Shown here: positions 1 to 64,000 of the stretch, piece after piece
Layout of the letters: each line of letters begins with the position of its first letter
How positions within the stretch are numbered: position 1 is the stretch's first letter
Source: Haloferax massiliensis
GTDB taxonomy: Archaea; Halobacteriota; Halobacteria; Halobacteriales; Haloferacaceae
Length of the DNA: 64,000 bases
NCBI RefSeq assembly: GCF_001368915.1
Contig: NZ_CSTE01000001.1
Location: forward strand, 693,884-757,883
Direction of reading: 5' to 3'
Made by a program: the position numbers and the translations under genes
Notes under the pieces: generated by a model
Seen by the model: the letters and a program-made list of their open reading frames with translations, nothing else
What the model was told of the DNA's origin: nothing
Database searches by the model: none

Positions 1-467
1 GCGGCGAGGCCGCCCGCGACGACCCCGAAGACGGGAATCACGAACGGCGCGGCGAGGACGAAACAGACCGCGAACATCGCCGCGAGCGTCCGCGCCGACT
101 TCAGTTCGCCCACCGGCGCGGAGCCCATGAGGCCGCTTATCGGGTCGCCGATGGTGAGCATGAGCATCCCCGGCACCGCGATGTGTGGGCCGAACACCAG
201 CGCGACGGCGGTCTGGCTGTAGACGTACAGCGCGTAGCCGGCGACGTTGTCCTGTTCGTACTCGCGGGTGAGCTCGTCGTAGACGACCCATTCGAGGCCG
301 CCGAACAGCCGGAGCAGTTCGAGGACGCTGACGACCGCCGCGAGGAAGACGAACAGATACCCGAGGGTACGCCACTCGACCAGCCCGAGGAGGTACAAAA
401 GCGGCATCCCCGAACCGCTCGCGTGGACCAGTCGCCGCTTCACCTCGGCGGTGCTCGGTCGCCCCAC
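1..467 (-). CDS. Polyprenol/dolichol kinase-like membrane protein, C-terminus beyond window
   Basis: This reading frame runs off the left edge, so only about 155 N-terminal residues are visible. It starts at a GTG six bases after the glyS stop codon and in the same frame, so it probably belongs to the glyS transcript. The protein begins with a basic stretch (VKRRLVHASGSG), followed by several hydrophobic helices and the motif TIGDPISGLMG. This pattern resembles CTP-dependent dolichol/polyprenol kinases and related cytidylyltransferases of the membrane, which act on isoprenoid lipids. The family is recognised from pattern only; the substrate cannot be told. An ATG at 407 is possible but would remove the conserved RRLVHASG segment. 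Confidence 0.62.
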   Translation of the reverse strand, partial: MGRPSTAEVKRRLVHASGSGMPLLYLLGLVEWRTLGYLFVFLAAVVSVLELLRLFGGLEWVVYDELTREYEQDNVAGYALYVYSQTAVALVFGPHIAVPGMLMLTIGDPISGLMGSAPVGELKSARTLAAMFAVCFVLAAPFVIPVFGVVAGGLA

Positions 468-473
468 GGCGGG

Positions 474-2258
474 TTACGCCTCGACGACCTCGTTCTCGTC
501 GAGCACGTCGTCGAACGAGGCGGTGCCGGCGCGCAGGCCGACGAGCGTTCCGACGAGGTCGTCGACGGGCAGTCGGACCTGCTTGCCGCTGTCGCGCTCG
601 CGGATGGTGACGGTGTCGCCGCCGTCGCCTTCGAGCCCGTCGCGGTCGATGGTGATGCAGAACGGCGTGCCCACCTCGTCCTGTCGGCGGTAGCGCCGAC
701 CGATGCTGCCGGAGTCGTCGTAGACGACCGCGAAGCCGGCCGCGCGGAGTTCTTCGGCCACGTCGTCCGCGAGGTCGACAAGCTCGTCGACGTTGCTCAC
801 GAGCGGGAAGACGCCGACGTTCGTCGGCGCGACCGACGGCGAAAGCGAGAGGTAGCTCCGCGCCTCACCGTCGACCTCGTCGGTCTCGTACGCGTGCGCG
901 AGGAGCGTGTACACCGTGCGGTCGATACCGAACGAGGGCTCGACCACGTGCGGCGTGATGTGCTCGCCCGCCTCTGTCTGCGTCTCGACCGAGAAGTTGG
1001 CCACGTCGGCGTCGACGGTGATTTCCTCGCCGTCGACGTCGAGGGTCACCTCGTCGGCGTCGAAGGCGTCGGGGTCGCGCTCGGCGAGCGTCTCCAGCGC
1101 CTCGGCCACGTCGGCGGCCTGCGCGCCGAACTCGGGGCCGAGCGTCGCCATGTCGGGGTCGACGACGGCGCGCTCGACCGTCTTCGGCTCGTCGTACTGC
1201 TGGAAGACGGTGAAGTCGTCGTCGCCGTACTCGCCGTGCTTCGAGAGGTCGTAGTCGCTGCGGTACGAGAACCCCGCGATCTCTATCCAGTCGCCGTCGA
1301 CCTCGCTCTCGGCGTCCCAGCAGTCCGAGGAGTAGTGGGCGCGCTCGCCCGCGAGGTGCTGGCGGAAGCGGAAGCGGTCCATGTCGACGCCGACCGTCTC
1401 GTACCACTCCTGGGCGATGCCGAGGAAGTAGCCGAGCCACGCGTTGCCGATGATACCGTCTTCGACGGCCTCGCCGATGGTCGTCTCGACGTAGTCGCCG
1501 CCGTCGGCCTCCTGTTCGGTCGCGGGGTACAGAAGCACCTCGACGTCCTCGACCGCGGAGAGGTCGGCCTCGTCGCGCTCGGGGTCGATGAAGTGCTCCA
1601 GTTCGGCCTGCGTGAACTCGCGGGTGCGGACGATGCTCTTCCGCGGCGAAATCTCGTTGCGGTAGGCGCGACCGACCTGCGTCACGCCGAACGGGAGGCT
1701 GTTTCGCGCGTACTCCTTGATGCGCGGGAACTCCACGAAGATGCCCTGCGCCGTCTCGGGCCGGAGGTAGCCCGGCGTCGACGAGCCGGGGCCGATGTTC
1801 GTCTCGAACATGAGGTTGAAGTCCTCGACCGACTGGCCGGCGAGGTCCGCGCCGCAGGTCGGACAGACGAGGCCGAGGTCGGCGATTTTCTCCGCCGCTT
1901 CCTCGGGCGACAGCGTCTCCGCGTCCTCTAGCTCGGAGTTGTCCTCGATGAGGTGGTCCGCGCGGTGGGACTCGCCGCACTCGGCGCACTCGACGAGCAT
2001 GTCGTCGAAGCCGTCGAGGTGGCCCGACGCCTCGAAGACGGGTTCGGGCATGATGGTCGGCGCTTCGATTTCGAGGTTGCCCTCCTGGACGGCGAAGCGC
2101 TCGCGCCACGCCTCCTCGACGTTGGACTTCAGGGCCGCGCCCTGCGGGCCGTAGGTGTAGAACCCGCCGACGCCGCCGTAGGCCTCCGAGGAGCCGAAGA
2201 AAAAGCCCCGGCGCTTTGCGAGTTCGGTGAGCGCGGCGGACTCGTCGCCCTCACTCAT
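474..2258 (-). CDS. glyS: Glycine--tRNA ligase (class II, archaeal type)
   Basis: Charges tRNA-Gly with glycine in the cytoplasm. The 594-residue protein has the archaeal/eukaryotic alpha2-type layout: an N-terminal catalytic part beginning AKRRGFFFGSSEAYGG, motif 2 around YLRPETAQGIF, motif 3 around EPSFGIDRTVYTLL, and a C-terminal anticodon-binding domain beginning near APTNVGVFPLV. Two CxxC pairs between about residues 93 and 135 (CAECG and CPTCG) suggest a zinc-binding insert. The ATG at 2258 overlaps the end of the upstream CBS gene by 8 bp, which implies a shared transcript. Length and motifs are complete. Confidence 0.96.
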   Translation of the reverse strand: MSEGDESAALTELAKRRGFFFGSSEAYGGVGGFYTYGPQGAALKSNVEEAWRERFAVQEGNLEIEAPTIMPEPVFEASGHLDGFDDMLVECAECGESHRADHLIEDNSELEDAETLSPEEAAEKIADLGLVCPTCGADLAGQSVEDFNLMFETNIGPGSSTPGYLRPETAQGIFVEFPRIKEYARNSLPFGVTQVGRAYRNEISPRKSIVRTREFTQAELEHFIDPERDEADLSAVEDVEVLLYPATEQEADGGDYVETTIGEAVEDGIIGNAWLGYFLGIAQEWYETVGVDMDRFRFRQHLAGERAHYSSDCWDAESEVDGDWIEIAGFSYRSDYDLSKHGEYGDDDFTVFQQYDEPKTVERAVVDPDMATLGPEFGAQAADVAEALETLAERDPDAFDADEVTLDVDGEEITVDADVANFSVETQTEAGEHITPHVVEPSFGIDRTVYTLLAHAYETDEVDGEARSYLSLSPSVAPTNVGVFPLVSNVDELVDLADDVAEELRAAGFAVVYDDSGSIGRRYRRQDEVGTPFCITIDRDGLEGDGGDTVTIRERDSGKQVRLPVDDLVGTLVGLRAGTASFDDVLDENEVVEA

Positions 2259-3105
2259 ACAGCGCCTCCAGCAGGTTGACGTCGCGGACGACGCCGATGA
2301 GTTCGTCGCCGGACACCAGCGGAATCTGCTCGATGTCCTCGCGAATCATCGTCTGGGCGGCGTCCTTGGCGGTGACGCGCGTCGCGACGCTCACGAGGTC
2401 GTCGGTCATGAACTTCGAGACCGGCTCGGCCGGAATCTCGACGTTCCGGGTCGGGATGTAGCGGTTGCCCACCGCCTTGATTCCCTCCCACATCCACTCG
2501 TCGTCCTGGTTGGCGACCGAATCGCCGGTGCCGGCCTCGCCTTCGACGACGCGGGCGACCTCGATGATGTCGACTTCGGTCACGATGCCGGCCAGCGAGG
2601 CCTCGTCGTCGAGGACGATGGCGTAGGGCACGTTCGCGTAGAAAATCTCCCGCTCGACGATGTGGAGCGGCACGTCGACGTACGTCGTGTTCACGTCGCG
2701 GGCGGCGACGTCGCCGACCTCGGTCTCGCCGTCGATGTCGCCGCGGGCGATGGCCCGGACCACGTCGGTGACGGTGAGGATGCCCTCGATGGCGTCGCCG
2801 TCGACGACGGGGATTCGGCGCGCGCCCTCCGAGACCATCGTCGCGGCCACCGCTTCGAGCTCGTCGTCGGCGCTCGCGGTCGGCACCTCGCGGACGAGCA
2901 CCGCCAGTTGGTCCTCGTCGGGGTGCTCGATGAGGTCCTCCCGAGAGATGAGCCCCCGGTACTTCGTCCCCTCGTCGGTCTCTTTCACCACAGGAACAGA
3001 AGAGAACCCACGCTCTTGGAGGTATTCCAGAACGTCGTCGCGGGTGCCCGGCAGGGACACCGTCACGACCTCCTCGCCGCGGGTCATCGCGTCGGCTACT
3101 TTCAT
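2251..3105 (-). CDS. Protein with four CBS domains
   Basis: This 284-residue protein is built from two tandem CBS-domain pairs and no other recognisable domain. The repeats are visible as recurring signatures: MKVADAMTR at the N-terminus, VGDVAARDVNTTYVDVPL, and VSKFMTDDLVSVATRVTAKDAAQTM near the C-terminus. CBS pairs usually bind adenosyl nucleotides and report energy state, so a sensor role is likely, but the partner is unknown. The start chosen is the ATG at 3105; an open frame continues upstream but is low-complexity and lacks the CBS start signature. The gene lies directly upstream of glyS and overlaps it by 8 bp. Confidence 0.88.
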   Translation of the reverse strand: MKVADAMTRGEEVVTVSLPGTRDDVLEYLQERGFSSVPVVKETDEGTKYRGLISREDLIEHPDEDQLAVLVREVPTASADDELEAVAATMVSEGARRIPVVDGDAIEGILTVTDVVRAIARGDIDGETEVGDVAARDVNTTYVDVPLHIVEREIFYANVPYAIVLDDEASLAGIVTEVDIIEVARVVEGEAGTGDSVANQDDEWMWEGIKAVGNRYIPTRNVEIPAEPVSKFMTDDLVSVATRVTAKDAAQTMIREDIEQIPLVSGDELIGVVRDVNLLEALYE

Positions 3106-3232
3106 ACACCCGCTTTCTTTCCCCCGCCTAATGTACTCTGCGAACGCTTTCGCCTCGTTGGCAGGCGTCCGCCGCCGCTCACGGGCGCGTCCACGACGCG
3201 GGCGACGACCCGCGGACGGCGCGGCCTCCGGC

Positions 3233-3808
3233 TCAGTTCTCGCCGGCCGCGTCGTCGCCGCTGTTCGGCGCGTACCGCCGAATCGCGTCGAGGTTGGGGA
3301 AGAACTTCTCGGGGTCGTCGTGTTCGACGACGCCCACGACGGTGCCGTCGAGTTTCTGGAGGTAGGTGTACATCCGCCCCTCCTCGACGGCGACGGTCGC
3401 GCACTCAAGCGCCTCGCGGAGGTCCCACGCGCCGGCGATGAACACCGCGGTCTCGGCGTCCGGCGAGAACAGCGCCGTCACCATGTAGACGCGGCCGTCG
3501 TTCTCCGCGCGGTACACCTCGTACTCGGGGAACGAGGTCGCCTCGAACAGGTCGGAAACCGTCTCGGCCTTGTCGCCGGGGATGACGTACGCGAGGCCGA
3601 ACGCCCCCTCGTCGCCCTTCCCGCTGGAGGGACCGAACGGGCCGCTGTCGCCCGCGGCGATGCGGACCGTCGTCCACCCGTCGTCCTCGAACTCGTCGGC
3701 CATCGCGGTCATGTCGTCGAGCGTCGCGCCCCACGCCTCGCGGCGACGGTCCGCCTCGCCGGCGATGCGTTCGACCTCGGGCGTCTCGTCGTCTCCGAGT
3801 TCGGCCAT
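3233..3808 (-). CDS. Conserved haloarchaeal protein of unknown function (191 aa)
   Basis: A soluble, acidic 191-residue protein without signal peptide or membrane segment. It contains a central alpha/beta stretch (GLAYVIPGDKAETV, FPEYEVYRAEND, VYMVTALFSPDAETAVFIAG) that resembles a compact single-domain fold. I recall similar haloarchaeal proteins grouped as DUF7529 but cannot confirm that here. Codon use matches the neighbours, and the minus-strand frame is much better than the overlapping plus-strand frames. It stands alone, about 127 bp from the CBS gene, and nothing in the context tells its role. Confidence 0.82.
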   Translation of the reverse strand: MAELGDDETPEVERIAGEADRRREAWGATLDDMTAMADEFEDDGWTTVRIAAGDSGPFGPSSGKGDEGAFGLAYVIPGDKAETVSDLFEATSFPEYEVYRAENDGRVYMVTALFSPDAETAVFIAGAWDLREALECATVAVEEGRMYTYLQKLDGTVVGVVEHDDPEKFFPNLDAIRRYAPNSGDDAAGEN

Positions 3809-3869
3809 ACCCGTTCTGGACGACGTGTATGGTAAAAGGCATCGAAGGTCGCGGGCGGTCCGGGGCCGG

Positions 3870-4325
3870 TCAGTAGTTGATTTCGAAGACGACCTCCATC
3901 GCGTAGGAGGTCGCGAGGATACAGACCGACGCGAGGAGGAGTTTCACCCCGCTCGACGGCCGCTCGTCGCCCGTCGCCGGTCGCAGTCGCGGCGGCAGTA
4001 TCGCGTCGAGGGCGTCCCCGACGAGCTTCTCGACGCCGACGGGCTCGTCGCTCCCCGAGAACAGGCCGCCGTCGCTGTCGCCGTTGCCGCCGTTTCCGCC
4101 GTTTCCGTCCCCGCGTTTCCACGCCGCCTTCGGGCGGACTTTGAGCGACGCGTAGCCGAACATGGCGAACCCGAGAAAGAACATGAGCCACTTCGCGCCG
4201 GGCAGTCCGTTGCCGGCGAGCGTGCTCACGACGGCGGTCACGACGAACACCACGCCGGTGAGCGAGACGGCGTAGACCACGGCGTCGATGGCCTTGACGC
4301 CGAGTCGGCGTGGGTCGAACTCCAT
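3870..4325 (-). CDS. Small haloarchaeal membrane protein (151 aa)
   Basis: The 151-residue protein has two N-terminal membrane helices (about residues 15-35 and 45-62), a Gly/Asn/Asp-rich linker (about residues 73-90), a soluble segment, and a final helix (about residues 128-145). No catalytic motif is visible. It begins 2 bp after the stop of the ABC ATPase gene dppF on the same strand, so it may be transcribed with the dipeptide transporter. A link to transport is possible but unproven. I associate it with a haloarchaeal DUF (7555) from memory only. Confidence 0.8.
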   Translation of the reverse strand: MEFDPRRLGVKAIDAVVYAVSLTGVVFVVTAVVSTLAGNGLPGAKWLMFFLGFAMFGYASLKVRPKAAWKRGDGNGGNGGNGDSDGGLFSGSDEPVGVEKLVGDALDAILPPRLRPATGDERPSSGVKLLLASVCILATSYAMEVVFEINY

Positions 4326-4327
4326 GG

Positions 4328-5658
4328 CTATCGGACGAGCGTCTCGAAGACGGTCGCCGGCTCCTCGTACTCGGCGTCGTGGCGGTGACAGAGGCTCAGT
4401 CGCCCCCGGTCGCCGACCGCGAGCTGTTCGGGCCGCTCGTGGTCACAGACGCTTCCGAACTCCTCGCGGAGGTAGGTCCGCGCGGCGTCTTCGTCGTCGT
4501 TTTCGGCGTAGTCGGCGGCCTCGCGGACGTGGGTCATCACGTCCGACGGCACGTCGAGGTCGCCGAACAGTTCGGGGATGATTTCGTCCATGCCGGCGCG
4601 GTGGCTCTCGCGGCCGAGCAGTTCTCGAACGCGGTCGCCGAGCGACGGGTCGGCGCGCGAGCGCTCCCGAAGCACCTCGCGGAAGACCTCGATGCGCTCC
4701 CAGACGTCGGGGTCCATGTCCCTGTACGCCGCCGGGCGAATCTTCACCGGACAGCGCGTCGAGAACGGACAGCCCGCCGGCGGGTCCCGCGGGCTCGGCG
4801 GCGTCCCGCGAAGGGTGATGCGGTCGCGCTCGACCGTCGGGTCAGGCTCCGGAATCGACGACAACAGCGCGTGGGTGTACGGGTTCGCCGGCTCGTCGAA
4901 CAGCTCGTCGGCCGGGCCGATTTCCATCATGTTGCCGAGGTACATCACGGCGACGCGGTCGCAGATGTGGCGGACGACCGCGAGGTCGTGGGCGATAAAC
5001 AGGTACGTCAGCCCGAACTCGTTTTGCAGGTCTTCGAGCAGGTTGAGAATCTTCGCCTGCACGGACACGTCGAGCGCCGACACCGGCTCGTCGAGGATGA
5101 TGAACTCCGGTTCGAGCGCGAGCGCGCGGGCGATGCCGATGCGCTGGCGCTGGCCGCCGGAGAACTGGTGGGGGTAGCGGTAGTAGTGCTGTTCCTGCAG
5201 GCCGACGGTTTCGAGCAGTTCGCGGACGCGCTCGCGGCGTTCGGACGGCGTCTTCCAGTCGTGGACGTCGAGCGGCTCGCGGACGATTTCGCCGACGGTC
5301 ATCCGCTCGTTGAGGCTCGAATCGGGGTCCTGGAACACCATCTGCACGTCCTTGCGGAACTGCTTGAGGTCGGAGCCGGACAGCGTGGTGATGTCCGTGC
5401 CGTTGAGTTTGACCTCGCCCGCGGTGGCCTCTTCGAGGCGCATCAGCGTGCGGCCGAGCGTGGACTTCCCACAGCCGGACTCGCCGACGAGCCCGAGCGT
5501 CTCGCCGCGCTGGATGTCGAACGAGACGCCGTCGACCGCCTTCACGGGATTGCTCCCGAGGAGGCCGCCGTCCTCGTAGTAGGTCTTGAGGTCGTTGACT
5601 TCGAGAATGGTCTCTCCGCGCGCCGTCGTGGGTCGCTCTTCTTCAGTGGGTGTGGTAC

Positions 5659-5662
<4 letters not shown>
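4328..5662 (-). CDS. dppF: Dipeptide/oligopeptide ABC transporter ATP-binding protein DppF
   Basis: One of two ATPases that power the Dpp/Opp importer encoded here. Residues 15-290 form the nucleotide-binding domain with Walker [10 protein letters not shown], the signature [15 protein letters not shown] and Walker [13 protein letters not shown]. The oligopeptide-transporter C-terminal motif follows with cysteines in [11 protein letters not shown], a region often found in peptide-importer ATPases. A further soluble tail of about 120 residues rich in Asp/Glu completes the 444-residue protein; such tails occur in haloarchaeal DppF homologues. The start overlaps the dppD stop by 4 bp (ATGA-type coupling). 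Confidence 0.94.
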
Positions 5663-6734
<1,072 letters not shown>

Positions 6735-6738
<4 letters not shown>

Positions 6739-8174
6739 GCGCCACCTCCCGTGGCGGCGGCCTCGTCACCGGTGTCCGCCTGCGGGTCGATGGCGTCGCG
6801 GATGCCGTCGCCGAAGGCGTTCAGCCCGGTCACGACGAGCGTGATGAGGAGGCCGGGAACCAGCGAGATGTGCCACGAGGGGCTCGCGACGTACTGCTGT
6901 CCGTTGGCGATGAGCCGCCCCCACTCGGGGGTCGGCGCGGTGATGCCGAGCCCGAGATACGAGAGCCCGGCGACGCTAATGATGATTCCACCGAGACTGA
7001 GCGAGGCGTAGATGAGCATGTAGCTGAACACGTAGGGGGCCATGTGCTTGCGCATGACCTGCGTCGGCGTCTGTCCGAACGACTTCGCGGCGTCGATCCA
7101 GTCCTCCTCGGACACCTGGAGCGCCGGGCCACGTATCGACCGCCAGATGAACGGCCAGTAGACGACGCTGAAGATGAGGATGATGAGCACCGCGCCGTCG
7201 TACAACTCCCTGACCCAGGTGTTCTGGAAGATGACGAGCATCAAGATGAGGACCATGATGACCGGCAACGCCTGTACCGAGTCGGAGACTAACACCGTCG
7301 CCAAGTCCGCCAGCCCCTTGTAGTACGCCGTTATCATGGCCAAGCCGAGTCCGATGAGCCCGGCGATGCCCATGGCGACGACGGCGATGGTCAGGGATAT
7401 CCTGGCCCCGAACACCACCTGTGTGAACAGGTCCTTCCCGTTCGTCGCCGTGCCGAACGGATGGAACCGCCCGTAGTCGTCGTACGTCAGCGGCGCGACG
7501 TTCTCGTCACCCGCGCCCTGCGACCCCGAGCCGAGGTTGGCCTCGCCGACGAGGACCGTCTCGGTGCTCTGGGTGTCTTCGCTCCAGTAGGTGACCTCGT
7601 AGTCGTACGGCTGGAGGATGTTCCGCTCCATCGTGGTCGGCCCGAGCGCGGGCGCGAATACCGCCATGACCACAAACGTGATGACGATAACGAGCCCGAA
7701 CTTGCCCCAGGAGTGACCCCGGAAGCGGTTGACCACGTCGTCCCGCGGCGTCCAGTCGACGCGGCGGTAGTGGCGGCGGAATCGGGTGTAGCCGTTCCAC
7801 GCCCACGCCAGCACTGCGAAGGCGTACGCGTAGACGAACGCGACCCGGATGAACCACGCGACTGCGGGCGAGAGCCCGAGGAAGGTGTTCTCGTAGCCCG
7901 TTCCGTTCCAGTAGCCCTGGTTCGGAATCACGTCGCGGGAGACGAGCGTCGGAACCGCGTTGAACGCCGCCTGCAACGACTGGACGGCGGACGCGCCGGG
8001 GTCACCGGGGAGGAGGTTGACGACCACGCCGGCGACGGCGCCGACGACTTGGAGGATAGCGCCCAGCTCGACGCCGATGAGGACGGCACCGACGGCGGCC
8101 CAAATCAGCGCTGGCTGGGGGTTCTCAGCGACTCGTTGTCGGAGCGGAATCTCGGTTTCGGTTGTCGTGCTCAC
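6735..8174 (-). CDS. dppC: Dipeptide/oligopeptide ABC transporter permease DppC
   Basis: Membrane permease of the importer. At 479 residues it is longer than the usual 280-300 because of an N-terminal extension with two extra membrane helices (about residues 22-50 and 110-128) and a loop of about 80 residues before the core. The core keeps the binding-protein-dependent transport signature, including GTATNGKDLFTQVVFGARIS and a C-terminal WGRLIANGQ segment. The start is 6 bp from the dppB stop. Extended DppC proteins are common in haloarchaea, so this is not a fusion artefact. Confidence 0.93.
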
Positions 8175-8180
8175 TGTGAT

Positions 8181-9230
8181 TCACCCGTCGTACCCGACGC
8201 GCGGGTCGATAATCGTGTACAGGAAGTCCTGCAGGATGTTCGTGCCGACCAGGATGAGGATGAAGATGAACATCAGCGTCCCGATGAGCGGCAGGTCCCC
8301 GTTGATGGCGGCGTTGAAGAACAGCCACCCGAGGCCGTTGATGGCGAAGACCGTCTCGACGAACACCGACCCGCCGAGAAGCAGGAACGCCTCGCCCGTG
8401 ATGATGGGCACGAGCGGGATGAGCGCGTTCCGGAAGATGTGCTTCCAGACGAGCGAGCGCCCGGAGACACCCTTCGCGCGGGCGGTCTCGACGTAGTTCG
8501 AGTTGATGGTTTCGAGGACGGCGGTGCGGCCGATACGCATCTCGTTACCCATCGACGCCGACCCGAGGACCAGCGCCGCCGGGGCGATCTGCTTCGTCGC
8601 CCGGATGAACGACTCGGTCCACCCGCCGGGGTCGGCGAGGAACTGCTCGACCGGCGATTGGAAGAAGCCCAGCGCCGGCGGCGTGACGACGTTCGTCCTG
8701 ACGATCCACGTCTGCCACGTGAACAGGCCGTTCGTCCACGTCCCGAGCTGTGAGAGGGCCGTGACGAGCATGATTGCCAGCCAGAAGTTCGGCATCGCGC
8801 GCCAGACGATTCCGCCGAAGGAGGCGACGTAGTCGGACGGCGTGTTCGGGTTCAATCCGGCGTAGAAGCCGAGCGGAATCCCGACGAACAGCGCGATGAG
8901 CACCGACCAGAAGCCGAGCCAAATCGTCCGGGGCGCGTAGATCTCGATGAGTTCGTACGCGGTCGTCCCGGGCGCGATGACCCACGACTGGCCGAGTTGG
9001 AAGGTGAACAGCTCGTACATGAAGTCGAGGTACTGACTCCAGAGCGGCTGGTTCAATCCGAGGTTCGTTCGAATCTGTTCTGCCGCCTGCGGGTTGTATT
9101 GCGTCCCCAGAATCGCCGACACGGGGTCGAGCGGCCCCAGGCGGATGAGGGCAAACGTAATCGTCGTCCCGAAGATGACGACAGGAATCGACATCAGTAC
9201 CCTGCGGAGGAAGTACTGCCATCGACTCAT
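8181..9230 (-). CDS. dppB: Dipeptide/oligopeptide ABC transporter permease DppB
   Basis: First permease of the importer, 349 residues, with the typical N-terminal membrane anchor (RRVLMSIPVVIFGTTITFAL), an external region carrying GPLDPVSAILG, and the permease core ending in YTIIDPRVGYDG, as usual for DppB. The EAA-like loop RAKGVSGRSLVWKHIFRNAL contacts the ATPases. The gene follows dppA after a 211-bp gap that holds no gene and may contain a processing or attenuation site. That layout would let the binding protein be made in excess of the membrane parts. Confidence 0.93.
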   Translation of the reverse strand: MSRWQYFLRRVLMSIPVVIFGTTITFALIRLGPLDPVSAILGTQYNPQAAEQIRTNLGLNQPLWSQYLDFMYELFTFQLGQSWVIAPGTTAYELIEIYAPRTIWLGFWSVLIALFVGIPLGFYAGLNPNTPSDYVASFGGIVWRAMPNFWLAIMLVTALSQLGTWTNGLFTWQTWIVRTNVVTPPALGFFQSPVEQFLADPGGWTESFIRATKQIAPAALVLGSASMGNEMRIGRTAVLETINSNYVETARAKGVSGRSLVWKHIFRNALIPLVPIITGEAFLLLGGSVFVETVFAINGLGWLFFNAAINGDLPLIGTLMFIFILILVGTNILQDFLYTIIDPRVGYDG

Positions 9231-9441
9231 GGCATCACCTCGCAGACCGTTCGAGCGGACATTATTGTAAGGGTTTACTGAGTGGTATGGTTATGTCTTG
9301 CGCTTCGAAGTCCCAATACTGCTGTTTCAGCAACTCTAACGCCAGATTATGCCACATAGTAGCGACTAACTATACGCTTGTCAAAAATATCCGGGAGTTC
9401 GATTCGGACGGGACGCGAGGGCGTGCCCGTGTTCCCCGGCG

Positions 9442-11295
9442 TTATCGGTTGAGGGTGACGTTGTTGAGCTTCTGACGGCTCGGACCCATCCCACCGAACG
9501 GCTCGATTTCGACGGTGTCGTACCAGAACGCCTCCTCTTTCTGGTTGTAGATGGGCAGCATCGCAACGTCCTCCCAGTTGGCCAGCTCGATGTTGACGTA
9601 GGCCTCGTCGCGGACCTGCTGGGCCTCGTCGGTCGGAGCCGGGTTGTTGACGACCTGCTGGTAGGCGTCGGTCGCCTGTTGGGCCGCGTCGCCGTTCTCG
9701 CTCGTCCAGTTGACGTACGAAATCGGACCCTGCTTGGACGTGTCCGTCTGCGGCGGGTTCATGAGCTGCAGGAAGTTGTCCGGGGCCGGCCAGTCGGCGA
9801 TCCAGCCGAGGGTGTACGCTTCGAGCTGGCCGTTGCGGCCGCGTTCGAGGAGCGTCGAGAAGTCGGCCTTCTGAATCTGCATGTTGACGTGGGCGGACGC
9901 GAGCTGGTCGCGGAGGATGCTCGCCATCTCCTCCCACGCGTTGGAGTTGTACTGGGTCCACTGGACCTCGAACTGGTTGTCCGGGCCGTAGCCGGCCTCC
10001 TCCATGACCTGTCGGGCGGCCTCGATGTCCGTCTCGCCCGCGCTGTACGGGTAGTCGGAGCTGACGAGGTCGCTCGCGGCCTGCGCGCCGCCGGGGAAGA
10101 TGGTCGGGGGCGTAAAGAGTTCCGCCGCGGAGCCGCGGCCCTTGAACACTTCCGAGACCATCTGGTCTTGGTTCAGGACGTAGGCGAACGCCTGACGGAC
10201 CGCCTTCGGGACCTTGTTCATGTTGAAGCCGACGTAGTAAATCGACAGCGTCGGGACGCCGACGTAGTTGAGCGTCTTCCCGTTGCGGACCGGGCCGTAC
10301 GTCCCGATTTCGCGGCCGTACTCGTCGGTCGACTCCACCTGGGCCAGTCCGGGGTCGTACTGCGCGGTGGGCAGCGTGAAGTAGTCCGCGTTCTCGTTCA
10401 TCGCGTAGTTGTAGCGGGCCGTGTCGTCCTCGATGACCTGCCAGCGGACGTTGTCGACCTGCGCGGCCTGCCCGTAGTAGTCGTCGTACTTGGAGACGGC
10501 CGCGGCGGTGCCCTGTTCCCAGAAGGCGAACTCGAACGGACCCGCGCCGATGGGGTTGTTCGACGCGAACTCGGTGTACTCCATCTGGCCGTCGTGGCCC
10601 TCGATGTCGCCGAGGACGCCCTCGGGGAGGGCGGCGAAGGAGGTGTAGGCGAACATCTCAAGGGTGTCGTGGAACGGCTCCGAGAGGTTGACGACGAGTT
10701 CGGTCTCCGTCTCGCCGACTTCGAGGCCGAGCGAACCGGGTTTGTACACCTCGGTCTCCTCGCCGTCCTGCGTGACGGTCTCCGTCTCGTGTTCGACGCC
10801 GACGGAGTCGAGGATGAAGTAGGCGCGGCGGCTGTTCTCGGAGGCCGCGAGGCGCTCCCACGAGTAGATGAAGTCGGAGGCGGTGACCTGCTCGCCGTTG
10901 TGGTAGGTGGCGTCGGCGAGCTCGAACGTGTAGGTCGTGAAGTCGTCGGAGACCGTGTAGTCCGCGGCGAGTTCGTTTTCGACCGTCGGGAGGGCGTTCT
11001 GGTAGGACATCAAGCAGTCGAAGACCTGCTGGATGAGGATGCCCGACGACGTGTCAGTCGCGGCGACGGGGTCCATCGTCGTGATGGTCCCCGAGAGGAT
11101 GCGGTTGAACACCGAACCGGACAGCTCCGTGCCCGTGTCCTCTTGGGTCGTCGCGGTGGTGGTTCCCTCGCCACCGGATTCGGTCGTCGTCTCTTCACCG
11201 TCACCGCCGGTACAACCGGCGAGGGCGGCGGCCGTGGCGGCTCCACCCGTTGCCTTCAGAAAGCGGCGACGCGAGAGTTTGTTAGTGTCTGGCAT
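9442..11295 (-). CDS. dppA: Dipeptide/oligopeptide ABC transporter substrate-binding lipoprotein DppA
   Basis: Extracellular solute-binding protein of family 5 (SBP_bac_5), 617 residues. The N-terminus has a twin-arginine signal (SRRRFLKATGG) followed by a lipobox ending AGC at about residue 28, then a Thr/Glu/Gly-rich linker, so it is exported folded by Tat and anchored by lipid. Family features include the opening AADYTVSDDFTTYTFEL and the hinge region NQDQMVSEVFKG. It is first in the dpp operon and upstream of the permeases. The peptide specificity cannot be read from sequence. Confidence 0.94.
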   Translation of the reverse strand: MPDTNKLSRRRFLKATGGAATAAALAGCTGGDGEETTTESGGEGTTTATTQEDTGTELSGSVFNRILSGTITTMDPVAATDTSSGILIQQVFDCLMSYQNALPTVENELAADYTVSDDFTTYTFELADATYHNGEQVTASDFIYSWERLAASENSRRAYFILDSVGVEHETETVTQDGEETEVYKPGSLGLEVGETETELVVNLSEPFHDTLEMFAYTSFAALPEGVLGDIEGHDGQMEYTEFASNNPIGAGPFEFAFWEQGTAAAVSKYDDYYGQAAQVDNVRWQVIEDDTARYNYAMNENADYFTLPTAQYDPGLAQVESTDEYGREIGTYGPVRNGKTLNYVGVPTLSIYYVGFNMNKVPKAVRQAFAYVLNQDQMVSEVFKGRGSAAELFTPPTIFPGGAQAASDLVSSDYPYSAGETDIEAARQVMEEAGYGPDNQFEVQWTQYNSNAWEEMASILRDQLASAHVNMQIQKADFSTLLERGRNGQLEAYTLGWIADWPAPDNFLQLMNPPQTDTSKQGPISYVNWTSENGDAAQQATDAYQQVVNNPAPTDEAQQVRDEAYVNIELANWEDVAMLPIYNQKEEAFWYDTVEIEPFGGMGPSRQKLNNVTLNR

Positions 11296-11527
11296 TCAGA
11301 CCAAAATTTTCGGGGCGCGTGGATAAACTTACCGTATTCGATTTGTTTGATATAGTGTAGCGTGGAAGGGATGTAGTTCCATACCCAAGCGGCGAAAACT
11401 GCCACGAGAATCCCTATAGAACTCGTTTGAGGTTTCACCCTCAGTTTTGGGGCTGAGCCGGCCGTCCCGGTCCGTCTCGCCCCGTCGTTTCGGTCCACTT
11501 ATATAGGGGTGTCACTATGTATCATAC

Positions 11528-11695
11528 ATGACGCCGGATGCGACGGCTTCCGTCGACGACTTGGACGCCGAGGTCATGGCCTCGGTGGATCGCTCTCAGA
11601 CGGGCCAGCGTCTTATTATCGCGGATATCTCCCGCGACGACGCGTGGCTCGCTTCTGACGTAGCCGACGCGCTCGCGCTCGACGAGTGGCGATAA
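11528..11695 (+). CDS. Small acidic haloarchaeal protein (55 aa)
   Basis: A 55-codon frame starting ATG at 11528 and ending TAA at 11695. The product begins MTPDATASVDDLD, is strongly acidic and ends LALDEWR. It is too short for most gene finders, but its third-position GC matches the genome and it sits divergently from dppA behind an AT-rich region (TATATA around 11500). Two tryptophans in a DDAWLA/DEWR context are typical of small haloarchaeal families; I associate it with DUF7556 from memory. Function unknown. Confidence 0.72.
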   Translation: MTPDATASVDDLDAEVMASVDRSQTGQRLIIADISRDDAWLASDVADALALDEWR

Positions 11696-11737
11696 CCGCT
11701 CCGGCCCCGCTCGCCTCCCCGGCGAGCAGACCATTCA

Positions 11738-11746
11738 CATTTTAGT
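11738..11746 (+). promoter_or_regulatory. TATA-like element for the PPC-domain gene
   Basis: The sequence CATTTTAG is centred about 27 bp before the ATG at 11770. This is the normal archaeal TATA-to-start distance and implies a leaderless mRNA. It decides the choice of ATG at 11770 over the in-frame GTG at 11758. Confidence 0.55.
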
Positions 11747-11769
11747 CCGACTCGCTCGTGGTACGCTAC

Positions 11770-12189
11770 ATGAACGCTCGAGCGGTGACGGTGAGCGAGG
11801 AGTACCTCGCCCGCCTCGAACACGGTGCGGACTGGCGCGAGGAGATCGAGGAGTTCTGCGCGCGCAAGGGCATCGAGTCCGCGTGGTTCAACGCCATGGG
11901 CGCCGTCCAGGACGCCGAACTCTGGTTCTACGACCAGACGGACCAGGAGTACCAGTCCGTGACGTTCGACGAGCCGCTCGAAGTCGCCGCCTGCGTGGGT
12001 AACGTCGCGCTCCTCGACGGCGAGCCCTTCGCACACACGCACGCGATTCTCTCCCGACGCAGCGGACAGGCGCTCGCGGGTCACCTCGACTCGGCGACCG
12101 TCTTCGCGGGCGAACTGAACCTCCGCGCCTTCGAGGAACCGCTCGAACGCGACCACGACGCGGTGACCGACCTCGACCTCTGGCTGTAA
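11770..12189 (+). CDS. PPC/DUF296-domain protein
   Basis: The 139-residue product is a single PPC (plants and prokaryotes conserved) domain, related to AT-hook-associated domains of plants. Diagnostic pieces are the segment EFCARKGIESAWFNAMGAVQDAEL, the metal-site-like GEPFAHTHAILSR, and LAGHLDSATVFAGEL. Prokaryotic PPC proteins are trimers of unknown biochemical role, sometimes proposed to bind metal or DNA. It ends 2 bp before the GTG of polD2, so the two are almost certainly cotranscribed. An in-frame GTG at 11758 would add four residues. Confidence 0.88.
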   Translation: MNARAVTVSEEYLARLEHGADWREEIEEFCARKGIESAWFNAMGAVQDAELWFYDQTDQEYQSVTFDEPLEVAACVGNVALLDGEPFAHTHAILSRRSGQALAGHLDSATVFAGELNLRAFEEPLERDHDAVTDLDLWL

Positions 12190-12191
12190 CC

Positions 12192-15100
12192 GTGCGCGAG
12201 GAGGACTCCCGGTACTTCCGTCGCATCGAAGCCCGCCTCGACGAGGCGTTCGACCTCGCGGAGGCCGCGAAGGCGACGGGGTACGACCCGAAGACCGAAG
12301 TCGAGATTCCGGTCGCCAAGGACATGGCCGACCGCGTCGAGAACATCCTCGGCATCGACGGCGTCGCAGAGCGCGTCCGCGAACTCGAAGGCGAGATGTC
12401 CCGCGAGGAGGCCGCGCTCGAACTCGTGACCGACTTCGTCGACGGCAACGTCGGCGACTACGACTCCCGCGAGGGCAAAGTCGAGGGCGCGGTCCGCACC
12501 GCCGTCGCCCTCCTCACCGAGGGGGTCGTCGCCGCGCCCATCGAGGGCATCGACCGCGTCGAAATCCTCGAAAACGACGACGGCACGGAGTTCGTCAACG
12601 TCTACTACGCCGGTCCGATTCGCTCGGCGGGCGGCACCGCGCAGGCGCTGTCCGTGCTCGTCGCCGACTACGCCCGCTCGCTTCTCGACATCGACGAGTA
12701 CAAGGCCCGAACCGACGAGGTCGAGCGCTACGTCGAGGAGATAAACCTCTACGACAAGGAGACCGGCCTCCAGTACTCGCCGAAGGACAAGGAGTCGCGC
12801 TTCATCGCCGAGAACATGCCCATCATGCTCGACGGCGAGGCCACGGGCGACGAGGAGGTCTCGGGCTACCGCGACCTCGAACGCGTCGACACCAACTCCG
12901 CCCGCGGCGGCATGTGTCTCGTCATGGCCGAGGGCATCGCCCTCAAGGCCCCGAAGATTCAGCGCTACACCCGCCAACTCGACGAGGTCGACTGGCCGTG
13001 GCTCCAAGACCTCATCGACGGCACCATCGGCAAGGACGACGGGAAGGCCGCGAAAGCCGACGACGCGGGAGAGGGCGAAGCCGAGGGCGACGAGGCGGAC
13101 GCCGACCCGGACGCCGACGACGCCGAGAGCGAGGCCCCCGACGGGCCGACTCGCGTCGAACCCGCGACCAAGTTCCTCCGCGACCTCATCGCGGGCCGCC
13201 CGGTGTTCGGCCACCCCTCCGCGCCCGGCGGCTTCCGCCTGCGGTACGGCCGCGCCCGCAACCACGGCTTCGCGACCGCGGGCGTCCACCCCGCGACGAT
13301 GCACATCGTCGACGACTTCATCGCCACCGGCACGCAGATCAAGACCGAGCGCCCCGGCAAGGCCGGCGGCGTCGTCCCCGTCGACTCCATCGAGGGGCCG
13401 ACGGTCAGACTCGCCAACGGCGACGTGCGCCGCATCGACGACCCCGAGGAGGCCGAGGAGCTACAGAACGGCGTCGAGAAGATTCTCGATCTCGGCGAGT
13501 ACCTCGTCAACTTCGGCGAGTTCGTCGAGAACAACCACCCGCTCGCGCCGGCCTCCTACGTCTACGAGTGGTGGATTCAGGACTTCGAGGCGACCGAGGC
13601 CAACGTGCAGGCGCTCCGCGACGACCCCGCCGTCGACCTCGAAGCGCCGTCGGTCGAGCGGGCCCTCTCGTGGGCGACGGAGTTCGATGCCCCGCTCCAT
13701 CCCACCTACACCTACCTCTGGCACGACATCTCGGTTGACCGGTTCGACGCGCTCGCCGACGCCGTCGCGGCCGGCGAGGTCGTCGCCGCCGAAGCCGACG
13801 GGGGCACGGCCGCCGCGCTCGAACACGAAAACGAACCCGAGCGCGGACTGGAGGGCACGCTCGTCCTCGACAACACGCCCGAGATTCGGGAGGCGCTCGA
13901 ACACCTGCTCGTCGCCCACCGACAGACCGACGAGACGCTTCGCGTCCCCGTCTGGCGACCGCTCGCCCGGAGCCTCGGCCTCACCGACGACCGCGAGCGG
14001 ACGTGGGAACTCGCCGACCTCTCCGAGCGCGCCCGCACGTGGGACGGCGGCGACAACGCCGTCGAGGCCGTCAACGAGGTCGCGCCCTTCGCCGTCCGCG
14101 AGCGCGCGCCGACCCGCATCGGCAACCGCATGGGCCGCCCGGAGAAGTCCGAGCGCCGCGACCTCTCTCCTGCGGTCCACACGCTGTTTCCCATCGGCGA
14201 GGCCGGCGGGAGCCAACGCGACGTAGGCGACGCCGCCAGACACCGCGGCGAGTCCGGCAAGCGCGGCCAGATTTCGGTCCGCCTCGGCCGGCGCAAGTGC
14301 CCCGACTGCGGCGCGTTCGGCTTCAAGTCGAAGTGCCCCGACTGCGGCGGCCACACCGAACCCCACTACGAGTGCGACGACTGCGGGACCGTCCTCGAAC
14401 CCGACGAGTCCGGCCGCGTCTACTGCGAGCGCTGCGACTGGGACGTCGAGAGCGCCGAGTGGCAGGACATCGACCTCAACACCGAGTACCGAAACGCTCT
14501 CGAACGCGTCGGCGAGCGCGAGTCGTCGTTCCAGATTCTCAAGGGCGTGAAGGGGCTCACCTCCGCGAACAAGACGCCCGAACCCATCGAGAAGGGCGTC
14601 CTGCGCGCGAAACACGACGTGTCGTCGTTCAAAGACGGCACCGTCCGCTACGACATGACCGACCTGCCGGTCACCGCGGTCCGCCCCGAGGAACTCGACG
14701 TGACGGCCGACCACTTCCGCGAACTCGGCTACGAGACCGACATCGACGGCGAACCCCTCCGGTTCGACGACCAACTGGTCGAACTCAAAGTCCAGGACAT
14801 CGTCCTCTCGAACGGCGCGGCGCAGCACATGATGCAGACCGCCGACTTCGTCGACGACCTCCTCGAACAGTTCTACGGCCTCGACCGGTTCTACGAAATC
14901 GAAGAGCGCGACGACCTCATCGGCGAACTCGTCTTCGGGATGGCCCCTCACACCTCCGCCGCGGTCGTCGGCAGAGTTATCGGATTCACGACAGCAGCGG
15001 TTGGATACGCGCATCCGTACTTTCACGCCGCGAAACGCCGGAACTGCTTCCACCCGGAGACGAAGGTCTGGTACCGAGACGAGACCGACCGGTGGCGATA

Positions 15101-17282
15101 CGACGAGATTCGAACGCTCGTCGAGGAACGGCTCGATGACCCGGAGACCGACGATTTCGGGACGCTCGTTCAGGAACTGGACGGGGACGTGTACGTTCCG
15201 TCTCTGACCAGAGATGGTCGAGAGACGATTAAACCGGTCGGAGCCGTCTCCAAGCACGTCGCACAGGACCACCTCGTCCGCATCGAGACCCGCGGCGGGA
15301 GAGAACTAACGGTCACCCCGGACCATACGGTGATTCGAGCCGACGACGGCGGATTCACGCGCATTCCCGCGCACGAACTCGCCGAAGGCGACGCGCTTCC
15401 GTCGCCCAAGCGCGTCGACATCGACGCGGACCCGGCCCAGTTCGACTTGCTCGCGGAGTTCCTGCACGGCGAGTCGATACCGGCCGAAGACCTGATGATT
15501 CGGGGGCTCGGCCCGGACCGAATCCGGTCGCTCTTCGACGAGCATACCGAAGCGAGCGGCTACCTGAAACCGGTCGCCGAGCGACTCGGACGGAGCGATT
15601 CGACGGTTTACAACTGGGTCTCTCGCGACAGCGTTCCGGCCTCGGTATTCGTGGAGATCCTCGGAAACGTCGAAACGGTCGTCGACGTGCTTCCGCGTGA
15701 GCTTTCTCTCGGTGTCCGTCGCGACACCGCGACCGTTTCGAGAGTGCTCGATATCGACGAATCATTCGGAACTGTACTGGGGTACTACGCCGCAGAAGGA
15801 TTCACGAGGGCATCGCCCGGAAACTTCTACCAGACGACAATCTGTATCCCGGACGAACCCGCCCGCGAACGCATCCTCGATACCGTTAGCGAAGCACTCG
15901 GCGTCGACGCGTTCGAGGAAAACGAGTGGAAGGTCACGGTTTCGAGTCGACTCGTCCAGTCGCTGTTTGCGGACGTTATCGGATGCGGGTCGCGTGCCGA
16001 GGACAAACGCGTCCCGGACTCGGTACTCACCGGCCCCGAGCCGGTTCTTCGGTCCTTCCTGTCGGCGTACTTCTCCGGCGACGGAAGCGCGTCTTCGGAC
16101 CGCGTGGAGATTCGCGCGCACACCGTGAGCGATGACCTCAAACGCGACCTCGTTGCCGCGCTCAAACGCTTCGGCATCGCCTCGAAGACCTACTCCGAGC
16201 GCCGAACGCCACAGACGGGTGCGGTGGCGGAGTTCTACGACGAAGACGAGGTCCCGACGTTTGACTCGTGGGTCCTCAAACTCACGTCGGAGAACGCGGT
16301 TCGATTCGCCGAGGAAGTCGGTTTCCACCTCCCCCGAAAGAGCGAGGCGCTGGCGAGCGCGCTCGACGACACGGACGTCCGAGGCCAGCGCCTCTTCTCG
16401 GACGGCGGGGATACGTGGCTCGACGAAGTCGTCTCGGTCGAATACCTCGAAAGTGACGTCGACCACACCTACTCGTTGACCGTCGAAGACACCAACTCTC
16501 TCGTCGCCAACGACCTCCACGTCGCGCAGTGCGACGGTGACGAAGACTGCGTCATGCTCCTCATGGACGGTCTTCTCAACTTCTCGAAAGAATATCTCCC
16601 CGACAAGCGCGGCGGGCAGATGGACGCGCCGCTCGTCATGTCCTCGCGCATCGACCCCTCGGAAATCGACGACGAGGCGCACAACATGGACATCGTGCGG
16701 CAGTACCCCCGCGAGTTCTACGAGGCGACGCTGCGGATGGAAGACCCCGACGACTGGGAGGACGAGGTCACCATCGCCGAGGAGTACCTCGGAACCGACC
16801 GCGAGTACACGGGGTTCGACCACACCCACGACACGACGGATATCGCCGCCGGCCCGGACCTCTCTGCGTACAAGACCCTCGGGTCGATGATGGACAAGAT
16901 GGACGCCCAGCTGTTCCTCGCGCGGAAACTCCGCGCAGTGGACGAAACTGACGTGGCCGAGCGCGTCATCGAGTACCACTTCCTCCCCGACCTCATCGGG
17001 AACCTCCGCGCCTTCTCGCGGCAGGAGACGCGGTGTCTCGACTGCGGCGAGAAGTACCGGCGGATGCCGCTTTCGGGCGATTGCCGGGAGTGCGGCGGCC
17101 GGGTGAACCTCACGGTCCACCAGGGCTCCGTGAACAAGTACATGGACACCGCGATTCAGGTGGCGGAGGAGTTCGACTGCCGCGACTACACGAAACAGCG
17201 GCTCGAAGTGCTCGAAAAGAGCCTCGAATCGGTCTTCGAGAACGACAAAAATAGGCCATCGAGTCTTGCGGAATTCATGTAA
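12192..17282 (+). CDS. polD2: DNA polymerase D large subunit (DP2), intein-containing, 3' end replaced by element
   Basis: Catalytic subunit of the archaeal replicative polymerase PolD, working with DP1 and PCNA. The 1,696-residue precursor holds a 495-residue intein (residues 952-1446); splicing would leave 1,201 residues. The catalytic DxD aspartates of the double-psi beta-barrel family are in CDGDEDC directly after the intein (Asp1448 and Asp1450). Zinc-ribbon cysteines lie near residues 700-755 (CPDCG, CPDCGG, CDDCG, CERCD) and again near the C-terminus (CLDCG, CRECGG). An acidic low-complexity insert occupies about residues 284-320. The start is GTG, 2 bp after the previous gene. The last 12 codons, after the attachment core, come from the integrated element: the tail is DKNRPSSLAEFM, while the original DKNKQSGIADFM lies at 23910-23948. 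DP2 tails carry a PCNA-interacting peptide. Confidence 0.96.
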   Translation: MREEDSRYFRRIEARLDEAFDLAEAAKATGYDPKTEVEIPVAKDMADRVENILGIDGVAERVRELEGEMSREEAALELVTDFVDGNVGDYDSREGKVEGAVRTAVALLTEGVVAAPIEGIDRVEILENDDGTEFVNVYYAGPIRSAGGTAQALSVLVADYARSLLDIDEYKARTDEVERYVEEINLYDKETGLQYSPKDKESRFIAENMPIMLDGEATGDEEVSGYRDLERVDTNSARGGMCLVMAEGIALKAPKIQRYTRQLDEVDWPWLQDLIDGTIGKDDGKAAKADDAGEGEAEGDEADADPDADDAESEAPDGPTRVEPATKFLRDLIAGRPVFGHPSAPGGFRLRYGRARNHGFATAGVHPATMHIVDDFIATGTQIKTERPGKAGGVVPVDSIEGPTVRLANGDVRRIDDPEEAEELQNGVEKILDLGEYLVNFGEFVENNHPLAPASYVYEWWIQDFEATEANVQALRDDPAVDLEAPSVERALSWATEFDAPLHPTYTYLWHDISVDRFDALADAVAAGEVVAAEADGGTAAALEHENEPERGLEGTLVLDNTPEIREALEHLLVAHRQTDETLRVPVWRPLARSLGLTDDRERTWELADLSERARTWDGGDNAVEAVNEVAPFAVRERAPTRIGNRMGRPEKSERRDLSPAVHTLFPIGEAGGSQRDVGDAARHRGESGKRGQISVRLGRRKCPDCGAFGFKSKCPDCGGHTEPHYECDDCGTVLEPDESGRVYCERCDWDVESAEWQDIDLNTEYRNALERVGERESSFQILKGVKGLTSANKTPEPIEKGVLRAKHDVSSFKDGTVRYDMTDLPVTAVRPEELDVTADHFRELGYETDIDGEPLRFDDQLVELKVQDIVLSNGAAQHMMQTADFVDDLLEQFYGLDRFYEIEERDDLIGELVFGMAPHTSAAVVGRVIGFTTAAVGYAHPYFHAAKRRNCFHPETKVWYRDETDRWRYDEIRTLVEERLDDPETDDFGTLVQELDGDVYVPSLTRDGRETIKPVGAVSKHVAQDHLVRIETRGGRELTVTPDHTVIRADDGGFTRIPAHELAEGDALPSPKRVDIDADPAQFDLLAEFLHGESIPAEDLMIRGLGPDRIRSLFDEHTEASGYLKPVAERLGRSDSTVYNWVSRDSVPASVFVEILGNVETVVDVLPRELSLGVRRDTATVSRVLDIDESFGTVLGYYAAEGFTRASPGNFYQTTICIPDEPARERILDTVSEALGVDAFEENEWKVTVSSRLVQSLFADVIGCGSRAEDKRVPDSVLTGPEPVLRSFLSAYFSGDGSASSDRVEIRAHTVSDDLKRDLVAALKRFGIASKTYSERRTPQTGAVAEFYDEDEVPTFDSWVLKLTSENAVRFAEEVGFHLPRKSEALASALDDTDVRGQRLFSDGGDTWLDEVVSVEYLESDVDHTYSLTVEDTNSLVANDLHVAQCDGDEDCVMLLMDGLLNFSKEYLPDKRGGQMDAPLVMSSRIDPSEIDDEAHNMDIVRQYPREFYEATLRMEDPDDWEDEVTIAEEYLGTDREYTGFDHTHDTTDIAAGPDLSAYKTLGSMMDKMDAQLFLARKLRAVDETDVAERVIEYHFLPDLIGNLRAFSRQETRCLDCGEKYRRMPLSGDCRECGGRVNLTVHQGSVNKYMDTAIQVAEEFDCRDYTKQRLEVLEKSLESVFENDKNRPSSLAEFM
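15045..16529 (+). mobile_element. Intein with LAGLIDADG homing endonuclease inside polD2
   Basis: A 495-residue intein is inserted between Asn951 and the Cys that begins the catalytic motif CDGDED. Residue 1 is Cys (CFHPETKVWY), block B shows TPDHTVIR, and the C-terminal block reads DHTYSLTVEDTN...ANDLHVAQ before the +1 Cys. The endonuclease part carries two LAGLIDADG-type motifs, VLGYYAAEG and LSAYFSGDG, with intervening DNA-binding-like segments. The last residue is Gln rather than Asn and the penultimate is Ala rather than His, an unusual splice end; a terminal Gln is also known for the Pyrococcus abyssi PolII intein at this position. Reading frame and endonuclease motifs are intact, so it may still home. 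Base composition is slightly less GC-rich than the extein. Confidence 0.93.
17243..17251 (+). repeat. attL core (CGACAAAAA)
   Basis: Left copy of the 9-bp direct repeat that flanks the element, in the codons for Asn-Asp-Lys-Asn near the polD2 C-terminus. The exact crossover cannot be fixed from one sequence, because the true core may be a few bases longer with mismatches. Confidence 0.75.
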
Positions 17283-17315
17283 TCTACGCCGCCCGGGAAT
17301 TGTTAATATCTGGTG

Positions 17316-17330
17316 AAAAAGATTTAATAT
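17316..17330 (+). promoter_or_regulatory. Strong BRE/TATA promoter at the element's left end
   Basis: AAAAAGATTTAATAT matches a purine-rich BRE followed by a TATA box. Its centre lies about 26 bp before the A of an ATG at 17351, so transcription should start there, rightward into the hairpin region. A second TATA-like stretch (GTTAATATC) lies 20 bp upstream. Confidence 0.6.
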
Positions 17331-17350
17331 CCCTGTCTGCTAATGGAGTA

Positions 17351-17650
17351 ATGAATCAAGGACCTAGTGGGGGCACGCTTTGAACGTGTCCCCCGTGCAA
17401 ATAGGTATGTCTGTGTATTTGTGCCGCTGTTAAAAGCGGCGGTGCGACAGACAGCCTAAGCGTTGTTCACTGGAGCGTAGTTGATGACTACGCTGCAACT
17501 GAACAGCCATGCATAGGTTGGCAACGCTGGGGTAGTGCGCTCCGCCCGTGCTACTACCGCTTGACAGTCTCAACGTTATTGCATCACGTTCGTTCAAGAA
17601 CGTGGTGTACTGACAACGGTTGTTCATTCATCGTATCGTGCGCCACTGGT
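17351..17650 (+). ncRNA. Candidate structured RNA of the integrative element
   Basis: Downstream of a strong promoter, about 250 bases hold a dense run of perfect or near-perfect stems. One is 17369-17394 (GGGGGCACG against CGTGTCCCCC, one bulge). Stem 17409-17414 with 17447-17452 encloses the 6-bp hairpin 17423-17440. Stem 17459-17465 with 17522-17528 (AGCGTTG/CAACGCT) encloses 17465-17469 with 17500-17504 and the 7-bp hairpin 17475-17493. Others are 17531-17536 with 17553-17558, and the 7-bp hairpin 17585-17604. Open frames here are very short or start with TTG. The first transcribed bases encode a 10-codon frame (MNQGPSGGTL) ending in the first hairpin, which could be a leader peptide. No known RNA family (tRNA, SRP, RNase P) matches what I recall. 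The 3' end is uncertain. Confidence 0.5.
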
Positions 17651-17764
17651 TGCACGGCACTTCATAGCTGCTTCTGTGGCGAGATTTCTTCATCCCGACC
17701 ACCTGACACCCGGTCGGTTATCCGAATCCGCAGAGACGGAGGTGTCGAAACTAACTAATCAACC

Positions 17765-17905
17765 ATGTCTGCCAAAGAAACAACCACAATCACCGTGAGT
17801 ACCGACTTTAGGGACGCTATTTATAATCAAAAGTGTCCGGGTGAATCGTACGAGGATGTGCTACGTGCGCACCTCCCCGCCGACCTGATCGAAACCGAAC
17901 AGTAA
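17765..17905 (+). CDS. Small ribbon-helix-helix/VapB-like protein (46 aa)
   Basis: A 46-residue product beginning MSAKETTTITVSTDFRDAI and containing ESYEDVLRAHL. The beta-strand TTTITVSTDF, then a helix, a turn with GESYEDVL, and a second helix are the layout of archaeal ribbon-helix-helix or antitoxin-like proteins. No toxin gene of PIN or RelE type is beside it, so it may instead be a small transcription regulator of the element. It lies directly after the candidate structured RNA. The ATG follows AT-rich sequence. Confidence 0.62.
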   Translation: MSAKETTTITVSTDFRDAIYNQKCPGESYEDVLRAHLPADLIETEQ

Positions 17906-18062
17906 GCCGTGTGCGTTTTGCTAAGCCAATAACCGAACACAAAGTGGATAGTATAGCAATCGCCGTCCGGGTGTGGATGTGTAGGAGCAACCACCCGTTT
18001 GACGGCGTCACACAACTACGCGGGAGTGACCCCGCGCATCTAGCGAATTAACTGCTTTAGAA

Positions 18063-18197
18063 ATGAGTTCTTCGACAACTACGACGAGAGGCATCGACGC
18101 GATAGACCAACACCGTGACGACCTCGCGGACCTTGCTAACTCCGACCTCCCCTGTGCCTACCTTGCTGAGGCGTTGCTGGAGGTGAGTGAGTCGTGA
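18063..18197 (+). CDS. Short element protein (44 aa), unknown function
   Basis: A 44-codon frame, acidic, ending with DLPCAYLAEALLEVSES. It is too small for a confident family call. Support comes from position: its stop overlaps the start of the next frame (GTGA), which overlaps the replication gene in turn, giving a translationally coupled trio. A conserved-looking segment LANSDLPCAYLAEALL could be a short helix pair. The preceding 157 bp (17906-18062) hold a GCGGG/CCCGC hairpin at about 18021-18036 but no convincing gene. Confidence 0.5.
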   Translation: MSSSTTTTRGIDAIDQHRDDLADLANSDLPCAYLAEALLEVSES

Positions 18198-18361
18198 AGG
18201 GGTACAGGAATGGGGATTCCGTCGAATACACGTACGAGAGCGACCCACAAAGTCGTTACGGTCCTCGGTTTTGTGACGGGTGTTTCACTCCAGCGTTCAC
18301 TCACGTCGACGGCGTCGCCTTGTGTCGAACCCACGCAAACCGGGTGATTCGTGATGAGTGA
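18194..18361 (+). CDS. Small zinc-finger-like element protein (55 aa)
   Basis: Starts GTG at 18194, overlapping the upstream stop by 4 bp, and ends at 18361 inside the start of the replication gene. The 55-residue product has CDGC and a later CRTH, a CxxC...CxxH set that could hold one zinc ion. Small zinc fingers next to replication genes are common in haloarchaeal plasmids and viruses. Function unknown; a regulatory or DNA-binding role is a guess. Confidence 0.55.
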   Translation: MKGYRNGDSVEYTYESDPQSRYGPRFCDGCFTPAFTHVDGVALCRTHANRVIRDE

Positions 18362-20726
18362 CCGGGACGTCCTCGCGGAGCGATTACAGGACGCGGGCTT
18401 ACTCGAAAAGCGTCTAATCCCTGTTAAGGACGGCGAGAAGCGGTCGCCCGTCTACCACAATGACGCTTCAAACCGCGAAAGTGGGTTTGGATCCTTAACT
18501 GGAAACTACGGTGTGTATGCCGGAGCAACGCCCGACGGCGGGCGCTGGTTAATCGACGTGGATATTGACGACTACTCTGACTCGGCGGATTCTGAGGCCC
18601 TTCAAGCCGTCAATGAGTTGCCTGAGACGTTCACCGTTGCAAGTCCACACACCGACGGTGTGACGGGCGGGCACAGGTACTACTACATTGACTCGAAGGA
18701 CGTTCACAAGTCCATCGAGACTGTTGCCAACGCGAAGAATCCCGGCATGAGTTGGGGAGAGATTCGCGTTCACAACCAGTACGTGGTCGGTCCCGGTTCC
18801 CAACTCGATGGGTGTGGGAAAGACTGGTGCGATGAGTGTTCCACGCCCGACGGCGGTCGATACGAAATTGCAACTGACGCGCCGATTGCTGAGATTACGC
18901 TTCCCGAGTTGTTCGACGTACTACGGGCGGACCAAACGCCGGAGGATGCGTCACAAGGCGCTGGTGGTGTGGATACGACGCGAGACACACCTAATGCTGA
19001 CGGCGACACCTCACGGGCGCGCGCTGTCACTAAACACTACGACAACATCAGCGATTATCTGTTGTATGGTGCGTCTGACCGGAGCGAACAGGACTTCCAC
19101 GTGTGTTGTCGTATGATTGAACACGGGGTTCCTAAGTCGGAAGTCTATCAACTTCTTGCGGACAATTCAAACAGCAAGGTCGACTCTCCAGACGCCTCAC
19201 GAAACTACTGGCAACGGACGTGGGACCGTGCGCGCAAGTCTGTTGGGTCCGATGCGAATACCGAAACGCTCCCCGGTGAAACACGTTCTGACGGCGGTGT
19301 TGCAACGACGGCGTCACCAATGAATGGTCCACAGAACGCCGTGAGTGGCGGCGAGTGGTCGCACGTGTACCAGCAATACGTCAGTGCATCTGACGCAGAT
19401 GAACGCAAACCTGCCCGATTCGCGGCCACAGAACTACTGTCTGAGGACCACCATTGGGCTAACCTCGAAGAAAATGACGTCCTGTACGGCTACGATTCCG
19501 ACCGGGGAATCTACCAGCCTACGGGCGAGAAACAAGTTCGGGAGTTGTTGGTTGCTAACCTTCGGGAAGAATATAATAGAACAGAGAAGTCTGAGATCCT
19601 AGACCAACTACGCGGCCGACACACCGTGAGTCAGGACGAAATGGGTGGCCCGGCGGACCACATCCCCGTACGGAACGGTGTTGTGAGGGTGCAACCCCAA
19701 GGGTTGGGACTACAAGAACACAATCCAGAGCATCTATTTCTTGGGTCGGTCGAAGCCGAATACGACCCCGGTGCCGAGTGTCCGCAATTCCGTGACTTCT
19801 TACGTGACGTCGTTCCGCGTGGGAGTGATAGAAAGAAGCTCCAAGAATACGCGGGCTACACGTTGCACCATTGGGGCTTGCCGTACCACAAAGCCCTGTT
19901 TCTAGTCGGACCAACCGCAAGCGGGAAGTCCACCTTCCTCGATACGATCCGGGCGGTCTTAGGGTCGAATACTGTGGTGAGTCTCACACCACAGGAATTG
20001 ACTGGAGAACGGTTCGCCGGCGCGGAGTTGTTCCAGAGTTGGGCTAACTTCCGAAACGACATTCCTAGTTCGCTAATCACCGACACAGGCGCGTTCAAGG
20101 AGATAACCGTTGGTGACAGTATCAAGGCCGAACAGAAATTCAAGGACCCATTCCGGTTTGAACCGACGGCGAAACATCTGTTCTCTGCCAACCAACTCCC
20201 CGACGCCGAAACAGATGATGAGGCGTTTTACCGCCGTATCCTGTTGGTTCCGTTCCCGTCGACCGTCCCGAAGGCCGAACGTGACCCACACCTCGACGAG
20301 AAACTCCAGTCGGAACTCTCTGGTGTGCTTAACTGGATGCTTGAAGGCCTCCAGCGATTGATGCGACAAGGAACGTTCACCGGCGACAGAACGCCCGGAG
20401 AGACACAGAGAACGTGGGAGAAGTGGGGCAACACAGTCGATCGGTTCCGTGAATTGTGTCTGGAGGAATCCAGCGGTGATTCCCTCCCCAAGAGTACGGC
20501 GCACAAGGCATACCATCGGTTCTGTGAAGCTGAAAGCCTCCCGGCTGAGACTCAGCACAAAATGACGCGCCGACTCAAGAATGAAGGCATAGCCGACGGC
20601 AGAGCCACAGTCAATGGCAAACAACAGCGCGTCTTTGTCGGGGTCCAACTCACGAGCAAAGGTGAGAGTTACTTGAACGACACAGGCGACGACTCACGGA
20701 ACAGCGGACTTAGACACTTTGACTAA
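18354..20726 (+). CDS. PrimPol/SF3-helicase replication protein of the element
   Basis: A 790-residue replication initiator of the plasmid/phage P4-like type. The N-terminal 200 residues form a primase-polymerase domain with the metal-binding IDVDIDDY (about residues 67-74), SPHTDGVTGGHRYYY (about 97-111) and VVGPGS. A variable linker (about 200-340) follows, then the D5_N-like region, then the SF3 helicase with Walker A GPTASGKST (about 518-526) and downstream motifs ANFRNDIPSSLI and LFSANQLPDAETDDEAF. The C-terminal part resembles a winged helix. The ATG at 18354 is preferred to the GTG at 18351; both overlap the preceding gene. It likely primes and unwinds the element's DNA, and a cluster of 9-bp repeats starts in its last codons. 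Confidence 0.9.
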   Translation: MSDRDVLAERLQDAGLLEKRLIPVKDGEKRSPVYHNDASNRESGFGSLTGNYGVYAGATPDGGRWLIDVDIDDYSDSADSEALQAVNELPETFTVASPHTDGVTGGHRYYYIDSKDVHKSIETVANAKNPGMSWGEIRVHNQYVVGPGSQLDGCGKDWCDECSTPDGGRYEIATDAPIAEITLPELFDVLRADQTPEDASQGAGGVDTTRDTPNADGDTSRARAVTKHYDNISDYLLYGASDRSEQDFHVCCRMIEHGVPKSEVYQLLADNSNSKVDSPDASRNYWQRTWDRARKSVGSDANTETLPGETRSDGGVATTASPMNGPQNAVSGGEWSHVYQQYVSASDADERKPARFAATELLSEDHHWANLEENDVLYGYDSDRGIYQPTGEKQVRELLVANLREEYNRTEKSEILDQLRGRHTVSQDEMGGPADHIPVRNGVVRVQPQGLGLQEHNPEHLFLGSVEAEYDPGAECPQFRDFLRDVVPRGSDRKKLQEYAGYTLHHWGLPYHKALFLVGPTASGKSTFLDTIRAVLGSNTVVSLTPQELTGERFAGAELFQSWANFRNDIPSSLITDTGAFKEITVGDSIKAEQKFKDPFRFEPTAKHLFSANQLPDAETDDEAFYRRILLVPFPSTVPKAERDPHLDEKLQSELSGVLNWMLEGLQRLMRQGTFTGDRTPGETQRTWEKWGNTVDRFRELCLEESSGDSLPKSTAHKAYHRFCEAESLPAETQHKMTRRLKNEGIADGRATVNGKQQRVFVGVQLTSKGESYLNDTGDDSRNSGLRHFD

Positions 20727-20925
20727 CCCGAAACAAAAGTGTCTTTGGGGTCTTAACCCATTCAAACCCTTCTAAACCACAGTATCGGGTGGTCCGTTAG
20801 ACACTTTTGTCTCATTAATCGCGTACGCGGGTGTGCGTGTGCAATGGTTCAAAGTAAAGTGTCTAATCAAACCGGAGGACGTGGGTGTGAAGGGCTGAGA
20901 CGGCTACAAACCGCAAAGACACTTT
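20712..20925. repeat. Five-copy 9-bp repeat cluster, candidate iterons/origin
   Basis: The 9-mer AGACACTTT occurs at 20712-20720 (+), 20736-20744 (-), 20799-20807 (+), 20856-20864 (-) and 20917-20925 (+). All copies are exact, with strictly alternating orientation and larger spacings of about 60 bp. Flanks are partly conserved (often TT or AA before and TG or TT after). The first copy overlaps the last codons of the replication gene, and the rest fill the 291-bp gene-free gap before 21018. This is the arrangement expected for an origin bound by the adjacent initiator; an operator array is the alternative. Confidence 0.68.
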
Positions 20926-21017
20926 GTTTTAGCGGATTGTGCAATGACCCTTCGTGGCGAGCACTTGGTATCGTGTGAGAACGAACCGGCGGAATCCGGG
21001 TAGCTAATTGTACTAAG

Positions 21018-21269
21018 ATGAATCCGAATTCGAAAGCGAACGCAGTAGCAAAGGCAACGAAAGATGCGACGGCGGCAGACGTGAAGGCGAGAGTGTGGAA
21101 ATCAATCGCCAAAAATGCGGTTGGCGGGGTCGACGCCGAACGCATTTTCGAGGAAGCACTTACTGACCTTGTCGAGGACGTCGACCAGCGACAGAAACAG
21201 GCCGACGTGCAGGCAAACACGAAGGAAACGCTTCGGGCGGCTGACTTCGGAACGGGGGAGATGTTCTAA
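21018..21269 (+). CDS. Element protein of unknown function (83 aa)
   Basis: An Ala/Lys/Asp-rich, mostly helical 83-residue protein (KANAVAKATKDATAADVKARVWKSIAKNAVGGVDAERIFEE, read with breaks). There is no membrane segment or catalytic motif. Its stop overlaps the next start (TAATG), so the cluster from 21018 onward is probably one transcript. The helical, charged character could suit a DNA-associated or scaffold-like protein, but no family is recognised. Confidence 0.7.
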   Translation: MNPNSKANAVAKATKDATAADVKARVWKSIAKNAVGGVDAERIFEEALTDLVEDVDQRQKQADVQANTKETLRAADFGTGEMF

Positions 21270-21625
21270 TGCGTGTAGGGACTGGTGACAAGCGGGCTGT
21301 GGACTCACTTCCTGATGAGACGGAGACGGCTGTGTGGGCTGGTGACAGCGGCCTCCGATGTACGAATCCGACGGATTACGAGGATTTCTTCGGGGACGAC
21401 GTCGATCTCTCGCCGGTCACGAAACCGGACGGCCGTGAGGGGCCACCGACTGTCGTGTTTGAACCGGGCGATGAGCTTCCGTTGGAGATGGCACAGGGAC
21501 TTTACTCGTCGTTCTCGGACCGTGTGATTGCGTTCGACGGCGATGGAAACCGGCTTGATAGGCCGGACAAATCTGAGAACGAAACAGCGGTAGCACAGTG
21601 GACAAGCGGCTTAGCAGTCCGATGA
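21269..21625 (+). CDS. Element protein of unknown function (118 aa)
   Basis: A soluble acidic protein of 118 residues. The visible core (TAVWAGDSGLRCTNPTDYEDFFGDD and later PTVVFEPGDELPLEMAQG) suggests a small beta-rich domain. No family is recognised. It is coupled to its upstream neighbour by a 1-bp overlap and to the membrane protein downstream by a 4-bp ATGA overlap. Confidence 0.7.
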   Translation: MRVGTGDKRAVDSLPDETETAVWAGDSGLRCTNPTDYEDFFGDDVDLSPVTKPDGREGPPTVVFEPGDELPLEMAQGLYSSFSDRVIAFDGDGNRLDRPDKSENETAVAQWTSGLAVR

Positions 21626-21816
21626 TGCCGAACGTTCCGTTCACCGGCCGGGAGTTGCTTACGGTCGGTATGCTCGGATTGTTCTTGTGGGCATCGCTGA
21701 TGTACGTTTCAGCGGCGATTGAAGTCTCTGCCTCGCCGGTTGTGACGCTTATCCTCACGATGCATATCGTGACGAGTGTTCTGGTGTGGGGAGATGAGGC
21801 CGCAGATACGGCGTGA
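21622..21816 (+). CDS. Small two-helix membrane protein of the element (64 aa)
   Basis: Starts at the ATG overlapping the upstream stop (ATGA). The product has two hydrophobic helices (about residues 12-32 and 38-55: LLTVGMLGLFLWASLMYVSA and VVTLILTMHIVTSVLVWG) and almost no soluble part. Upstream in-frame starts exist (GTG at 21598), but the coupling overlap favours 21622. Small membrane proteins of this kind occur in haloarchaeal viruses and plasmids; a holin-like or envelope role cannot be shown. Confidence 0.62.
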   Translation: MMPNVPFTGRELLTVGMLGLFLWASLMYVSAAIEVSASPVVTLILTMHIVTSVLVWGDEAADTA

Positions 21817-21896
21817 CTATCCGCACCATTGCCCTTCGAAAAGCGCACAGAACAGCCACAGAACGGCTGAATTGAGTTTTCCCCACGGGGGGTACG

Positions 21897-22169
21897 ATGA
21901 GTCAAAGCAAACCAGAAAACGAACCAGCGGTTCCAGCAATCCCTGAGAACGCGAATCGTGGCGAAGTCCTCGATTTGCTGGAGGACGCGATTAACGAAAC
22001 CCACCGGAAAATCGAATCCGGACGTGTGTACGACCCTGAGAACGAGAAAGTTCGGCAGGGGTGGATGCGTGTCTTAGGGTATCTTGCTGGTCAGTATCGA
22101 CAATTGCTGAAAGACAAAGACCTCGATGAGTTGGCGGAACGCATCGAGGCGTTAGAAGAAGACCAATGA
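21897..22169 (+). CDS. Element protein with helical C-terminus (90 aa)
   Basis: A 90-residue acidic protein: a flexible N-terminus rich in Pro/Glu/Asn, then helices NRGEVLDLLEDAINETHRKIESG and VLGYLAGQYRQLLKDKDLDELAERIEAL, the last with coiled-coil-like heptads. The family is not firmly recognised. Its stop overlaps the start of the next small gene (ATGA). The 80-bp gap before it contains a GGGG-rich stretch just upstream of the start. Confidence 0.7.
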   Translation: MSQSKPENEPAVPAIPENANRGEVLDLLEDAINETHRKIESGRVYDPENEKVRQGWMRVLGYLAGQYRQLLKDKDLDELAERIEALEEDQ

Positions 22170-22333
22170 AGAAACACGATATTGAGAATCGAGTTGAAGA
22201 CCTAGAAGAGTCCGAGGAATCAGAGAAAAGCATTGCAGAGCTGTGGGCGGAAGTCTTGGCTGAGGCGGACGGACGTGAACCCGTGGAGTCAACTGAAACC
22301 ACGACGGACATGAGTGAAATTCTAGACGAGTAA
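22166..22333 (+). CDS. Short acidic helical element protein (55 aa)
   Basis: Begins at the ATG that overlaps the upstream stop by 4 bp. It is extremely Glu/Asp-rich (EDLEESEESEKS), with a probable helix SIAELWAEVLAEADG and a disordered end. Coupling to the gene before supports expression. It lies last in the rightward cluster, facing the integrase. The 216 bp from 22334 to 22549 between the convergent genes hold no convincing gene. Confidence 0.6.
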   Translation: MKKHDIENRVEDLEESEESEKSIAELWAEVLAEADGREPVESTETTTDMSEILDE

Positions 22334-22549
22334 CACCGCGTTCCAATGACCCCACGCCGGGCGAGGATTGTGTTGCTCATGGTATCGTTTCTGCCGCGAA
22401 GTTACTGATGTCGTTGTCCGAGAGTGACAATGAGGGTTAGCACTTTTTCATAATCGCAAGATGGCGATACGGTGTAGCTACTAAGCGGTCTTTTCATACG
22501 CAAATACCCTCGTTCTTCGCCGGCTATACTGTCTAGAATCTGACGGATT

Positions 22550-23845
22550 CTATTCGTTCAGTTTCTCCAGTAGGGCTTTCTTCACTTCGGGGTCCTCCAA
22601 GAGGTGGTCTAGCGTATCTATCTTCCCTTGTGTGTCGGTATCTTCGGGGTCAGTTTGCGCATACGACTGTTTCACGTCACCGCCAATCTGTTGCTGTGCC
22701 TGTTGTGCATCGGGTGTGTAGACAGTCCCACATTTCGAGCAGGCCTTCGCACCGGGCGCAAGAGGGTTGTTGCAGATCCGACACACGTCCGGAGTAAACG
22801 ACGATTCTTCCTGTGGTTCACGGATTCCGAAGCCTTCCTCAGCCTTTCGGGCGTGGTCATCACCGGAGAGGTGTGCGTACGTGGTCTCCATGACCGTACT
22901 ATCAGCGGCGTGTCCGATGAGATACTTGATTGTGTCATTGGGGAGGTCATGGTCCCGCTTTGCGATAGTCACGAAGTTGTGACGCATCATGTGCGGGTGC
23001 ATTGGTTTTGAGATCTCACTTGCCTCTTTGATATTCTGCATAACCTTCCGAATAGTCTCACCACTAACCGGCGTGGTTGGGTCGACGGCAGAATAACTGG
23101 GACGGGCGGTGATTAGATAGTGCTCGTCATCACTGGGGTCCGGGTGGTAGTTGTTCAGCCAGTCTTGGACTGTGGCCTTTGCCGCAAGGAGTGGTCGCTT
23201 CCCATTCCGCTCGTCAGCCCCTTTCAGTCCATCCACGTTCGGGTTTAGACGGAACGTACCTTCTTGTGGGTTCACGTCCCGGATTCGGAGCGTCCGAAGG
23301 GCCTCGCGGCGCTGACCTGTGTAAATCAGTAGGTCGAAAATCAGCAAGTCGCGCGGGTTTGAAATGGAATCACGGGCGGTGTGGATTTCCTCGCGCGTCA
23401 GCATATCGTTAGGGTCGACCGACGTGTCTTTCTTGTCGAATAGCGGAATCTCGGCTGGTTCAATCCCGAAGTCGTGGTACCCATAGAACTTGCGTAGTGC
23501 GGCCTGATAACTCCGGAGCGTTCCTTTCTGAAGGCCTTTGTCCTGAACGCTAGGGTGGCTCCCGTCGTACATCTGCTGAACCGCCTGCTTTAATTCATCC
23601 ACAGACGCCGTTGTTAGGTTAGCATCCCGTGCAAAGACGTTCAGGCGGTACAACCACGATGTGAGGGTTCCGGGTTCACGGTAACTCTCCCCGGCCGGCT
23701 TAGCGACCATGACATTGTGCTCGTCGTACGCATTGATTAGTTCACGAATCGCCTCAGCGGTATCTTGGTCGACTTCCCCACGTTCGACGTAGTTCTCAAA
23801 AGTCTGTTTCCGACGTTCGTACTTCTCTCGCGGTGTGGTTCCCAT
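22550..23845 (-). CDS. Tyrosine recombinase (integrase) with C-terminal zinc ribbon
   Basis: Catalyses integration at the polD2 tail. Residues 1-150 form a SAM-like N-terminal DNA-binding domain, and the catalytic domain has Arg in TGQRREAL (about 179), HPHMMRH (about 283-289), the second His in LIGHAAD (about 312) and the probable nucleophile Tyr in TTYAHLS (about 323). After the catalytic domain comes a zinc ribbon (CRIC and CSKC, about residues 355-372) and a Gln-rich, acidic tail. All catalytic residues are present, so the enzyme may be active. A TATA-like ATATTATTTAAG lies upstream on the minus strand near the right end of the element. Confidence 0.93.
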   Translation of the reverse strand: MGTTPREKYERRKQTFENYVERGEVDQDTAEAIRELINAYDEHNVMVAKPAGESYREPGTLTSWLYRLNVFARDANLTTASVDELKQAVQQMYDGSHPSVQDKGLQKGTLRSYQAALRKFYGYHDFGIEPAEIPLFDKKDTSVDPNDMLTREEIHTARDSISNPRDLLIFDLLIYTGQRREALRTLRIRDVNPQEGTFRLNPNVDGLKGADERNGKRPLLAAKATVQDWLNNYHPDPSDDEHYLITARPSYSAVDPTTPVSGETIRKVMQNIKEASEISKPMHPHMMRHNFVTIAKRDHDLPNDTIKYLIGHAADSTVMETTYAHLSGDDHARKAEEGFGIREPQEESSFTPDVCRICNNPLAPGAKACSKCGTVYTPDAQQAQQQIGGDVKQSYAQTDPEDTDTQGKIDTLDHLLEDPEVKKALLEKLNE

Positions 23846-23908
23846 GCCTTCACCAACGGGCTATCGACTTAAATAATATGGGAATTCACCAAACGTCAAT
23901 ACGCTATT

Positions 23909-23917
23909 CGACAAAAA
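23909..23917 (+). repeat. attR core (CGACAAAAA)
   Basis: Right copy of the 9-bp repeat, 63 bp from the integrase start. Downstream bases continue in frame into the original polD2 tail, which fixes this as the host-element junction. Confidence 0.75.
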
Positions 23918-23948
23918 CAAACAGTCCGGCATCGCGGACTTCATGTGA
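23910..23948 (+). pseudogene. Orphaned original 3' tail of polD2
   Basis: These 39 bp read DKNKQSGIADFM and stop, exactly as long as the element-borne tail at 17244-17282 (DKNRPSSLAEFM). The stranded version contains QSGIADFM, a good match to the PCNA-interacting peptide pattern Q-x-x-hydrophobic-x-x-aromatic. It has no start and is no longer expressed as part of polD2. If the element excised, this tail would be rejoined. Confidence 0.85.
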
Positions 23949-23960
23949 GTCTACGGTCGG

Positions 23961-23965
23961 TTTTT
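23961..23965 (+). terminator. Original polD2 T-run terminator
   Basis: TTTTT follows the orphaned polD2 stop by 12 bp, typical of haloarchaeal termination. It is now separated from polD2 by the element, so polD2 mRNA may read into the element's left end. Confidence 0.45.
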
Positions 23966-24007
23966 CCTCCAGGTTTTGCGAGTCGAGCGGCGTAGTCGCT
24001 CGGCGTC

Positions 24008-25264
24008 TCAGTCCCGAGCAGGTCCCAACCCGTGGAAGCCGTCGGCGGCGACGACGTACACCGCGCCGTCGACGGGGACTGCGGCGGAGACGCCCCGTGA
24101 AATCACGTCCGCCACCTGCACTTCCGGGGTCTGATGTGCCCACAATTGACGTTCTTCCCCGGTGTCGTACGCTGCTAGCCGTCCCTGTTCACCGGAGACA
24201 ACCATTGTTTCTCGTGCGCGCGCGTGCGGAGCGCCGGAGAAGCGCGCCGCCGCCTCGCGTCCGTCGTCGCGCGACAGCGTCGCGGTCTCTCCGTCGACCG
24301 CGACGTGGAGCACGTCGTCGGCGACGACCGGCGCGCCGCTTCCCGGCGACCGCCATCGTTCGGTGCCGTCGGTCGGGGCGAGCGCAAGGAGTTCGTCGTC
24401 GCGGGTGGTCAGGTACGCCGCCTCTGTCGTCGCGACCGGCGTCGTCCACTCGCTCGTCCGCGCCTCGACGCGGAAGCGCCGCTCGCCGGTCGCGAGGTCG
24501 ACGGCGTGGACGGCGTCGCCGGTGACGACGAACACCGCCCCGTCGGCGACGGCGGGCGCGCCCTTCGCGTCGCTTTCGAGGTCGTAGCGCCAGCGTTCGC
24601 TCCCGTCGGCGAGTTCGAACGCCCGAAGCTGGGTCGGGACGCCGTCGAACCCGCCGCCCGAGACGACGGCGACGCCGTCGCCCACCGCGGGCGGGCCGTG
24701 GATACCGTCCATCTCGGGGCCGCGCCACAGCACTTCGTCGCGGTCGGCGGCGAGACAGAACGCCTCGATGAAGGTCGTGACGACGACCCGGTCGCCCGCG
24801 ACGACGGGCGGCGAGTTCACGCCGTAGCCGACAAGCGGGGTCGCCGCTCGCTCGGCCATGGTCGCCGGGTCGCGTCGGACGAGCGCTCGCCTGTCGCGCC
24901 CGCGCCCGTGGAGGTTGTAGAGACGGTCGCCGTCGAGGACGGGCGAGCCACCGGCGTTCAGTCGCCAGTACTCCTCGGCGTCGGCCGGAACCGAGACGTC
25001 GGGGTTGTAGCCGGTGTTTCCCGCGTCGAAGCGGTACTGCGGCCACGCCCCCGACGGCGAGAGCGAGGGGTCGCCCGGCGGCGTGGCCGTCACGCGCTCG
25101 TCGGGCCCGGACGTCGGACCGTACGTCGTGGTCGGTTCGTCGGTGGTCGTCGCCTCGGTCGTCGGACTGGGTGACCCGCCGTCGCGGCCGAGGCAGCCGG
25201 CGACACCGAGCGACGCGCTTCCGAGCAGTTGGAGGTATCGGCGACGGCTCCGAGGACGGGACAT
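24008..25264 (-). CDS. PQQ/BamB-type beta-propeller lipoprotein
   Basis: A 418-residue exported protein with a twin-arginine-like N-terminus (RSRRRYLQLLG) and a lipobox ending VAGC at about residue 24, followed by a Thr/Ser/Pro-rich linker. The rest is a beta-propeller of PQQ-like repeats, visible as recurring blades with GDRLY, GDRVVVTTF, DGVAVVSGG, ADGAVFVVTGD, and DGAVYVVAADG near the end. It probably sits on the outer face of the membrane. Propellers of this type serve as scaffolds or, with PQQ, as dehydrogenases; no catalytic signature is clear here. Confidence 0.87.
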   Translation of the reverse strand: MSRPRSRRRYLQLLGSASLGVAGCLGRDGGSPSPTTEATTTDEPTTTYGPTSGPDERVTATPPGDPSLSPSGAWPQYRFDAGNTGYNPDVSVPADAEEYWRLNAGGSPVLDGDRLYNLHGRGRDRRALVRRDPATMAERAATPLVGYGVNSPPVVAGDRVVVTTFIEAFCLAADRDEVLWRGPEMDGIHGPPAVGDGVAVVSGGGFDGVPTQLRAFELADGSERWRYDLESDAKGAPAVADGAVFVVTGDAVHAVDLATGERRFRVEARTSEWTTPVATTEAAYLTTRDDELLALAPTDGTERWRSPGSGAPVVADDVLHVAVDGETATLSRDDGREAAARFSGAPHARARETMVVSGEQGRLAAYDTGEERQLWAHQTPEVQVADVISRGVSAAVPVDGAVYVVAADGFHGLGPARD

Positions 25265-25446
25265 ACTGCCGAATCTATGACGGGACGGTAAGTGCTTTAT
25301 CGCATCACGAAATTCTATATCGCGGTATCGGATTTATCATTTATATATACGGGCGTCGTTGCTCCATCCCGTCGACGGACGGTTGGTCGGCGTCGACGCC
25401 GATTCGGCCGTTCCTTTTTATTCGCTCGCGCGACGATTAGTCGCAC

Positions 25447-25734
25447 ATGGCTGACGAGACAGAGCCGACGGTGGGAATGACGGTGTACGCGGAGGACGGT
25501 AGCGAACTCGGGAGCATCCGCGGCTTCGACGACGACGGGTTCTACGTCACGACCCGCGAGGGGCTCGCGGGGATGTCCGTCGAGCACGAACGCGCCGGCG
25601 GCGAGTTCGGCGAGGCCGAGTTGATGTGGCGGTGTAGCGACTGCGGCGAGATGGGCGACCTCGACGAACTCCCCGACACCTGTCCGAACTGCGGTGCCGA
25701 ACGGGAGAAACTCTACTACTGGACCGAGGACTGA
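25447..25734 (+). CDS. Small PRC-like/zinc-ribbon haloarchaeal protein (95 aa)
   Basis: The first half (PTVGMTVYAEDGSELGSIRGFDDDGFYVTTREG) resembles a PRC-barrel-like fold, and the second half is a rubredoxin-like zinc ribbon with CSDCG and CPNCG. The 95-residue size and fold fit a widespread haloarchaeal family that I recall as DUF7130. A T-rich TATA (TTTTTATT near 25415-25422) lies at the right distance for a leaderless start at 25447. The role is unknown. Confidence 0.85.
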   Translation: MADETEPTVGMTVYAEDGSELGSIRGFDDDGFYVTTREGLAGMSVEHERAGGEFGEAELMWRCSDCGEMGDLDELPDTCPNCGAEREKLYYWTED

Positions 25735-25805
25735 GGTCTCGGACCGATTCGACCGCCGCGCCCGCGAAACTCGCCATTTTTGTCGTCCGCCGAGTACGGG
25801 TAGCC

Positions 25806-26702
25806 ATGCGTATCCTCGTCTTCGGCGCGGGCAGTCTGGGCACGCTCGTCGGCGGCCTCCTCGCGTCGGTCCACGACGTGACGCTCGTCGCGCGCGACCC
25901 GCACGCCGCGCGGGTGTCGGCGGCCGGTCTCGACATCGTCGGTGCCGAGTCGGCGCACGTCTCGCCGGCCGCGACGACGACCGAGACGGGCCACTCGGCG
26001 GATCTCGCGCTCGTCACGGTCAAGTCGTTCGACACCGCGGCGGCCGCCGACGCGCTCGCCGACTGCGACGTGGGCGCGGTGCTGTCGCTCCAGAACGGAC
26101 TCACCGAGGAGACGCTCGCCTCTCGCCTCGACGCGCCCGTCCTCGCGGGCACGGCGACCTACGGAGCGCGGCTCGTCGAACCGGGTCGCGTCGAGTGTAC
26201 CGGCGTCGGCCGAATCGTCTTGGGCGCGCTCGACGGCGGCCCCGACCCCCTCGCCGAGCGCGTCGGCAAGGCGTTCCGCGACGCGGGGCTCAACGCACTC
26301 GTCGCGACCGACATGCCGCGGCGGCGCTGGGAGAAACTCGCCGTCAACGCCGGCATCAACGCCGTCACCGCGCTCTCGCGGGTCGAAAACGGCGCGCTCC
26401 GGTCGGGCGACGCCAACGACCTCGCGCACCGAGCGGCCCGCGAGACGGCCCGAGTCGCCCGATTAGAGCGCGTGTCGCTCCCGAACCGCGTCGCCCGCGA
26501 GGCGGTCGACCGCGTCGTCGAGAAAACCGCCGCGAACCGCTCGTCGATGCTACAGGACGTCGCGGCCGAAAAGCGGACCGAGGTGGACGCCATCAACGGC
26601 GCGGTGGTCGATATCGCCGCCGACCACGGCTTCGAGGTTCCGACGAACCGGACGCTCGCGGCGCTCCTCCGGGCGTGGGAGCGGGGTGCAGGGATACGTT
26701 AA
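25806..26702 (+). CDS. panE: 2-dehydropantoate 2-reductase (ketopantoate reductase)
   Basis: Reduces ketopantoate to pantoate with NADPH in the archaeal coenzyme A pathway. The 298-residue protein has the Rossmann start ILVFGAGSLGTLVGG, the family segment TVKSFDT, the conserved QNGLTEE, and the C-terminal helical domain with the catalytic Lys in RRRWEKLAVNAGINAVTAL and the conserved ANRSSMLQDV and DAINGAVV. The gene is alone in its orientation and runs toward the sulfatase-like gene. Related dehydrogenases share this fold, but the motif set favours PanE. Confidence 0.9.
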   Translation: MRILVFGAGSLGTLVGGLLASVHDVTLVARDPHAARVSAAGLDIVGAESAHVSPAATTTETGHSADLALVTVKSFDTAAAADALADCDVGAVLSLQNGLTEETLASRLDAPVLAGTATYGARLVEPGRVECTGVGRIVLGALDGGPDPLAERVGKAFRDAGLNALVATDMPRRRWEKLAVNAGINAVTALSRVENGALRSGDANDLAHRAARETARVARLERVSLPNRVAREAVDRVVEKTAANRSSMLQDVAAEKRTEVDAINGAVVDIAADHGFEVPTNRTLAALLRAWERGAGIR

Positions 26703-26724
26703 GCATTAGGACCGGCTCCGGTCG

Positions 26725-28266
26725 CTATTCGAGGTAGCCGAGGTCGCGCAGTCGGTCCTGCGCCTCGTCGTCCATCTGGTCGACCGAGTCGTCCGACACG
26801 TCGGTGTCGAGCGCGTCGGTCCACGCGCCGCCGATGGCGTCTTCGAACTCCGCGAGGGCGGCTTCGGTCTCCGCGATTGCCTCGTCTTCGGCGTCGGCGA
26901 CGTTCTCGGCCTCCTCGGGGTCGGCGTCGATGCGGTAGGCCTCGTCGGGGATGCGGTCGATTCGAACGTACTTGGCGTCGGTCCGCCGCGCCGCCCGCAT
27001 TCGGGAGTAGAACCGAGAGTCCTCTGGGAGCGTGATGCCGGCGCTCGACGCCTTCTCCTCTAACTGCTTGAGTTCGACCACGGGACGAGAGTACTCGACG
27101 AAGGCGTACTCGCCGTCTCGGAGCTGGCCGGGGTCGTCGTTCGATGCTTGCGCGAACTCCCGGTAGTCGGCCGACAGGAGCGAGCGCGTGCGGTCGAGGC
27201 CGACCGCGTCGTCGCCGGGGTTCGCGGGCTCTCCGCCCTCGACGCCGAGCGAGTCGAGCACCGTGTGATAGAGGTCGACCAGTTCGACCTGGTCGTCGCG
27301 GCGGTCCGCGTCGAGGTCGGGGTGTTTGACCATGAGCGGGACGTTGATGAGCGGGTCGTACAGGCAGAACTCGTGGCCGTAGAGGCCGTGTTCGCCGTGG
27401 AGTTCGCCGTGGTCGGCGCAGACGACGACCATGGTGTCGTCCCAGCGGCCGGTCTCTTTCAGGTGGTCGAACAGCCGGGTGAGCTGGTCGTCGATGTGGG
27501 CGATTTCGGCGTCGTAGAGGCCGCGGATGTCACCCCACTCGTCGTCGTCAATCTCGTAGGCTCCGGCGTTGTACTCCTTGGAGTTCTGGCAGACCTCGGT
27601 CGAATCGACGCCGGGCGCGAAGCGCTCTTTGTACTCCTCGGGCGGGTGGTACGGCAGGTGCGCGTCCATGAGGTTGACGAACGCGAAGAACTCCTCGGAG
27701 TCGTCGACGAAGTCGATGGTCTGGTCGATGACCGCGGGCGTCTTCGAGTCCGCGCCCTCGCCGCCGGCGAGGTACTCGTGGGCGGTGTTGCCGAGGCTGA
27801 CGAGCTTGTCGGCGAGCGTCCGGAGCGCGTCGCTGTCGTTCATCGTCTTCCACGCCTTCGCCAGCGGCCCCGACAGGAACTCGCCGGGCATGACCTCGAA
27901 GAAGTTGTCCTGCTCGGAGAAACCGTCGGTCAGGTGCGTGTACGGCGTTATCCACGCGTTAGAGGAGTAACAGGCGGTGTCGTAGCCGGCCGCCGAGAGC
28001 GTCTCGGCGAGGGTTGTCGCGCCTTCGAGATAGGGGTTCTCCTGGTCGGCCCCGTGCTGGCTGGGGTACATCCCGGTGAAAAGCGAGGCGTGGACCGGCA
28101 ACGTCCACGGCGCGGGCGCGACGGCCTGCTCGAAGACGGTCGCCTCGTCGGCGAAGCGGTCGAGCCCCGGCGTCGTCGGGCGGTCGTAGCCGTACGGCGT
28201 GAGGTGGTCTTTTCGGACCGTGTCCATGACGACGAAGAGGACGTTCTCGGGCGACTCGGCAGTCAT
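26725..28266 (-). CDS. Sulfatase-family (alkaline phosphatase superfamily) hydrolase
   Basis: A 513-residue hydrolase of the sulfatase family. Metal ligands are visible in FVVMDTVRKDHL (Asp near residue 14) and VVVCADHGELHGEHGLYGHE. The nucleophile region reads PAPWTLPVHASLFTG, with Thr where classical sulfatases have the Cys/Ser that becomes formylglycine. It is therefore probably not a formylglycine sulfatase but a phosphatase, phosphonate or lipid-headgroup hydrolase. No signal peptide is seen, so it should act in the cytoplasm. Confidence 0.87.
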   Translation of the reverse strand: MTAESPENVLFVVMDTVRKDHLTPYGYDRPTTPGLDRFADEATVFEQAVAPAPWTLPVHASLFTGMYPSQHGADQENPYLEGATTLAETLSAAGYDTACYSSNAWITPYTHLTDGFSEQDNFFEVMPGEFLSGPLAKAWKTMNDSDALRTLADKLVSLGNTAHEYLAGGEGADSKTPAVIDQTIDFVDDSEEFFAFVNLMDAHLPYHPPEEYKERFAPGVDSTEVCQNSKEYNAGAYEIDDDEWGDIRGLYDAEIAHIDDQLTRLFDHLKETGRWDDTMVVVCADHGELHGEHGLYGHEFCLYDPLINVPLMVKHPDLDADRRDDQVELVDLYHTVLDSLGVEGGEPANPGDDAVGLDRTRSLLSADYREFAQASNDDPGQLRDGEYAFVEYSRPVVELKQLEEKASSAGITLPEDSRFYSRMRAARRTDAKYVRIDRIPDEAYRIDADPEEAENVADAEDEAIAETEAALAEFEDAIGGAWTDALDTDVSDDSVDQMDDEAQDRLRDLGYLE

Positions 28267-28344
28267 ACCCGTGGGTGGGGAGTAGTCGCCGATAAAACTC
28301 CTGTTCTCGGCCGCCGCCGCGACGAAAACGCCCGAACCGTCGAG

Positions 28345-28722
28345 TTAGAACGGAGCCTGCGGGCCCTGGTCGTCCTCGATGTCGGTCGTGTCGTCGCTGG
28401 TGTCGCCGGGGAACGACGGACTGCCGCCGCGGCTGTCGCCGCCCATGCCGCCGTCGCCGCCCATGCCGGTGTCGGCGTGGACTTCGTTAATCTCGGGAAT
28501 CTCCTTGACCATTCGGGTCTTGATGGCCTGGATGGTCATCGGGGAGATACCGCACCCGGAGCAAGCGCCGCCGAGGAGAACGGTGACCTCACCGGTCTCG
28601 CGGTCGAGGTCGCGGATGGCCGCGCTGCCGCCGTGCATCTGGATCTGCGGGAAGTTCCGACGGAGGAAGTTCACGACACGCTCTTTGAGGTCGTCCTCGC
28701 CGTCCTGCGTCTCCGTGCTCAT
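28345..28722 (-). CDS. NifU C-terminal-domain iron-sulfur protein
   Basis: Single NifU C-terminal domain, as in Nfu scaffolds that pass [4Fe-4S] clusters to target proteins. The family signature GGACSGCGISPMTIQAIK carries the CxxC that binds the cluster, preceded by the helix VVNFLRRNFPQIQMHGG. A Gly/Met-rich and acidic tail of about 40 residues (DTGMGGDGGMGGD...) follows, a haloarchaeal extra. The 125-residue protein has no partner gene directly adjacent, but sufU and sufS lie at the right end of this window. Confidence 0.9.
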   Translation of the reverse strand: MSTETQDGEDDLKERVVNFLRRNFPQIQMHGGSAAIRDLDRETGEVTVLLGGACSGCGISPMTIQAIKTRMVKEIPEINEVHADTGMGGDGGMGGDSRGGSPSFPGDTSDDTTDIEDDQGPQAPF

Positions 28723-28766
28723 GCACGCGGCTTCGAGGTGAACGTGCTTAGGCCTTTGGTTCGGGG

Positions 28767-29084
28767 TTACGCCTCGACGCCGAAGACCCGCCGAAGCTCG
28801 CCTTCTATCTCGTCGACGTAGCGGTCGAGGACGGCTTCGAGTTCGTCGTCGTCGATTTCGACCGCCGTCAGTCGCTCCGCGGGGTTTTCGGGGAGCTGCA
28901 CGGAGAAGTCGCCGTCCTCGTAGAACGGTTCGGACTCGTTGAGAATCTGCTGGTCGACCCCGTGGATGAGCGACGAGTCGAACTCGTCGTTCATCGTCTC
29001 GAAGGCGTTCTTGTACGCGCGCTGGAGTTCGGGGAAGTAGTTGGCGTACTTGTCCTCGAACTTCTCGGGGTCGAAGTCGGTCAT
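28767..29084 (-). CDS. Haloarchaeal protein of unknown function (105 aa, DUF5783-like)
   Basis: A soluble, acidic, mostly helical 105-residue protein starting MTDFDPEKFEDKYANYFPELQ. It matches the pattern I remember for DUF5783, a haloarchaeal family of unknown role; this is recall, not a search. It lies 44 bp upstream of the NifU-like gene in the same direction and may share its transcript. No signal or membrane segment is seen. Confidence 0.85.
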   Translation of the reverse strand: MTDFDPEKFEDKYANYFPELQRAYKNAFETMNDEFDSSLIHGVDQQILNESEPFYEDGDFSVQLPENPAERLTAVEIDDDELEAVLDRYVDEIEGELRRVFGVEA

Positions 29085-29212
29085 ACTCGGAGCTTTCGCG
29101 CTCTGAGCAAAAAATCGGACGATTGGCCGGTGCGCTCCGCGGGTCCGGTCACACCGATGTTACCTGAGACTTTTCTATCTATTAGATAAATATAATAATA
29201 TATGGAATTAAT

Positions 29213-29728
29213 ATGCAATCTAACGTACAAAACAATCGCCCCCGCGGACTTCGGAGTGAGCTAACCGTGTCGCAACAATCCGTCGCTTCGCTCACGCGGT
29301 GGAGTCCGGTCCTCGTTCGACTCGCGGTGGGAATTCCGATGGTCGTCTCGGGACTCGGTAAAGTCCTCGCAATCGGGCCGAAAGCGTCGGGAATCCCCGG
29401 CTTTTCGGGGTTCTTGGTGAGCCTCGGCGTCCCGCTTCCCATCGTCGCCGCGTGGGGTGTCGGCCTGGTCGAACTCGTCGGCGGGTTCCTGTTGCTCGTC
29501 GGGTTGTTCGTCCGCGTCACGGGCGCGCTCGTCGCCGTCAACATGCTCGCCGCCACCGCCCTCGTCCACCTTCCGGAGGGCTACCAGTCCAGTGAACTGA
29601 CCTTCGCGCTCGCGCTGGTCGCCGTCTCGCTCGTCCTGAGCGGCCCGGGGTCGCTCTCGCTCGAACGGGCGCTGTTCGGCGGCGAACTACTCGCAGACGG
29701 TGCGAACCCGGCGGCACGGGCGGACTAA
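29213..29728 (+). CDS. DoxX-family membrane protein
   Basis: A 171-residue membrane protein with four helices after a hydrophilic N-terminus of about 35 residues. Family signs are RLAVGIPMVVSGLGKV, the GFSGFLVSLGVPLPIVAAWGVGLVELVGG stretch and GALVAVNMLAATALVH. DoxX proteins are linked to thiosulfate:quinone or redox balance functions, but most are uncharacterised. A very AT-rich promoter (about 29180-29205) lies the right distance upstream for a leaderless ATG at 29213. A GTG at 29267 would drop the N-terminal extension. Confidence 0.85.
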   Translation: MQSNVQNNRPRGLRSELTVSQQSVASLTRWSPVLVRLAVGIPMVVSGLGKVLAIGPKASGIPGFSGFLVSLGVPLPIVAAWGVGLVELVGGFLLLVGLFVRVTGALVAVNMLAATALVHLPEGYQSSELTFALALVAVSLVLSGPGSLSLERALFGGELLADGANPAARAD

Positions 29729-29743
29729 ACCGAAGACGCACCC

Positions 29744-29750
29744 GTTTTTT
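29744..29750 (+). terminator. T-run terminator after the DoxX gene
   Basis: GTTTTTT lies 16 bp after the DoxX stop codon, fitting haloarchaeal intrinsic termination. The next 150 bp on either strand contain no gene. Confidence 0.5.
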
Positions 29751-29904
29751 CTGGTACTCCCTGCTTACGTGGACGCCGACTCGGTTGGTCGCGCTCCCAC
29801 CCCAGATTCTGTATAGCAACTTCTGGTTCATCGTAGACACTCGGCAGAATCGCGATTCTACGGGGAGAGCGGTTCAGATACAGAAATTTGAGTGACGCGG
29901 GGCG

Positions 29905-30126
29905 TCACTCGATGAGCGGACTGTCCACGCGCGCGGCCGAGAGTTCGCTCGCCGCGAAGATGGACGCTAGTTCGGTTATCAGTTCGTCGTACGACTCGTC
30001 GTCCTCGCGCAGCGCGTCGAGTCGCTCGACGGTTCGACGGTCCAGTTCGACCGTCTCTGTTTGTACCTCCGGTTCGTAGCCGACCGGGTAGTCGTATTCG
30101 GCCTCGTTCGATCTGGCAGTCGCCAT
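29905..30126 (-). CDS. VapB-like/ribbon-helix-helix small protein (73 aa)
   Basis: The 73-residue protein has a strand-like TETVELDRRTVERLDAL followed by the helix pair EDDESYDELITELASIF, the archaeal antitoxin-like layout. No PIN or other toxin gene is adjacent, so it may be a solitary regulator. I associate it with DUF7557 from memory. The 259 bp upstream up to 30385 hold AT-rich promoter-like sequence and no convincing gene. Confidence 0.74.
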   Translation of the reverse strand: MATARSNEAEYDYPVGYEPEVQTETVELDRRTVERLDALREDDESYDELITELASIFAASELSAARVDSPLIE

Positions 30127-30385
30127 CGTTCACTCCGCTCCGGCATGCGTGCCGGTATCATGGCATACACACGCATACGATATGAGGATTTCGCGGATTT
30201 CGCGCCCGAGACCGAACGCGAACCCGGTCTGACGCCGATTCAGCTCTCCGTCCCTGCTCCAAAAATAAACTACACTCCGCTATATCGAATTATCACTGCG
30301 GCCGAATCAGGCAGTCATCGCCAGTCTACTGGATTGTTTAAGGACAAACGATTTTATGCTCGATAGATTGTCGAATACTGGATAC

Positions 30386-30535
30386 ATGAGCGACTATACA
30401 CTCGAATCTGGGTCAAATTCTCTCGGAAGTAGAAGCAAACACAACTTCGGACTCGCGGCCGGCTCGATTAACCGGGATTGCGGGCCGCACGAACCCGACC
30501 GGTCGCGCTCTCCCGAGGTGTCCGCGCCCCCGTGA
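30386..30535 (+). CDS. Possible short upstream ORF (49 aa) coupled to TrkA-domain gene
   Basis: ATG at 30386 lies a few bases after the predicted start site of a TTTTATG promoter at about 30352-30358. Its TGA overlaps the ATG of the next gene by one base (TGATG). The product (MSDYTLESGSNSLGSRSK...) has low complexity and no recognisable domain. It could be a small protein, a regulatory upstream frame, or chance. Coding character is weak. Confidence 0.3.
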   Translation: MSDYTLESGSNSLGSRSKHNFGLAAGSINRDCGPHEPDRSRSPEVSAPP

Positions 30536-31290
30536 TGTACGACCGTCGCATCCTCATCGACGCGCTCGCGCACCGGCCGTTGCTCCGGCGGATGGTCAGA
30601 CCGCTCGTCGCCGTCGCGGCGTTCGTCGTCGCCGGCGTCGGCGGATTCAGCGTCCTCGGCGGTGCGGGCCTCGTCGACGCGGCGTTCTGGCTACTCGACC
30701 CGACCAGCATCGAACTCCACTACCAGACTCACGAGGGGCCGGCGACGCTCGTCAAGGCGTACGCCATCGTGATTCTCACCGGCCTCATCGGAACCGGACT
30801 GTGGGCCGGCGAGACGTTCGTCTCCGCGGCCTTCGGCGGACAGATACGCGAGGAACTCGACCAGATGAAACTCCACCGAGAGATAGCGGAACTCGAATCG
30901 CACGTAATCGTCTGCGGCTACGGAACCTTCGGAAAGACGGTGGCGGCGCGGCTCCGCGAGATGGGCCGCGACGTGGTCGTCGTCGAGAGCAAGGAGGCGG
31001 GGTACCAGCGCGCCCGTGACGCGGACCTGCTCGCGGTCGAAGGCGACGCCCGCCGCGAGGACCGACTCACCGACGCGGGCGTCGAGCGCGCCGCGACGGT
31101 CGTCGGCGCGATAGACGACTCCAAGGTGAACATCCAAATCGCCATCGCGGCGAGTCGGCTGTCCCCCGACGCCAAACTCGTCGTCCGCGCCGGCGACCAG
31201 ATGGACGAGGCGCTCGCGCGCCGCGCCGGAGCCGACGAGGTCGTCGTCCCGGAAATCGTGAGCGGCGAGCAGGTCTGTTCGGGCCTCTGA
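30535..31290 (+). CDS. TrkA-N domain protein with two membrane helices (potassium-channel-like)
   Basis: The 251-residue protein has two hydrophobic helices (about residues 25-50 and 75-95) and then a TrkA-N (RCK-type) Rossmann domain: HVIVCGYGTFGKTVAARL, VVVVESKEAGYQRARDADLLAVEGDA, and VVGAIDDSKVNIQIAIAAS. Between the helices there is no TVGYG-like selectivity filter, so it is not a full K+ channel; it may be a regulatory or degenerate relative. The ATG at 30535 is preferred, since the sequence before it is low-complexity. Confidence 0.82.
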   Translation: MYDRRILIDALAHRPLLRRMVRPLVAVAAFVVAGVGGFSVLGGAGLVDAAFWLLDPTSIELHYQTHEGPATLVKAYAIVILTGLIGTGLWAGETFVSAAFGGQIREELDQMKLHREIAELESHVIVCGYGTFGKTVAARLREMGRDVVVVESKEAGYQRARDADLLAVEGDARREDRLTDAGVERAATVVGAIDDSKVNIQIAIAASRLSPDAKLVVRAGDQMDEALARRAGADEVVVPEIVSGEQVCSGL

Positions 31291-31362
31291 GTCGCCGCGC
31301 CGCCCCCGCTCTCGCCCCTGTCCCTCCGTCTGTTATTTGTTCACAGCGCACGCAGTCTTCGT

Positions 31363-32193
31363 ATGCCCACCGACGAGTCCCGCTACGACGACGAGGGCGT
31401 CCTGAAGAAGAAACAGTACAAACGCGAGCTAAACCGCCTGCAGGAGGAACTGGTGAAACTCCAGTACTGGATAAAGGAACACGACCTGCGGGTTTGTGTC
31501 GTCTTCGAGGGCCGCGACGCCGCGGGGAAAGGCGGCGTCATCAAGCGCATCACCCGCCGGCTCAACCCGCGGGTGGCGCGGGTCGTCGCGCTCGGCAAGC
31601 CCACGGAGCGCGAACGGGGGCAGTGGTACTTTCAGCGGTACGTCGAACAGCTTCCGACCGAAGGCGAGATGGTGCTTTTCGACCGGAGTTGGTACAACCG
31701 CGCGGGCGTCGAGCGGGTGATGGGCTTCTGTACCGACGAGGAGTACGAGGAGTTCTTACGGACCTGCCCCGAGTTCGAGCGGATGCTCGTCCGCTCGGGC
31801 ATCGTCCTCATCAAGTACTGGTTTTCCATCAGCGACGCGGAACAGGAACGTCGCTTCCAGAAGCGAAACGAGGACCCGAAGCGCCGCTGGAAACTGAGTC
31901 CGATGGACCTCGAAGCGCGCTCGCGGTGGGCCGACTACTCGGAGGCCAAAGACCGGATGTTCGAACACACCGATACCGACGAGGCCCCGTGGCACGTCGT
32001 CAACGCCGACGTGAAGCGCCACGCCCGACTCAACTGCATCTCGCACCTGCTGGACCAAATCGACTACGAGGACCTGACGCCCGACCCCATCGAACTCCCG
32101 TCCCGACAGGACGATACCGGATACGAGCGGCCACCGATCGACAGTCAAAACTGGGTTCCCGCGCGGTTCGGGTCAAATCCGGTCGACGACTGA
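31363..32193 (+). CDS. ppk2: Polyphosphate kinase 2
   Basis: Transfers phosphate between polyphosphate and nucleoside diphosphates. The 276-residue protein has the PPK2 P-loop VVFEGRDAAGKGGVIKRIT, the conserved LGKPTERERGQWYFQRYV, Walker B LFDRSWYNRAGVERVMGF, and the lid region FSISDAEQERRFQKRNEDPKRRWKLSP. The pattern and single-domain length fit class I PPK2, which prefers nucleoside diphosphates. It lies after the TrkA-type gene with a gap of 72 bp and may be expressed from its own promoter (TTATTTG near 31335). Confidence 0.93.
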   Translation: MPTDESRYDDEGVLKKKQYKRELNRLQEELVKLQYWIKEHDLRVCVVFEGRDAAGKGGVIKRITRRLNPRVARVVALGKPTERERGQWYFQRYVEQLPTEGEMVLFDRSWYNRAGVERVMGFCTDEEYEEFLRTCPEFERMLVRSGIVLIKYWFSISDAEQERRFQKRNEDPKRRWKLSPMDLEARSRWADYSEAKDRMFEHTDTDEAPWHVVNADVKRHARLNCISHLLDQIDYEDLTPDPIELPSRQDDTGYERPPIDSQNWVPARFGSNPVDD

Positions 32194-32220
32194 GCGTCGC
32201 CCTCCATCGCCGGTGGCCGG

Positions 32221-32607
32221 CTACCAGTGGTTCGCGCCGCTGTCCCGCAGTCGCGCCTCGCGCCAGCACGTCACTTCGAGTTCGTTCCCGTCCGGGTCCG
32301 CGAAGTAGAGACTCGTCTCCGCGTCCCGGAACTCGACGCCCGCGCCTGCGAGTCGCTCTCGGAGCGTTTCGAGAAACGACGCCGGCGCGGCGAAGGCGAC
32401 GTGACCGGCGCGAACGCCGTCGCCGCCGACCTCCGAGAGGTTGAGCGACGCCGCTTGGCCGACGCGAACCCAGTGATACGTCCCGTCGGCGGGGTTCCGC
32501 CCGTCGACCGACGGGAGACCGAGCGTCTCCGTGTAGAACGAGACCGCCCGTTCGAGGTTCGAGACGGGGAGTGCGACGTGGTCGAAACCGAGGACGCCGT
32601 CTGACAT
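32221..32607 (-). CDS. VOC-superfamily (glyoxalase/dioxygenase fold) protein
   Basis: One vicinal-oxygen-chelate domain of 128 residues with the beta-alpha-beta-beta-beta modules GFDHVALPVSNLERAVSFYTETLGL and AGHVAFAAP...LRERLAGAGVEF, ending with LYFADPDGNELEVTCW. Metal-ligand candidates are the His in FDHVAL, His in GHVAF and the Glu of NELEV. Such proteins include glyoxalase I, antibiotic-resistance proteins and extradiol dioxygenases, so the substrate is open. The gene is convergent with ppk2. Confidence 0.86.
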   Translation of the reverse strand: MSDGVLGFDHVALPVSNLERAVSFYTETLGLPSVDGRNPADGTYHWVRVGQAASLNLSEVGGDGVRAGHVAFAAPASFLETLRERLAGAGVEFRDAETSLYFADPDGNELEVTCWREARLRDSGANHW

Positions 32608-32640
32608 ACGCCGGCTTCGGGCGGGCGAGAGATAGGTGTT

Positions 32641-34080
32641 TCAGTCGTCGTCGCCGTCGGCGTCACCCAACTGCTCGCCGACGATGCGGTCCGCCTCGGC
32701 GATGAACGCCTCGACTTCGCCTTTCGGAATCGTCGCGCCCGCGGCGACGTCGTGGCCGCCGCCGTCGCCGCCGACCGACCGCGACGCCTCGCGCATGACC
32801 GCCGAGAGGTCCAAGCCCTCTCGGACCATCACGTACGACCCGCGCGAGGAGACTTTCACCTCGCCCTCCTCGGTGTCGGCGAACGCGAGGACCGGAATCC
32901 CGTTTCGGGTCGCGTCGGTGCCGACGGCCATCCCGGCGACGATGCCGACGATGGTCTCGCGTATCTCGTCGCCCGCGTCGAACCACTGGAGGTTGTCCTC
33001 GACGCGGACGCCGTGTTCTTTCACCCACTGGAGGCCGTTCGAGAGGTTCTTGCGGTGGTTCCGCAGGAGCCTGCGCGCCCGGTCGAGCGCCGCGTCGCGC
33101 TCGCCGAGACAGACCGCGAGGCCCACGTCGGCGCGGTCGTAGCGCGCGGTCGCGTTCAGGAGCGTCGAGAACTCGCTCACGTCGCGGAGTTCGGTCCCCT
33201 CGGCCTCCGCGGTGAGCACGTAGGTCGTCCCCACGAGGTCGTCGATGCGGGAGGCGGGGACGCCGCTGGCGATGGCGCGGCGCATCAGGGCGCTGGCGAG
33301 CGTCTGTCGCTCGTCGCCGGTGAGGTCGACCCACCGCTTCCACTCGCCGTCGTCGCCGCGGCAGGGAACGTCGAGTTCGGTGAGGAACTCGATGGCACCG
33401 GCCTCGTTGTTCGAGATGCCGGGGATGCGAACGTCGGTCGCGTACTGGAGGAGTTTCGGGAGCGCGCGGGTCTGGCGGCCGTAGATGCGGAGGTCGGTGC
33501 CCTCCTCGACGACGCCGGCTTCGACGCCCTCGTCGACGATGCCCGCGTTGGCCCCGCGGAGTTCGCCGTTCGTGTCCTGCATGTCGCCGACCGCGCCGAC
33601 GACCGCGAGGGCGGCGAGGTCGCGGTTATCGATGCCTTCGGGTTCGAGCGCCCGCGCGAGGACGTAGGCCGCGCCCGCGCCGGAGAGTTCGCTCGCGCCG
33701 TTGAGGCCGAACCGGAGCGGGTTGAGGTGGTGGTCGGTCTCGACGCCCTCGGCGGGCTGGTGGTGGTCTGCGATGACGGGGTGGAAGTCGCCCGCCGCCT
33801 CGTGGTCGGCGACGATGTCGAGTTGGCCGCTCCCGAAGTCCGTGAACAGCACGGTGTCGTAGTCGGTCGCCGCGATGTCGGCCACGGCGGCCGCGTCGAG
33901 TTGGCGGCAGAACACCGTCTCGAAGGGGATTTCGGCGCGTTCGAGCGCGGTCGAGGCGATGCCGGCGCTCGTCAACCCGTCGGCGTCGATGTGCGAGGCG
34001 AGGAGCACCCGGTCGGCGTCGCGGAGGCGGGCCGCGCAGGCCGCCGCGTGCTCGGTGAGTTCGGGGACGGGTCCGTCCAT
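32641..34080 (-). CDS. DHH-family (RecJ-like) phosphoesterase
   Basis: The 479-residue protein carries the DHH motifs ASHIDADGLTSAG, LFTDFGSGQLD and VIADHHQPAEG, and a C-terminal DHHA1 domain with GGGHDVAAGATI. Archaeal members include GINS-associated (GAN-like) nucleases and single-strand exonucleases that act with MCM-GINS or in mismatch-type repair. The ATG at 34080 is chosen; an in-frame GTG at 34095 adds five residues. It is followed on the same strand by the VOC gene after 33 bp. Confidence 0.88.
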   Translation of the reverse strand: MDGPVPELTEHAAACAARLRDADRVLLASHIDADGLTSAGIASTALERAEIPFETVFCRQLDAAAVADIAATDYDTVLFTDFGSGQLDIVADHEAAGDFHPVIADHHQPAEGVETDHHLNPLRFGLNGASELSGAGAAYVLARALEPEGIDNRDLAALAVVGAVGDMQDTNGELRGANAGIVDEGVEAGVVEEGTDLRIYGRQTRALPKLLQYATDVRIPGISNNEAGAIEFLTELDVPCRGDDGEWKRWVDLTGDERQTLASALMRRAIASGVPASRIDDLVGTTYVLTAEAEGTELRDVSEFSTLLNATARYDRADVGLAVCLGERDAALDRARRLLRNHRKNLSNGLQWVKEHGVRVEDNLQWFDAGDEIRETIVGIVAGMAVGTDATRNGIPVLAFADTEEGEVKVSSRGSYVMVREGLDLSAVMREASRSVGGDGGGHDVAAGATIPKGEVEAFIAEADRIVGEQLGDADGDDD

Positions 34081-34243
34081 TGGTGTGGTACTCACGCCCT
34101 CTCCGGCATAAACGCTGGTAGTCCGGCCACGCGACCCCTTCGTTTCCACTCCAGTTCGGCGGGGAGCACGTGTCGTCGTTGCCGCGGTTCGGTATAAGAA
34201 GGCTCGCCCGCGGGGCGCGGGGCTGTTCGACCGCGACGGGCGG

Positions 34244-35425
34244 TCAGATTCGCCGCCGGACGACGAACAGGAGGACGGTCGCCAGCACCGTCGAGCCGGC
34301 GACGAGCGCCCAGCCGGCCCCGTAGCCCGTCGACTCCACGACGAAGCCGAAAAGCGGCGGGGCGACGAGGCCGCCGAGGTTGAGCGCGGTCTGGCCGCCG
34401 GCGGTCGCCGCGCCGATGTCGCCGTCGTCGACGACGCCGCTCAGACAGGAGTAGAAGACGCCGGTCGAGCCGTGGATGGTGAGGCCGAGCGCGACGGAGA
34501 CGGCGACGGTGAGCGCGAACGAGCCGCCGGTCCCGACGAGGAGCGAAAAGAGGGCGACCGCGCCGGCCAGTTGGACGAGCGCGACGGTGGCCGCGCCGCG
34601 GGGGTCGCCGAGGCGGTCCGCGAGGCTTCCCGCGCCGATGCGGCCGACGCTTCCGGTCACCTGCGTCGCCGCGAGGACGCCCCCGGCGAGGGCGGGACCG
34701 GTCCCGACCACGTCCTGCACGTAGAGGACGGTGTAGCCGAGCATCGAGAAGATGGATGCGCCGATGAACAGCGCGGCGGCGACGAGCGCGACGTAGGCGC
34801 GGTTGCCGCCGAGCCCGGCGAGTCGGGGTCGTTCGAGCCGTCCCGTCCCCGGGTTCCCGCGGTAGCGCGTCGCGAAGACGAGCGCGTAGCCGGCGGCGAA
34901 GACGGCGATGGCCCAGAACCCCACCTGCCACGCCGCGATGACGGCGACGCCGGTGACGACGAGCGACGACGCCCCGCTACCGAGGGTGACGCCGACCTGT
35001 TTCAGCCCCATGGCGAGGTTCTTGCTCCCGGCGGGCGCGGCCGCGACGATGCCGCGGTTTGACGCCGGCATCGCGGTCGAGTAGGCCGCCCCGAGGAGCG
35101 CCACCGTCACGAGCAACAGCGCGTACGACGGCGGCGCGAACGTGACGCCGACGAGCGCGACCGACAGCGCCAGCAGGCCGACGACCATCACGGGCTTTTC
35201 GCCGTAGCCGTCGACGGCCGCGCCGCTCGGGAAGAGAAACACCGTGTAGCCGAGCAGGCCGGCGGTCAGAAAGAGGCCGACCAGCGACTCGGAGACCGAA
35301 AACGCGTCGCGGACGAAGCCGGTCGCCGCGAAGATGGCGTAGTAACAGAGGCTCGCGGCGGTCTGCCAGCCGGCGACCGAGCCGACGGCGCGCCACGAGC
35401 CGTCTCCCGTCTCGGCTCCCGTCAC
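34244..35425 (-). CDS. Major facilitator superfamily transporter
   Basis: A 393-residue permease with 12 predicted membrane helices. MFS hallmarks include the loop after helix 2, FPSGAAVDGYGEKPVMV, and the equivalent loop in the second half, RIGAGSLADRLGDPRGAA. The mid-part has PASNRGIVAAAPAGSKNLAMGLKQVG. Substrate unknown. It starts next to the hemD stop on the same strand (24-bp gap), so it may be cotranscribed with the tetrapyrrole genes; transport of a tetrapyrrole intermediate is speculation. Confidence 0.88.
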   Translation of the reverse strand: MTGAETGDGSWRAVGSVAGWQTAASLCYYAIFAATGFVRDAFSVSESLVGLFLTAGLLGYTVFLFPSGAAVDGYGEKPVMVVGLLALSVALVGVTFAPPSYALLLVTVALLGAAYSTAMPASNRGIVAAAPAGSKNLAMGLKQVGVTLGSGASSLVVTGVAVIAAWQVGFWAIAVFAAGYALVFATRYRGNPGTGRLERPRLAGLGGNRAYVALVAAALFIGASIFSMLGYTVLYVQDVVGTGPALAGGVLAATQVTGSVGRIGAGSLADRLGDPRGAATVALVQLAGAVALFSLLVGTGGSFALTVAVSVALGLTIHGSTGVFYSCLSGVVDDGDIGAATAGGQTALNLGGLVAPPLFGFVVESTGYGAGWALVAGSTVLATVLLFVVRRRI

Positions 35426-35449
35426 GCCGCTCCCTCGCTTCCCGTCACG

Positions 35450-36193
35450 TCACTCGTGATACGTCGGCGCGGCGGTCTCGACCGCGGCGACCGCGAGCGC
35501 TTCGAACGTCGCCTCGTCGGGGACGACGGTCACGTCGATGCCGTGGGATTCCGCGGTGTCGCGGGTCGGCGGCCCGATTGCGCCGACGACGGCGTCGTTC
35601 AGGCCGGCGATGGCTTCCTCGCGGATACCCCGCTCCGCGGCGGCGTCGAGGAAGTGTTCGACCGTGAGCGACGAGGTGAACAGGGCGGCTTCGAGGTCCC
35701 CGGCGGCGGCCATCTCGGCCGACTTCCCGGCTCCCTCGGGGCGGACGAGTCGGTAGAGAACCGTCTCGTGAACGTCCGCGCCCGCGTCGCGCAGGCCCTC
35801 GGTGAGGACCGGACTGCCGTGGTCGCTCCGGGCGACTTCGACCGTCGCGCCGTCCACGTCGGGCGCGAGGTGGTCGACCAGCCCGGCCGAGGTGTACTCG
35901 TCGGGGACGCGGTCGACCGTCCAGCCGGCCTCGCGGGCGGCGTCGGCGGTCGCGGGGCCGATACAGCACAGCACCGCGTCGCCGGGCTCCCAGCCGGCCT
36001 CGTCGAGGAGTTCGACGCCGGTCTTGCTCGTCAGGACGACGAACGCGCCGGGTTCGGGCGTCGCGCCGGTCGGCTCGATTGCGAGCATCGGGTCGGGCAC
36101 GGGAGTCGCGCCGAGCGAGTCGAGGAGTTCGACGGCGCGCTCGATGCGGTCGTCGTCGGGGCGGAAGACGGCCGCGCGGACCTGCTGGCTCAT
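35450..36193 (-). CDS. hemD: Uroporphyrinogen-III synthase
   Basis: Closes and inverts ring D of hydroxymethylbilane to make uroporphyrinogen III. The 247-residue protein has two lobes, recognisable from AAVFRPDDDRIERAVELLDSLGATPVPDPML at the start, WTSK-like VVLTSKTGVELL, IGPATADAAREAGW, LFTSSLTVEHFL and GPPTRDTAESHGI. HemD sequences diverge greatly, but position next to hemC and the methyltransferase gene settles the call. Its start overlaps the methyltransferase stop by 4 bp. Confidence 0.92.
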   Translation of the reverse strand: MSQQVRAAVFRPDDDRIERAVELLDSLGATPVPDPMLAIEPTGATPEPGAFVVLTSKTGVELLDEAGWEPGDAVLCCIGPATADAAREAGWTVDRVPDEYTSAGLVDHLAPDVDGATVEVARSDHGSPVLTEGLRDAGADVHETVLYRLVRPEGAGKSAEMAAAGDLEAALFTSSLTVEHFLDAAAERGIREEAIAGLNDAVVGAIGPPTRDTAESHGIDVTVVPDEATFEALAVAAVETAAPTYHE

Positions 36194-37044
36194 TCGTCTC
36201 CTCCAGCACCTCCGTCGGTCGCGTCGGCCTCAGCGATGGCGTCCGCGCCGCCGCCCCGCAGGAACTGCTTGACGCGGTCGCGGGTCGCCGCGACCTCGCC
36301 GATGACGGTGATTGCGGGCGGTTCGATGTCGGCCTCGTCGCGCACGTCGACGACGGTGTCGAGCGTGCCGGTGGCGACGCGCATGTCGGGCCACGTCGCC
36401 CGCTCGATGAGGGCGACGGGCGTGTCGCCGTCCATCCCCGCCTCGCGGAGTTCGGCGGTGTACAGCGGGAGTTTACCGACGCCCATGAGGACGACGAGCG
36501 TCCCGCCGGTCGCGGCGAGGGCGTCCCAGTCCACCGCGGACTCGTCTTTCGCCGGGTCCTCGTGGCCGGTGACGAACGACACCGACGAGACGTGGTCGCG
36601 GTGGGTGACGGGGATGCCCGCCGAACCGGGGCCGGCGACCGCCGAGGTGATGCCCGGCACGACCTCGAACGGAATCCCGTTGTCGGCGAGGTGCTCCATC
36701 TCCTCGCCGCCGCGGCCGAACACGAACGGGTCGCCGCCCTTCAGGCGCACCACGTCGTTGCCCTCGCGGGCGAGTTCGACCAGTCGGTTGTTCGTGTACT
36801 CCTGCGGCGTCCACTCGCCGCCGGCGCGCTTGCCCACGTCCTCGCGCTTTTCGGCCGGAATCATCCCGAGAATCTCCGGGCCGGGGAGCTTGTCGTGGAG
36901 CACCACGTCCGCCTCGTCGATGAGGCGGGCGGCCTTCATCGTCAGCAGTTCCGGGTCGCCCGGGCCGCTGCCGACGAGGTGGACCGTGCCGACGCCCTCC
37001 GCGGACTCCCCCGAGTCCCCGTTCGAGCGGTCGTCCCCCGTCAT
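36190..37044 (-). CDS. cobA: Uroporphyrinogen-III C-methyltransferase
   Basis: SAM-dependent methylation of uroporphyrinogen III to precorrin-2, the branch toward sirohaem and cobamide. The 284-residue protein has the SUMT motifs VHLVGSGPGDPELLTMKAARLI, VRLKGGDPFVFGRGGEEM and PFEVVPGITSAVAGP, with LIERATWPDMRVATGTL near the end. A Glu/Ser-rich extension of about 18 residues precedes the core and an Ala/Asp-rich tail follows. It is a methyltransferase alone, without the CysG dehydrogenase part. hemC stops 1 bp upstream. Confidence 0.93.
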   Translation of the reverse strand: MTGDDRSNGDSGESAEGVGTVHLVGSGPGDPELLTMKAARLIDEADVVLHDKLPGPEILGMIPAEKREDVGKRAGGEWTPQEYTNNRLVELAREGNDVVRLKGGDPFVFGRGGEEMEHLADNGIPFEVVPGITSAVAGPGSAGIPVTHRDHVSSVSFVTGHEDPAKDESAVDWDALAATGGTLVVLMGVGKLPLYTAELREAGMDGDTPVALIERATWPDMRVATGTLDTVVDVRDEADIEPPAITVIGEVAATRDRVKQFLRGGGADAIAEADATDGGAGGDE

Positions 37045-37045
37045 C

Positions 37046-38137
37046 TCACTCCTCGGCCTCCTCGCGGGCGGCGTCGACTAACTGGCCGGCACCGCGGTCC
37101 CGGAGCGCCGCCGCGAACTCGCTGGCGGCGTTGGCGTGGTTGCCGACGGGGAGGTCCCGAGAGGCCTTGATGGACTCCGAACCGTCGGTCGCGAGCACCT
37201 GCACGTCGACGTGGACGTGTTCGCCCTGCAGGAGGGCGTGGACGCCGACCGGGGCGATACAGCCGCCGCCGAGTTCGGCGAGGATGGTCCGCTCGACGGT
37301 CGTCTCGACGCGGGTCCGCGGGTGGTCGAGTTTGTCGCGGATGAGGTCGATGACCCCCGAGTCCGCGGCGGTCACGGCGATGGCTCCCTGTCCGGGCGCG
37401 GGGACGAACGTCGCCCGCGGCAGGCGCTCGTAGTTCACCTTCTCGGTGAGACCACTGCGCTTGAGGCCCGCCTCGGCGAGGACGATGGCGTCGTACTCGG
37501 TTTCGACCTTCCGGCCGAGCGCCTGCCGTTCGAGCTCGGTGAGGCCCTCGAACCACTCGTCGGCGGTCTCGTCGAACGCCTCGTCGTGGTCGGTCTTGCC
37601 CTTCTTTTCCTGCCGCTCTTTGTCGTTTTCGACGCGGGCCTCGTGTTCGCGCTGGAGGTGCGTCGCCAGGAGTTTCTCGATGCGGGTGTCGACGTTGCCG
37701 CGGAGCGGTTCGACTTCGAGGTCCTCGCGGTAGTTCAGCAGTTGGGCCTGTCGGCGGAGCGACGACGTGCCGACGACGGCCCCCTCCGGGAGGTCGTCGA
37801 TGTCGTGGCCCTCGGCCGTCACGAGCACGTCGCCGGCCGGCGCGCGCTCGGGCACGCCGGCGACGACGAGGTCGGCGGGCTTCTCGGTCGGCATGTCCTT
37901 CATCGAGTGGACCGCGGCGTCGACCTCGCCGTCGAGGACGCGCTCGTCGAGCGCGCGGACGAACGCGCCGGTCTTGCCCAGTCGGTGGATGAGCTCGTCC
38001 TGAATCCGGTCGCCCGTGGTCTCGACTTCGACGAGTTCGACGTCGAGTCGGCGGCTCGCGAGCGCCCCCTGCACGCTCGCGGCCTGTGCGCGAGCGAGCG
38101 CCGACCCTCGCGTCGCCAAGCGAAGTGTTGTAGTCAT
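37046..38137 (-). CDS. hemC: Hydroxymethylbilane synthase (porphobilinogen deaminase)
   Basis: Polymerises four porphobilinogens. Conserved pieces are RLATRGSALARAQA at the N-terminus, VHSMKDMPTEKP, VGTSSLRRQAQLL, RGNVDTRIEKL, and the dipyrromethane-binding Cys in LGGGCIAPVGVHA. An insert of about 35 charged residues (around residue 168-205, with NDKERQEKKGK) is typical of haloarchaeal HemC. At 363 residues it is longer than bacterial homologues for that reason. It leads the hemC-cobA-hemD-MFS run. Confidence 0.95.
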   Translation of the reverse strand: MTTTLRLATRGSALARAQAASVQGALASRRLDVELVEVETTGDRIQDELIHRLGKTGAFVRALDERVLDGEVDAAVHSMKDMPTEKPADLVVAGVPERAPAGDVLVTAEGHDIDDLPEGAVVGTSSLRRQAQLLNYREDLEVEPLRGNVDTRIEKLLATHLQREHEARVENDKERQEKKGKTDHDEAFDETADEWFEGLTELERQALGRKVETEYDAIVLAEAGLKRSGLTEKVNYERLPRATFVPAPGQGAIAVTAADSGVIDLIRDKLDHPRTRVETTVERTILAELGGGCIAPVGVHALLQGEHVHVDVQVLATDGSESIKASRDLPVGNHANAASEFAAALRDRGAGQLVDAAREEAEE

Positions 38138-38243
38138 ACGGGTCAGTCCGGCCCCCGCGTTGAAAAGCCCACCAGTTCGCTCCCGCGCGCCGGGTCGAAC
38201 CCGAACGGAAGACCGATACGGTCCCCGCGCGACGACCCGGACG

Positions 38244-38633
38244 ATGCCCGCCTTCGATTCGGCCGTCCGGCAGGTCGGCGACCTCGTCGTCGTCGCGCTC
38301 CTCCTGTTCGGCCTGACCTCGGTCGTCGCGCCCCTCGACGTGTTCCTCTCGTCGGTCGGCGTCGAACCACCGTGGTTCGCCGGCCTCGCCGCGGCCGCGC
38401 TCGTCGCGCTCGCGCTCCTCCTCGCGCGCCCCCTCCGCCTCCGACTCGTCGCTCGCGTCTGGGGCGTCGGCCTCGTCGTGACCGCCCTCTGGATTCCGCT
38501 GTTGATTCTCCTCGAACTCCGCGGGAACCCGGCCGGCGTCCTCGTCTCGTGGGCGGTCTGTCTCGGCGTCGGCGTCGCCCTGACCTACCCGCCGCTGTGG
38601 CGGGCGGCCGAGGCGCGACTCCGGGTCGAGTGA
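38244..38633 (+). CDS. Small membrane protein (129 aa), unknown function
   Basis: A 129-residue protein of four predicted membrane helices, very rich in Leu/Val/Ala, with a short Arg-rich loop (RPLRLRLVARVWG). It starts at the ATG at 38244; the frame upstream is a shadow. No catalytic motif is seen and the family is not recognised. It lies divergent from hemC. Confidence 0.68.
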   Translation: MPAFDSAVRQVGDLVVVALLLFGLTSVVAPLDVFLSSVGVEPPWFAGLAAAALVALALLLARPLRLRLVARVWGVGLVVTALWIPLLILLELRGNPAGVLVSWAVCLGVGVALTYPPLWRAAEARLRVE

Positions 38634-38768
38634 GCCGGGTCCGCGTCGGGGTCACGTCGGGGTCGCATCGGCTTGCATTTGCGCGAGCGAACGCCGGTCG
38701 CTCGGGCCGGCTCGCCCCGTCGCTCGGCGTGCCGAACGGTTTTCGGTCTCCGCGGCGACGACTCGAAC

Positions 38769-38954
38769 GTGAACAGGTCCCTCCACCCCGCGCTCGTCTT
38801 CGGCGTCGCGTTCGTCGTCGCGCTCCCGCTCGGATTCATCTTCGCGCCGGACCCGACCGGCGTCGCCCCGCTTTTCCTCACCGCCGGACTGACCGTCGTC
38901 ATCGGACTCCCGGCGTACCTCGGACTCTCTCGGGCGACCGGACCGGAATCGTGA
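38769..38954 (+). CDS. Small two-helix membrane protein (61 aa)
   Basis: Starts GTG at 38769 and encodes two membrane helices (LHPALVFGVAFVVALPLGFIF read with breaks, and VAPLFLTAGLTVVIGLPAYLGL). Hydrophobic helices at coding-like positions and GC-rich third positions support a real gene, but the length and lack of a family keep confidence moderate. It is convergent with hemL. Confidence 0.55.
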   Translation: MNRSLHPALVFGVAFVVALPLGFIFAPDPTGVAPLFLTAGLTVVIGLPAYLGLSRATGPES

Positions 38955-38959
38955 AAAAA
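38954..38959 (-). terminator. T-run terminator of hemL
   Basis: Read on the minus strand, six T residues lie 29 bp beyond the hemL stop. The run overlaps the stop codon of the convergent small membrane gene. Confidence 0.4.
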
Positions 38960-38988
38960 GCGCGCGGCCGGTGAATCGTCGATTCGGG

Positions 38989-40326
38989 TTATAGCGCCGC
39001 TTTGTACGCTTCCAGCGTCTCCTCGATGTCCTCGTCGGTGTGGGCGTAGGAGACGAACTGCGACTCGAACTGGTTCGCCGTGAGGAACACGCCGTGGTCT
39101 TTCATCTCCTGCCAGAAGACGCGCTCCCAGCGGTCGGTCTCGGCGTTCGACACGTCCGCGCCGGTCTTCGGACAGGCGTCGTAATTGGGACACGACTCGA
39201 CCTGCGCACAGCCGTCGGCGCAGGCGTCGGCGCGCTCGGCCGCGCCGTGGCGCGTGAACACCGTCTTGAACATCGAGTCCGTGCCGACGACGGTGTACTC
39301 GGGGGCCTGGTCTTCGAGGATGTCGGTGATGCCCGCCCGAAGCTTCTCGCCGAGGCGGTTGACGTGCCCGTACACGTCGTTTTCGGCGGCGTACTTCAGG
39401 TACTCGTGGCCCGCGGCCATCGTGACCGGGTGGCCCGAGAAGGTGCCCGACTGGAACACGTCGCCGCCGGGGGTGAACTGCTCGACGAGCTCGGCCTTCC
39501 CGCCGACCGCGCCGACGGGGAAGCCGCCGCCGATAATCTTCCCGAACGTCGTGAGGTCGGGCGTGACGCCGAACTTGCCCTGCGCGCACTGGAGGCCGCC
39601 GACGCGGAAGCCGGTGATGACCTCGTCGAAGATGAGGAGCGCGCCGTGGTCCTCGGTCACGTCGCGGAGGGCTTCGAGGTAGCCGTCGACCGGGTGGACG
39701 ATGCCCGTGTTCGCCAGAATCGGCTCGGTCAGCACCGCCGCGATGTCCTCGCCGTGTTCCTCGAACACCTCGCGGACCGTCTCCTCGTCGTTGAAGGGGA
39801 CGGGGATGGTGTGGTCGGCGAACGACGAGGGGATGCCGGGCGTCGAGGGCTTCGCGCCGCCGGGGCCGCCCTCGACGAGCGTGGACTCCTGTGCGCCGTG
39901 GTAGCCGCCCTGCATGACGACGATTTTGTCGCGGCCGGTGACGCCGCGGGCGAGGCGGACCGCCGAGACGGTCGCCTCCGTGCCGGAGTTGACGAACCGG
40001 AGCATCTCGACGGAGGGGACGTGCCGCGCGACGAACTCGGCGTGTTCGACCTCGATTTCGGTCGGCGCGCCGTACATCGGCCCGGCGGCGGCGTGCTTCT
40101 GGACAGCCGACTGGACGGGCTCGGGCGCGTCGTGGCCGTAGAGGAGCGGCCCGTAGCCCATCACGTAGTCGACGTAGCGGTTCCCGTCGGCGTCGATGAC
40201 GTGCGCGCCGTCGCCGCGCTCGACGAAGAACGGGTACGGTTGCGTCGCCCGGACCGAGGAGTTCACGCCGCCCGCGAGCACGGACAGCGCGCGGTCGTAC
40301 AGCGCCCTTGACTCGTCGTGGTTCAT
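38989..40326 (-). CDS. hemL: Glutamate-1-semialdehyde 2,1-aminomutase
   Basis: PLP enzyme that makes 5-aminolevulinate from glutamate-1-semialdehyde, the C5 entry to tetrapyrroles. The 445-residue protein has the opening [20 protein letters not shown], the motif [20 protein letters not shown], the aspartate in [13 protein letters not shown] and the PLP lysine in [18 protein letters not shown] Cys-rich insert ([17 protein letters not shown], about residue 368-384) precedes the last 60 residues. Start is ATG at 40326; the upstream frame is low-complexity. Confidence 0.95.
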
Positions 40327-40464
40327 GCGCGGCGGTTCGGCCGCTCGCGGGAAAGACCTTACTGGGCCGGCCGCACCTGCCACCGGCGAACCACCGGACG
40401 GGGAGACGCCCGCTCGACTGGAACTCGGGACCGTGGCGACCTCTCGGCTCGCTCCGGCGGCGAC

Positions 40465-41172
40465 CTATCGGGCCGTCCCGTCGGCGGCGGCGTCAGCGCC
40501 CTCGGCGTCGCCGGCGTCCTCGACCGACCCGGCCAACAGCAGACCGACCGCGTCGTTGAGCGCGTGGATGCAGACGAGCGCCACCACGTCGCGCACGAGG
40601 AGGTACATGACCGTCGTCAGGAGCGCGGGGACGGCGATTCTGGCGACCGCGCCGCGCTCCCAGCCGACGGCGTGGCTCGCGGTGAACGCGGCGAACGAGA
40701 CGCCGCCCGCGAGGAGCGGGCTACCGGTGAGTTCGAGCAGGCGCTCGATAGCGTAGCCGTGGAACAGCACCTCCTCCGTAATCCCGGCGGTCCCGGCCAC
40801 GAACAGCCGGTGTCTGACCGACAGCGAGGCCAGTCCGGCCATCCCCTCGTCGAGACCGCCCACGCCGAGTCGGTCGAAGACGGGCGTCGTCACCGCGTTC
40901 GCGACGAAGAGGACGAAGACGCCGCCGCCGACCACCGCCACGAACGCGAGGGGGGCAAGCGAGCGGCCGGTCATCGACGACAGCGGCCGCCCCTCGACGA
41001 CGAGGACGTAACCGCACAGGAGGGCGAAGACGGCCCACTTGTTCGCGTCGCTGACGAGGAGGTCGGCGCGGAGGCCGTCGGGTTCGGCGAGGTACCGGTC
41101 GGCGAGCAGGCCGACGGCGGCCATCCCGAACAGCGCGACGGCGAGTCCGCCGAGGACCGCGACAGTCACCAC
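40465..41172 (-). CDS. CPBP-family intramembrane protease-like protein
   Basis: Membrane protein with about seven helices and the CPBP (CAAX protease and bacteriocin processing) signatures GITEEVLFHGYAIERLLE (Glu-Glu metal motif), FAAFTASHAVGWE and LVCIHALNDAVGLLLAG. These are the conserved metal ligands of the Rce1-like fold, so a membrane protease or related enzyme is likely. No good ATG exists; GTG at 41172 (alternative GTG at 41169) begins just before the first helix, giving 235 residues. Upstream, three 29-bp tandem repeats are unlikely to be coding. Confidence 0.78.
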   Translation of the reverse strand: MVTVAVLGGLAVALFGMAAVGLLADRYLAEPDGLRADLLVSDANKWAVFALLCGYVLVVEGRPLSSMTGRSLAPLAFVAVVGGGVFVLFVANAVTTPVFDRLGVGGLDEGMAGLASLSVRHRLFVAGTAGITEEVLFHGYAIERLLELTGSPLLAGGVSFAAFTASHAVGWERGAVARIAVPALLTTVMYLLVRDVVALVCIHALNDAVGLLLAGSVEDAGDAEGADAAADGTAR

Positions 41173-41290
41173 GTGGAGCCACCGCTCATCGTCACGACGC
41201 TCGGTGCGGAGCGGAAAAACGGTTTCGCGTGGGGTCGGCGCTCGGCCCGCGAGGGGCCGCGGGTATCTTCGACCGAGGGAGGACGCCCGT

Positions 41291-41377
41291 CGACCGCGAC
41301 CGACGACGAGAGACCGGGACGACCGCGACCGACGACGAGAGACCGGGACGACCGCGACCGACGACGAGAGAACGGCC
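41291..41377. repeat. Three tandem 29-bp repeats
   Basis: Units at 41291-41319, 41320-41348 and 41349-41377. The first two are identical (beginning ACCGCGACCGACGACGAGAG) and the third diverges at the end. They fill the gap between glnK1 and the CPBP gene. Confidence 0.85.
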
Positions 41378-41384
41378 GCGAGAT

Positions 41385-41756
41385 TCAGACGGCGTCGCGT
41401 CCGGTCTTGCCGGTGCGGACCTGAACCGCGCTCTCGACCGGGAGGGTGAACACCTTTCCGTCGCCTTTCTCGCCCGTCTGGGCGGCGTCGGCGATGGCGT
41501 CGACCACGTCGTCTGCGGGGATGTCGGCGACGACGCACTCGATTTTGACCTTCTGGTGGAGGTCGACGGTGTACTCCTCGCCGCGCCACTGGCTCTTCTT
41601 CGCGGGCTGGGAGCCGCGGCCGGAGACGTTGGTGACGGTGAGCGACGGCGCGCCGATTTCGGCGAGCGCGGTCTTCACGTCCGAGAGCTTGTCGGGGCGG
41701 ATGACGGCCATCACGAGTTTGATGTCGCCGTCGTTCGGAAGGTCGGAATCACTCAT
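41385..41756 (-). CDS. glnK: Nitrogen regulatory protein P-II (first copy)
   Basis: A 123-residue PII protein that senses 2-oxoglutarate and ATP/ADP and gates the neighbouring ammonium transporter. The T-loop is in [26 protein letters not shown], with the conserved Tyr in GEEYTV. The nucleotide-binding B-loop is [23 protein letters not shown]. An acidic N-terminal extension precedes the core. It follows amt (first copy) by 2 bp, the classical amt-glnK pair, and is nearly identical in its core to the second copy. Confidence 0.94.
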
Positions 41757-41758
41757 GG

Positions 41759-43138
41759 TTAGTCCTCCCGTCCCGTCGTCATGAATCCATCCCCGCTCGG
41801 GACGCCGGAGCCGTCGGTGCGGATGCCGGTGTCGGCGTCGGGCGAGCCGAACTCGGGGTAGGTGTCGACGCCGTGTTCGGCCGTGTCGAGGCCCTCGCGC
41901 TCGTGGTCCGAGGAGACGCGGACCTGTCCGACGGCGCGGAAGCCGCCGAAGACGACCGCGGTCGCGACGAACGTCCAGATGGCGATGACGCCGACGCCGA
42001 GGACCTGCGGGACGGCCAGCGAGACGAACGACGCGCCGTCGTGCCACAGCGGGACGGCGAACACCGGGTAGAGGAGCGTCCCGAGGACGCCCGCGGAGCC
42101 GTGGACGGGGAAGACCGCACAGACGTCGTCGATTTGGAGGCGCTTTTCGACGAACTCGAAGACGACCGGGAGCTGCGCGCCGGCGAGGAGGCCGACGACC
42201 AGCGCGCCCGGCCAGACGATGTCGTCGGCGATGGCGGTGATGCCGACGAGGCCGGCGAGGACGCCGTTTGCGACGTAGAGCGTGTCGACCTTGCCGGTCT
42301 TGTACATGGCGACGCCGCCCGCGCCGATTGCGCCGGCGGCCATGCCGAGGGTGGTCACGAGGGCGACGCGGCCGACGTAGGCGAAGGAGCCGAGCGTGAC
42401 CCCGCCGTCGGCGTACGCGAGGGGCGCGGCGGCGGTGCCGACGTTGAAGCCGTACCAGCCGAACGCGAGGATGAGCGTGCCGAGGACGGCGAACGTGATG
42501 GAGTGGCCGGGGATGACGTTCGCGGTGCCGTCGGGCTTGAAGCGGTCCATGCGCGGGCCGATAATCCACGCCGCGGTGAGGCCGGCGATGCCGCCCATCC
42601 CGTGGACGATCATGCCGCCGGCGAAGTCGTGGAAGCCGAGCGCGTCGAGGAAGCCGCCGCCCCAGGTGAAGCCGACGACGACGGGGTAGATGACGCCCGC
42701 GATGAGGATGGTGTACGTGAGGTACGCGCGGAGCCGGGCGCGGCCCGCCACGGCACCCGAGACGATGGTGGCGGCGGTCATGGCGAAGACGGCCCCGAAC
42801 AGCCAGTCGACCCACGCCGTCGTCGCCGAGGCGTCGGGCGCGTAGAGGCTCATGAACGCCCCGGTGATGTCGGTGATGTCCAGCGCGGAGCCGCTGGTGA
42901 GGGCGGCGACGATGGACGACACGGCCGCGCCGAGCAGGAAGAACACGATGACGCCGATACTCCACGTCAGTAAGTTCTTGGTCAGTTGGTTGGCGACGTT
43001 CTTCGCGCGGACCTGCCCGGCTTCGAGCATGGCGAAGCCGGCGTGCATGAAGAAGATGAGGAACGTGACCGTGAGGACCCACACGAGGTTCACGCCCTCG
43101 ACGACCGTCGCGAGGTCGGTCTGCAAGGGTGTCAACAT
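41759..43138 (-). CDS. amt: Ammonium transporter (Amt/MEP/Rh family, first copy)
   Basis: A 459-residue membrane channel/transporter for ammonium with 11 predicted helices. The twin-His pore is represented by [14 protein letters not shown] and [15 protein letters not shown], and DFAGG precedes the first His. A soluble C-terminal region of about 55 residues ([17 protein letters not shown]) extends into the cytoplasm, where GlnK binds. It is the first gene of the amt-glnK pair. A promoter with a palindrome lies upstream at 43201-43257. Confidence 0.95.
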
Positions 43139-43518
43139 ACGGTGCCTCCGGCGAACGGTTCGAGCTGGGAAGTTGGACAGTCGTTCATATTGGTGCTCGA
43201 TTCGCGACCGAATGTCTCGCGAACCATGTGAGATGCTATCTACAGACGTTCATATAACGGTTCGCGTTGACAAACGTATAGAAAAAGGAGTTCTGAGAGA
43301 CGTATGTCCGATATAAGATGATGTATGTGTTGTATAAGGGCGTAAGGTCGCCACTTAGTGTACAAATGTTGCCGAGCAATCCTACGAACGTAGTGTCGGA
43401 TTAGTAATAGAAACGGCGTGGGGGCGTTCATCGAACCCCGGTCGGATGCGCACTCGCGCGGACCGCGGCGAGGGCGGCGAAAGGAGACGTCAGGTCGGTT
43501 TCGGTCGTCCGTGCGCGC
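43139..43518 (-). other. 380-bp intergenic region between the two amt-glnK modules
   Basis: No gene is seen. It contains the promoter and palindrome of the first module and, further left on the minus strand, an AT-rich stretch (TATAAG, TATGT, around 43310-43410) after the end of the second module. No convincing terminator was identified. Confidence 0.7.
43201..43257 (-). promoter_or_regulatory. Promoter and palindromic operator candidate of amt-glnK (first copy)
   Basis: On the minus strand, TTATATG at 43257-43251 is a TATA box predicting a transcript start near 43227. Directly after it lies the perfect inverted repeat TTCGCGA-9 bp-TCGCGAA at 43201-43223, positions about +4 to +26. That is a normal site for a repressor in archaea. 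The regulator is unknown. Confidence 0.5.
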
Positions 43519-43884
43519 TCAGACCGCCGGATTGCCCTCCTTGCCGGTGCGGACCTGGACCGCGCTCTCGACGGGGAGGACGAATATCTTCCCGTCGCCT
43601 TTCTCGCCCGTGTGGGCGGCGTCGGCGATGGCGTCGACCACGTCGTCGGCGGGGATGTCGGCGACGACGCACTCGACTTTGACCTTCTGGTGGAGGTCGA
43701 CGGTGTACTCCTCGCCGCGCCACTGGCCCTTCTTGGCGGGCTGGGAGCCGCGGCCGGAGACGTTGGTGACGGTGAGCGACGGGGCACCCGCCTCGGCGAG
43801 CGAGGTCTTCACGTCCGAGAGCTTGTCGGGGCGGATGATGGCCATCACCATCTTGATGCCCTGTTCGTCGGCCTCGTCGCTCAT
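43519..43884 (-). CDS. glnK: Nitrogen regulatory protein P-II (second copy)
   Basis: A 121-residue PII protein with the same T-loop and B-loop motifs as the first copy ([47 protein letters not shown]). The N-terminal extension differs. Its start overlaps the stop of the second amt by 4 bp. Two nearly identical PII genes in tandem modules suggest duplication of the whole amt-glnK unit, with stronger similarity in glnK than in amt. Confidence 0.94.
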
Positions 43885-45296
43885 TGGTCGTCACCCCCGT
43901 TGGCTTCGACGGTCTCGTCTTGCTCGACGCCGCCGTCGGTGCGGACGCTGCCGCCGTCGGTCGCCGTGGGCGAGCCGAGCGCGCCGTCGGGGCCGGCGTC
44001 GCCGACGAATTCGGGGTAGACCGAGACGCCGTGTTCGCCGGCGTCGAGGCCTTCTTCTTCCTCTTCTTCCGAGACGCGGAGACCGAAGATGGCGTCCGTG
44101 ATGGCGAAGACGATTGCCGATGCGAGGATGGTCCACGCGGCGATGACGGCCACGCCGACGACCTGCATCACGAACTGCATCACGGAGAAGCCGCCCACCG
44201 CGAAGACGGGGATGAGCGCCGTGCCGACAGCGCCGGCGACGCCGTGGACGGCGAAGACGCCACACACGTCGTCGATTTTGAGCGAGTCGACGGTCCAGCG
44301 GTACGCCGGCAGGACGATTGCGCCGCCGAGCGCGCCGAGGATGAGGCCGCCCCACCACGTGACGTGGGGGACCGCGCCGGTGACCGCGACGAGACCGGCG
44401 AGCAGGCCGTTCGCCATCCAGAGGGGGTCGGGCTTGCCCTGGTAGCTCGTCGAGACGATCATCGCGGCGACCGCGCCGGCGCCCATGCCGAGGGTCGTCA
44501 CGAGGGCGACGCGGCCGAGCGCGGCACCCATGAACTCCAGTCCGCCGCTTTCGGTGACCGCGAGGACGGTCGCCTGGGTGCCGACGTTGAAGCCGTACCA
44601 GCCGAACGCGAGGATGAGCGTGCCGAGGACGGCGAGCAGCATCGAGTGGCCCGGGATGGGCTGGCTGTCGCCGTTCGAGTCGAAGCGGCCCTTACGCGGG
44701 CCGACCATCTTCGCGCCGACGAGGCCGGCGACGCCGCCGCACATGTGGACGACGGTCGCACCGGCGAAGTCGAGGTAGCCGACGCCGAGGGCGGCACCGA
44801 TGTAGCCGCTTCCCGAGAGGAGGCCGCCGGACCACGTCAGGCCCTGCACGACGGGGTAGATGATTCCCGTGATGGTCGCCGCGAAGACGATGTACGCGCG
44901 GAAGTCCATGCGCTCTGCGACCGCGCCGGAGACGATGGTGGCGGCGGTCATGGCGAAGACGGCCCCGAACAGCCAGTCAATCCACGCGCCGGAGTCGCCG
45001 ATGTACGAGAACGCGGCGGCGGCGTCGAAGCCGCCGGGCGACGTGAGGCCGCCGACGATCGTCGCGACCCCCGCGCCGACGAGGAAGTAGACGAGCACGC
45101 CGAGCGCCCAGTCGGTCATGTTCTTCATCAGCACGTTGCCCACGTTCTTCGCGCGTACCTGCCCTGCCTCTAAGAGCGCGAAGCCCGGCTGCATGAAGAA
45201 GATGAGGAACGAGACGACGAGGATCCAGACGTAGTTGACCCCCTGCGCGACAACGCTCGGGTCGACCTGCAGTGGAATCACGACTGCCCACCCCAC
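43881..45296 (-). CDS. amt: Ammonium transporter (Amt family, second copy)
   Basis: A 471-residue ammonium transporter with the same fold as the first. Pore histidines are in [17 protein letters not shown] and [16 protein letters not shown], where Met-Cys replaces the Gly-Met of the other copy. The C-terminal cytoplasmic part is longer and Glu-rich ([14 protein letters not shown]). The start taken is GTG at 45296, with a GGAGG motif 4 bp upstream; GTG at 45281 ([11 protein letters not shown]) is a good alternative because homologues often begin close to QVDPSVV. Confidence 0.93.
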
Positions 45297-45662
45297 GCGG
45301 CCTCCGGTGACCGTTCAGTTACTTTTTCTCCGTATCCGTGTGGATTCTGGTGCTTCATCACGGTTCGGCTTCATGGTGAGTCAGTACATAAAGTGTGGGG
45401 TTGGTTTTGTCAAATTTAGCAAGGCGTAATACCACAACTGCACAAAATAGGCTAGAATATTACGCATATAAGGTTGTATATCGTCCAAGGATTTTGAGAT
45501 TCTCCGGAGTTCGGTGGACGAACGTTCAGGAAAATGTTGCCTAACAAGTGTGTTTTGGCCGTGCGCGCCCCGGTATCGTTTCCCGTGGTTCGGCCCTCGA
45601 ACCGCGTCGTTCCGCGGGTCGAGCGGCCGTCCGAGAGCCGGCCGGCTCACCCGCCCGCCGTC
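45297..45662 (-). other. 366-bp intergenic region upstream of the second amt
   Basis: No gene is visible. The middle (about 45370-45500) is AT-rich, with several TATA-like stretches on the minus strand and nothing resembling the palindrome of the first module. The right end carries the 3' flank of hemB. Confidence 0.65.
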
Positions 45663-46646
45663 TCAGTCGAGTTGCCGCGCGACGCGCTCTGCGAAGTACG
45701 TGATGATGAGGTCCGCGCCCGCCCGCTTCATCGAGAGGAGCGACTCGCGGGCGACCTCGTCGAGGTCGAGCCAGCCCTTCTCGGCGGCGGCGTGGAGCAT
45801 CGCGTACTCGCCGGAGACGTTGTAGGCGGCGACCGGGTGGTCGTAGCCCTCGCGGATGGCGCGGACGATATCGAGATACGGCAGGCCCGGCTTGACCATC
45901 AGCACGTCCGCGCCCTGTTCCACGTCGAGTGCGACTTCGCGAAGCGCCTCGCGGGCGTTCGCCGGGTCCATCTGGTAGTGTCGTCGGTCGCCGAACGCCG
46001 GCGCGCCGTCGGCCGCGTCGCGGAAGGGACCGTAGAAGGCGCTCTCGTACTTCGCGGCGTAGGACATGATTGGTATCTCGTCGTGGCCGGCGTCGTCGAG
46101 CGCGGCGCGAATCGCGCCGACCATCCCGTCCATCGAGGCCGAGGGTGCGACCATGTCCGCGCCCGCCTCGGCGTGGGAGACGGCCGTCTCCGCGAGCAGG
46201 TCGAGCGTCGGCCCGTTTTCGACCGTCAGCGTCGGGTCGTCCTCGGCGTGGTCCTCCAGCACGCCGCAGTGGCCGTGGTCGGTGTACTCGCAGAGACACA
46301 CGTCGGTGATGACGTAGGCGTCCGTCTCGGCGGTGATGGCGCGGACGGCCTCCTGTACGACCCCGTTTCGCGCGTACGCGCGAGACCCCTCGGGGTCCTT
46401 CGACTCGGGGATGCCGAAGACGATGACGGCCTCGACGCCGGCCTCGCGCACCTCGGCGACGCGGTCGGCCGCCTCGGCGACGGGCACGCGCTCGTGGCCC
46501 GGCATGGACTCGATGGGGACGCGCTCGTCGGTCGTCGCGTCGACGAAGACGGGCGCGACGAGGTCGGTCGCGTCGAGCGTCGTCTCCGAGACGAGCGGGC
46601 GAATCCCGTCGGTTCGAAGCCTGCGGGGGCGGTCGGTGAACTCCAT
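45663..46646 (-). CDS. hemB: Porphobilinogen synthase (delta-aminolevulinic acid dehydratase)
   Basis: Condenses two 5-aminolevulinates to porphobilinogen. The 327-residue enzyme has the zinc-binding site DVCLCEYTDHGHCGVLED, the catalytic lysines in MSYAAKYESAFYGPFRDA and LMVKPGLPYLDIVR, and APSASMDGMVGAIR. The Cys-rich site shows a zinc-dependent type. It is the fifth tetrapyrrole gene in the window, separated from hemL by the amt-glnK modules. Confidence 0.96.
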   Translation of the reverse strand: MEFTDRPRRLRTDGIRPLVSETTLDATDLVAPVFVDATTDERVPIESMPGHERVPVAEAADRVAEVREAGVEAVIVFGIPESKDPEGSRAYARNGVVQEAVRAITAETDAYVITDVCLCEYTDHGHCGVLEDHAEDDPTLTVENGPTLDLLAETAVSHAEAGADMVAPSASMDGMVGAIRAALDDAGHDEIPIMSYAAKYESAFYGPFRDAADGAPAFGDRRHYQMDPANAREALREVALDVEQGADVLMVKPGLPYLDIVRAIREGYDHPVAAYNVSGEYAMLHAAAEKGWLDLDEVARESLLSMKRAGADLIITYFAERVARQLD

Positions 46647-46749
46647 ACGCGGGGTTCGGTCGGCGGCGGCAAAATGCCGTCGCTCCCGTCGGTTCGCGCC
46701 GCGTTATCCAAACCATAATGAACACGATGCCGCTCGAAACACACAGGAC

Positions 46750-47262
46750 ATGAGTGCCTTCACCGCCCAACTCCCCCACTTCCTCCGGGACCTCCTCGCG
46801 TCGGACCTCGCCCTCGTCGCCCTCTTTTTCGTGTTCGTACTGGAGGGCGCGATGCTCCTCTACGTCGCGCCGAGCGAACTCCTCGTACCCGGGGCGCTGG
46901 CGCTGGTCGGCGACCGACTGTTGCTCCCGATTCTCGCCGTCGCCGTGCTCGGCGCGACCGTCGGTCAGGTCGCGCTGTTCCTCGTCGCCAAGCGGGGTGG
47001 CCGCGAGTACCTCCTGTCGCGGTCGTGGTTCCGCGTCGGCGAAGACTCCCTCGACCGGTTCGACGGCTGGTTCGACCGCTGGGGCCCCGTCGTCGTTCCG
47101 CTGAGCAACGCGATGCTGTTCACGCGCGGGATGCTCACCGTGCCGGCCGGGCTGTCCGGGATGTCGGCGAAGCGGTTCGTCGCGCTCTCGGCGCTCGGGA
47201 CCGTCGTGTTCGAGAGCGCGCTCGCGGCGCTGTACGTGTTCGGAGGACAGGTGCTCGCGTGA
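46750..47262 (+). CDS. DedA/VTT-domain membrane protein
   Basis: The 170-residue protein has the DedA (SNARE-associated/VTT) layout: a first helix with FVLEGAMLLYVAPSELLVPGALAL, the re-entrant-like region LLPILAVAVLGATVGQVALFLVAKRGGREYLL, the motif WFDRWGPVVVPLSNAMLFTRGMLTVPAGL and a final helix. DedA proteins move lipids across membranes and affect membrane energetics. The ATG at 46750 is chosen; the frame upstream is shadow of hemB. Confidence 0.86.
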   Translation: MSAFTAQLPHFLRDLLASDLALVALFFVFVLEGAMLLYVAPSELLVPGALALVGDRLLLPILAVAVLGATVGQVALFLVAKRGGREYLLSRSWFRVGEDSLDRFDGWFDRWGPVVVPLSNAMLFTRGMLTVPAGLSGMSAKRFVALSALGTVVFESALAALYVFGGQVLA

Positions 47263-47342
47263 GCGGACGCGGGGCCGCGCGCGGCGACCCGGCGCGGCGG
47301 CGGTAGGCGGGCGTTAGTGGAGGGACAGCGGCGGGGCGGCCG

Positions 47343-47507
47343 TCACTTTGTTCGGTTAATATCGAGTTTTTCCTTCAGAGCGGCGAGTTCCTCGGATTCG
47401 GCGAGTTCCTCGACCCGCTTGCGGAAGTGTCGCTCGCAGAGGCCGACCTTAATGTGGTCTTTCTCGGCGGCGTATGCGGCCTCACGGTCGCAGTAGTGAC
47501 ACTGCAT
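47343..47507 (-). CDS. Small CxxC zinc-finger protein (54 aa, DUF6757-like)
   Basis: A 54-residue protein beginning MQCHYCDREAAYAAEKDH, with a second set of ligands in GLCERHF, giving C-x2-C...C-x2-H. The C-terminal half is a charged helix. The size and pattern match a family I recall as DUF6757, universal in haloarchaea. It is divergent from the DedA gene's end and upstream of the PHP gene. Confidence 0.82.
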   Translation of the reverse strand: MQCHYCDREAAYAAEKDHIKVGLCERHFRKRVEELAESEELAALKEKLDINRTK

Positions 47508-47582
47508 ACCGCCCCTTCAGTTCCGATGGGATTTAACTCTACGCCCCACGGCACGTTCCGTGTTATTCACGGACTAACACGG

Positions 47583-48377
47583 TTAGAGACCGTCTACCGC
47601 CGCGGCGAACCGGGCGAAGTCGGTCTCCGGCGGCCCGGCGCGGCCGAGCGTCTCGTCGTGGGCGTCGCTCCCGCCCGTGGCGAGCAGGTCGTAGCGCTCG
47701 ATGGCCTCGTCCACGAGGTCGCAGTCGACCGCGAACCCGTAGGGGTAGTAGCGCTCGACGGCGTCGAGGTCGGCACAGAGGTCGAGCGCGCCGGCGGGGT
47801 CGCGGTAGCGAAACGGATGCGCGAGACCGACCACGTCGCAGGCGTCTCGCAGGGCCGCGACGCCGTCGTCGAACGTCGGGAGGTCGCGCGGGACGTAGCA
47901 GGGGCCGTCCGCGCCGATGAGTTCGTCGAACGCGCCCTGGTAGTCGTAGGGCGCGTCGCTGGCGTCGATTGCGCGGGCGACGTGCGGCCGGCCGACCCCG
48001 TCGTGGATGTCGATGTCGAGGTCGACCCCGGTTTCCGCTTCGACCGCCGCGACGATTTCCCGCGCCCGCTCGACGCGGTTGCGCTGGAGTCGGTCGACCG
48101 TCTCGACGAGAGCGGGCCGCTCCCTGAGGCCGTAGCCGAGGAGGTCGACCCGGCGGTCGCCGGCGTCGACGCGCAGTTCGATGCCGCGGACGACTGTCAC
48201 GCCGTCGCGTTCGACCACCGGCGCGTCGAGGTCCGGGTGGTAGCGGTCGTGGTCCGTCACGGCCACCACGTCCACCCCGCCCGCGCGGGCGGCGTCGGGG
48301 AGCGCGTCGACGGTGAGCCGACCGTCCGAGGCGGTCGTGTGGAGATGAAGGTCCGCGACCGGCGGGCTGTCGTCCAT
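47583..48377 (-). CDS. PHP-domain phosphoesterase
   Basis: A 264-residue metal-dependent phosphoesterase of the polymerase-and-histidinol-phosphatase family. The metal site is formed by DLHLHTTASDG at the N-terminus, VAVTDHDR, GIELRV, VGLAHPFRY, and the late GGSDAHDE. Family members include phosphatases acting on nucleotides and small sugars; TrpH/YciV-type RNase or nucleotide phosphatase activity is plausible. ATG at 48377 is chosen because the DxHxH motif lies 10 residues in. Confidence 0.9.
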   Translation of the reverse strand: MDDSPPVADLHLHTTASDGRLTVDALPDAARAGGVDVVAVTDHDRYHPDLDAPVVERDGVTVVRGIELRVDAGDRRVDLLGYGLRERPALVETVDRLQRNRVERAREIVAAVEAETGVDLDIDIHDGVGRPHVARAIDASDAPYDYQGAFDELIGADGPCYVPRDLPTFDDGVAALRDACDVVGLAHPFRYRDPAGALDLCADLDAVERYYPYGFAVDCDLVDEAIERYDLLATGGSDAHDETLGRAGPPETDFARFAAAVDGL

Positions 48378-48509
48378 GCATCGTGGTCGGGGCGAGGGGG
48401 AGACAAACGTTGCGCCCAGTGTGTCATTAAGGACGATTAAGGACTCCAATGCCACTAATCATATACATGGAAAATCATTAAGAATGTGGGCGGCACAGTC
48501 GTGGATGTA

Positions 48510-48794
48510 ATGCGCCTGAACGGACTCGGCGACGCCATCGATCGCCACGAATACCCGATTAGCTCGACCGACTTCGCCCAGCGGTACGGCGACAAAGTAA
48601 TCGAGCTACAGAACGGCCAGGAGACCGTCGCACAGATTCTGGCCCGTCTCGGCGACGAGACGTACACGTGCCCGCAGGACGTGCGGGACGCCCTCTTCAC
48701 CGGCGTCGGTCACGAGGCGATCGGTCGTCGGTACTACAGCGACCGCGACCCGTCCCCGCTCGGTGAGAACGGACCAGAGATGGTCTCGTTCTGA
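48510..48794 (+). CDS. Small haloarchaeal protein (94 aa, DUF5789-like)
   Basis: The 94-residue protein begins MRLNGLGDAIDRHEYPISSTDF and ends ENGPEMVSF. Size, this opening and the conserved YSDRDPSPLGE fit DUF5789, a widespread haloarchaeal family of unknown role (recall). An AT-rich stretch (CATATACATGG) about 45 bp upstream can serve as promoter. No signal or metal site is visible. Confidence 0.82.
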   Translation: MRLNGLGDAIDRHEYPISSTDFAQRYGDKVIELQNGQETVAQILARLGDETYTCPQDVRDALFTGVGHEAIGRRYYSDRDPSPLGENGPEMVSF

Positions 48795-48885
48795 GGTCGG
48801 TTCTCGTCTCACTCCGATTTTCTTTCTGACCGCGACTCCTGAGCCGTCGGCTCGGCGTCTCGCTCGTCGAGTCGTCGACGACCCG

Positions 48886-49893
48886 TCAGTCAGAGAGCCA
48901 CGGCAGGTCGACCGGAACGGACCCTTTCGAGTAGCCTTCGACCTCGCCCGACGGCCGGAGGCGGAAGACGACGGCCGGCCGGTGCCGAACGTCGGGCTTC
49001 TCGCCCATGATGGCGGCCCAGTCGTCGTCGGGGAACGACGAGCAGTCGACGAACAGCGTCACGCCGCCGCCGTGTTCGGCGAGTTGACCCTCGCCGTTGG
49101 TCTTGGTCTGGGCCGTGTCGCGGATGGCGGCGACGGGGTTGCTCACGGAGCGTCGGTTCGGCGGGAGCGGGCGCGTCACCTCGATGAGCGCGCCGCCCGC
49201 GCGGGTGTTCTCGGCGCGGAAGTCGATGGAGTGGCCGGTCGCCACGGCGATTTCGGGCGTGATGTCGTAGCCCGCCTCGTCGAGGAGGTACGCCACGTCG
49301 AACTCGCCCATCGCGGCGGCCATCCGTATCGGGTCGAAGTACTCCGAGGTGCCGAGCTTTCCGGCCATGACCTCGCGGTACTCGTCGAGGACGCCCGTGG
49401 CGAAGAACGACTCGTAGAACGCAAGCGCCTCCTCGCGGGTCGCGTCGGGAAAGCCCGCCGCGTGGTCGTGGAAGAACTCGCGGGTCGTCTCGCGGCCGTC
49501 CTTCGAGAGGAACACCGGGAGGAAGAACCACGAGAGGTGCGGATAGGGCTTCAGCCACGGCGACTGGTCGAACAGCTCGGCGATGAGTTCGCGCTGGGCC
49601 CACCGGGAGATTTCGAAGGGAGCCTCGTCGAACCCCTCCTTGTCGGTCCGCCACAGCGAACTCGGGGTCTCGGTGTTGCCTATCCAGTAGGCGTGGTCGT
49701 CGGTCCACGCGAACAGCGCGGTGTCGCCGTTGTCCATGTCGAACCGTCGGGCCTCGTAGCCGTCGGGCGGTGCGTACCACGGCGCACCCATCTCTGCGCC
49801 GAGGTTGGCGTCGAGCGGCTGGAAGACGTCGCGGGCGATGCGCGACTCGTCCCAGCGTCCGGGGGCGTAACGAAAGCGAAGCGGGCGTGCCAC
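48886..49893 (-). CDS. Haloarchaeal protein of unknown function (335 aa, DUF5784-like)
   Basis: A soluble 335-residue protein starting at GTG (ARPLRFRYAPGRWDESRIARDVFQPLD). It has no catalytic motif I can assign. Long conserved runs such as SWFFLPVFLSKDGRETTREFFHDH and VTLFVDCSSFPDDDWAAIMG suggest a real fold. I associate the opening with DUF5784, a haloarchaeal family. The frame upstream of 49893 is a shadow. Confidence 0.83.
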   Translation of the reverse strand: MARPLRFRYAPGRWDESRIARDVFQPLDANLGAEMGAPWYAPPDGYEARRFDMDNGDTALFAWTDDHAYWIGNTETPSSLWRTDKEGFDEAPFEISRWAQRELIAELFDQSPWLKPYPHLSWFFLPVFLSKDGRETTREFFHDHAAGFPDATREEALAFYESFFATGVLDEYREVMAGKLGTSEYFDPIRMAAAMGEFDVAYLLDEAGYDITPEIAVATGHSIDFRAENTRAGGALIEVTRPLPPNRRSVSNPVAAIRDTAQTKTNGEGQLAEHGGGVTLFVDCSSFPDDDWAAIMGEKPDVRHRPAVVFRLRPSGEVEGYSKGSVPVDLPWLSD

Positions 49894-50060
49894 ACACGGT
49901 GTAGTTCGGCGATTGCTTTTACCCTTTCCCGCCGCGGCCCCTGATTTCGGTTCCGTCCACCCCGCCTCCGAGCTCAGGAACCCCGAACCGCCACGAATAT
50001 CACGATTGTGAATCGCTCCGATAGTTATATGTGCTACAGTCACACATGGTAAGTCGAACC

Positions 50061-50237
50061 ATGTCAATGGGGGCATACGACGAAGCCGAACACGAACGCC
50101 GCGAGCGGATGACGAGTCAGGTCGAACCCGGCACCGACGACGACCGGAAGACCTACCGCGGCAGTGTCGAGTACGACTCCGGCGACTCGACCGACGCGCT
50201 GCTCGAACAGTTCAAGCGGATGAAGTCCGACGACTGA
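50061..50237 (+). CDS. Small acidic haloarchaeal protein (58 aa, DUF5786-like)
   Basis: The 58-residue product (MSMGAYDEAEHERRERM...) matches a small highly charged haloarchaeal family that I recall as DUF5786. A TATA-like TTATATG at about 50024-50030 lies upstream. An internal ATG at 50067 (MGAYDEAE) is the alternative start. It lies divergent from the 335-residue gene. Confidence 0.83.
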   Translation: MSMGAYDEAEHERRERMTSQVEPGTDDDRKTYRGSVEYDSGDSTDALLEQFKRMKSDD

Positions 50238-50267
50238 CCGTTCCCCTCGTCCTGTTCCTGCGTACCC

Positions 50268-50963
50268 TCACGTCCTCGTCAGCGCCGCCGCCGTCACCGA
50301 GACGACGGTCACGGCGACGACGTGTCCGCCGACCGCGAGCAAAAGCACCGGCTGGTCCGCGACGAACGGGAGCAACAGCACCTGCGCGACCGCGAAGCCG
50401 ACGTTCAGCAGGTTCACTCGCCTGACCGTCCCGGCGGTCGGGCCGTCGAACCGGTAGCGGACGGCTCCCCAGAGACCGACGACCGCCGCCCACCACGACG
50501 TGCCGATTCGGTAACAGAGGTCCCAGAGGACGAGCAGCGTCAGGTAGACCACCACGACCGGCGGTTCCGGGCCGAACAGCGTCGTCATGAGCGGCGTCCC
50601 CGGCTGTCGCGGGTCGAAGACGAACAGGTGCGTCACGAGCGCGACGAACGCGAGCACGCCCAGCACGACCTCGATGCTCGACCCGAAAAGCAGGCGTCGA
50701 TAGGGCGCGGGCACCCTCGCGGCGCGGGTCCACTCGCCCATGCGGAGCATCACGACGCTCCCCGCGGCCGCGACGACGATGGCCGCGGTGCCCGCGACCG
50801 CCGCGGCCCACAGGTCGTACACCCACGCGAAGACGAGCACCGCGGCCTCGAAGACGGCGATTTGGAGGACGATAGCGCCCGCTTCGCCGATGTTCACGCC
50901 CGGGAGCGCGCCGACGATGCTCTCGTACACCCACGTCTCGCCGTACTCCGGGGCGTCGTTCAT
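50268..50963 (-). CDS. Haloarchaeal membrane protein, unknown function (231 aa)
   Basis: A 231-residue integral membrane protein with about six helices (for example GAIVLQIAVFEAAVLVFAW read with breaks, AAAVAGTAAIVVAAAGSVVML, VVLGVLAFVALVTHLFVF, VVVVYLTLLVLWDLCYRIG). There is no transporter signature. I recall a haloarchaeal family DUF7530 of this type. It is convergent with the small acidic gene. Confidence 0.82.
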   Translation of the reverse strand: MNDAPEYGETWVYESIVGALPGVNIGEAGAIVLQIAVFEAAVLVFAWVYDLWAAAVAGTAAIVVAAAGSVVMLRMGEWTRAARVPAPYRRLLFGSSIEVVLGVLAFVALVTHLFVFDPRQPGTPLMTTLFGPEPPVVVVYLTLLVLWDLCYRIGTSWWAAVVGLWGAVRYRFDGPTAGTVRRVNLLNVGFAVAQVLLLPFVADQPVLLLAVGGHVVAVTVVSVTAAALTRT

Positions 50964-51039
50964 GTCCCGCTCCTACGGCCCCGCGGTATATCAATCGCCG
51001 CTGCGCTGGGGGCGCGCTCGCGGGCGGTTCGCGTCCCGC

Positions 51040-51972
51040 TCACGTCGGGGTCGTCGGCTCCGGTTCCACGGTGTTCTCGCGCTGTTCGCGCTCCTCGCGG
51101 AGCGCCCGCTCGACCGCGGCGTCGAACGGCGTCTCGTCCACCGCGACGATGTCGCGGATGCGGTCGTCGCCGACGACGACGGGGTTTTTCAGCCCCTCGA
51201 TGAGCGGCCGGGCGACGCCCGTGTCCACGTCGGTCACGAGCCCGATCCAGTACGACGAGAGCCGCGGCGTCAACACGGGGACGGGGACGATTCGGGGCGC
51301 GTGGCCCAACTGCGCGCCGACGCGCTGGAGCATCTCCCGGTAGGTGAGCACGTCCGGGCCGCCGATTTCGTAGGTTTCGCCCGCCGTCTCGGGGTGGTCG
51401 AGGACGCCCGCGAGGTAGGCGACCACGTCCGCGATGGCGACGGGTTGACACCGCGTCTCGACCCACTGCGGCGTCACCATGATCGGCAGGCGCGTGGCGA
51501 GTTGGCGGACCATCTCGAAGCTCGCGCTCCCCGCGCCGACGATGATGGCCGCCCGGAGGGTCGTCAGTTCGGGCGCACCCGACGCGAGGATGTGTTCGAC
51601 CTCGCGGCGCGACCGCAGGTGCGCCGAGAGTCGGTCGCGGTCCTCGCCGAGGCCGCCGAGGTAGACGATTCGCCCGACGCCGGCGTCCTCCGCGGCGTCG
51701 ACGAAGTTGCGGGCGGCGAGGCGGTCGCGCGCCTCGAAGTCGCCGCCGGCGTGCATCGAGTGGATGAGGTAGTACGCCGCGTCCACCCCCGCCATCGCGG
51801 GGGCGAGCGTCGCCGGTTCGAAGATGTCGCCTTCGACCACCGCCGCGCCGGGCGGACCGTCGTAGCGCGCCGCGTCGCGGACGAAGACGACCACGTCGTG
51901 GCCGGCGTCGAGGAGGAGGGGCACGAGGTGCCGGCCGACGAACCCGGTCGCACCGGTCACGAGCACTTTCAT
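51040..51972 (-). CDS. NAD(P)-binding NmrA/atypical SDR-family protein
   Basis: A 310-residue protein with an N-terminal Rossmann domain: VLVTGATGFVGRHLVPLLLDAG, VEGDIFEPATLAPAMAGVDAAYYLIHSM, RIVYLGGLGED. Mid-chain segments such as VETRCQPVAIADVVAYLAGVLD and YEIGGPDVLTYREML are typical of the complex I NDUFA9/YbjT-like atypical SDR group. Catalytic Tyr-x3-Lys is missing, so it is likely a binding or quinone-related protein rather than a classic reductase. Confidence 0.85.
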   Translation of the reverse strand: MKVLVTGATGFVGRHLVPLLLDAGHDVVVFVRDAARYDGPPGAAVVEGDIFEPATLAPAMAGVDAAYYLIHSMHAGGDFEARDRLAARNFVDAAEDAGVGRIVYLGGLGEDRDRLSAHLRSRREVEHILASGAPELTTLRAAIIVGAGSASFEMVRQLATRLPIMVTPQWVETRCQPVAIADVVAYLAGVLDHPETAGETYEIGGPDVLTYREMLQRVGAQLGHAPRIVPVPVLTPRLSSYWIGLVTDVDTGVARPLIEGLKNPVVVGDDRIRDIVAVDETPFDAAVERALREEREQRENTVEPEPTTPT

Positions 51973-52068
51973 GTCGTACGATAGCGCCGCTCACGATGTT
52001 AACGTGTCGCCCGTCCGACCGACCGACGACTGCCCGCGACCACTCGTCGGTCCGCCGCCGCCTCCGGT

Positions 52069-52953
52069 TCAGCCGTCGCCGCGAACCGCGTCCCACCCGG
52101 GCGTCTCCGGCGCGCCGCGAGCGACTTCGACCTCGTCGGGGTCGGGTGCCTCGTCGGCCGCGCTCCCGAGGCGACCGGCGACCGCGTCCCACGCGGCGAC
52201 CGCGTTTCCCGCCCACGACTCGCTTTCGAGCGTCTTCGCACGCGCCCGCGAGGCGCGGTCGCCGTCGACCTCGGTCGAACCGGGGTGGGACCCGACCGCG
52301 ACGCCGACGAACTCCGCGCGGTCCTCCGGCGTCAGTTCGCGGGTTTTGAGGTGGTCGATAGTCCCCGCCAACCGCTCGGGGTCCGGGTGGACGAACACCT
52401 TCGCGCCGAGGGCGTGGGGGCCGAGGAGCAGGCCGTGGAGGTCGTCCGGAGGCGCGTCGTCGAGCAGGCGCTCGCCGCCGTGGTGTCGCTCGACGCGCTC
52501 GCACTCGGTCTCCTGTTCGAGGACGAGGTTGTGACCGGGGTACTCGGCGCACTCGTCGGGGTAGAACTCGGTGTCGTGGATGCGGCACTGGAGGGTCTCG
52601 GGGTCGAGAAACGCGCAGGCGCGGAGCCACGTCCGCTCCAGTCCGAACGGTCCGACGGGCTTCGGTGGCTTGCGCATGCCGACGAAGAACGCCGGCTTCC
52701 CGGCGATTGCGGCGACTTCGACCCCGTCGATTTCGACGCCCTCGCCCGGCGACGCCTCCCACAGCCGCGGGGTGAGAACGTCGCCCAGCCCGGCATCGAC
52801 GAAATCCCGAACCTCGTCGCGGGTCAGCGGGACGAGGTTGTAGGTGTCGTCGAGCGGCGCGCGCGGCCCGCGGCGCTCGTGGTCGAGCGGGACCGGCGCG
52901 ACCGGTCGCCAGTCGATACAGCAGCCCGCACAGCCTTCGCAGTCGACGCGCAT
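52069..52953 (-). CDS. YkgJ-family cysteine cluster protein
   Basis: Starts MRVDCEGCAGCCIDWRPV and later has RACAFLDPETLQCRIHDTEFYPDECAEYPGH; the cysteines C-x2-C-x2-CC plus C...C...C match the putative zinc/iron-chelating YkgJ domain. The remaining 150 residues form a haloarchaeal extension with ILE-type helices and an acidic end. Members are metal-binding proteins of unknown role. ATG at 52953 directly precedes the Cys motif. Confidence 0.86.
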   Translation of the reverse strand: MRVDCEGCAGCCIDWRPVAPVPLDHERRGPRAPLDDTYNLVPLTRDEVRDFVDAGLGDVLTPRLWEASPGEGVEIDGVEVAAIAGKPAFFVGMRKPPKPVGPFGLERTWLRACAFLDPETLQCRIHDTEFYPDECAEYPGHNLVLEQETECERVERHHGGERLLDDAPPDDLHGLLLGPHALGAKVFVHPDPERLAGTIDHLKTRELTPEDRAEFVGVAVGSHPGSTEVDGDRASRARAKTLESESWAGNAVAAWDAVAGRLGSAADEAPDPDEVEVARGAPETPGWDAVRGDG

Positions 52954-53070
52954 GCCACGAAAATTATACGCCAACCGACAAGAAGCTCCCGGCGGGTCGG
53001 TGGTGTCGGCCGATTCCGTCCCCGGCGACGCGGCGGGGCGCTTTTGCCGCCTCGGGCCCTCGGTTCCCTC

Positions 53071-53274
53071 ATGACTTCCGAACCGTGCGACGCCTGCGGG
53101 AAGGGCGTCCGCATCGCCGGCGGTATCGGCGACCTCTGGAACTTCCCCACCTCATCGTCCGGCGGGATGACGCTGGAACTCGTCGACGGCTCCGAGCACT
53201 TCCTCTGCTTCGACTGCATGGAGCGACTCCCGGGCGACCGCGAACCGACGGCCGAGGACGTGGCGGCGCTTTAG
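53071..53274 (+). CDS. Small zinc-ribbon haloarchaeal protein (67 aa)
   Basis: The 67-residue product has CDACGKGVRIAGGIGDLWNF and later FLCFDCMERLP, two CxxC pairs that should form one zinc site. The gene lies 81 bp before the helicase gene in the same direction. I recall a haloarchaeal family (DUF7561) of this type. Function unknown. Confidence 0.83.
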   Translation: MTSEPCDACGKGVRIAGGIGDLWNFPTSSSGGMTLELVDGSEHFLCFDCMERLPGDREPTAEDVAAL

Positions 53275-53355
53275 GCTCGGCTTTCTCGGGTCCGGCGATG
53301 CCGCGACCGCACCCCGGAGCGGTGGATTTAGGCCCGTCCGAGGACTCCATCGACC

Positions 53356-55272
53356 GTGGACCCGTCGCGCATCATCGACTCGTTTCCGGCTCCCAGTTTC
53401 CGCGGCGCGCAGGAGCGGGCCCTGCGCGACATCCGCGACGCCTTCGCCGACGGCAACGACGTGGTCTTGGTCCGCGCGCCGACCGGGAGCGGGAAGTCGC
53501 TTCTCGCCCGCGCCATCGCGGGGTCGGCGGCGACCGTCGACGAGACCTCGCCCGCGCAGGCGACCGACGCCTACTACACGACCCCGCAGGTGTCGCAACT
53601 GGACGACGTGGCCGAGGACGACCTGCTTTCGGACCTCAAGATAATCCGCGGTAAGTCCAACTACAACTGCATCATCCGCGGGGAGGAAGACACCCCCGTC
53701 GACCGCGCCCCCTGCGCCCGCAAGCGCGGCTTCGACTGCTCGGTCCGGCACCGCTGTCCGTACTTCTCCGACCGCGCTATCGCGTCGAACCGCCAAATCG
53801 CGGCGATGACGCTCGCGTACTTCATGCAGACCGCCGGCTCCGACGTGTTCAGAAAGCGCGACGTGGTCGTCGTCGACGAGGCCCACGGGCTGGCCGAGTG
53901 GGCCGAGATGTACGCGACTATCGACCTGAAGCCCCGGACCGTGCCGGTGTGGGACGACATCGGCGTCCCCGACGTGGCGGCCGCGGGCGACCCCGTCGAG
54001 CGCGCCTCGCGCTTCGCGGAGGCGCTCGTCGGCGTCTGCAAGCGCGAGAAAGACGAGTTGCTGACGAAGTCCGAACTGACGCCCGAGGAGGCCGCCCGCC
54101 GCGACCGCCTGCAGGAACTCATCGGCGAACTGCAGTGGTTCGTCGAGGACTACCGCGACCCCCAGAGCCCGACGACGTGGGTCGTCGACCAGCACGACGG
54201 CGAGGGGTCGCCCATCGCCATCAAGCCGCTCGACCCCGCGAAGTACCTCAAACACACCGTCTGGGACCGCGGGAACAAGTTCGCGCTCCTGTCGGCGACC
54301 ATCCTCAACAAGGCGGCGTTCTGCCGCTCGGTCGGCCTCGACCCCTCGAAGGTCGCGCTCGTGGACGTCGAACACACCTTCCCCGTCGAGAACCGGCCGC
54401 TGTACGACGTGACACAGGGGAAGATGACCTACGAGCACCGGGACGAGACGCTGCCCAAAATCGCCCGGCTCGCCGTTCGCCTGATGGCGAAACACCCCGA
54501 CGAGAAGGGGCTGATTCACTGCCACTCGTATGCGATTCAGGCTGAGCTTCGCCGCCGCCTCGCCGAGATGGGCCTCGGCAACCGCGTCCGCGGCCACGAC
54601 CGCGACGACCGAAACGTCGAACTGGAGACGTGGAAGGCGACCGACCGCCCGGAGGTGTTCCTCTCGGTGAAGATGGAGGAGGCGCTGGACCTGAAGGGCG
54701 ACCTCTGTCGCTGGCAGGTGCTCTGCAAAGCGCCCTATCTCAACACGAACGACTCCAGAGTCGCCCGTCGCCTCGAAGACGGCCAGTGGGCGTGGTACCG
54801 CCGCGCCGCCCTCCGGACCGTGATTCAGGCGTGCGGCCGGGTCGTGCGCGCGCCCGACGACTACGGCGACACCTACGTCGCCGACAGCAGCCTGCTCCAA
54901 CTGTTCGACAAGACGCGGACGGACATGCCCGACTGGTTCGCCGCGCAGGTCGACCGGATGACGAAACCGGACCTCCCCGAGTTCGACCCCGTCGCGGCCG
55001 GCGGCCGCGGAGGCAACGCGGGTAACGCGACCGGCGGGACCGCGAACCTCGGCGGCTCGGCGAGTCGGTCGTCCGGTACGTCCGGGTCCGGCTCGGGCTC
55101 CGGTTCGCGGCGCGACTCGACTCGCGGTTCGGGGTCCTCGGGAAGTCGTGCGGGCGGCTCCGGCGGCGCGTCGGCCGGCGGTTCCGGTGGCCGTAGCGGT
55201 GGCCGCTCGTCCGGCGACTCCGACGACGGCGGCCGGAGCAACCACCCGCTTTCCGACGTGTGGGGCGAGTGA
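53356..55272 (+). CDS. DinG/XPD-type ATP-dependent DNA helicase
   Basis: A 638-residue superfamily 2 helicase of the DinG/Rad3 group. It has Walker A APTGSGKSLLARAI, a probable 4Fe-4S domain with four cysteines (CIIRG, APCARKRGFDCSVRHRC at about residues 100-130), DEAH-box VVVDEAHGLAEWAE, and motif VI QACGRVVRAPDD. A long Gly/Ser/Arg-rich tail (about residues 550-630) is disordered and may bind nucleic acid. Start is GTG at 53356. Related helicases work in repair and replication restart. Confidence 0.92.
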   Translation: MDPSRIIDSFPAPSFRGAQERALRDIRDAFADGNDVVLVRAPTGSGKSLLARAIAGSAATVDETSPAQATDAYYTTPQVSQLDDVAEDDLLSDLKIIRGKSNYNCIIRGEEDTPVDRAPCARKRGFDCSVRHRCPYFSDRAIASNRQIAAMTLAYFMQTAGSDVFRKRDVVVVDEAHGLAEWAEMYATIDLKPRTVPVWDDIGVPDVAAAGDPVERASRFAEALVGVCKREKDELLTKSELTPEEAARRDRLQELIGELQWFVEDYRDPQSPTTWVVDQHDGEGSPIAIKPLDPAKYLKHTVWDRGNKFALLSATILNKAAFCRSVGLDPSKVALVDVEHTFPVENRPLYDVTQGKMTYEHRDETLPKIARLAVRLMAKHPDEKGLIHCHSYAIQAELRRRLAEMGLGNRVRGHDRDDRNVELETWKATDRPEVFLSVKMEEALDLKGDLCRWQVLCKAPYLNTNDSRVARRLEDGQWAWYRRAALRTVIQACGRVVRAPDDYGDTYVADSSLLQLFDKTRTDMPDWFAAQVDRMTKPDLPEFDPVAAGGRGGNAGNATGGTANLGGSASRSSGTSGSGSGSGSRRDSTRGSGSSGSRAGGSGGASAGGSGGRSGGRSSGDSDDGGRSNHPLSDVWGE

Positions 55273-55359
55273 CTACAGGACGAACGCGGCCGCGGAGAAC
55301 AGCGACGACCCGATCATGAGCGCGACGAGCGTCAGCGCGAGGAACTGCTGTCTGTCCAT
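55273..55359 (-). CDS. Single-helix mini-protein (28 aa)
   Basis: The 28-residue product MDRQQFLALTLVALM... consists of one hydrophobic helix after a polar start. The stop lies 1 bp from the helicase gene's end. I recall very similar small proteins in other haloarchaea (MDRQQFLAL start), which is the main support; composition alone would not prove it. Confidence 0.5.
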   Translation of the reverse strand: MDRQQFLALTLVALMIGSSLFSAAAFVL

Positions 55360-55676
55360 GGGCGTGCGTCGGCCGGCCGGTAATTAACGTTTCTGAACCG
55401 ATTTCCACGGGTGATAACCGCGTTTCGGTCGGCGGGTCGCCCCGATGGTGTCATGCCATTACGTCCCGTCTGAACGGCAAAAATCGCCACAGTGTCCAAG
55501 AGAGTCGCCGCCTCCGATACATTTCCTCAATGATTGTTAATGGTCTTAGCTGTTTGACGAACGAGTCTCGGATATTTGGTGACGCATGTAAAGCTATAGT
55601 TCACCTAACTTTGTCTTTGACACGCTTTCTCACGAAATAGTTAACACCAATGCCCCTGAATGATGGAGTATCGGCC
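55360..55676. other. 317-bp intergenic region
   Basis: No gene is convincing. The right part (about 55500-55650) is AT-rich and holds the promoter for the next gene, including AGTTAAC centred about 35 bp before the chosen ATG at 55677. Confidence 0.65.
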
Positions 55677-55871
55677 ATGCACACCAACGCACTCGCCACG
55701 GCGATGACACTGTATCGTAGTGGGGCACTCACACTCTCGCAGGCGGCCGCTCGCTCCGGCTACTCCGAAGACGACCTGCTCCTCGCCCTCCAGCGCCACG
55801 GCGTGCCCGTGCACGAAGACGACGCGCCGACCGCGTCCCTCTCTGCGGACCGGCCGGCCAGCGCCGACTGA
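55677..55871 (+). CDS. Small helix-turn-helix-like haloarchaeal protein (64 aa)
   Basis: The product (MHTNALATAMTLYRSGALTLSQAAARSGYSEDDLLLALQRHG) contains a helix-turn-helix of the UPF0175/DUF7317 kind seen in many small haloarchaeal proteins. Start at 55677 is preferred to ATG 55650 because of the AGTTAAC promoter element. It may be a DNA-binding antitoxin-like protein; no partner is beside it. Confidence 0.75.
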   Translation: MHTNALATAMTLYRSGALTLSQAAARSGYSEDDLLLALQRHGVPVHEDDAPTASLSADRPASAD

Positions 55872-56001
55872 TTCTGCTCCGTCGTTCGATTATCTCCCGT
55901 TCCTGAGCGACCGCTTTTCGCGTTTCGTTGCCGGACCGCTCACGATTCGTAAAAACGCAAACGCCGTCGCAACCGCGGTCCGTCTCTCCTCCTTGGGCGG
56001 C

Positions 56002-57132
56002 TTACTCCTCGCCTTCGCCCTCGACGACTTCCTCGGGGAGGATGTGCAGTCCCGACCGGCTCTTGAGGACCGGTACCATCGCGGCGTCGGGGTCGAAGTA
56101 GTCCGGCCGCGGGATGGTCTTCGCCTCGTACGTCTCGGGGTCGAGCACCTGCACGGCGTGTTCGTCCTCGACGGTGACGACGGTGGTCTCTTCTGCGTCC
56201 TCGACGGAGCCGAGGTCCTCGGCCTCGGGGCGCTCGCCCTCCTCGAACTCCGACTCGTAGGGGTCGCCGGAGGTGAGTCGCGTCCCCTTGAGTCGCCCGC
56301 GGTTGCTCCGCACCAGCACCGGGCCGTCGCCGTCCTCGGGGTCGATGACGTCGCCGGCGGTGTACCGCGGCAGGCGGGCGACGAAGGTGACGCGGTAGAC
56401 CTCGTTGCCGTCGCCGTCTTCCGTGACGAGCGTCGGGTGTTCCTCGATGGTGCCGCCGAAGCGCTCGCGAATCTGCTTCGCGACGCCGCTTCCCATCTGG
56501 TTGGTCGATATCTTGATGTTCGGGCCGTCCGGCGTCCGGTTCACCTCGGTGATGAAGGCGTTGCGGTCGCCTTTGTCCTCGCGTTCGGCGATGTAGGACT
56601 CGGCGATTTCGATGGCCGTCTCGGCCTCCTCCGTCGTCGGCGTTCGGTCGTCGGCGCGGACCTGCACGAGGCTGGCGAAGTAGCCGCCGGCGATGCGGCC
56701 GCAGCGCTGGCAGGTCTCGCGGGCGATGCTCACCGGGACGACGACGGACTCCTCCAGCGGCGTGCCGCGGACGACGCCCGAGAAGTGGCAGTGCATCCGG
56801 ATGTTGTTCTGGTCGACCTGCTCGGGTTCGACGCCCCAGCGGACCTCCTCCGCGTTGAGGTGGACGCCGAGGGAGTTCGAAACCTCCTCGATGGCGATGT
56901 CGGTGTAGTCGCGCGCGCCGACGTCGACCCACCGGTTGCCCCGGTGAATCGCGCCGCACTGCGCGCAGACGCGGACCTGCACCTCGTCGGGCGCGTCCAC
57001 GAGGTCGAAGTCCTCGAAGTAACACGAGTCACAGAGCACGTCGTCTCGCTCGCGCGGCATCCCGGGGAGCGGTTCCGGCCGCTCCGGAACCGGGTCGCCG
57101 CACCGAGGGCAGAAGTCGCGGGATTCGCTCAT
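56002..57132 (-). CDS. nmd3: NMD3-family protein (ribosome biogenesis)
   Basis: The archaeal counterpart of the eukaryotic 60S export adaptor NMD3, probably assisting 50S assembly. The 376-residue protein has N-terminal zinc-ribbon cysteines CPRCG, CDSCY, CAQCG and CQRCG (all within the first 150 residues), then SEN-like and OB-like domains (ITEVNRTPDGPNIKIST, VTFVARLPRYTAGDVI), and a C-terminal acidic end. Motif spacing matches the family. Confidence 0.93.
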   Translation of the reverse strand: MSESRDFCPRCGDPVPERPEPLPGMPRERDDVLCDSCYFEDFDLVDAPDEVQVRVCAQCGAIHRGNRWVDVGARDYTDIAIEEVSNSLGVHLNAEEVRWGVEPEQVDQNNIRMHCHFSGVVRGTPLEESVVVPVSIARETCQRCGRIAGGYFASLVQVRADDRTPTTEEAETAIEIAESYIAEREDKGDRNAFITEVNRTPDGPNIKISTNQMGSGVAKQIRERFGGTIEEHPTLVTEDGDGNEVYRVTFVARLPRYTAGDVIDPEDGDGPVLVRSNRGRLKGTRLTSGDPYESEFEEGERPEAEDLGSVEDAEETTVVTVEDEHAVQVLDPETYEAKTIPRPDYFDPDAAMVPVLKSRSGLHILPEEVVEGEGEE

Positions 57133-57169
57133 TGGCGGCTCTAGTCCGTTCGACCGCTTAAGTTCGGCG

Positions 57170-57811
57170 TCACGGCTCGCCGTCGCCCCCGTCGCGCAGG
57201 TACGACGCGGCCTCCTCGTCGGACACCTGCGCGAAGTCGCGGTAGAACGCGCCGACGGCCCCGAACGCCTCCGGCGACTCGACCGCGACGACCGCGTCGC
57301 ACTCGGCTTCGAGGTCCGAGAGGGTGTTCGGCGGCCCGACCGGCACCGCGAGAACGACGCGGTCTGCGCCTCCCGCGACGACCTGCCGCAGGCACGCGCG
57401 GGCGGTCGCGCCCGTGGCGACGCCGTCGTCGACGACGACCACGCGCTTTCCGGCCACGTCGGGAAGCGGGTCGCCGCCGCGGTACAGCGACACCTTCTCT
57501 CTGGCCGCCTCGGCCTCGCGCTCGCGCTCGCGGTCGAGGTAGTCGTCGCCCACGTCGAGATACGAAAGGAGGTCCTCGTTCCACCAGGCGCTCCCGTCGC
57601 CGGCGACCGCCCCCACGGCTAGTTCGGGGTTGCCCGGCGCGCCGACCTTGGACGCGACAACCACGTCGAGCGGGGCTCTGAGGCGGTCCGCGACCTCCCT
57701 GCCGACGGGGAGGCCGCCCCGCGGGATGGCCAACACGAGGTCCGCCGTCTCTTCTCTCCCGTCGAGCAGGTCCGCCAGCCGGCGGCCCGCGTCTTCCCTA
57801 TCGGCGAACAT
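57170..57811 (-). CDS. Phosphoribosyltransferase-domain protein
   Basis: A 213-residue PRTase-fold protein with the PRPP loop VVVVDDGVATGATARA and a start FADREDAGRRLADLLDG. Families of this kind are often annotated as predicted phosphoribosyltransferases, sometimes fused to hydrolases; no substrate-specific motif is seen. ATG at 57811 is chosen; the frame upstream is unlike coding sequence. It lies 125 bp from htpX, divergent. Confidence 0.85.
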   Translation of the reverse strand: MFADREDAGRRLADLLDGREETADLVLAIPRGGLPVGREVADRLRAPLDVVVASKVGAPGNPELAVGAVAGDGSAWWNEDLLSYLDVGDDYLDREREREAEAAREKVSLYRGGDPLPDVAGKRVVVVDDGVATGATARACLRQVVAGGADRVVLAVPVGPPNTLSDLEAECDAVVAVESPEAFGAVGAFYRDFAQVSDEEAASYLRDGGDGEP

Positions 57812-57935
57812 GTCACCCGGAACTACGCGCTCCCGCGGCAAAACGGTGTGTCCCGATTCTTCACGAGTCGGACGGTCGCGTGCGACTCCTTCGCACTCCA
57901 ACAGCGTTTATTAGCCGGATTACTAATCAGGTGGT

Positions 57936-58817
57936 ATGAACTGGAAACCGGACTGGGGACTTCGCGGGCGGATGGCGCTCACGATGTTCCTCCTGTTCGC
58001 CCTCTACATCGTCTTCGCGGGGGTGTTGGCGTGGTACTTCACGAACCTGAGCGTAGTTGTCGGGTTCATGGCCATCTTCCTCTTCGCGCAGTTCTTCTTC
58101 AGCGACAAAATCGCGCTGTACAGCATGGGTGCGAGCGTCGTCGACGAGGACGACGGCCCGCAGGCGCGCAAGCTCCACGCGATGGTCGGTCGCCTCTCTC
58201 AGCAGGCTGACCTCCCGAAGCCGAAGGTCGCCATCGCCGACACGCGCGTCCCGAACGCCTTCGCGACGGGCCGCTCCCAGAAGAGTTCGGCCGTCTGCGT
58301 CACGACCGGCCTGATGGACACTCTCGACGACGACGAGTTGGAGGGCGTCATCGCCCACGAACTCGCGCACGTGAAGAACCGCGACGTGATGGTCATGACC
58401 ATCGCGTCGTTCCTCTCCAGTATCGCCTTCCTCATCGTCCGCTGGGGCTGGCTCTTCGGCGGCGACGACAACCGACAGAACGTGCCGGTCATCGTCGCCA
58501 TCATCGCGTCGCTCGTCGTCTGGATCATCTCGTACCTCCTGATTCGGGCGCTCTCGCGGTACCGCGAGTACGCCGCCGACCGCGGGGCCGCCGTCATCAC
58601 CGGCCGTCCCTCGGCGCTGGCGTCCGCGCTCCTCAAGATTTCGGGCCGGATGGACAACGTCCCGAAGCGCGACATGCGCGACTCCTCGGAGATGAACGCG
58701 TTCTTCATCATCCCCATCAAGTCCGACTTCATCGGTCGCCTGTTCAGCACTCACCCCTCCACCGAGAACCGCGTCGAGCGCCTCCGCGACATGGAGCGCG
58801 AGATGGAGACCGTCTAA
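57936..58817 (+). CDS. htpX: HtpX-type membrane zinc metalloprotease
   Basis: A 293-residue membrane protease of family M48 that cuts damaged membrane proteins. It has two N-terminal helices, the catalytic HELAH motif in GVIAHELAHVKNRD (about residues 142-146), the later Glu in YREYAADRGAAVI, and further membrane helices between. It is followed 6 bp later by pspAB, a common haloarchaeal pairing. Adjacent context suggests membrane-quality control. Confidence 0.94.
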   Translation: MNWKPDWGLRGRMALTMFLLFALYIVFAGVLAWYFTNLSVVVGFMAIFLFAQFFFSDKIALYSMGASVVDEDDGPQARKLHAMVGRLSQQADLPKPKVAIADTRVPNAFATGRSQKSSAVCVTTGLMDTLDDDELEGVIAHELAHVKNRDVMVMTIASFLSSIAFLIVRWGWLFGGDDNRQNVPVIVAIIASLVVWIISYLLIRALSRYREYAADRGAAVITGRPSALASALLKISGRMDNVPKRDMRDSSEMNAFFIIPIKSDFIGRLFSTHPSTENRVERLRDMEREMETV

Positions 58818-58823
58818 GCGCCG

Positions 58824-59429
58824 ATGGGGCTGTTCGATTCATTCCGCGCCGTGCTCGGCATCAGCGCCGAGTCCGACGCGACCACGAAAGCGGACCCCGA
58901 GGACCTCTTCGGGATGAGCACGGCGTACCTCACGATGGAGGCGGACCTCCGATTCGACTCGGCCGACGAGGCGGCGCTGTGTTTCTCCTCCGTCGACAGC
59001 ACCGACTTCGCCGACACCGTCGACGCCGTGGAGGACATCCTCACCGCCGGAAGCGAGGAGACGGGCACCGAGTTCCGCCGGCACACCGACGGCCACGGCT
59101 ACAACTGGGTCGTCCTCGCCGACGACGACCCCGAGGACCTCGTGACGAGCGTCCACTTCGCCGCCGACGAGTTCATCGAGCGCGGCTACGGGTCGCGCCT
59201 GCTCGCCGCCCTGTTCGGCTTCGAGCGCGACGGCGACCGCGCCTACTGGATTTACTCGTTCCGCCGCGGTGCGTACTACCCCTTCGCCCCGCAGGGCACC
59301 TCGTCGCGGAACCAGAGCCTGGAGTTCAAACTCGAATCCGTCCTCGACGGCGAACTGGAGATAGAGGACGACGAGAGCTACTGGTACCCGCTGTGGCCCT
59401 CGACGCCGAACGGCCACCCGTGGGAGTGA
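58824..59429 (+). CDS. pspAB: PspA-associated protein PspAB
   Basis: The 201-residue protein begins MGLFDSFRAVLGISAESD and contains TEFRRHTDGHGYNWVVLADDDPEDLV and FGFERDGDRAYWIYSFRRGAYYPFAP, matching PspAB, a partner of HtpX and PspA-type membrane-stress systems in archaea. It is 6 bp downstream of htpX, so the two are likely coexpressed. Function beyond association with the stress system is not known. Confidence 0.9.
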   Translation: MGLFDSFRAVLGISAESDATTKADPEDLFGMSTAYLTMEADLRFDSADEAALCFSSVDSTDFADTVDAVEDILTAGSEETGTEFRRHTDGHGYNWVVLADDDPEDLVTSVHFAADEFIERGYGSRLLAALFGFERDGDRAYWIYSFRRGAYYPFAPQGTSSRNQSLEFKLESVLDGELEIEDDESYWYPLWPSTPNGHPWE

Positions 59430-59658
59430 CCGCGCGCCTCCGGCGTTCCTGACTCCCTCGTAGTCGGTCCCCGTTCCCCTCCCGTTCTGTTCGGTTCTAC
59501 TTTCGCGCCGGCCCGCGCTCTCAGCCGAGTTCGGAACCCGCTCAGTCTCTCCTCCGTCCGTCCCAGTTCCCGCGACATCGCGCTTGAACCTCCGCACCGA
59601 CCTGATTTCCGACCCCACCGCGTCGCCCGTTTTCACTTTCACTTCGCTGTTAACGAGG

Positions 59659-59666
59659 GTTTATGA
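59659..59666 (+). promoter_or_regulatory. TATA-like element of radA
   Basis: GTTTATGA lies 24-31 bp before the radA ATG at 59690, so the mRNA is probably leaderless. The 260-bp gap before radA contains no gene. Confidence 0.5.
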
Positions 59667-59689
59667 GGGTATAGGCGGAACGACTGGGT

Positions 59690-60721
59690 ATGGCAGAAGA
59701 CGACCTCGAAAGTCTCCCCGGCGTCGGCCCGGCGACGGCCGACAAGCTCACCGACACCGGCTACGACAGCTATCAGTCCATCGCGGTCGCCAGCCCCGGC
59801 GAGCTGTCGAACAAGGCCGACATCGGCTCCAGCACGGCCTCCGACATCATCAACGCGGCCCGCGACGCGGCCGACGTGGGCGGCTTCGAGACCGGCTCGA
59901 TGGTCCTCGAACGACGCCAGCAGATCGGCAAGCTGAGCTGGCAGATCGACGAAGTGGACGAACTCCTCGGCGGCGGCCTCGAAACGCAGTCCATCACCGA
60001 GGTGTACGGCGAGTTCGGTGCCGGGAAGTCCCAGATCACCCACCAGCTCGCGGTCAACGTCCAGCTCCCGCCGGAACTCGGCGGCCTCGGCGGCGGCTGT
60101 ATCTTCATCGACTCCGAGGACACGTTCCGCCCCGAGCGTATCGACGACATGGTCCGCGGCCTCGAAGACGAGGCGCTCGAAGCGACGCTCGAAGACCGCG
60201 ACATGGAGGGCTCCATCGACGACGAGGAGACGATGAAGGCGCTCGTCGACGACTTCCTCGACAAGATTCACGTCGCCAAGGCGTTCAACTCCAACCACCA
60301 GATTCTCCTCGCCGAGAAGGCCAAGGAGCTCGCCGGCGAACACGAGGACACCGAGTGGCCGGTCCGTCTCCTCTGTGTGGACTCGCTCACCGCCCACTTC
60401 CGCGCCGAGTACGTCGGCCGCGGCGAACTCGCGGAGCGCCAGCAGAAGCTCAACAAGCACCTCCACGACCTGATGCGCATCGGCGACCTGTTCAACACGG
60501 GCATCCTCGTGACGAATCAGGTCGCGTCGAACCCCGACTCCTACTTCGGCGACCCGACTCAGCCCATCGGCGGTAACATCCTCGGCCACACCTCGACGTT
60601 CCGCATCTACCTCCGCAAGTCCAAGGGCGACAAGCGTATCGTCCGCCTCGTTGACGCGCCGAACCTCGCCGACGGCGAGGCCATCATGCGCGTGCAGGAC
60701 GCCGGTCTCAAGCCCGAGTAA
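59690..60721 (+). CDS. radA: DNA repair and recombination protein RadA
   Basis: The archaeal RecA/Rad51 homologue that forms filaments on single-stranded DNA and drives strand exchange. The 343-residue protein has an N-terminal helix-hairpin-helix domain ([19 protein letters not shown]), Walker [17 protein letters not shown], Walker [13 protein letters not shown], and the L2-like segment [25 protein letters not shown]. No intein interrupts it, unlike some archaeal RadA genes. Length and motifs are complete. Confidence 0.97.
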
Positions 60722-60914
60722 GCCGACGCTCGGTCGGTCGGCCGACTTCACACGACTCCGCGGTCCCCGTTCCCCCACACGCCCTCCGTCTCACCCCACA
60801 TTCTCCCCTTCCCCCGTCGCCCGAGCGACCGCGCCGTCTCTCGGTTCCCATAATCTTGGAAACGTCTTACAATACTATCCCGTCACCGCCCCACCGTTCA
60901 GGTAGGTGAACTCC

Positions 60915-62060
60915 ATGACGAACCGAATCGTAGTCGTTGGCGGTGGTACGGGTGGGACGGTCGTTTCGAACCGTCTCGCGGAGGAACTCGAATCGGAGAT
61001 TGACGCCGGTGACGTGGAGGTGACGCTGGTTTCGGACGACACGAAGCACGTCTACAAGCCGGTGTTCTTGTACGTCCCGTTCGGGGTCGCGGAGCCGGAG
61101 GACGGCGTCCGCGACCTGCGGGACCTCGTCGACGAGCGGGTGACCATCGTCACCAACCGCGTCCGCCGCGTCGACACCGACGAAAAGCGCCTCTACTGTC
61201 AGGACGGCCACGAGGTGCTCGACTACGACACGCTCGTCCTCGCGACCGGCGCGAAGCTCGACCCCGACGCGGTCCCCGGCTTCCGGGAGGGCGCACACCA
61301 CTTCTACAGCGCCGAGGGGGCCGAACGGCTCCGCGACGCGCTCGCGGAGTTCGACGGCGGTCGCCTCGTGTTGAGCGTCGTCGGGACGCCCCACATGTGC
61401 CCGGCCGCGCCGCTCGAATTCACGTTCATCGTGGACGACTGGCTCCGGGATCAGGGTCTGCGCGAGGACACCGACCTCGTCTACACGTACCCGATGGAGC
61501 GGAGCCACGGGAAGCCCGAAGTCGCCGAGTGGGCCGACCCGATTCTGGCCGACCGCGGCGTCCGCGTCGAGACCGACTTCGTCGTCGACGCCGTCGACCC
61601 CGACGAACGGGTCGTCTCGGCGAAAAGCGGCGCGGAGGTGGACTACGACCTGCTGGTCGGCATCCCGCCGCACCGCGGCGACGAACTCATCGTCGACTCC
61701 GGGCTCGGCGACGCCGGCTGGGTCGACGTCGACCAGCGGACCCTCCGCGCGACCGCCGCCGAGGACGTGTACGCCATCGGCGACACGGCGGCGCTGCCCA
61801 TCCCGAAAGCCGGGAGCGCGGCGCACTTCCAGGCCTTCGCGGTCGCGGAGCGAATCGCCGCGGAAGTCCGCGGCCGCACGCCGACGAAGCGGTACGACGG
61901 CAAGACCGTCTGTTTCGTCGAGACCGGCCTCAACGAGGCGTCGTTCGTCTCGTTCGACTACGAGACGCCCGCGACGATGCGCCAGCCGTCGAAGCCCATC
62001 CACTGGGCGAAACACGCGTACAACGAATCGTACTGGCTGACCGCCAGGGGGATGCTCTGA
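60915..62060 (+). CDS. FAD-dependent sulfide:quinone oxidoreductase-like protein
   Basis: A 381-residue flavoprotein with the FAD-binding IVVVGGGTGGTVVSNRL and a second Rossmann-like AEDVYAIGDTAALPIPKAGSAAHFQ (ATGD-type). Middle segments such as DYDTLVLATGAKLDPDAVPGF fit sulfide:quinone reductases and related NADH dehydrogenases type II; active-site Cys positions are unclear, with one candidate in GTPHMCPAAPLEF. ATG 60915 is preferred to the GTG at 60906. The next gene is its common DUF1641 partner. Confidence 0.88.
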   Translation: MTNRIVVVGGGTGGTVVSNRLAEELESEIDAGDVEVTLVSDDTKHVYKPVFLYVPFGVAEPEDGVRDLRDLVDERVTIVTNRVRRVDTDEKRLYCQDGHEVLDYDTLVLATGAKLDPDAVPGFREGAHHFYSAEGAERLRDALAEFDGGRLVLSVVGTPHMCPAAPLEFTFIVDDWLRDQGLREDTDLVYTYPMERSHGKPEVAEWADPILADRGVRVETDFVVDAVDPDERVVSAKSGAEVDYDLLVGIPPHRGDELIVDSGLGDAGWVDVDQRTLRATAAEDVYAIGDTAALPIPKAGSAAHFQAFAVAERIAAEVRGRTPTKRYDGKTVCFVETGLNEASFVSFDYETPATMRQPSKPIHWAKHAYNESYWLTARGML

Positions 62061-62070
62061 GGTGAGACAA

Positions 62071-62484
62071 ATGCAGGACCACGAACCTACCACGACGACC
62101 GAACAGCAGGTACCCGACGAACTCGTGCGGGCCATCGAGAACAACCCCGAGGAGGTCGCGCTCCTCGTCGAGCGAATGGGTCTCGTCAACGACCTCATCG
62201 ACGTGCTCGAACTCGGCGTCGGCGCGCTCGACGACGAGATGGTCCGGTCGCTCGCGCGGACCGGGACCTCCCTCGCGGAAGTCGCAGACGACGCCTCCGA
62301 CCCCGACACCGTCGCCGGGATGAAGCGCCTGCTCCGCGCCGTCGGCGACGCTGAGGAGGCGGAGGCGACGCCCGTGGGCGCGGTCGGCCTCCTGCGGGCC
62401 ACCCGCGACCCCGAGGTCAAGGCGGGACTCGGCTACCTCGTCGCGCTGGCGGCGGCGCTCGGCGCGGGGACGGCAGAGGAATAG
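62071..62484 (+). CDS. DUF1641-domain protein
   Basis: A 137-residue mostly helical protein with the DUF1641 core LLVERMGLVNDLIDVLELGVGALDDEMVRSLARTG and GAVGLLRATRDPEVKAGLGYLVALAAALG. Members often pair with sulfide:quinone-reductase-like flavoproteins and may anchor them to the membrane. A GGTGA motif lies 5 bp before the chosen ATG; GTG at 62062 would add three residues. Coexpressed with the flavoprotein (10-bp gap). Confidence 0.9.
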   Translation: MQDHEPTTTTEQQVPDELVRAIENNPEEVALLVERMGLVNDLIDVLELGVGALDDEMVRSLARTGTSLAEVADDASDPDTVAGMKRLLRAVGDAEEAEATPVGAVGLLRATRDPEVKAGLGYLVALAAALGAGTAEE

Positions 62485-62531
62485 CTCGAACCGCGTTCGG
62501 TTCGCCGGGTCACCGCCGCGCCGAAGTCGGC

Positions 62532-62960
62532 TCAGTCGTCGCCGTCTTCGGTCTTCGTCCGCTCGATTTCTATCTCGCCGTCGTGAATCTTCGCGCCGTC
62601 CTGTGCGACCTGTCGCGCGAGCACGGCGCACTTGATGCGCATCGGCGAGATGTCGACGCCGAGCATCTCGGTGATGTCGTCGGTGTCCATCGCTTCCAGC
62701 TCCGAGAGCGTCGTGCCCGGCAGTCGCTGGGTGAGCATGCTCGCGGACGCCTGACTGATGGCACAGCCATCGCCGGAGAACGCGACGCGCTCTATGGTCT
62801 CGCCGTCGTCGGCGAGCTGCACGTCCATCGTAATCGTATCGCCGCAGGAGGGGTTCTCCCCGGTGTGGGTGAACGTCGGCGACTCCAGCCGACCGTGGTT
62901 CCGGGGGTTCTTGTAGTGGTCCATTATCTGCTGACGATACATGTCTGAGCCAATGCCCAT
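62532..62960 (-). CDS. sufU: SUF-type iron-sulfur cluster scaffold SufU
   Basis: A 142-residue IscU/SufU-family scaffold with the three conserved cysteines in NPSCGDTITMD, SGDGCAISQASASML and IKCAVLARQ. It likely takes sulfur from the SufS cysteine desulfurase whose C-terminus lies at the right edge of this window. An acidic end completes the protein. The same-strand gene order with sufS and the NifU-like gene nearby support a role in Fe-S assembly. Confidence 0.93.
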   Translation of the reverse strand: MGIGSDMYRQQIMDHYKNPRNHGRLESPTFTHTGENPSCGDTITMDVQLADDGETIERVAFSGDGCAISQASASMLTQRLPGTTLSELEAMDTDDITEMLGVDISPMRIKCAVLARQVAQDGAKIHDGEIEIERTKTEDGDD

Positions 62961-63032
62961 TGGTGTTCGTCGGGGCTACGCCCGAGCGCCGTAAAAGGAT
63001 TCCGGGGCCGGCGATTCGGCCGAATTCGTCGC

Positions 63033-63620
63033 TTACGTCGCGTCCGACGCCGACGCGTCTTCCGCCGCCGGCGCGTCGTACTTCGTCCACTTCTTTTCGA
63101 CGTCGCGGTTGGCCACGACGACGGTGTCGCCCTCGTCGTTCTCGAAGCGCGTCTTTCGGAGTTCGATGGAGCTGACCGTCCCCGTCACCGGGTCGGCTTT
63201 CACCCGGTCGCCGGGGTTGAAGTCGGGGTCCCGAAGCAGGTAGACGCCCGCCACCGTGTCGGCTATCATGTTCGACAGCGCGTAGGAGACGCCCAGCGCG
63301 ATGAAGCCGGTCGCGGTGCCGAGGCTCGCCGCGATTTCCGTCATGCCGACGATGTTCAACAGCGCGAGCGCCGCGCCGAACCAGAGGAACACGCCCGCGA
63401 CGGCGACGCCGAGTTCGACCACGAGGTCCTGTTCTTCGGGGTACAGCCCGTCGAGCACGCCGCGGACGACGAACAGCAACGCCCTGATGCCGACGTAGGC
63501 GAGTGCGAGGAAGACGACCGCCGTGAGCACCTTCGGCGCGGCGTCCTGCACCGCGGTCCCGAACTCCGCGACGGTCTCCCGGAGCGTCTCGACGAGAAAA
63601 CTGGTCAGCGACTGAAGCAT
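63033..63620 (-). CDS. MscS-type mechanosensitive channel protein (small)
   Basis: A 195-residue membrane protein with about three helices and the MscS pore/beta-domain sequence TGFIALGVSYALSNMIADTVAGVYLLRDPDFNPGDRVKADPVTGTVSSIELRKTRFENDEG. It ends soon after the beta domain, lacking the larger C-terminal vestibule, so it is a minimal MscS-family member. It could relieve osmotic downshock; the size is short but typical of haloarchaea. It lies between sufU and sufS. Confidence 0.89.
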   Translation of the reverse strand: MLQSLTSFLVETLRETVAEFGTAVQDAAPKVLTAVVFLALAYVGIRALLFVVRGVLDGLYPEEQDLVVELGVAVAGVFLWFGAALALLNIVGMTEIAASLGTATGFIALGVSYALSNMIADTVAGVYLLRDPDFNPGDRVKADPVTGTVSSIELRKTRFENDEGDTVVVANRDVEKKWTKYDAPAAEDASASDAT

Positions 63621-63694
63621 ACGCTCCGACGACGTGTCAGCGGGACAAAGGCATTGGGGCGACCTCGCCCCAGACGCCGCGAAAAACGGACTAC

Positions 63695-64000
63695 TCAGGC
63701 GAACAGCTCGCGAGCCGCGTCGATACCGTCGACCAGCGCGTCGATTTCCGCTCTCGTGTTGTAGATGTAGAACGACGCCCGCGTCGAGGCCGCGACGCCG
63801 AGTTTGTCGTGGAGCGGCTGGGTGCAGTGGTCGCCGGCGCGGATGGCGACGCCCTGTTCGTTGAGGATGCTGGAGAGGTCGTGGGCGTGGACGCTGTCGA
63901 GGTTGAACGCGACGAGGCCGCCGCGGTCGTCGCCCGGCGGGCCGTAAATCTCGATGTCGTCGAACTCGCTGAGGCGGTCGTAGGCGTACTCCGCGAGCAG
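63695..64000 (-). CDS. sufS: Cysteine desulfurase SufS, C-terminal part
   Basis: Only the last 101 residues lie in the window; the gene continues past the right edge. The visible part has the catalytic-cysteine loop VAIRAGDHCTQPLHDKLGVAASTRASFYIYNT and ends with ALVDGIDAARELFA, both typical of class II NifS/SufS PLP enzymes. It should pass sulfur to the sufU product encoded 0.7 kb away. The N-terminal PLP part is not visible. Confidence 0.92.
   Translation of the reverse strand: MLAEYAYDRLSEFDDIEIYGPPGDDRGGLVAFNLDSVHAHDLSSILNEQGVAIRAGDHCTQPLHDKLGVAASTRASFYIYNTRAEIDALVDGIDAARELFA

Follow-up and report, generated by a model that had tools for sequence, protein, structure and literature searches.

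What is the dense cluster of hairpins that lies at the left end of an integrated element in Haloferax massiliensis, and what could it do there? The window, i.e., the whole stretch of 64,000 nucleotides that we analyzed (contig NZ_CSTE01000001.1, positions 693,884 to 757,883), had been annotated in a preliminary description, which proposed a folded RNA behind a promoter at this place. The fold is indeed beyond chance. The plus strand of 17340-17625 (286 nt) reaches a minimum free energy of -122.6 kcal/mol, whereas its shuffled versions average -93.3 +/- 4.8 (z -6.1), and 0 of 200 shuffles folded equally well. All the stems listed in the preliminary description are present in the predicted structure (Table 1). 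We also folded 24,868 windows of 200 nt, drawn from related loci and from the 10-30 kb part of the window. Values below -4.26 make up 0.5% of this survey, and the cluster appears in it as a series of windows with values from -4.6 to -5.2. The minus strand of the cluster also folds better than chance, but less so than the plus strand (-98.9, z -4.1). Since the minimum-energy structure of the plus strand includes 13 G-U pairs and the minus strand is the weaker of the two, an RNA is favored over a DNA cruciform.

Table 1. Positions in the window of the hairpin cluster, its promoter, and the main features of the element
Feature	Position	Strand	Basis
Left att repeat (D3)	17243..17280	.	71% identity to 23909-23946
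Putative promoter region: BRE/TATA and direct repeat TTAATATC	17303..17331	+	sequence inspection, inferred
Candidate leaderless 10-codon ORF (MNQGPSGGTL), from predicted start site, ending in the P1 loop	17351..17383	+	inference only
Structured leader or candidate RNA, stems P1-P5 (~275 nt)	17351..17625	+	predicted fold
P1, hairpin of 9 bp with a bulge, loop CUUUGAA	17369..17393	+	predicted fold
P2, extended hairpin: outer stem around a long hairpin	17402..17458	+	predicted fold
P3, branched: stem of 7-8 bp around a short stem and a hairpin of 8-9 bp	17459..17528	+	predicted fold
P4, hairpin	17531..17558	+	predicted fold
P5, long hairpin, 12+4 bp	17575..17614	+	predicted fold
Gene of a small RHH-like protein of 46 aa, the first downstream of the leader	17765..17905	+	homologues align
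orfA, small protein of 44 aa, conserved ahead of replication genes	18063..18197	+	
PrimPol - D5_N - SF3-type helicase replication protein	18354..20726	+	Pfam Prim-Pol, D5_N, DUF5906; TIGR01613
Long stem-loop directly 3' of the primase gene, putative pRN1-type origin	20727..20935	.	DNA z -5.85
Tyrosine integrase of the element	22550..23845	-	
Right att repeat, with the polymerase gene's original 3' end	23909..23946	.	

By inspection, a promoter-like site, GAAAAAGATTTAATA, occupies the place where a TATA/BRE promoter had been proposed, with its TATA box (TTTAATA) at 17323-17329, about 25 nt upstream of 17351, and the context around the box reads GAAAAAG-ATTTAATA. The octamer TTAATATC occurs twice over this promoter, 21 bp apart (17303-17310 and 17324-17331), and our guess is that it could serve as the operator of the RHH protein. 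It is possible that the ATG at 17351 would open a leaderless ORF of 10 codons. The claim that no plausible long frame crosses the region was borne out, as the ORF list of the window contains none of at least 50 aa spanning the cluster and the two frames of 65 aa that overlap it have no match in Pfam. ARAGORN identified no tRNA or tmRNA in the window.

The element itself measures 6.7 kb and is bounded by imperfect att repeats, which share an identical core of 9 bp, CGACAAAAA, as revealed by repeat comparison and inspection. The insertion point is the 3' end of polC, which encodes the large subunit of DNA polymerase D and has its stop codon at 17282. From left to right, the element carries the hairpin cluster, the 46-aa RHH-like gene, orfA, orfB, the gene of the PrimPol/D5_N/SF3-type protein, small unknown ORFs, and the integrase gene on the minus strand. 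The proposed position of the cluster, beside attL and ahead of the RHH-like and replication genes, is thus confirmed. Several of the integrases with at least 60% identity found in other haloarchaea adjoin polC, which makes this a family of elements targeting the gene. The group (L034, L084-L089, L095, L146, and the integrase of the window) shows polC 3'-end insertion across several haloarchaeal families, and the left end of these elements provides a replacement 3' end for the polymerase gene. The large subunit encoded at 12192-17282 has 1696 aa. Its counterpart in L089 has 1200 aa, the difference apparently being due to an intein-like insertion.

The proximity of the cluster to an integration site raises the possibility that its function is at the DNA level, as an accessory replication site, a single-strand initiation signal, or a set of integrase arm sites beside attP. 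The cluster is less than 100 bp from attL, which adjoins the start of the integrase gene in the circular form, and folds above chance were obtained for both strands. We nevertheless regard this explanation as improbable, given the G-U pairs and the strand bias of the fold, and because a stem-loop of the pRN1 type already occupies the expected place of the origin and is conserved in L034. The equivalent stem-loop of L034 lies at 10024-10225. Four GTGTC/GACAC boxes are spaced about 60 nt apart in the stem-loop of the window, with nearly the same spacing in L034. Long strong folds are likewise found 3' of the primase in L036, L039, and L142. In pRN1, the stem-loop 3' of rep is necessary for replication, even if its position can be moved (PMC4234260). 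The stem-loop of the window is likely to be a replication origin of this type, and the left hairpin cluster is therefore probably not the origin.

The resemblance to the pRN1 family of Sulfolobus plasmids goes further. As in their orf56 RHH - orf904 PrimPol-SF3 helicase arrangement, an RHH gene precedes the PrimPol-SF3 helicase gene, a long stem-loop follows immediately 3' of rep, and tblastn links the element to plasmids of the pRN type. Among pRN plasmids, the structure of the stem-loop is kept while its sequence changes (PMC4234260), and the element is similar to them in this retention of structure despite sequence change. Hence, it can be regarded as a haloarchaeal replicon of the pRN1 type with a clear origin candidate. 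In pRN1, 64 bp including the promoter suffice upstream of the operon (PMC4234260), whereas the element has about 440 bp, with the hairpin-rich leader, ahead of the RHH gene. It also has the additional orfA and orfB, is integrated at a polymerase gene, and resides in a haloarchaeal host.

How would the cluster be transcribed, and where would the transcript end? Runs of T are at most three long within 17340-17915, and inspection revealed neither a clear second promoter between the cluster and the RHH gene nor a TATA-like site directly upstream of that gene. The simplest transcript thus crosses the cluster into the replication genes, which makes a leader likelier than a free-standing RNA. An SD-like GGAGGTG is found at 17738-17744, 20 nt upstream of the RHH ATG, and in the nearest relative, L034, GAGGTGAT lies about 8 nt upstream of the RHH start. 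We therefore favor, with about an even chance of being right, the explanation that the cluster is a structured 5' leader of the replication operon of the element, restraining or timing its expression, with the RHH protein repressing the promoter. The cluster could also be an RNA processed from this operon's transcript, and its probable function is in the control of expression or copy number. Transcription would start near 17351, at the promoter inside the left end of the element, and would produce a leader of about 410 nt followed by RHH, orfA, orfB, and PrimPol/helicase, presumably as a single transcript. The fold of the leader may limit or time translation or elongation along this operon, and repression of the promoter by the RHH protein could add to this, keeping down the copy number or the replication linked to excision. 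The preliminary description had offered three roles for the RNA, namely, copy-number control, regulation of integration, and partnership with an element protein. The first of these, in the sense of controlling copy number or the expression of the replication genes, agrees best with the neighborhood.

The same promoter could instead produce a free-standing noncoding RNA that works in trans, e.g., by targeting the replication mRNA or partnering with a protein of the element. This is rather unlikely in our opinion, if more probable than a role at the DNA level, even if the cluster has its own promoter-like site and a compact fold of many hairpins, with a bias for the sense strand and no ORF spanning it. 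No terminator-like signal is found 3' of the fold in the window, and neither conservation among 392 genomes nor an Rfam family speaks for such an RNA (see below). In L034, a T5 run follows the fold, which is compatible with a separate RNA in that element.

Relatives of the RHH-like protein that would act on the promoter match DUF7557 and, weakly, VAPB_antitox, and the copy of the window has no match in Pfam. The orfA protein has the motif DLxxSDLPxxxxAxALLE and precedes replication genes in many haloarchaeal elements, with no family match in Pfam, NCBIfam, or PHROGs.

The proposal that the RNA is undescribed stands in part. No family of Rfam release 15 reached the gathering cut-off anywhere in the 64-kb window, in agreement with the earlier remark that no known archaeal RNA family fits, and a permissive search returned nothing real, its best match in the region being a C/D-box RNA with 11.6 bits where 50 are needed (E 4.1). 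The status of an RNA family is not supported, since we found no homologue and hence no compensatory change. Searches with blastn for the leader in 197 genomes, plasmids, and phages gave no homologue. A covariance model of this single copy, derived from its sequence and predicted structure, was significant across 392 haloarchaeal genomes only for the window itself; the next-best match, at 0.0137 per genome, is expected by chance over that many genomes. Run on all the loci collected, the model likewise yielded hits at chance level. Viral contigs searched by primase and integrase alignment and by origin box contained no related element. We discarded a dispersed repeat or MITE, as the full region has a single match among 197 genomes, its own included. 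Several motifs noticed by eye were also rejected. The module of a hairpin followed by CCATG was unspecific in a descriptor scan, its CCATG being the start-codon context in several loci, the motif GCGTTC..GG..CCATG failed the k-mer control against shuffles, and nine leaders shared no more k-mers than their shuffles did. In three leaders, an anticodon-like heptaloop, C[CU]NNNAA, caps the long hairpin that comes first, and it looked enriched (leaving out the window, 2 of 4 against 3 of 693 elsewhere), but it was picked post hoc and was not seen again when further orfA loci were examined.

Related elements do have hairpin clusters at the same place. The closest one (G163, locus L034) uses the same insertion site, with 76% identity in the primase and 68% in the integrase, and its cluster, ahead of the RHH and orfA genes, reaches z -5.0 with no blast-level similarity to the copy of the window. 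A third polC element (G432, locus L089) has one with z -4.2, also preceding its RHH/orfA genes. The three clusters cannot be aligned, and the covariance model of the window copy misses the other two. Six loci (L084, L085, L087, L088, L095, and L147) lack a hairpin cluster next to polC. This absence from other elements of the integrase group and the failure to detect conservation are what one would expect if the cluster had no function and were a chance hairpin-rich stretch or the debris of an old insert in a fast-changing element end. The shuffle statistics, the run of extreme values in the survey, and the similar clusters at the equivalent place in two relatives make this the least probable of the explanations considered.

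Hairpin-rich stretches are also found away from polC, upstream of orfA in L091, L093, and L096, and the sense strand folds better than the antisense in 4 of the 5 other structured leaders. The L093 and L096 leaders had no relatives within their genus. In a first set of loci, strong folds preceded orfA in 5 of 16 cases, against 4.6% of 474 other ORFs (P = 0.001; P = 0.006 without the window). When a further, independent group of orfA loci was scored with a different z method, only about 2 of 20-odd had strong folds, so the association is weaker than it appeared at first. With considerable doubt, we suggest that fast-evolving structured regulatory RNAs, free-standing or leaders, may front the replication operons of haloarchaeal integrative elements, remaining rich in folds while their sequences change beyond recognition.

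Control of replication at two levels has a known analogue. The rep operon of pMV158 includes the RHH repressor CopG and is also controlled at the RNA level by RNAII, an antisense RNA of repB (PMC4485353). By analogy, the element may combine an RHH repressor in the operon with an RNA-level step. It differs in that we identified no antisense promoter or antisense RNA, and in being archaeal with a PrimPol, whereas pMV158 has a rolling-circle Rep.

Haloarchaeal mRNAs are mostly leaderless. A highly folded leader of about 400 nt would therefore be an unusual layer of control for a haloarchaeal replication operon, and RNA-level copy control in archaeal PrimPol replicons has, to our knowledge, hardly been studied. 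Large ornate RNAs with many hairpins, such as GOLLD and ROOL, are found in mobile elements. The cluster resembles them as a multi-hairpin RNA candidate in a mobile element, but it is smaller and has no Rfam match at all, and our searches yielded no conserved family for it.

Some further structured stretches were observed along the way. A 65-aa ORF of L187, a locus from the same genus, lies upstream of an orfA-like gene, and a compact branched hairpin (920-1017) separates its start from a TATA-like site. The chromosomal region 1480-1710 of L154 is rich in hairpins and precedes a small zinc-finger-like ORF. One of its hairpins resembles P1 (GGGGCACG-CUCAGAA-CGUGCCCC); considering all the genomes searched, the similarity of this region to the window is no better than chance. 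Finally, the gap between the RHH gene and orfA (17906-18062) also bears hairpins and looks by eye related to 8962-9081 of L146. The integrase of L146 is 70% identical to that of the window, and for a study of covariation the two gaps form a more closely related pair than any that the main cluster offers.
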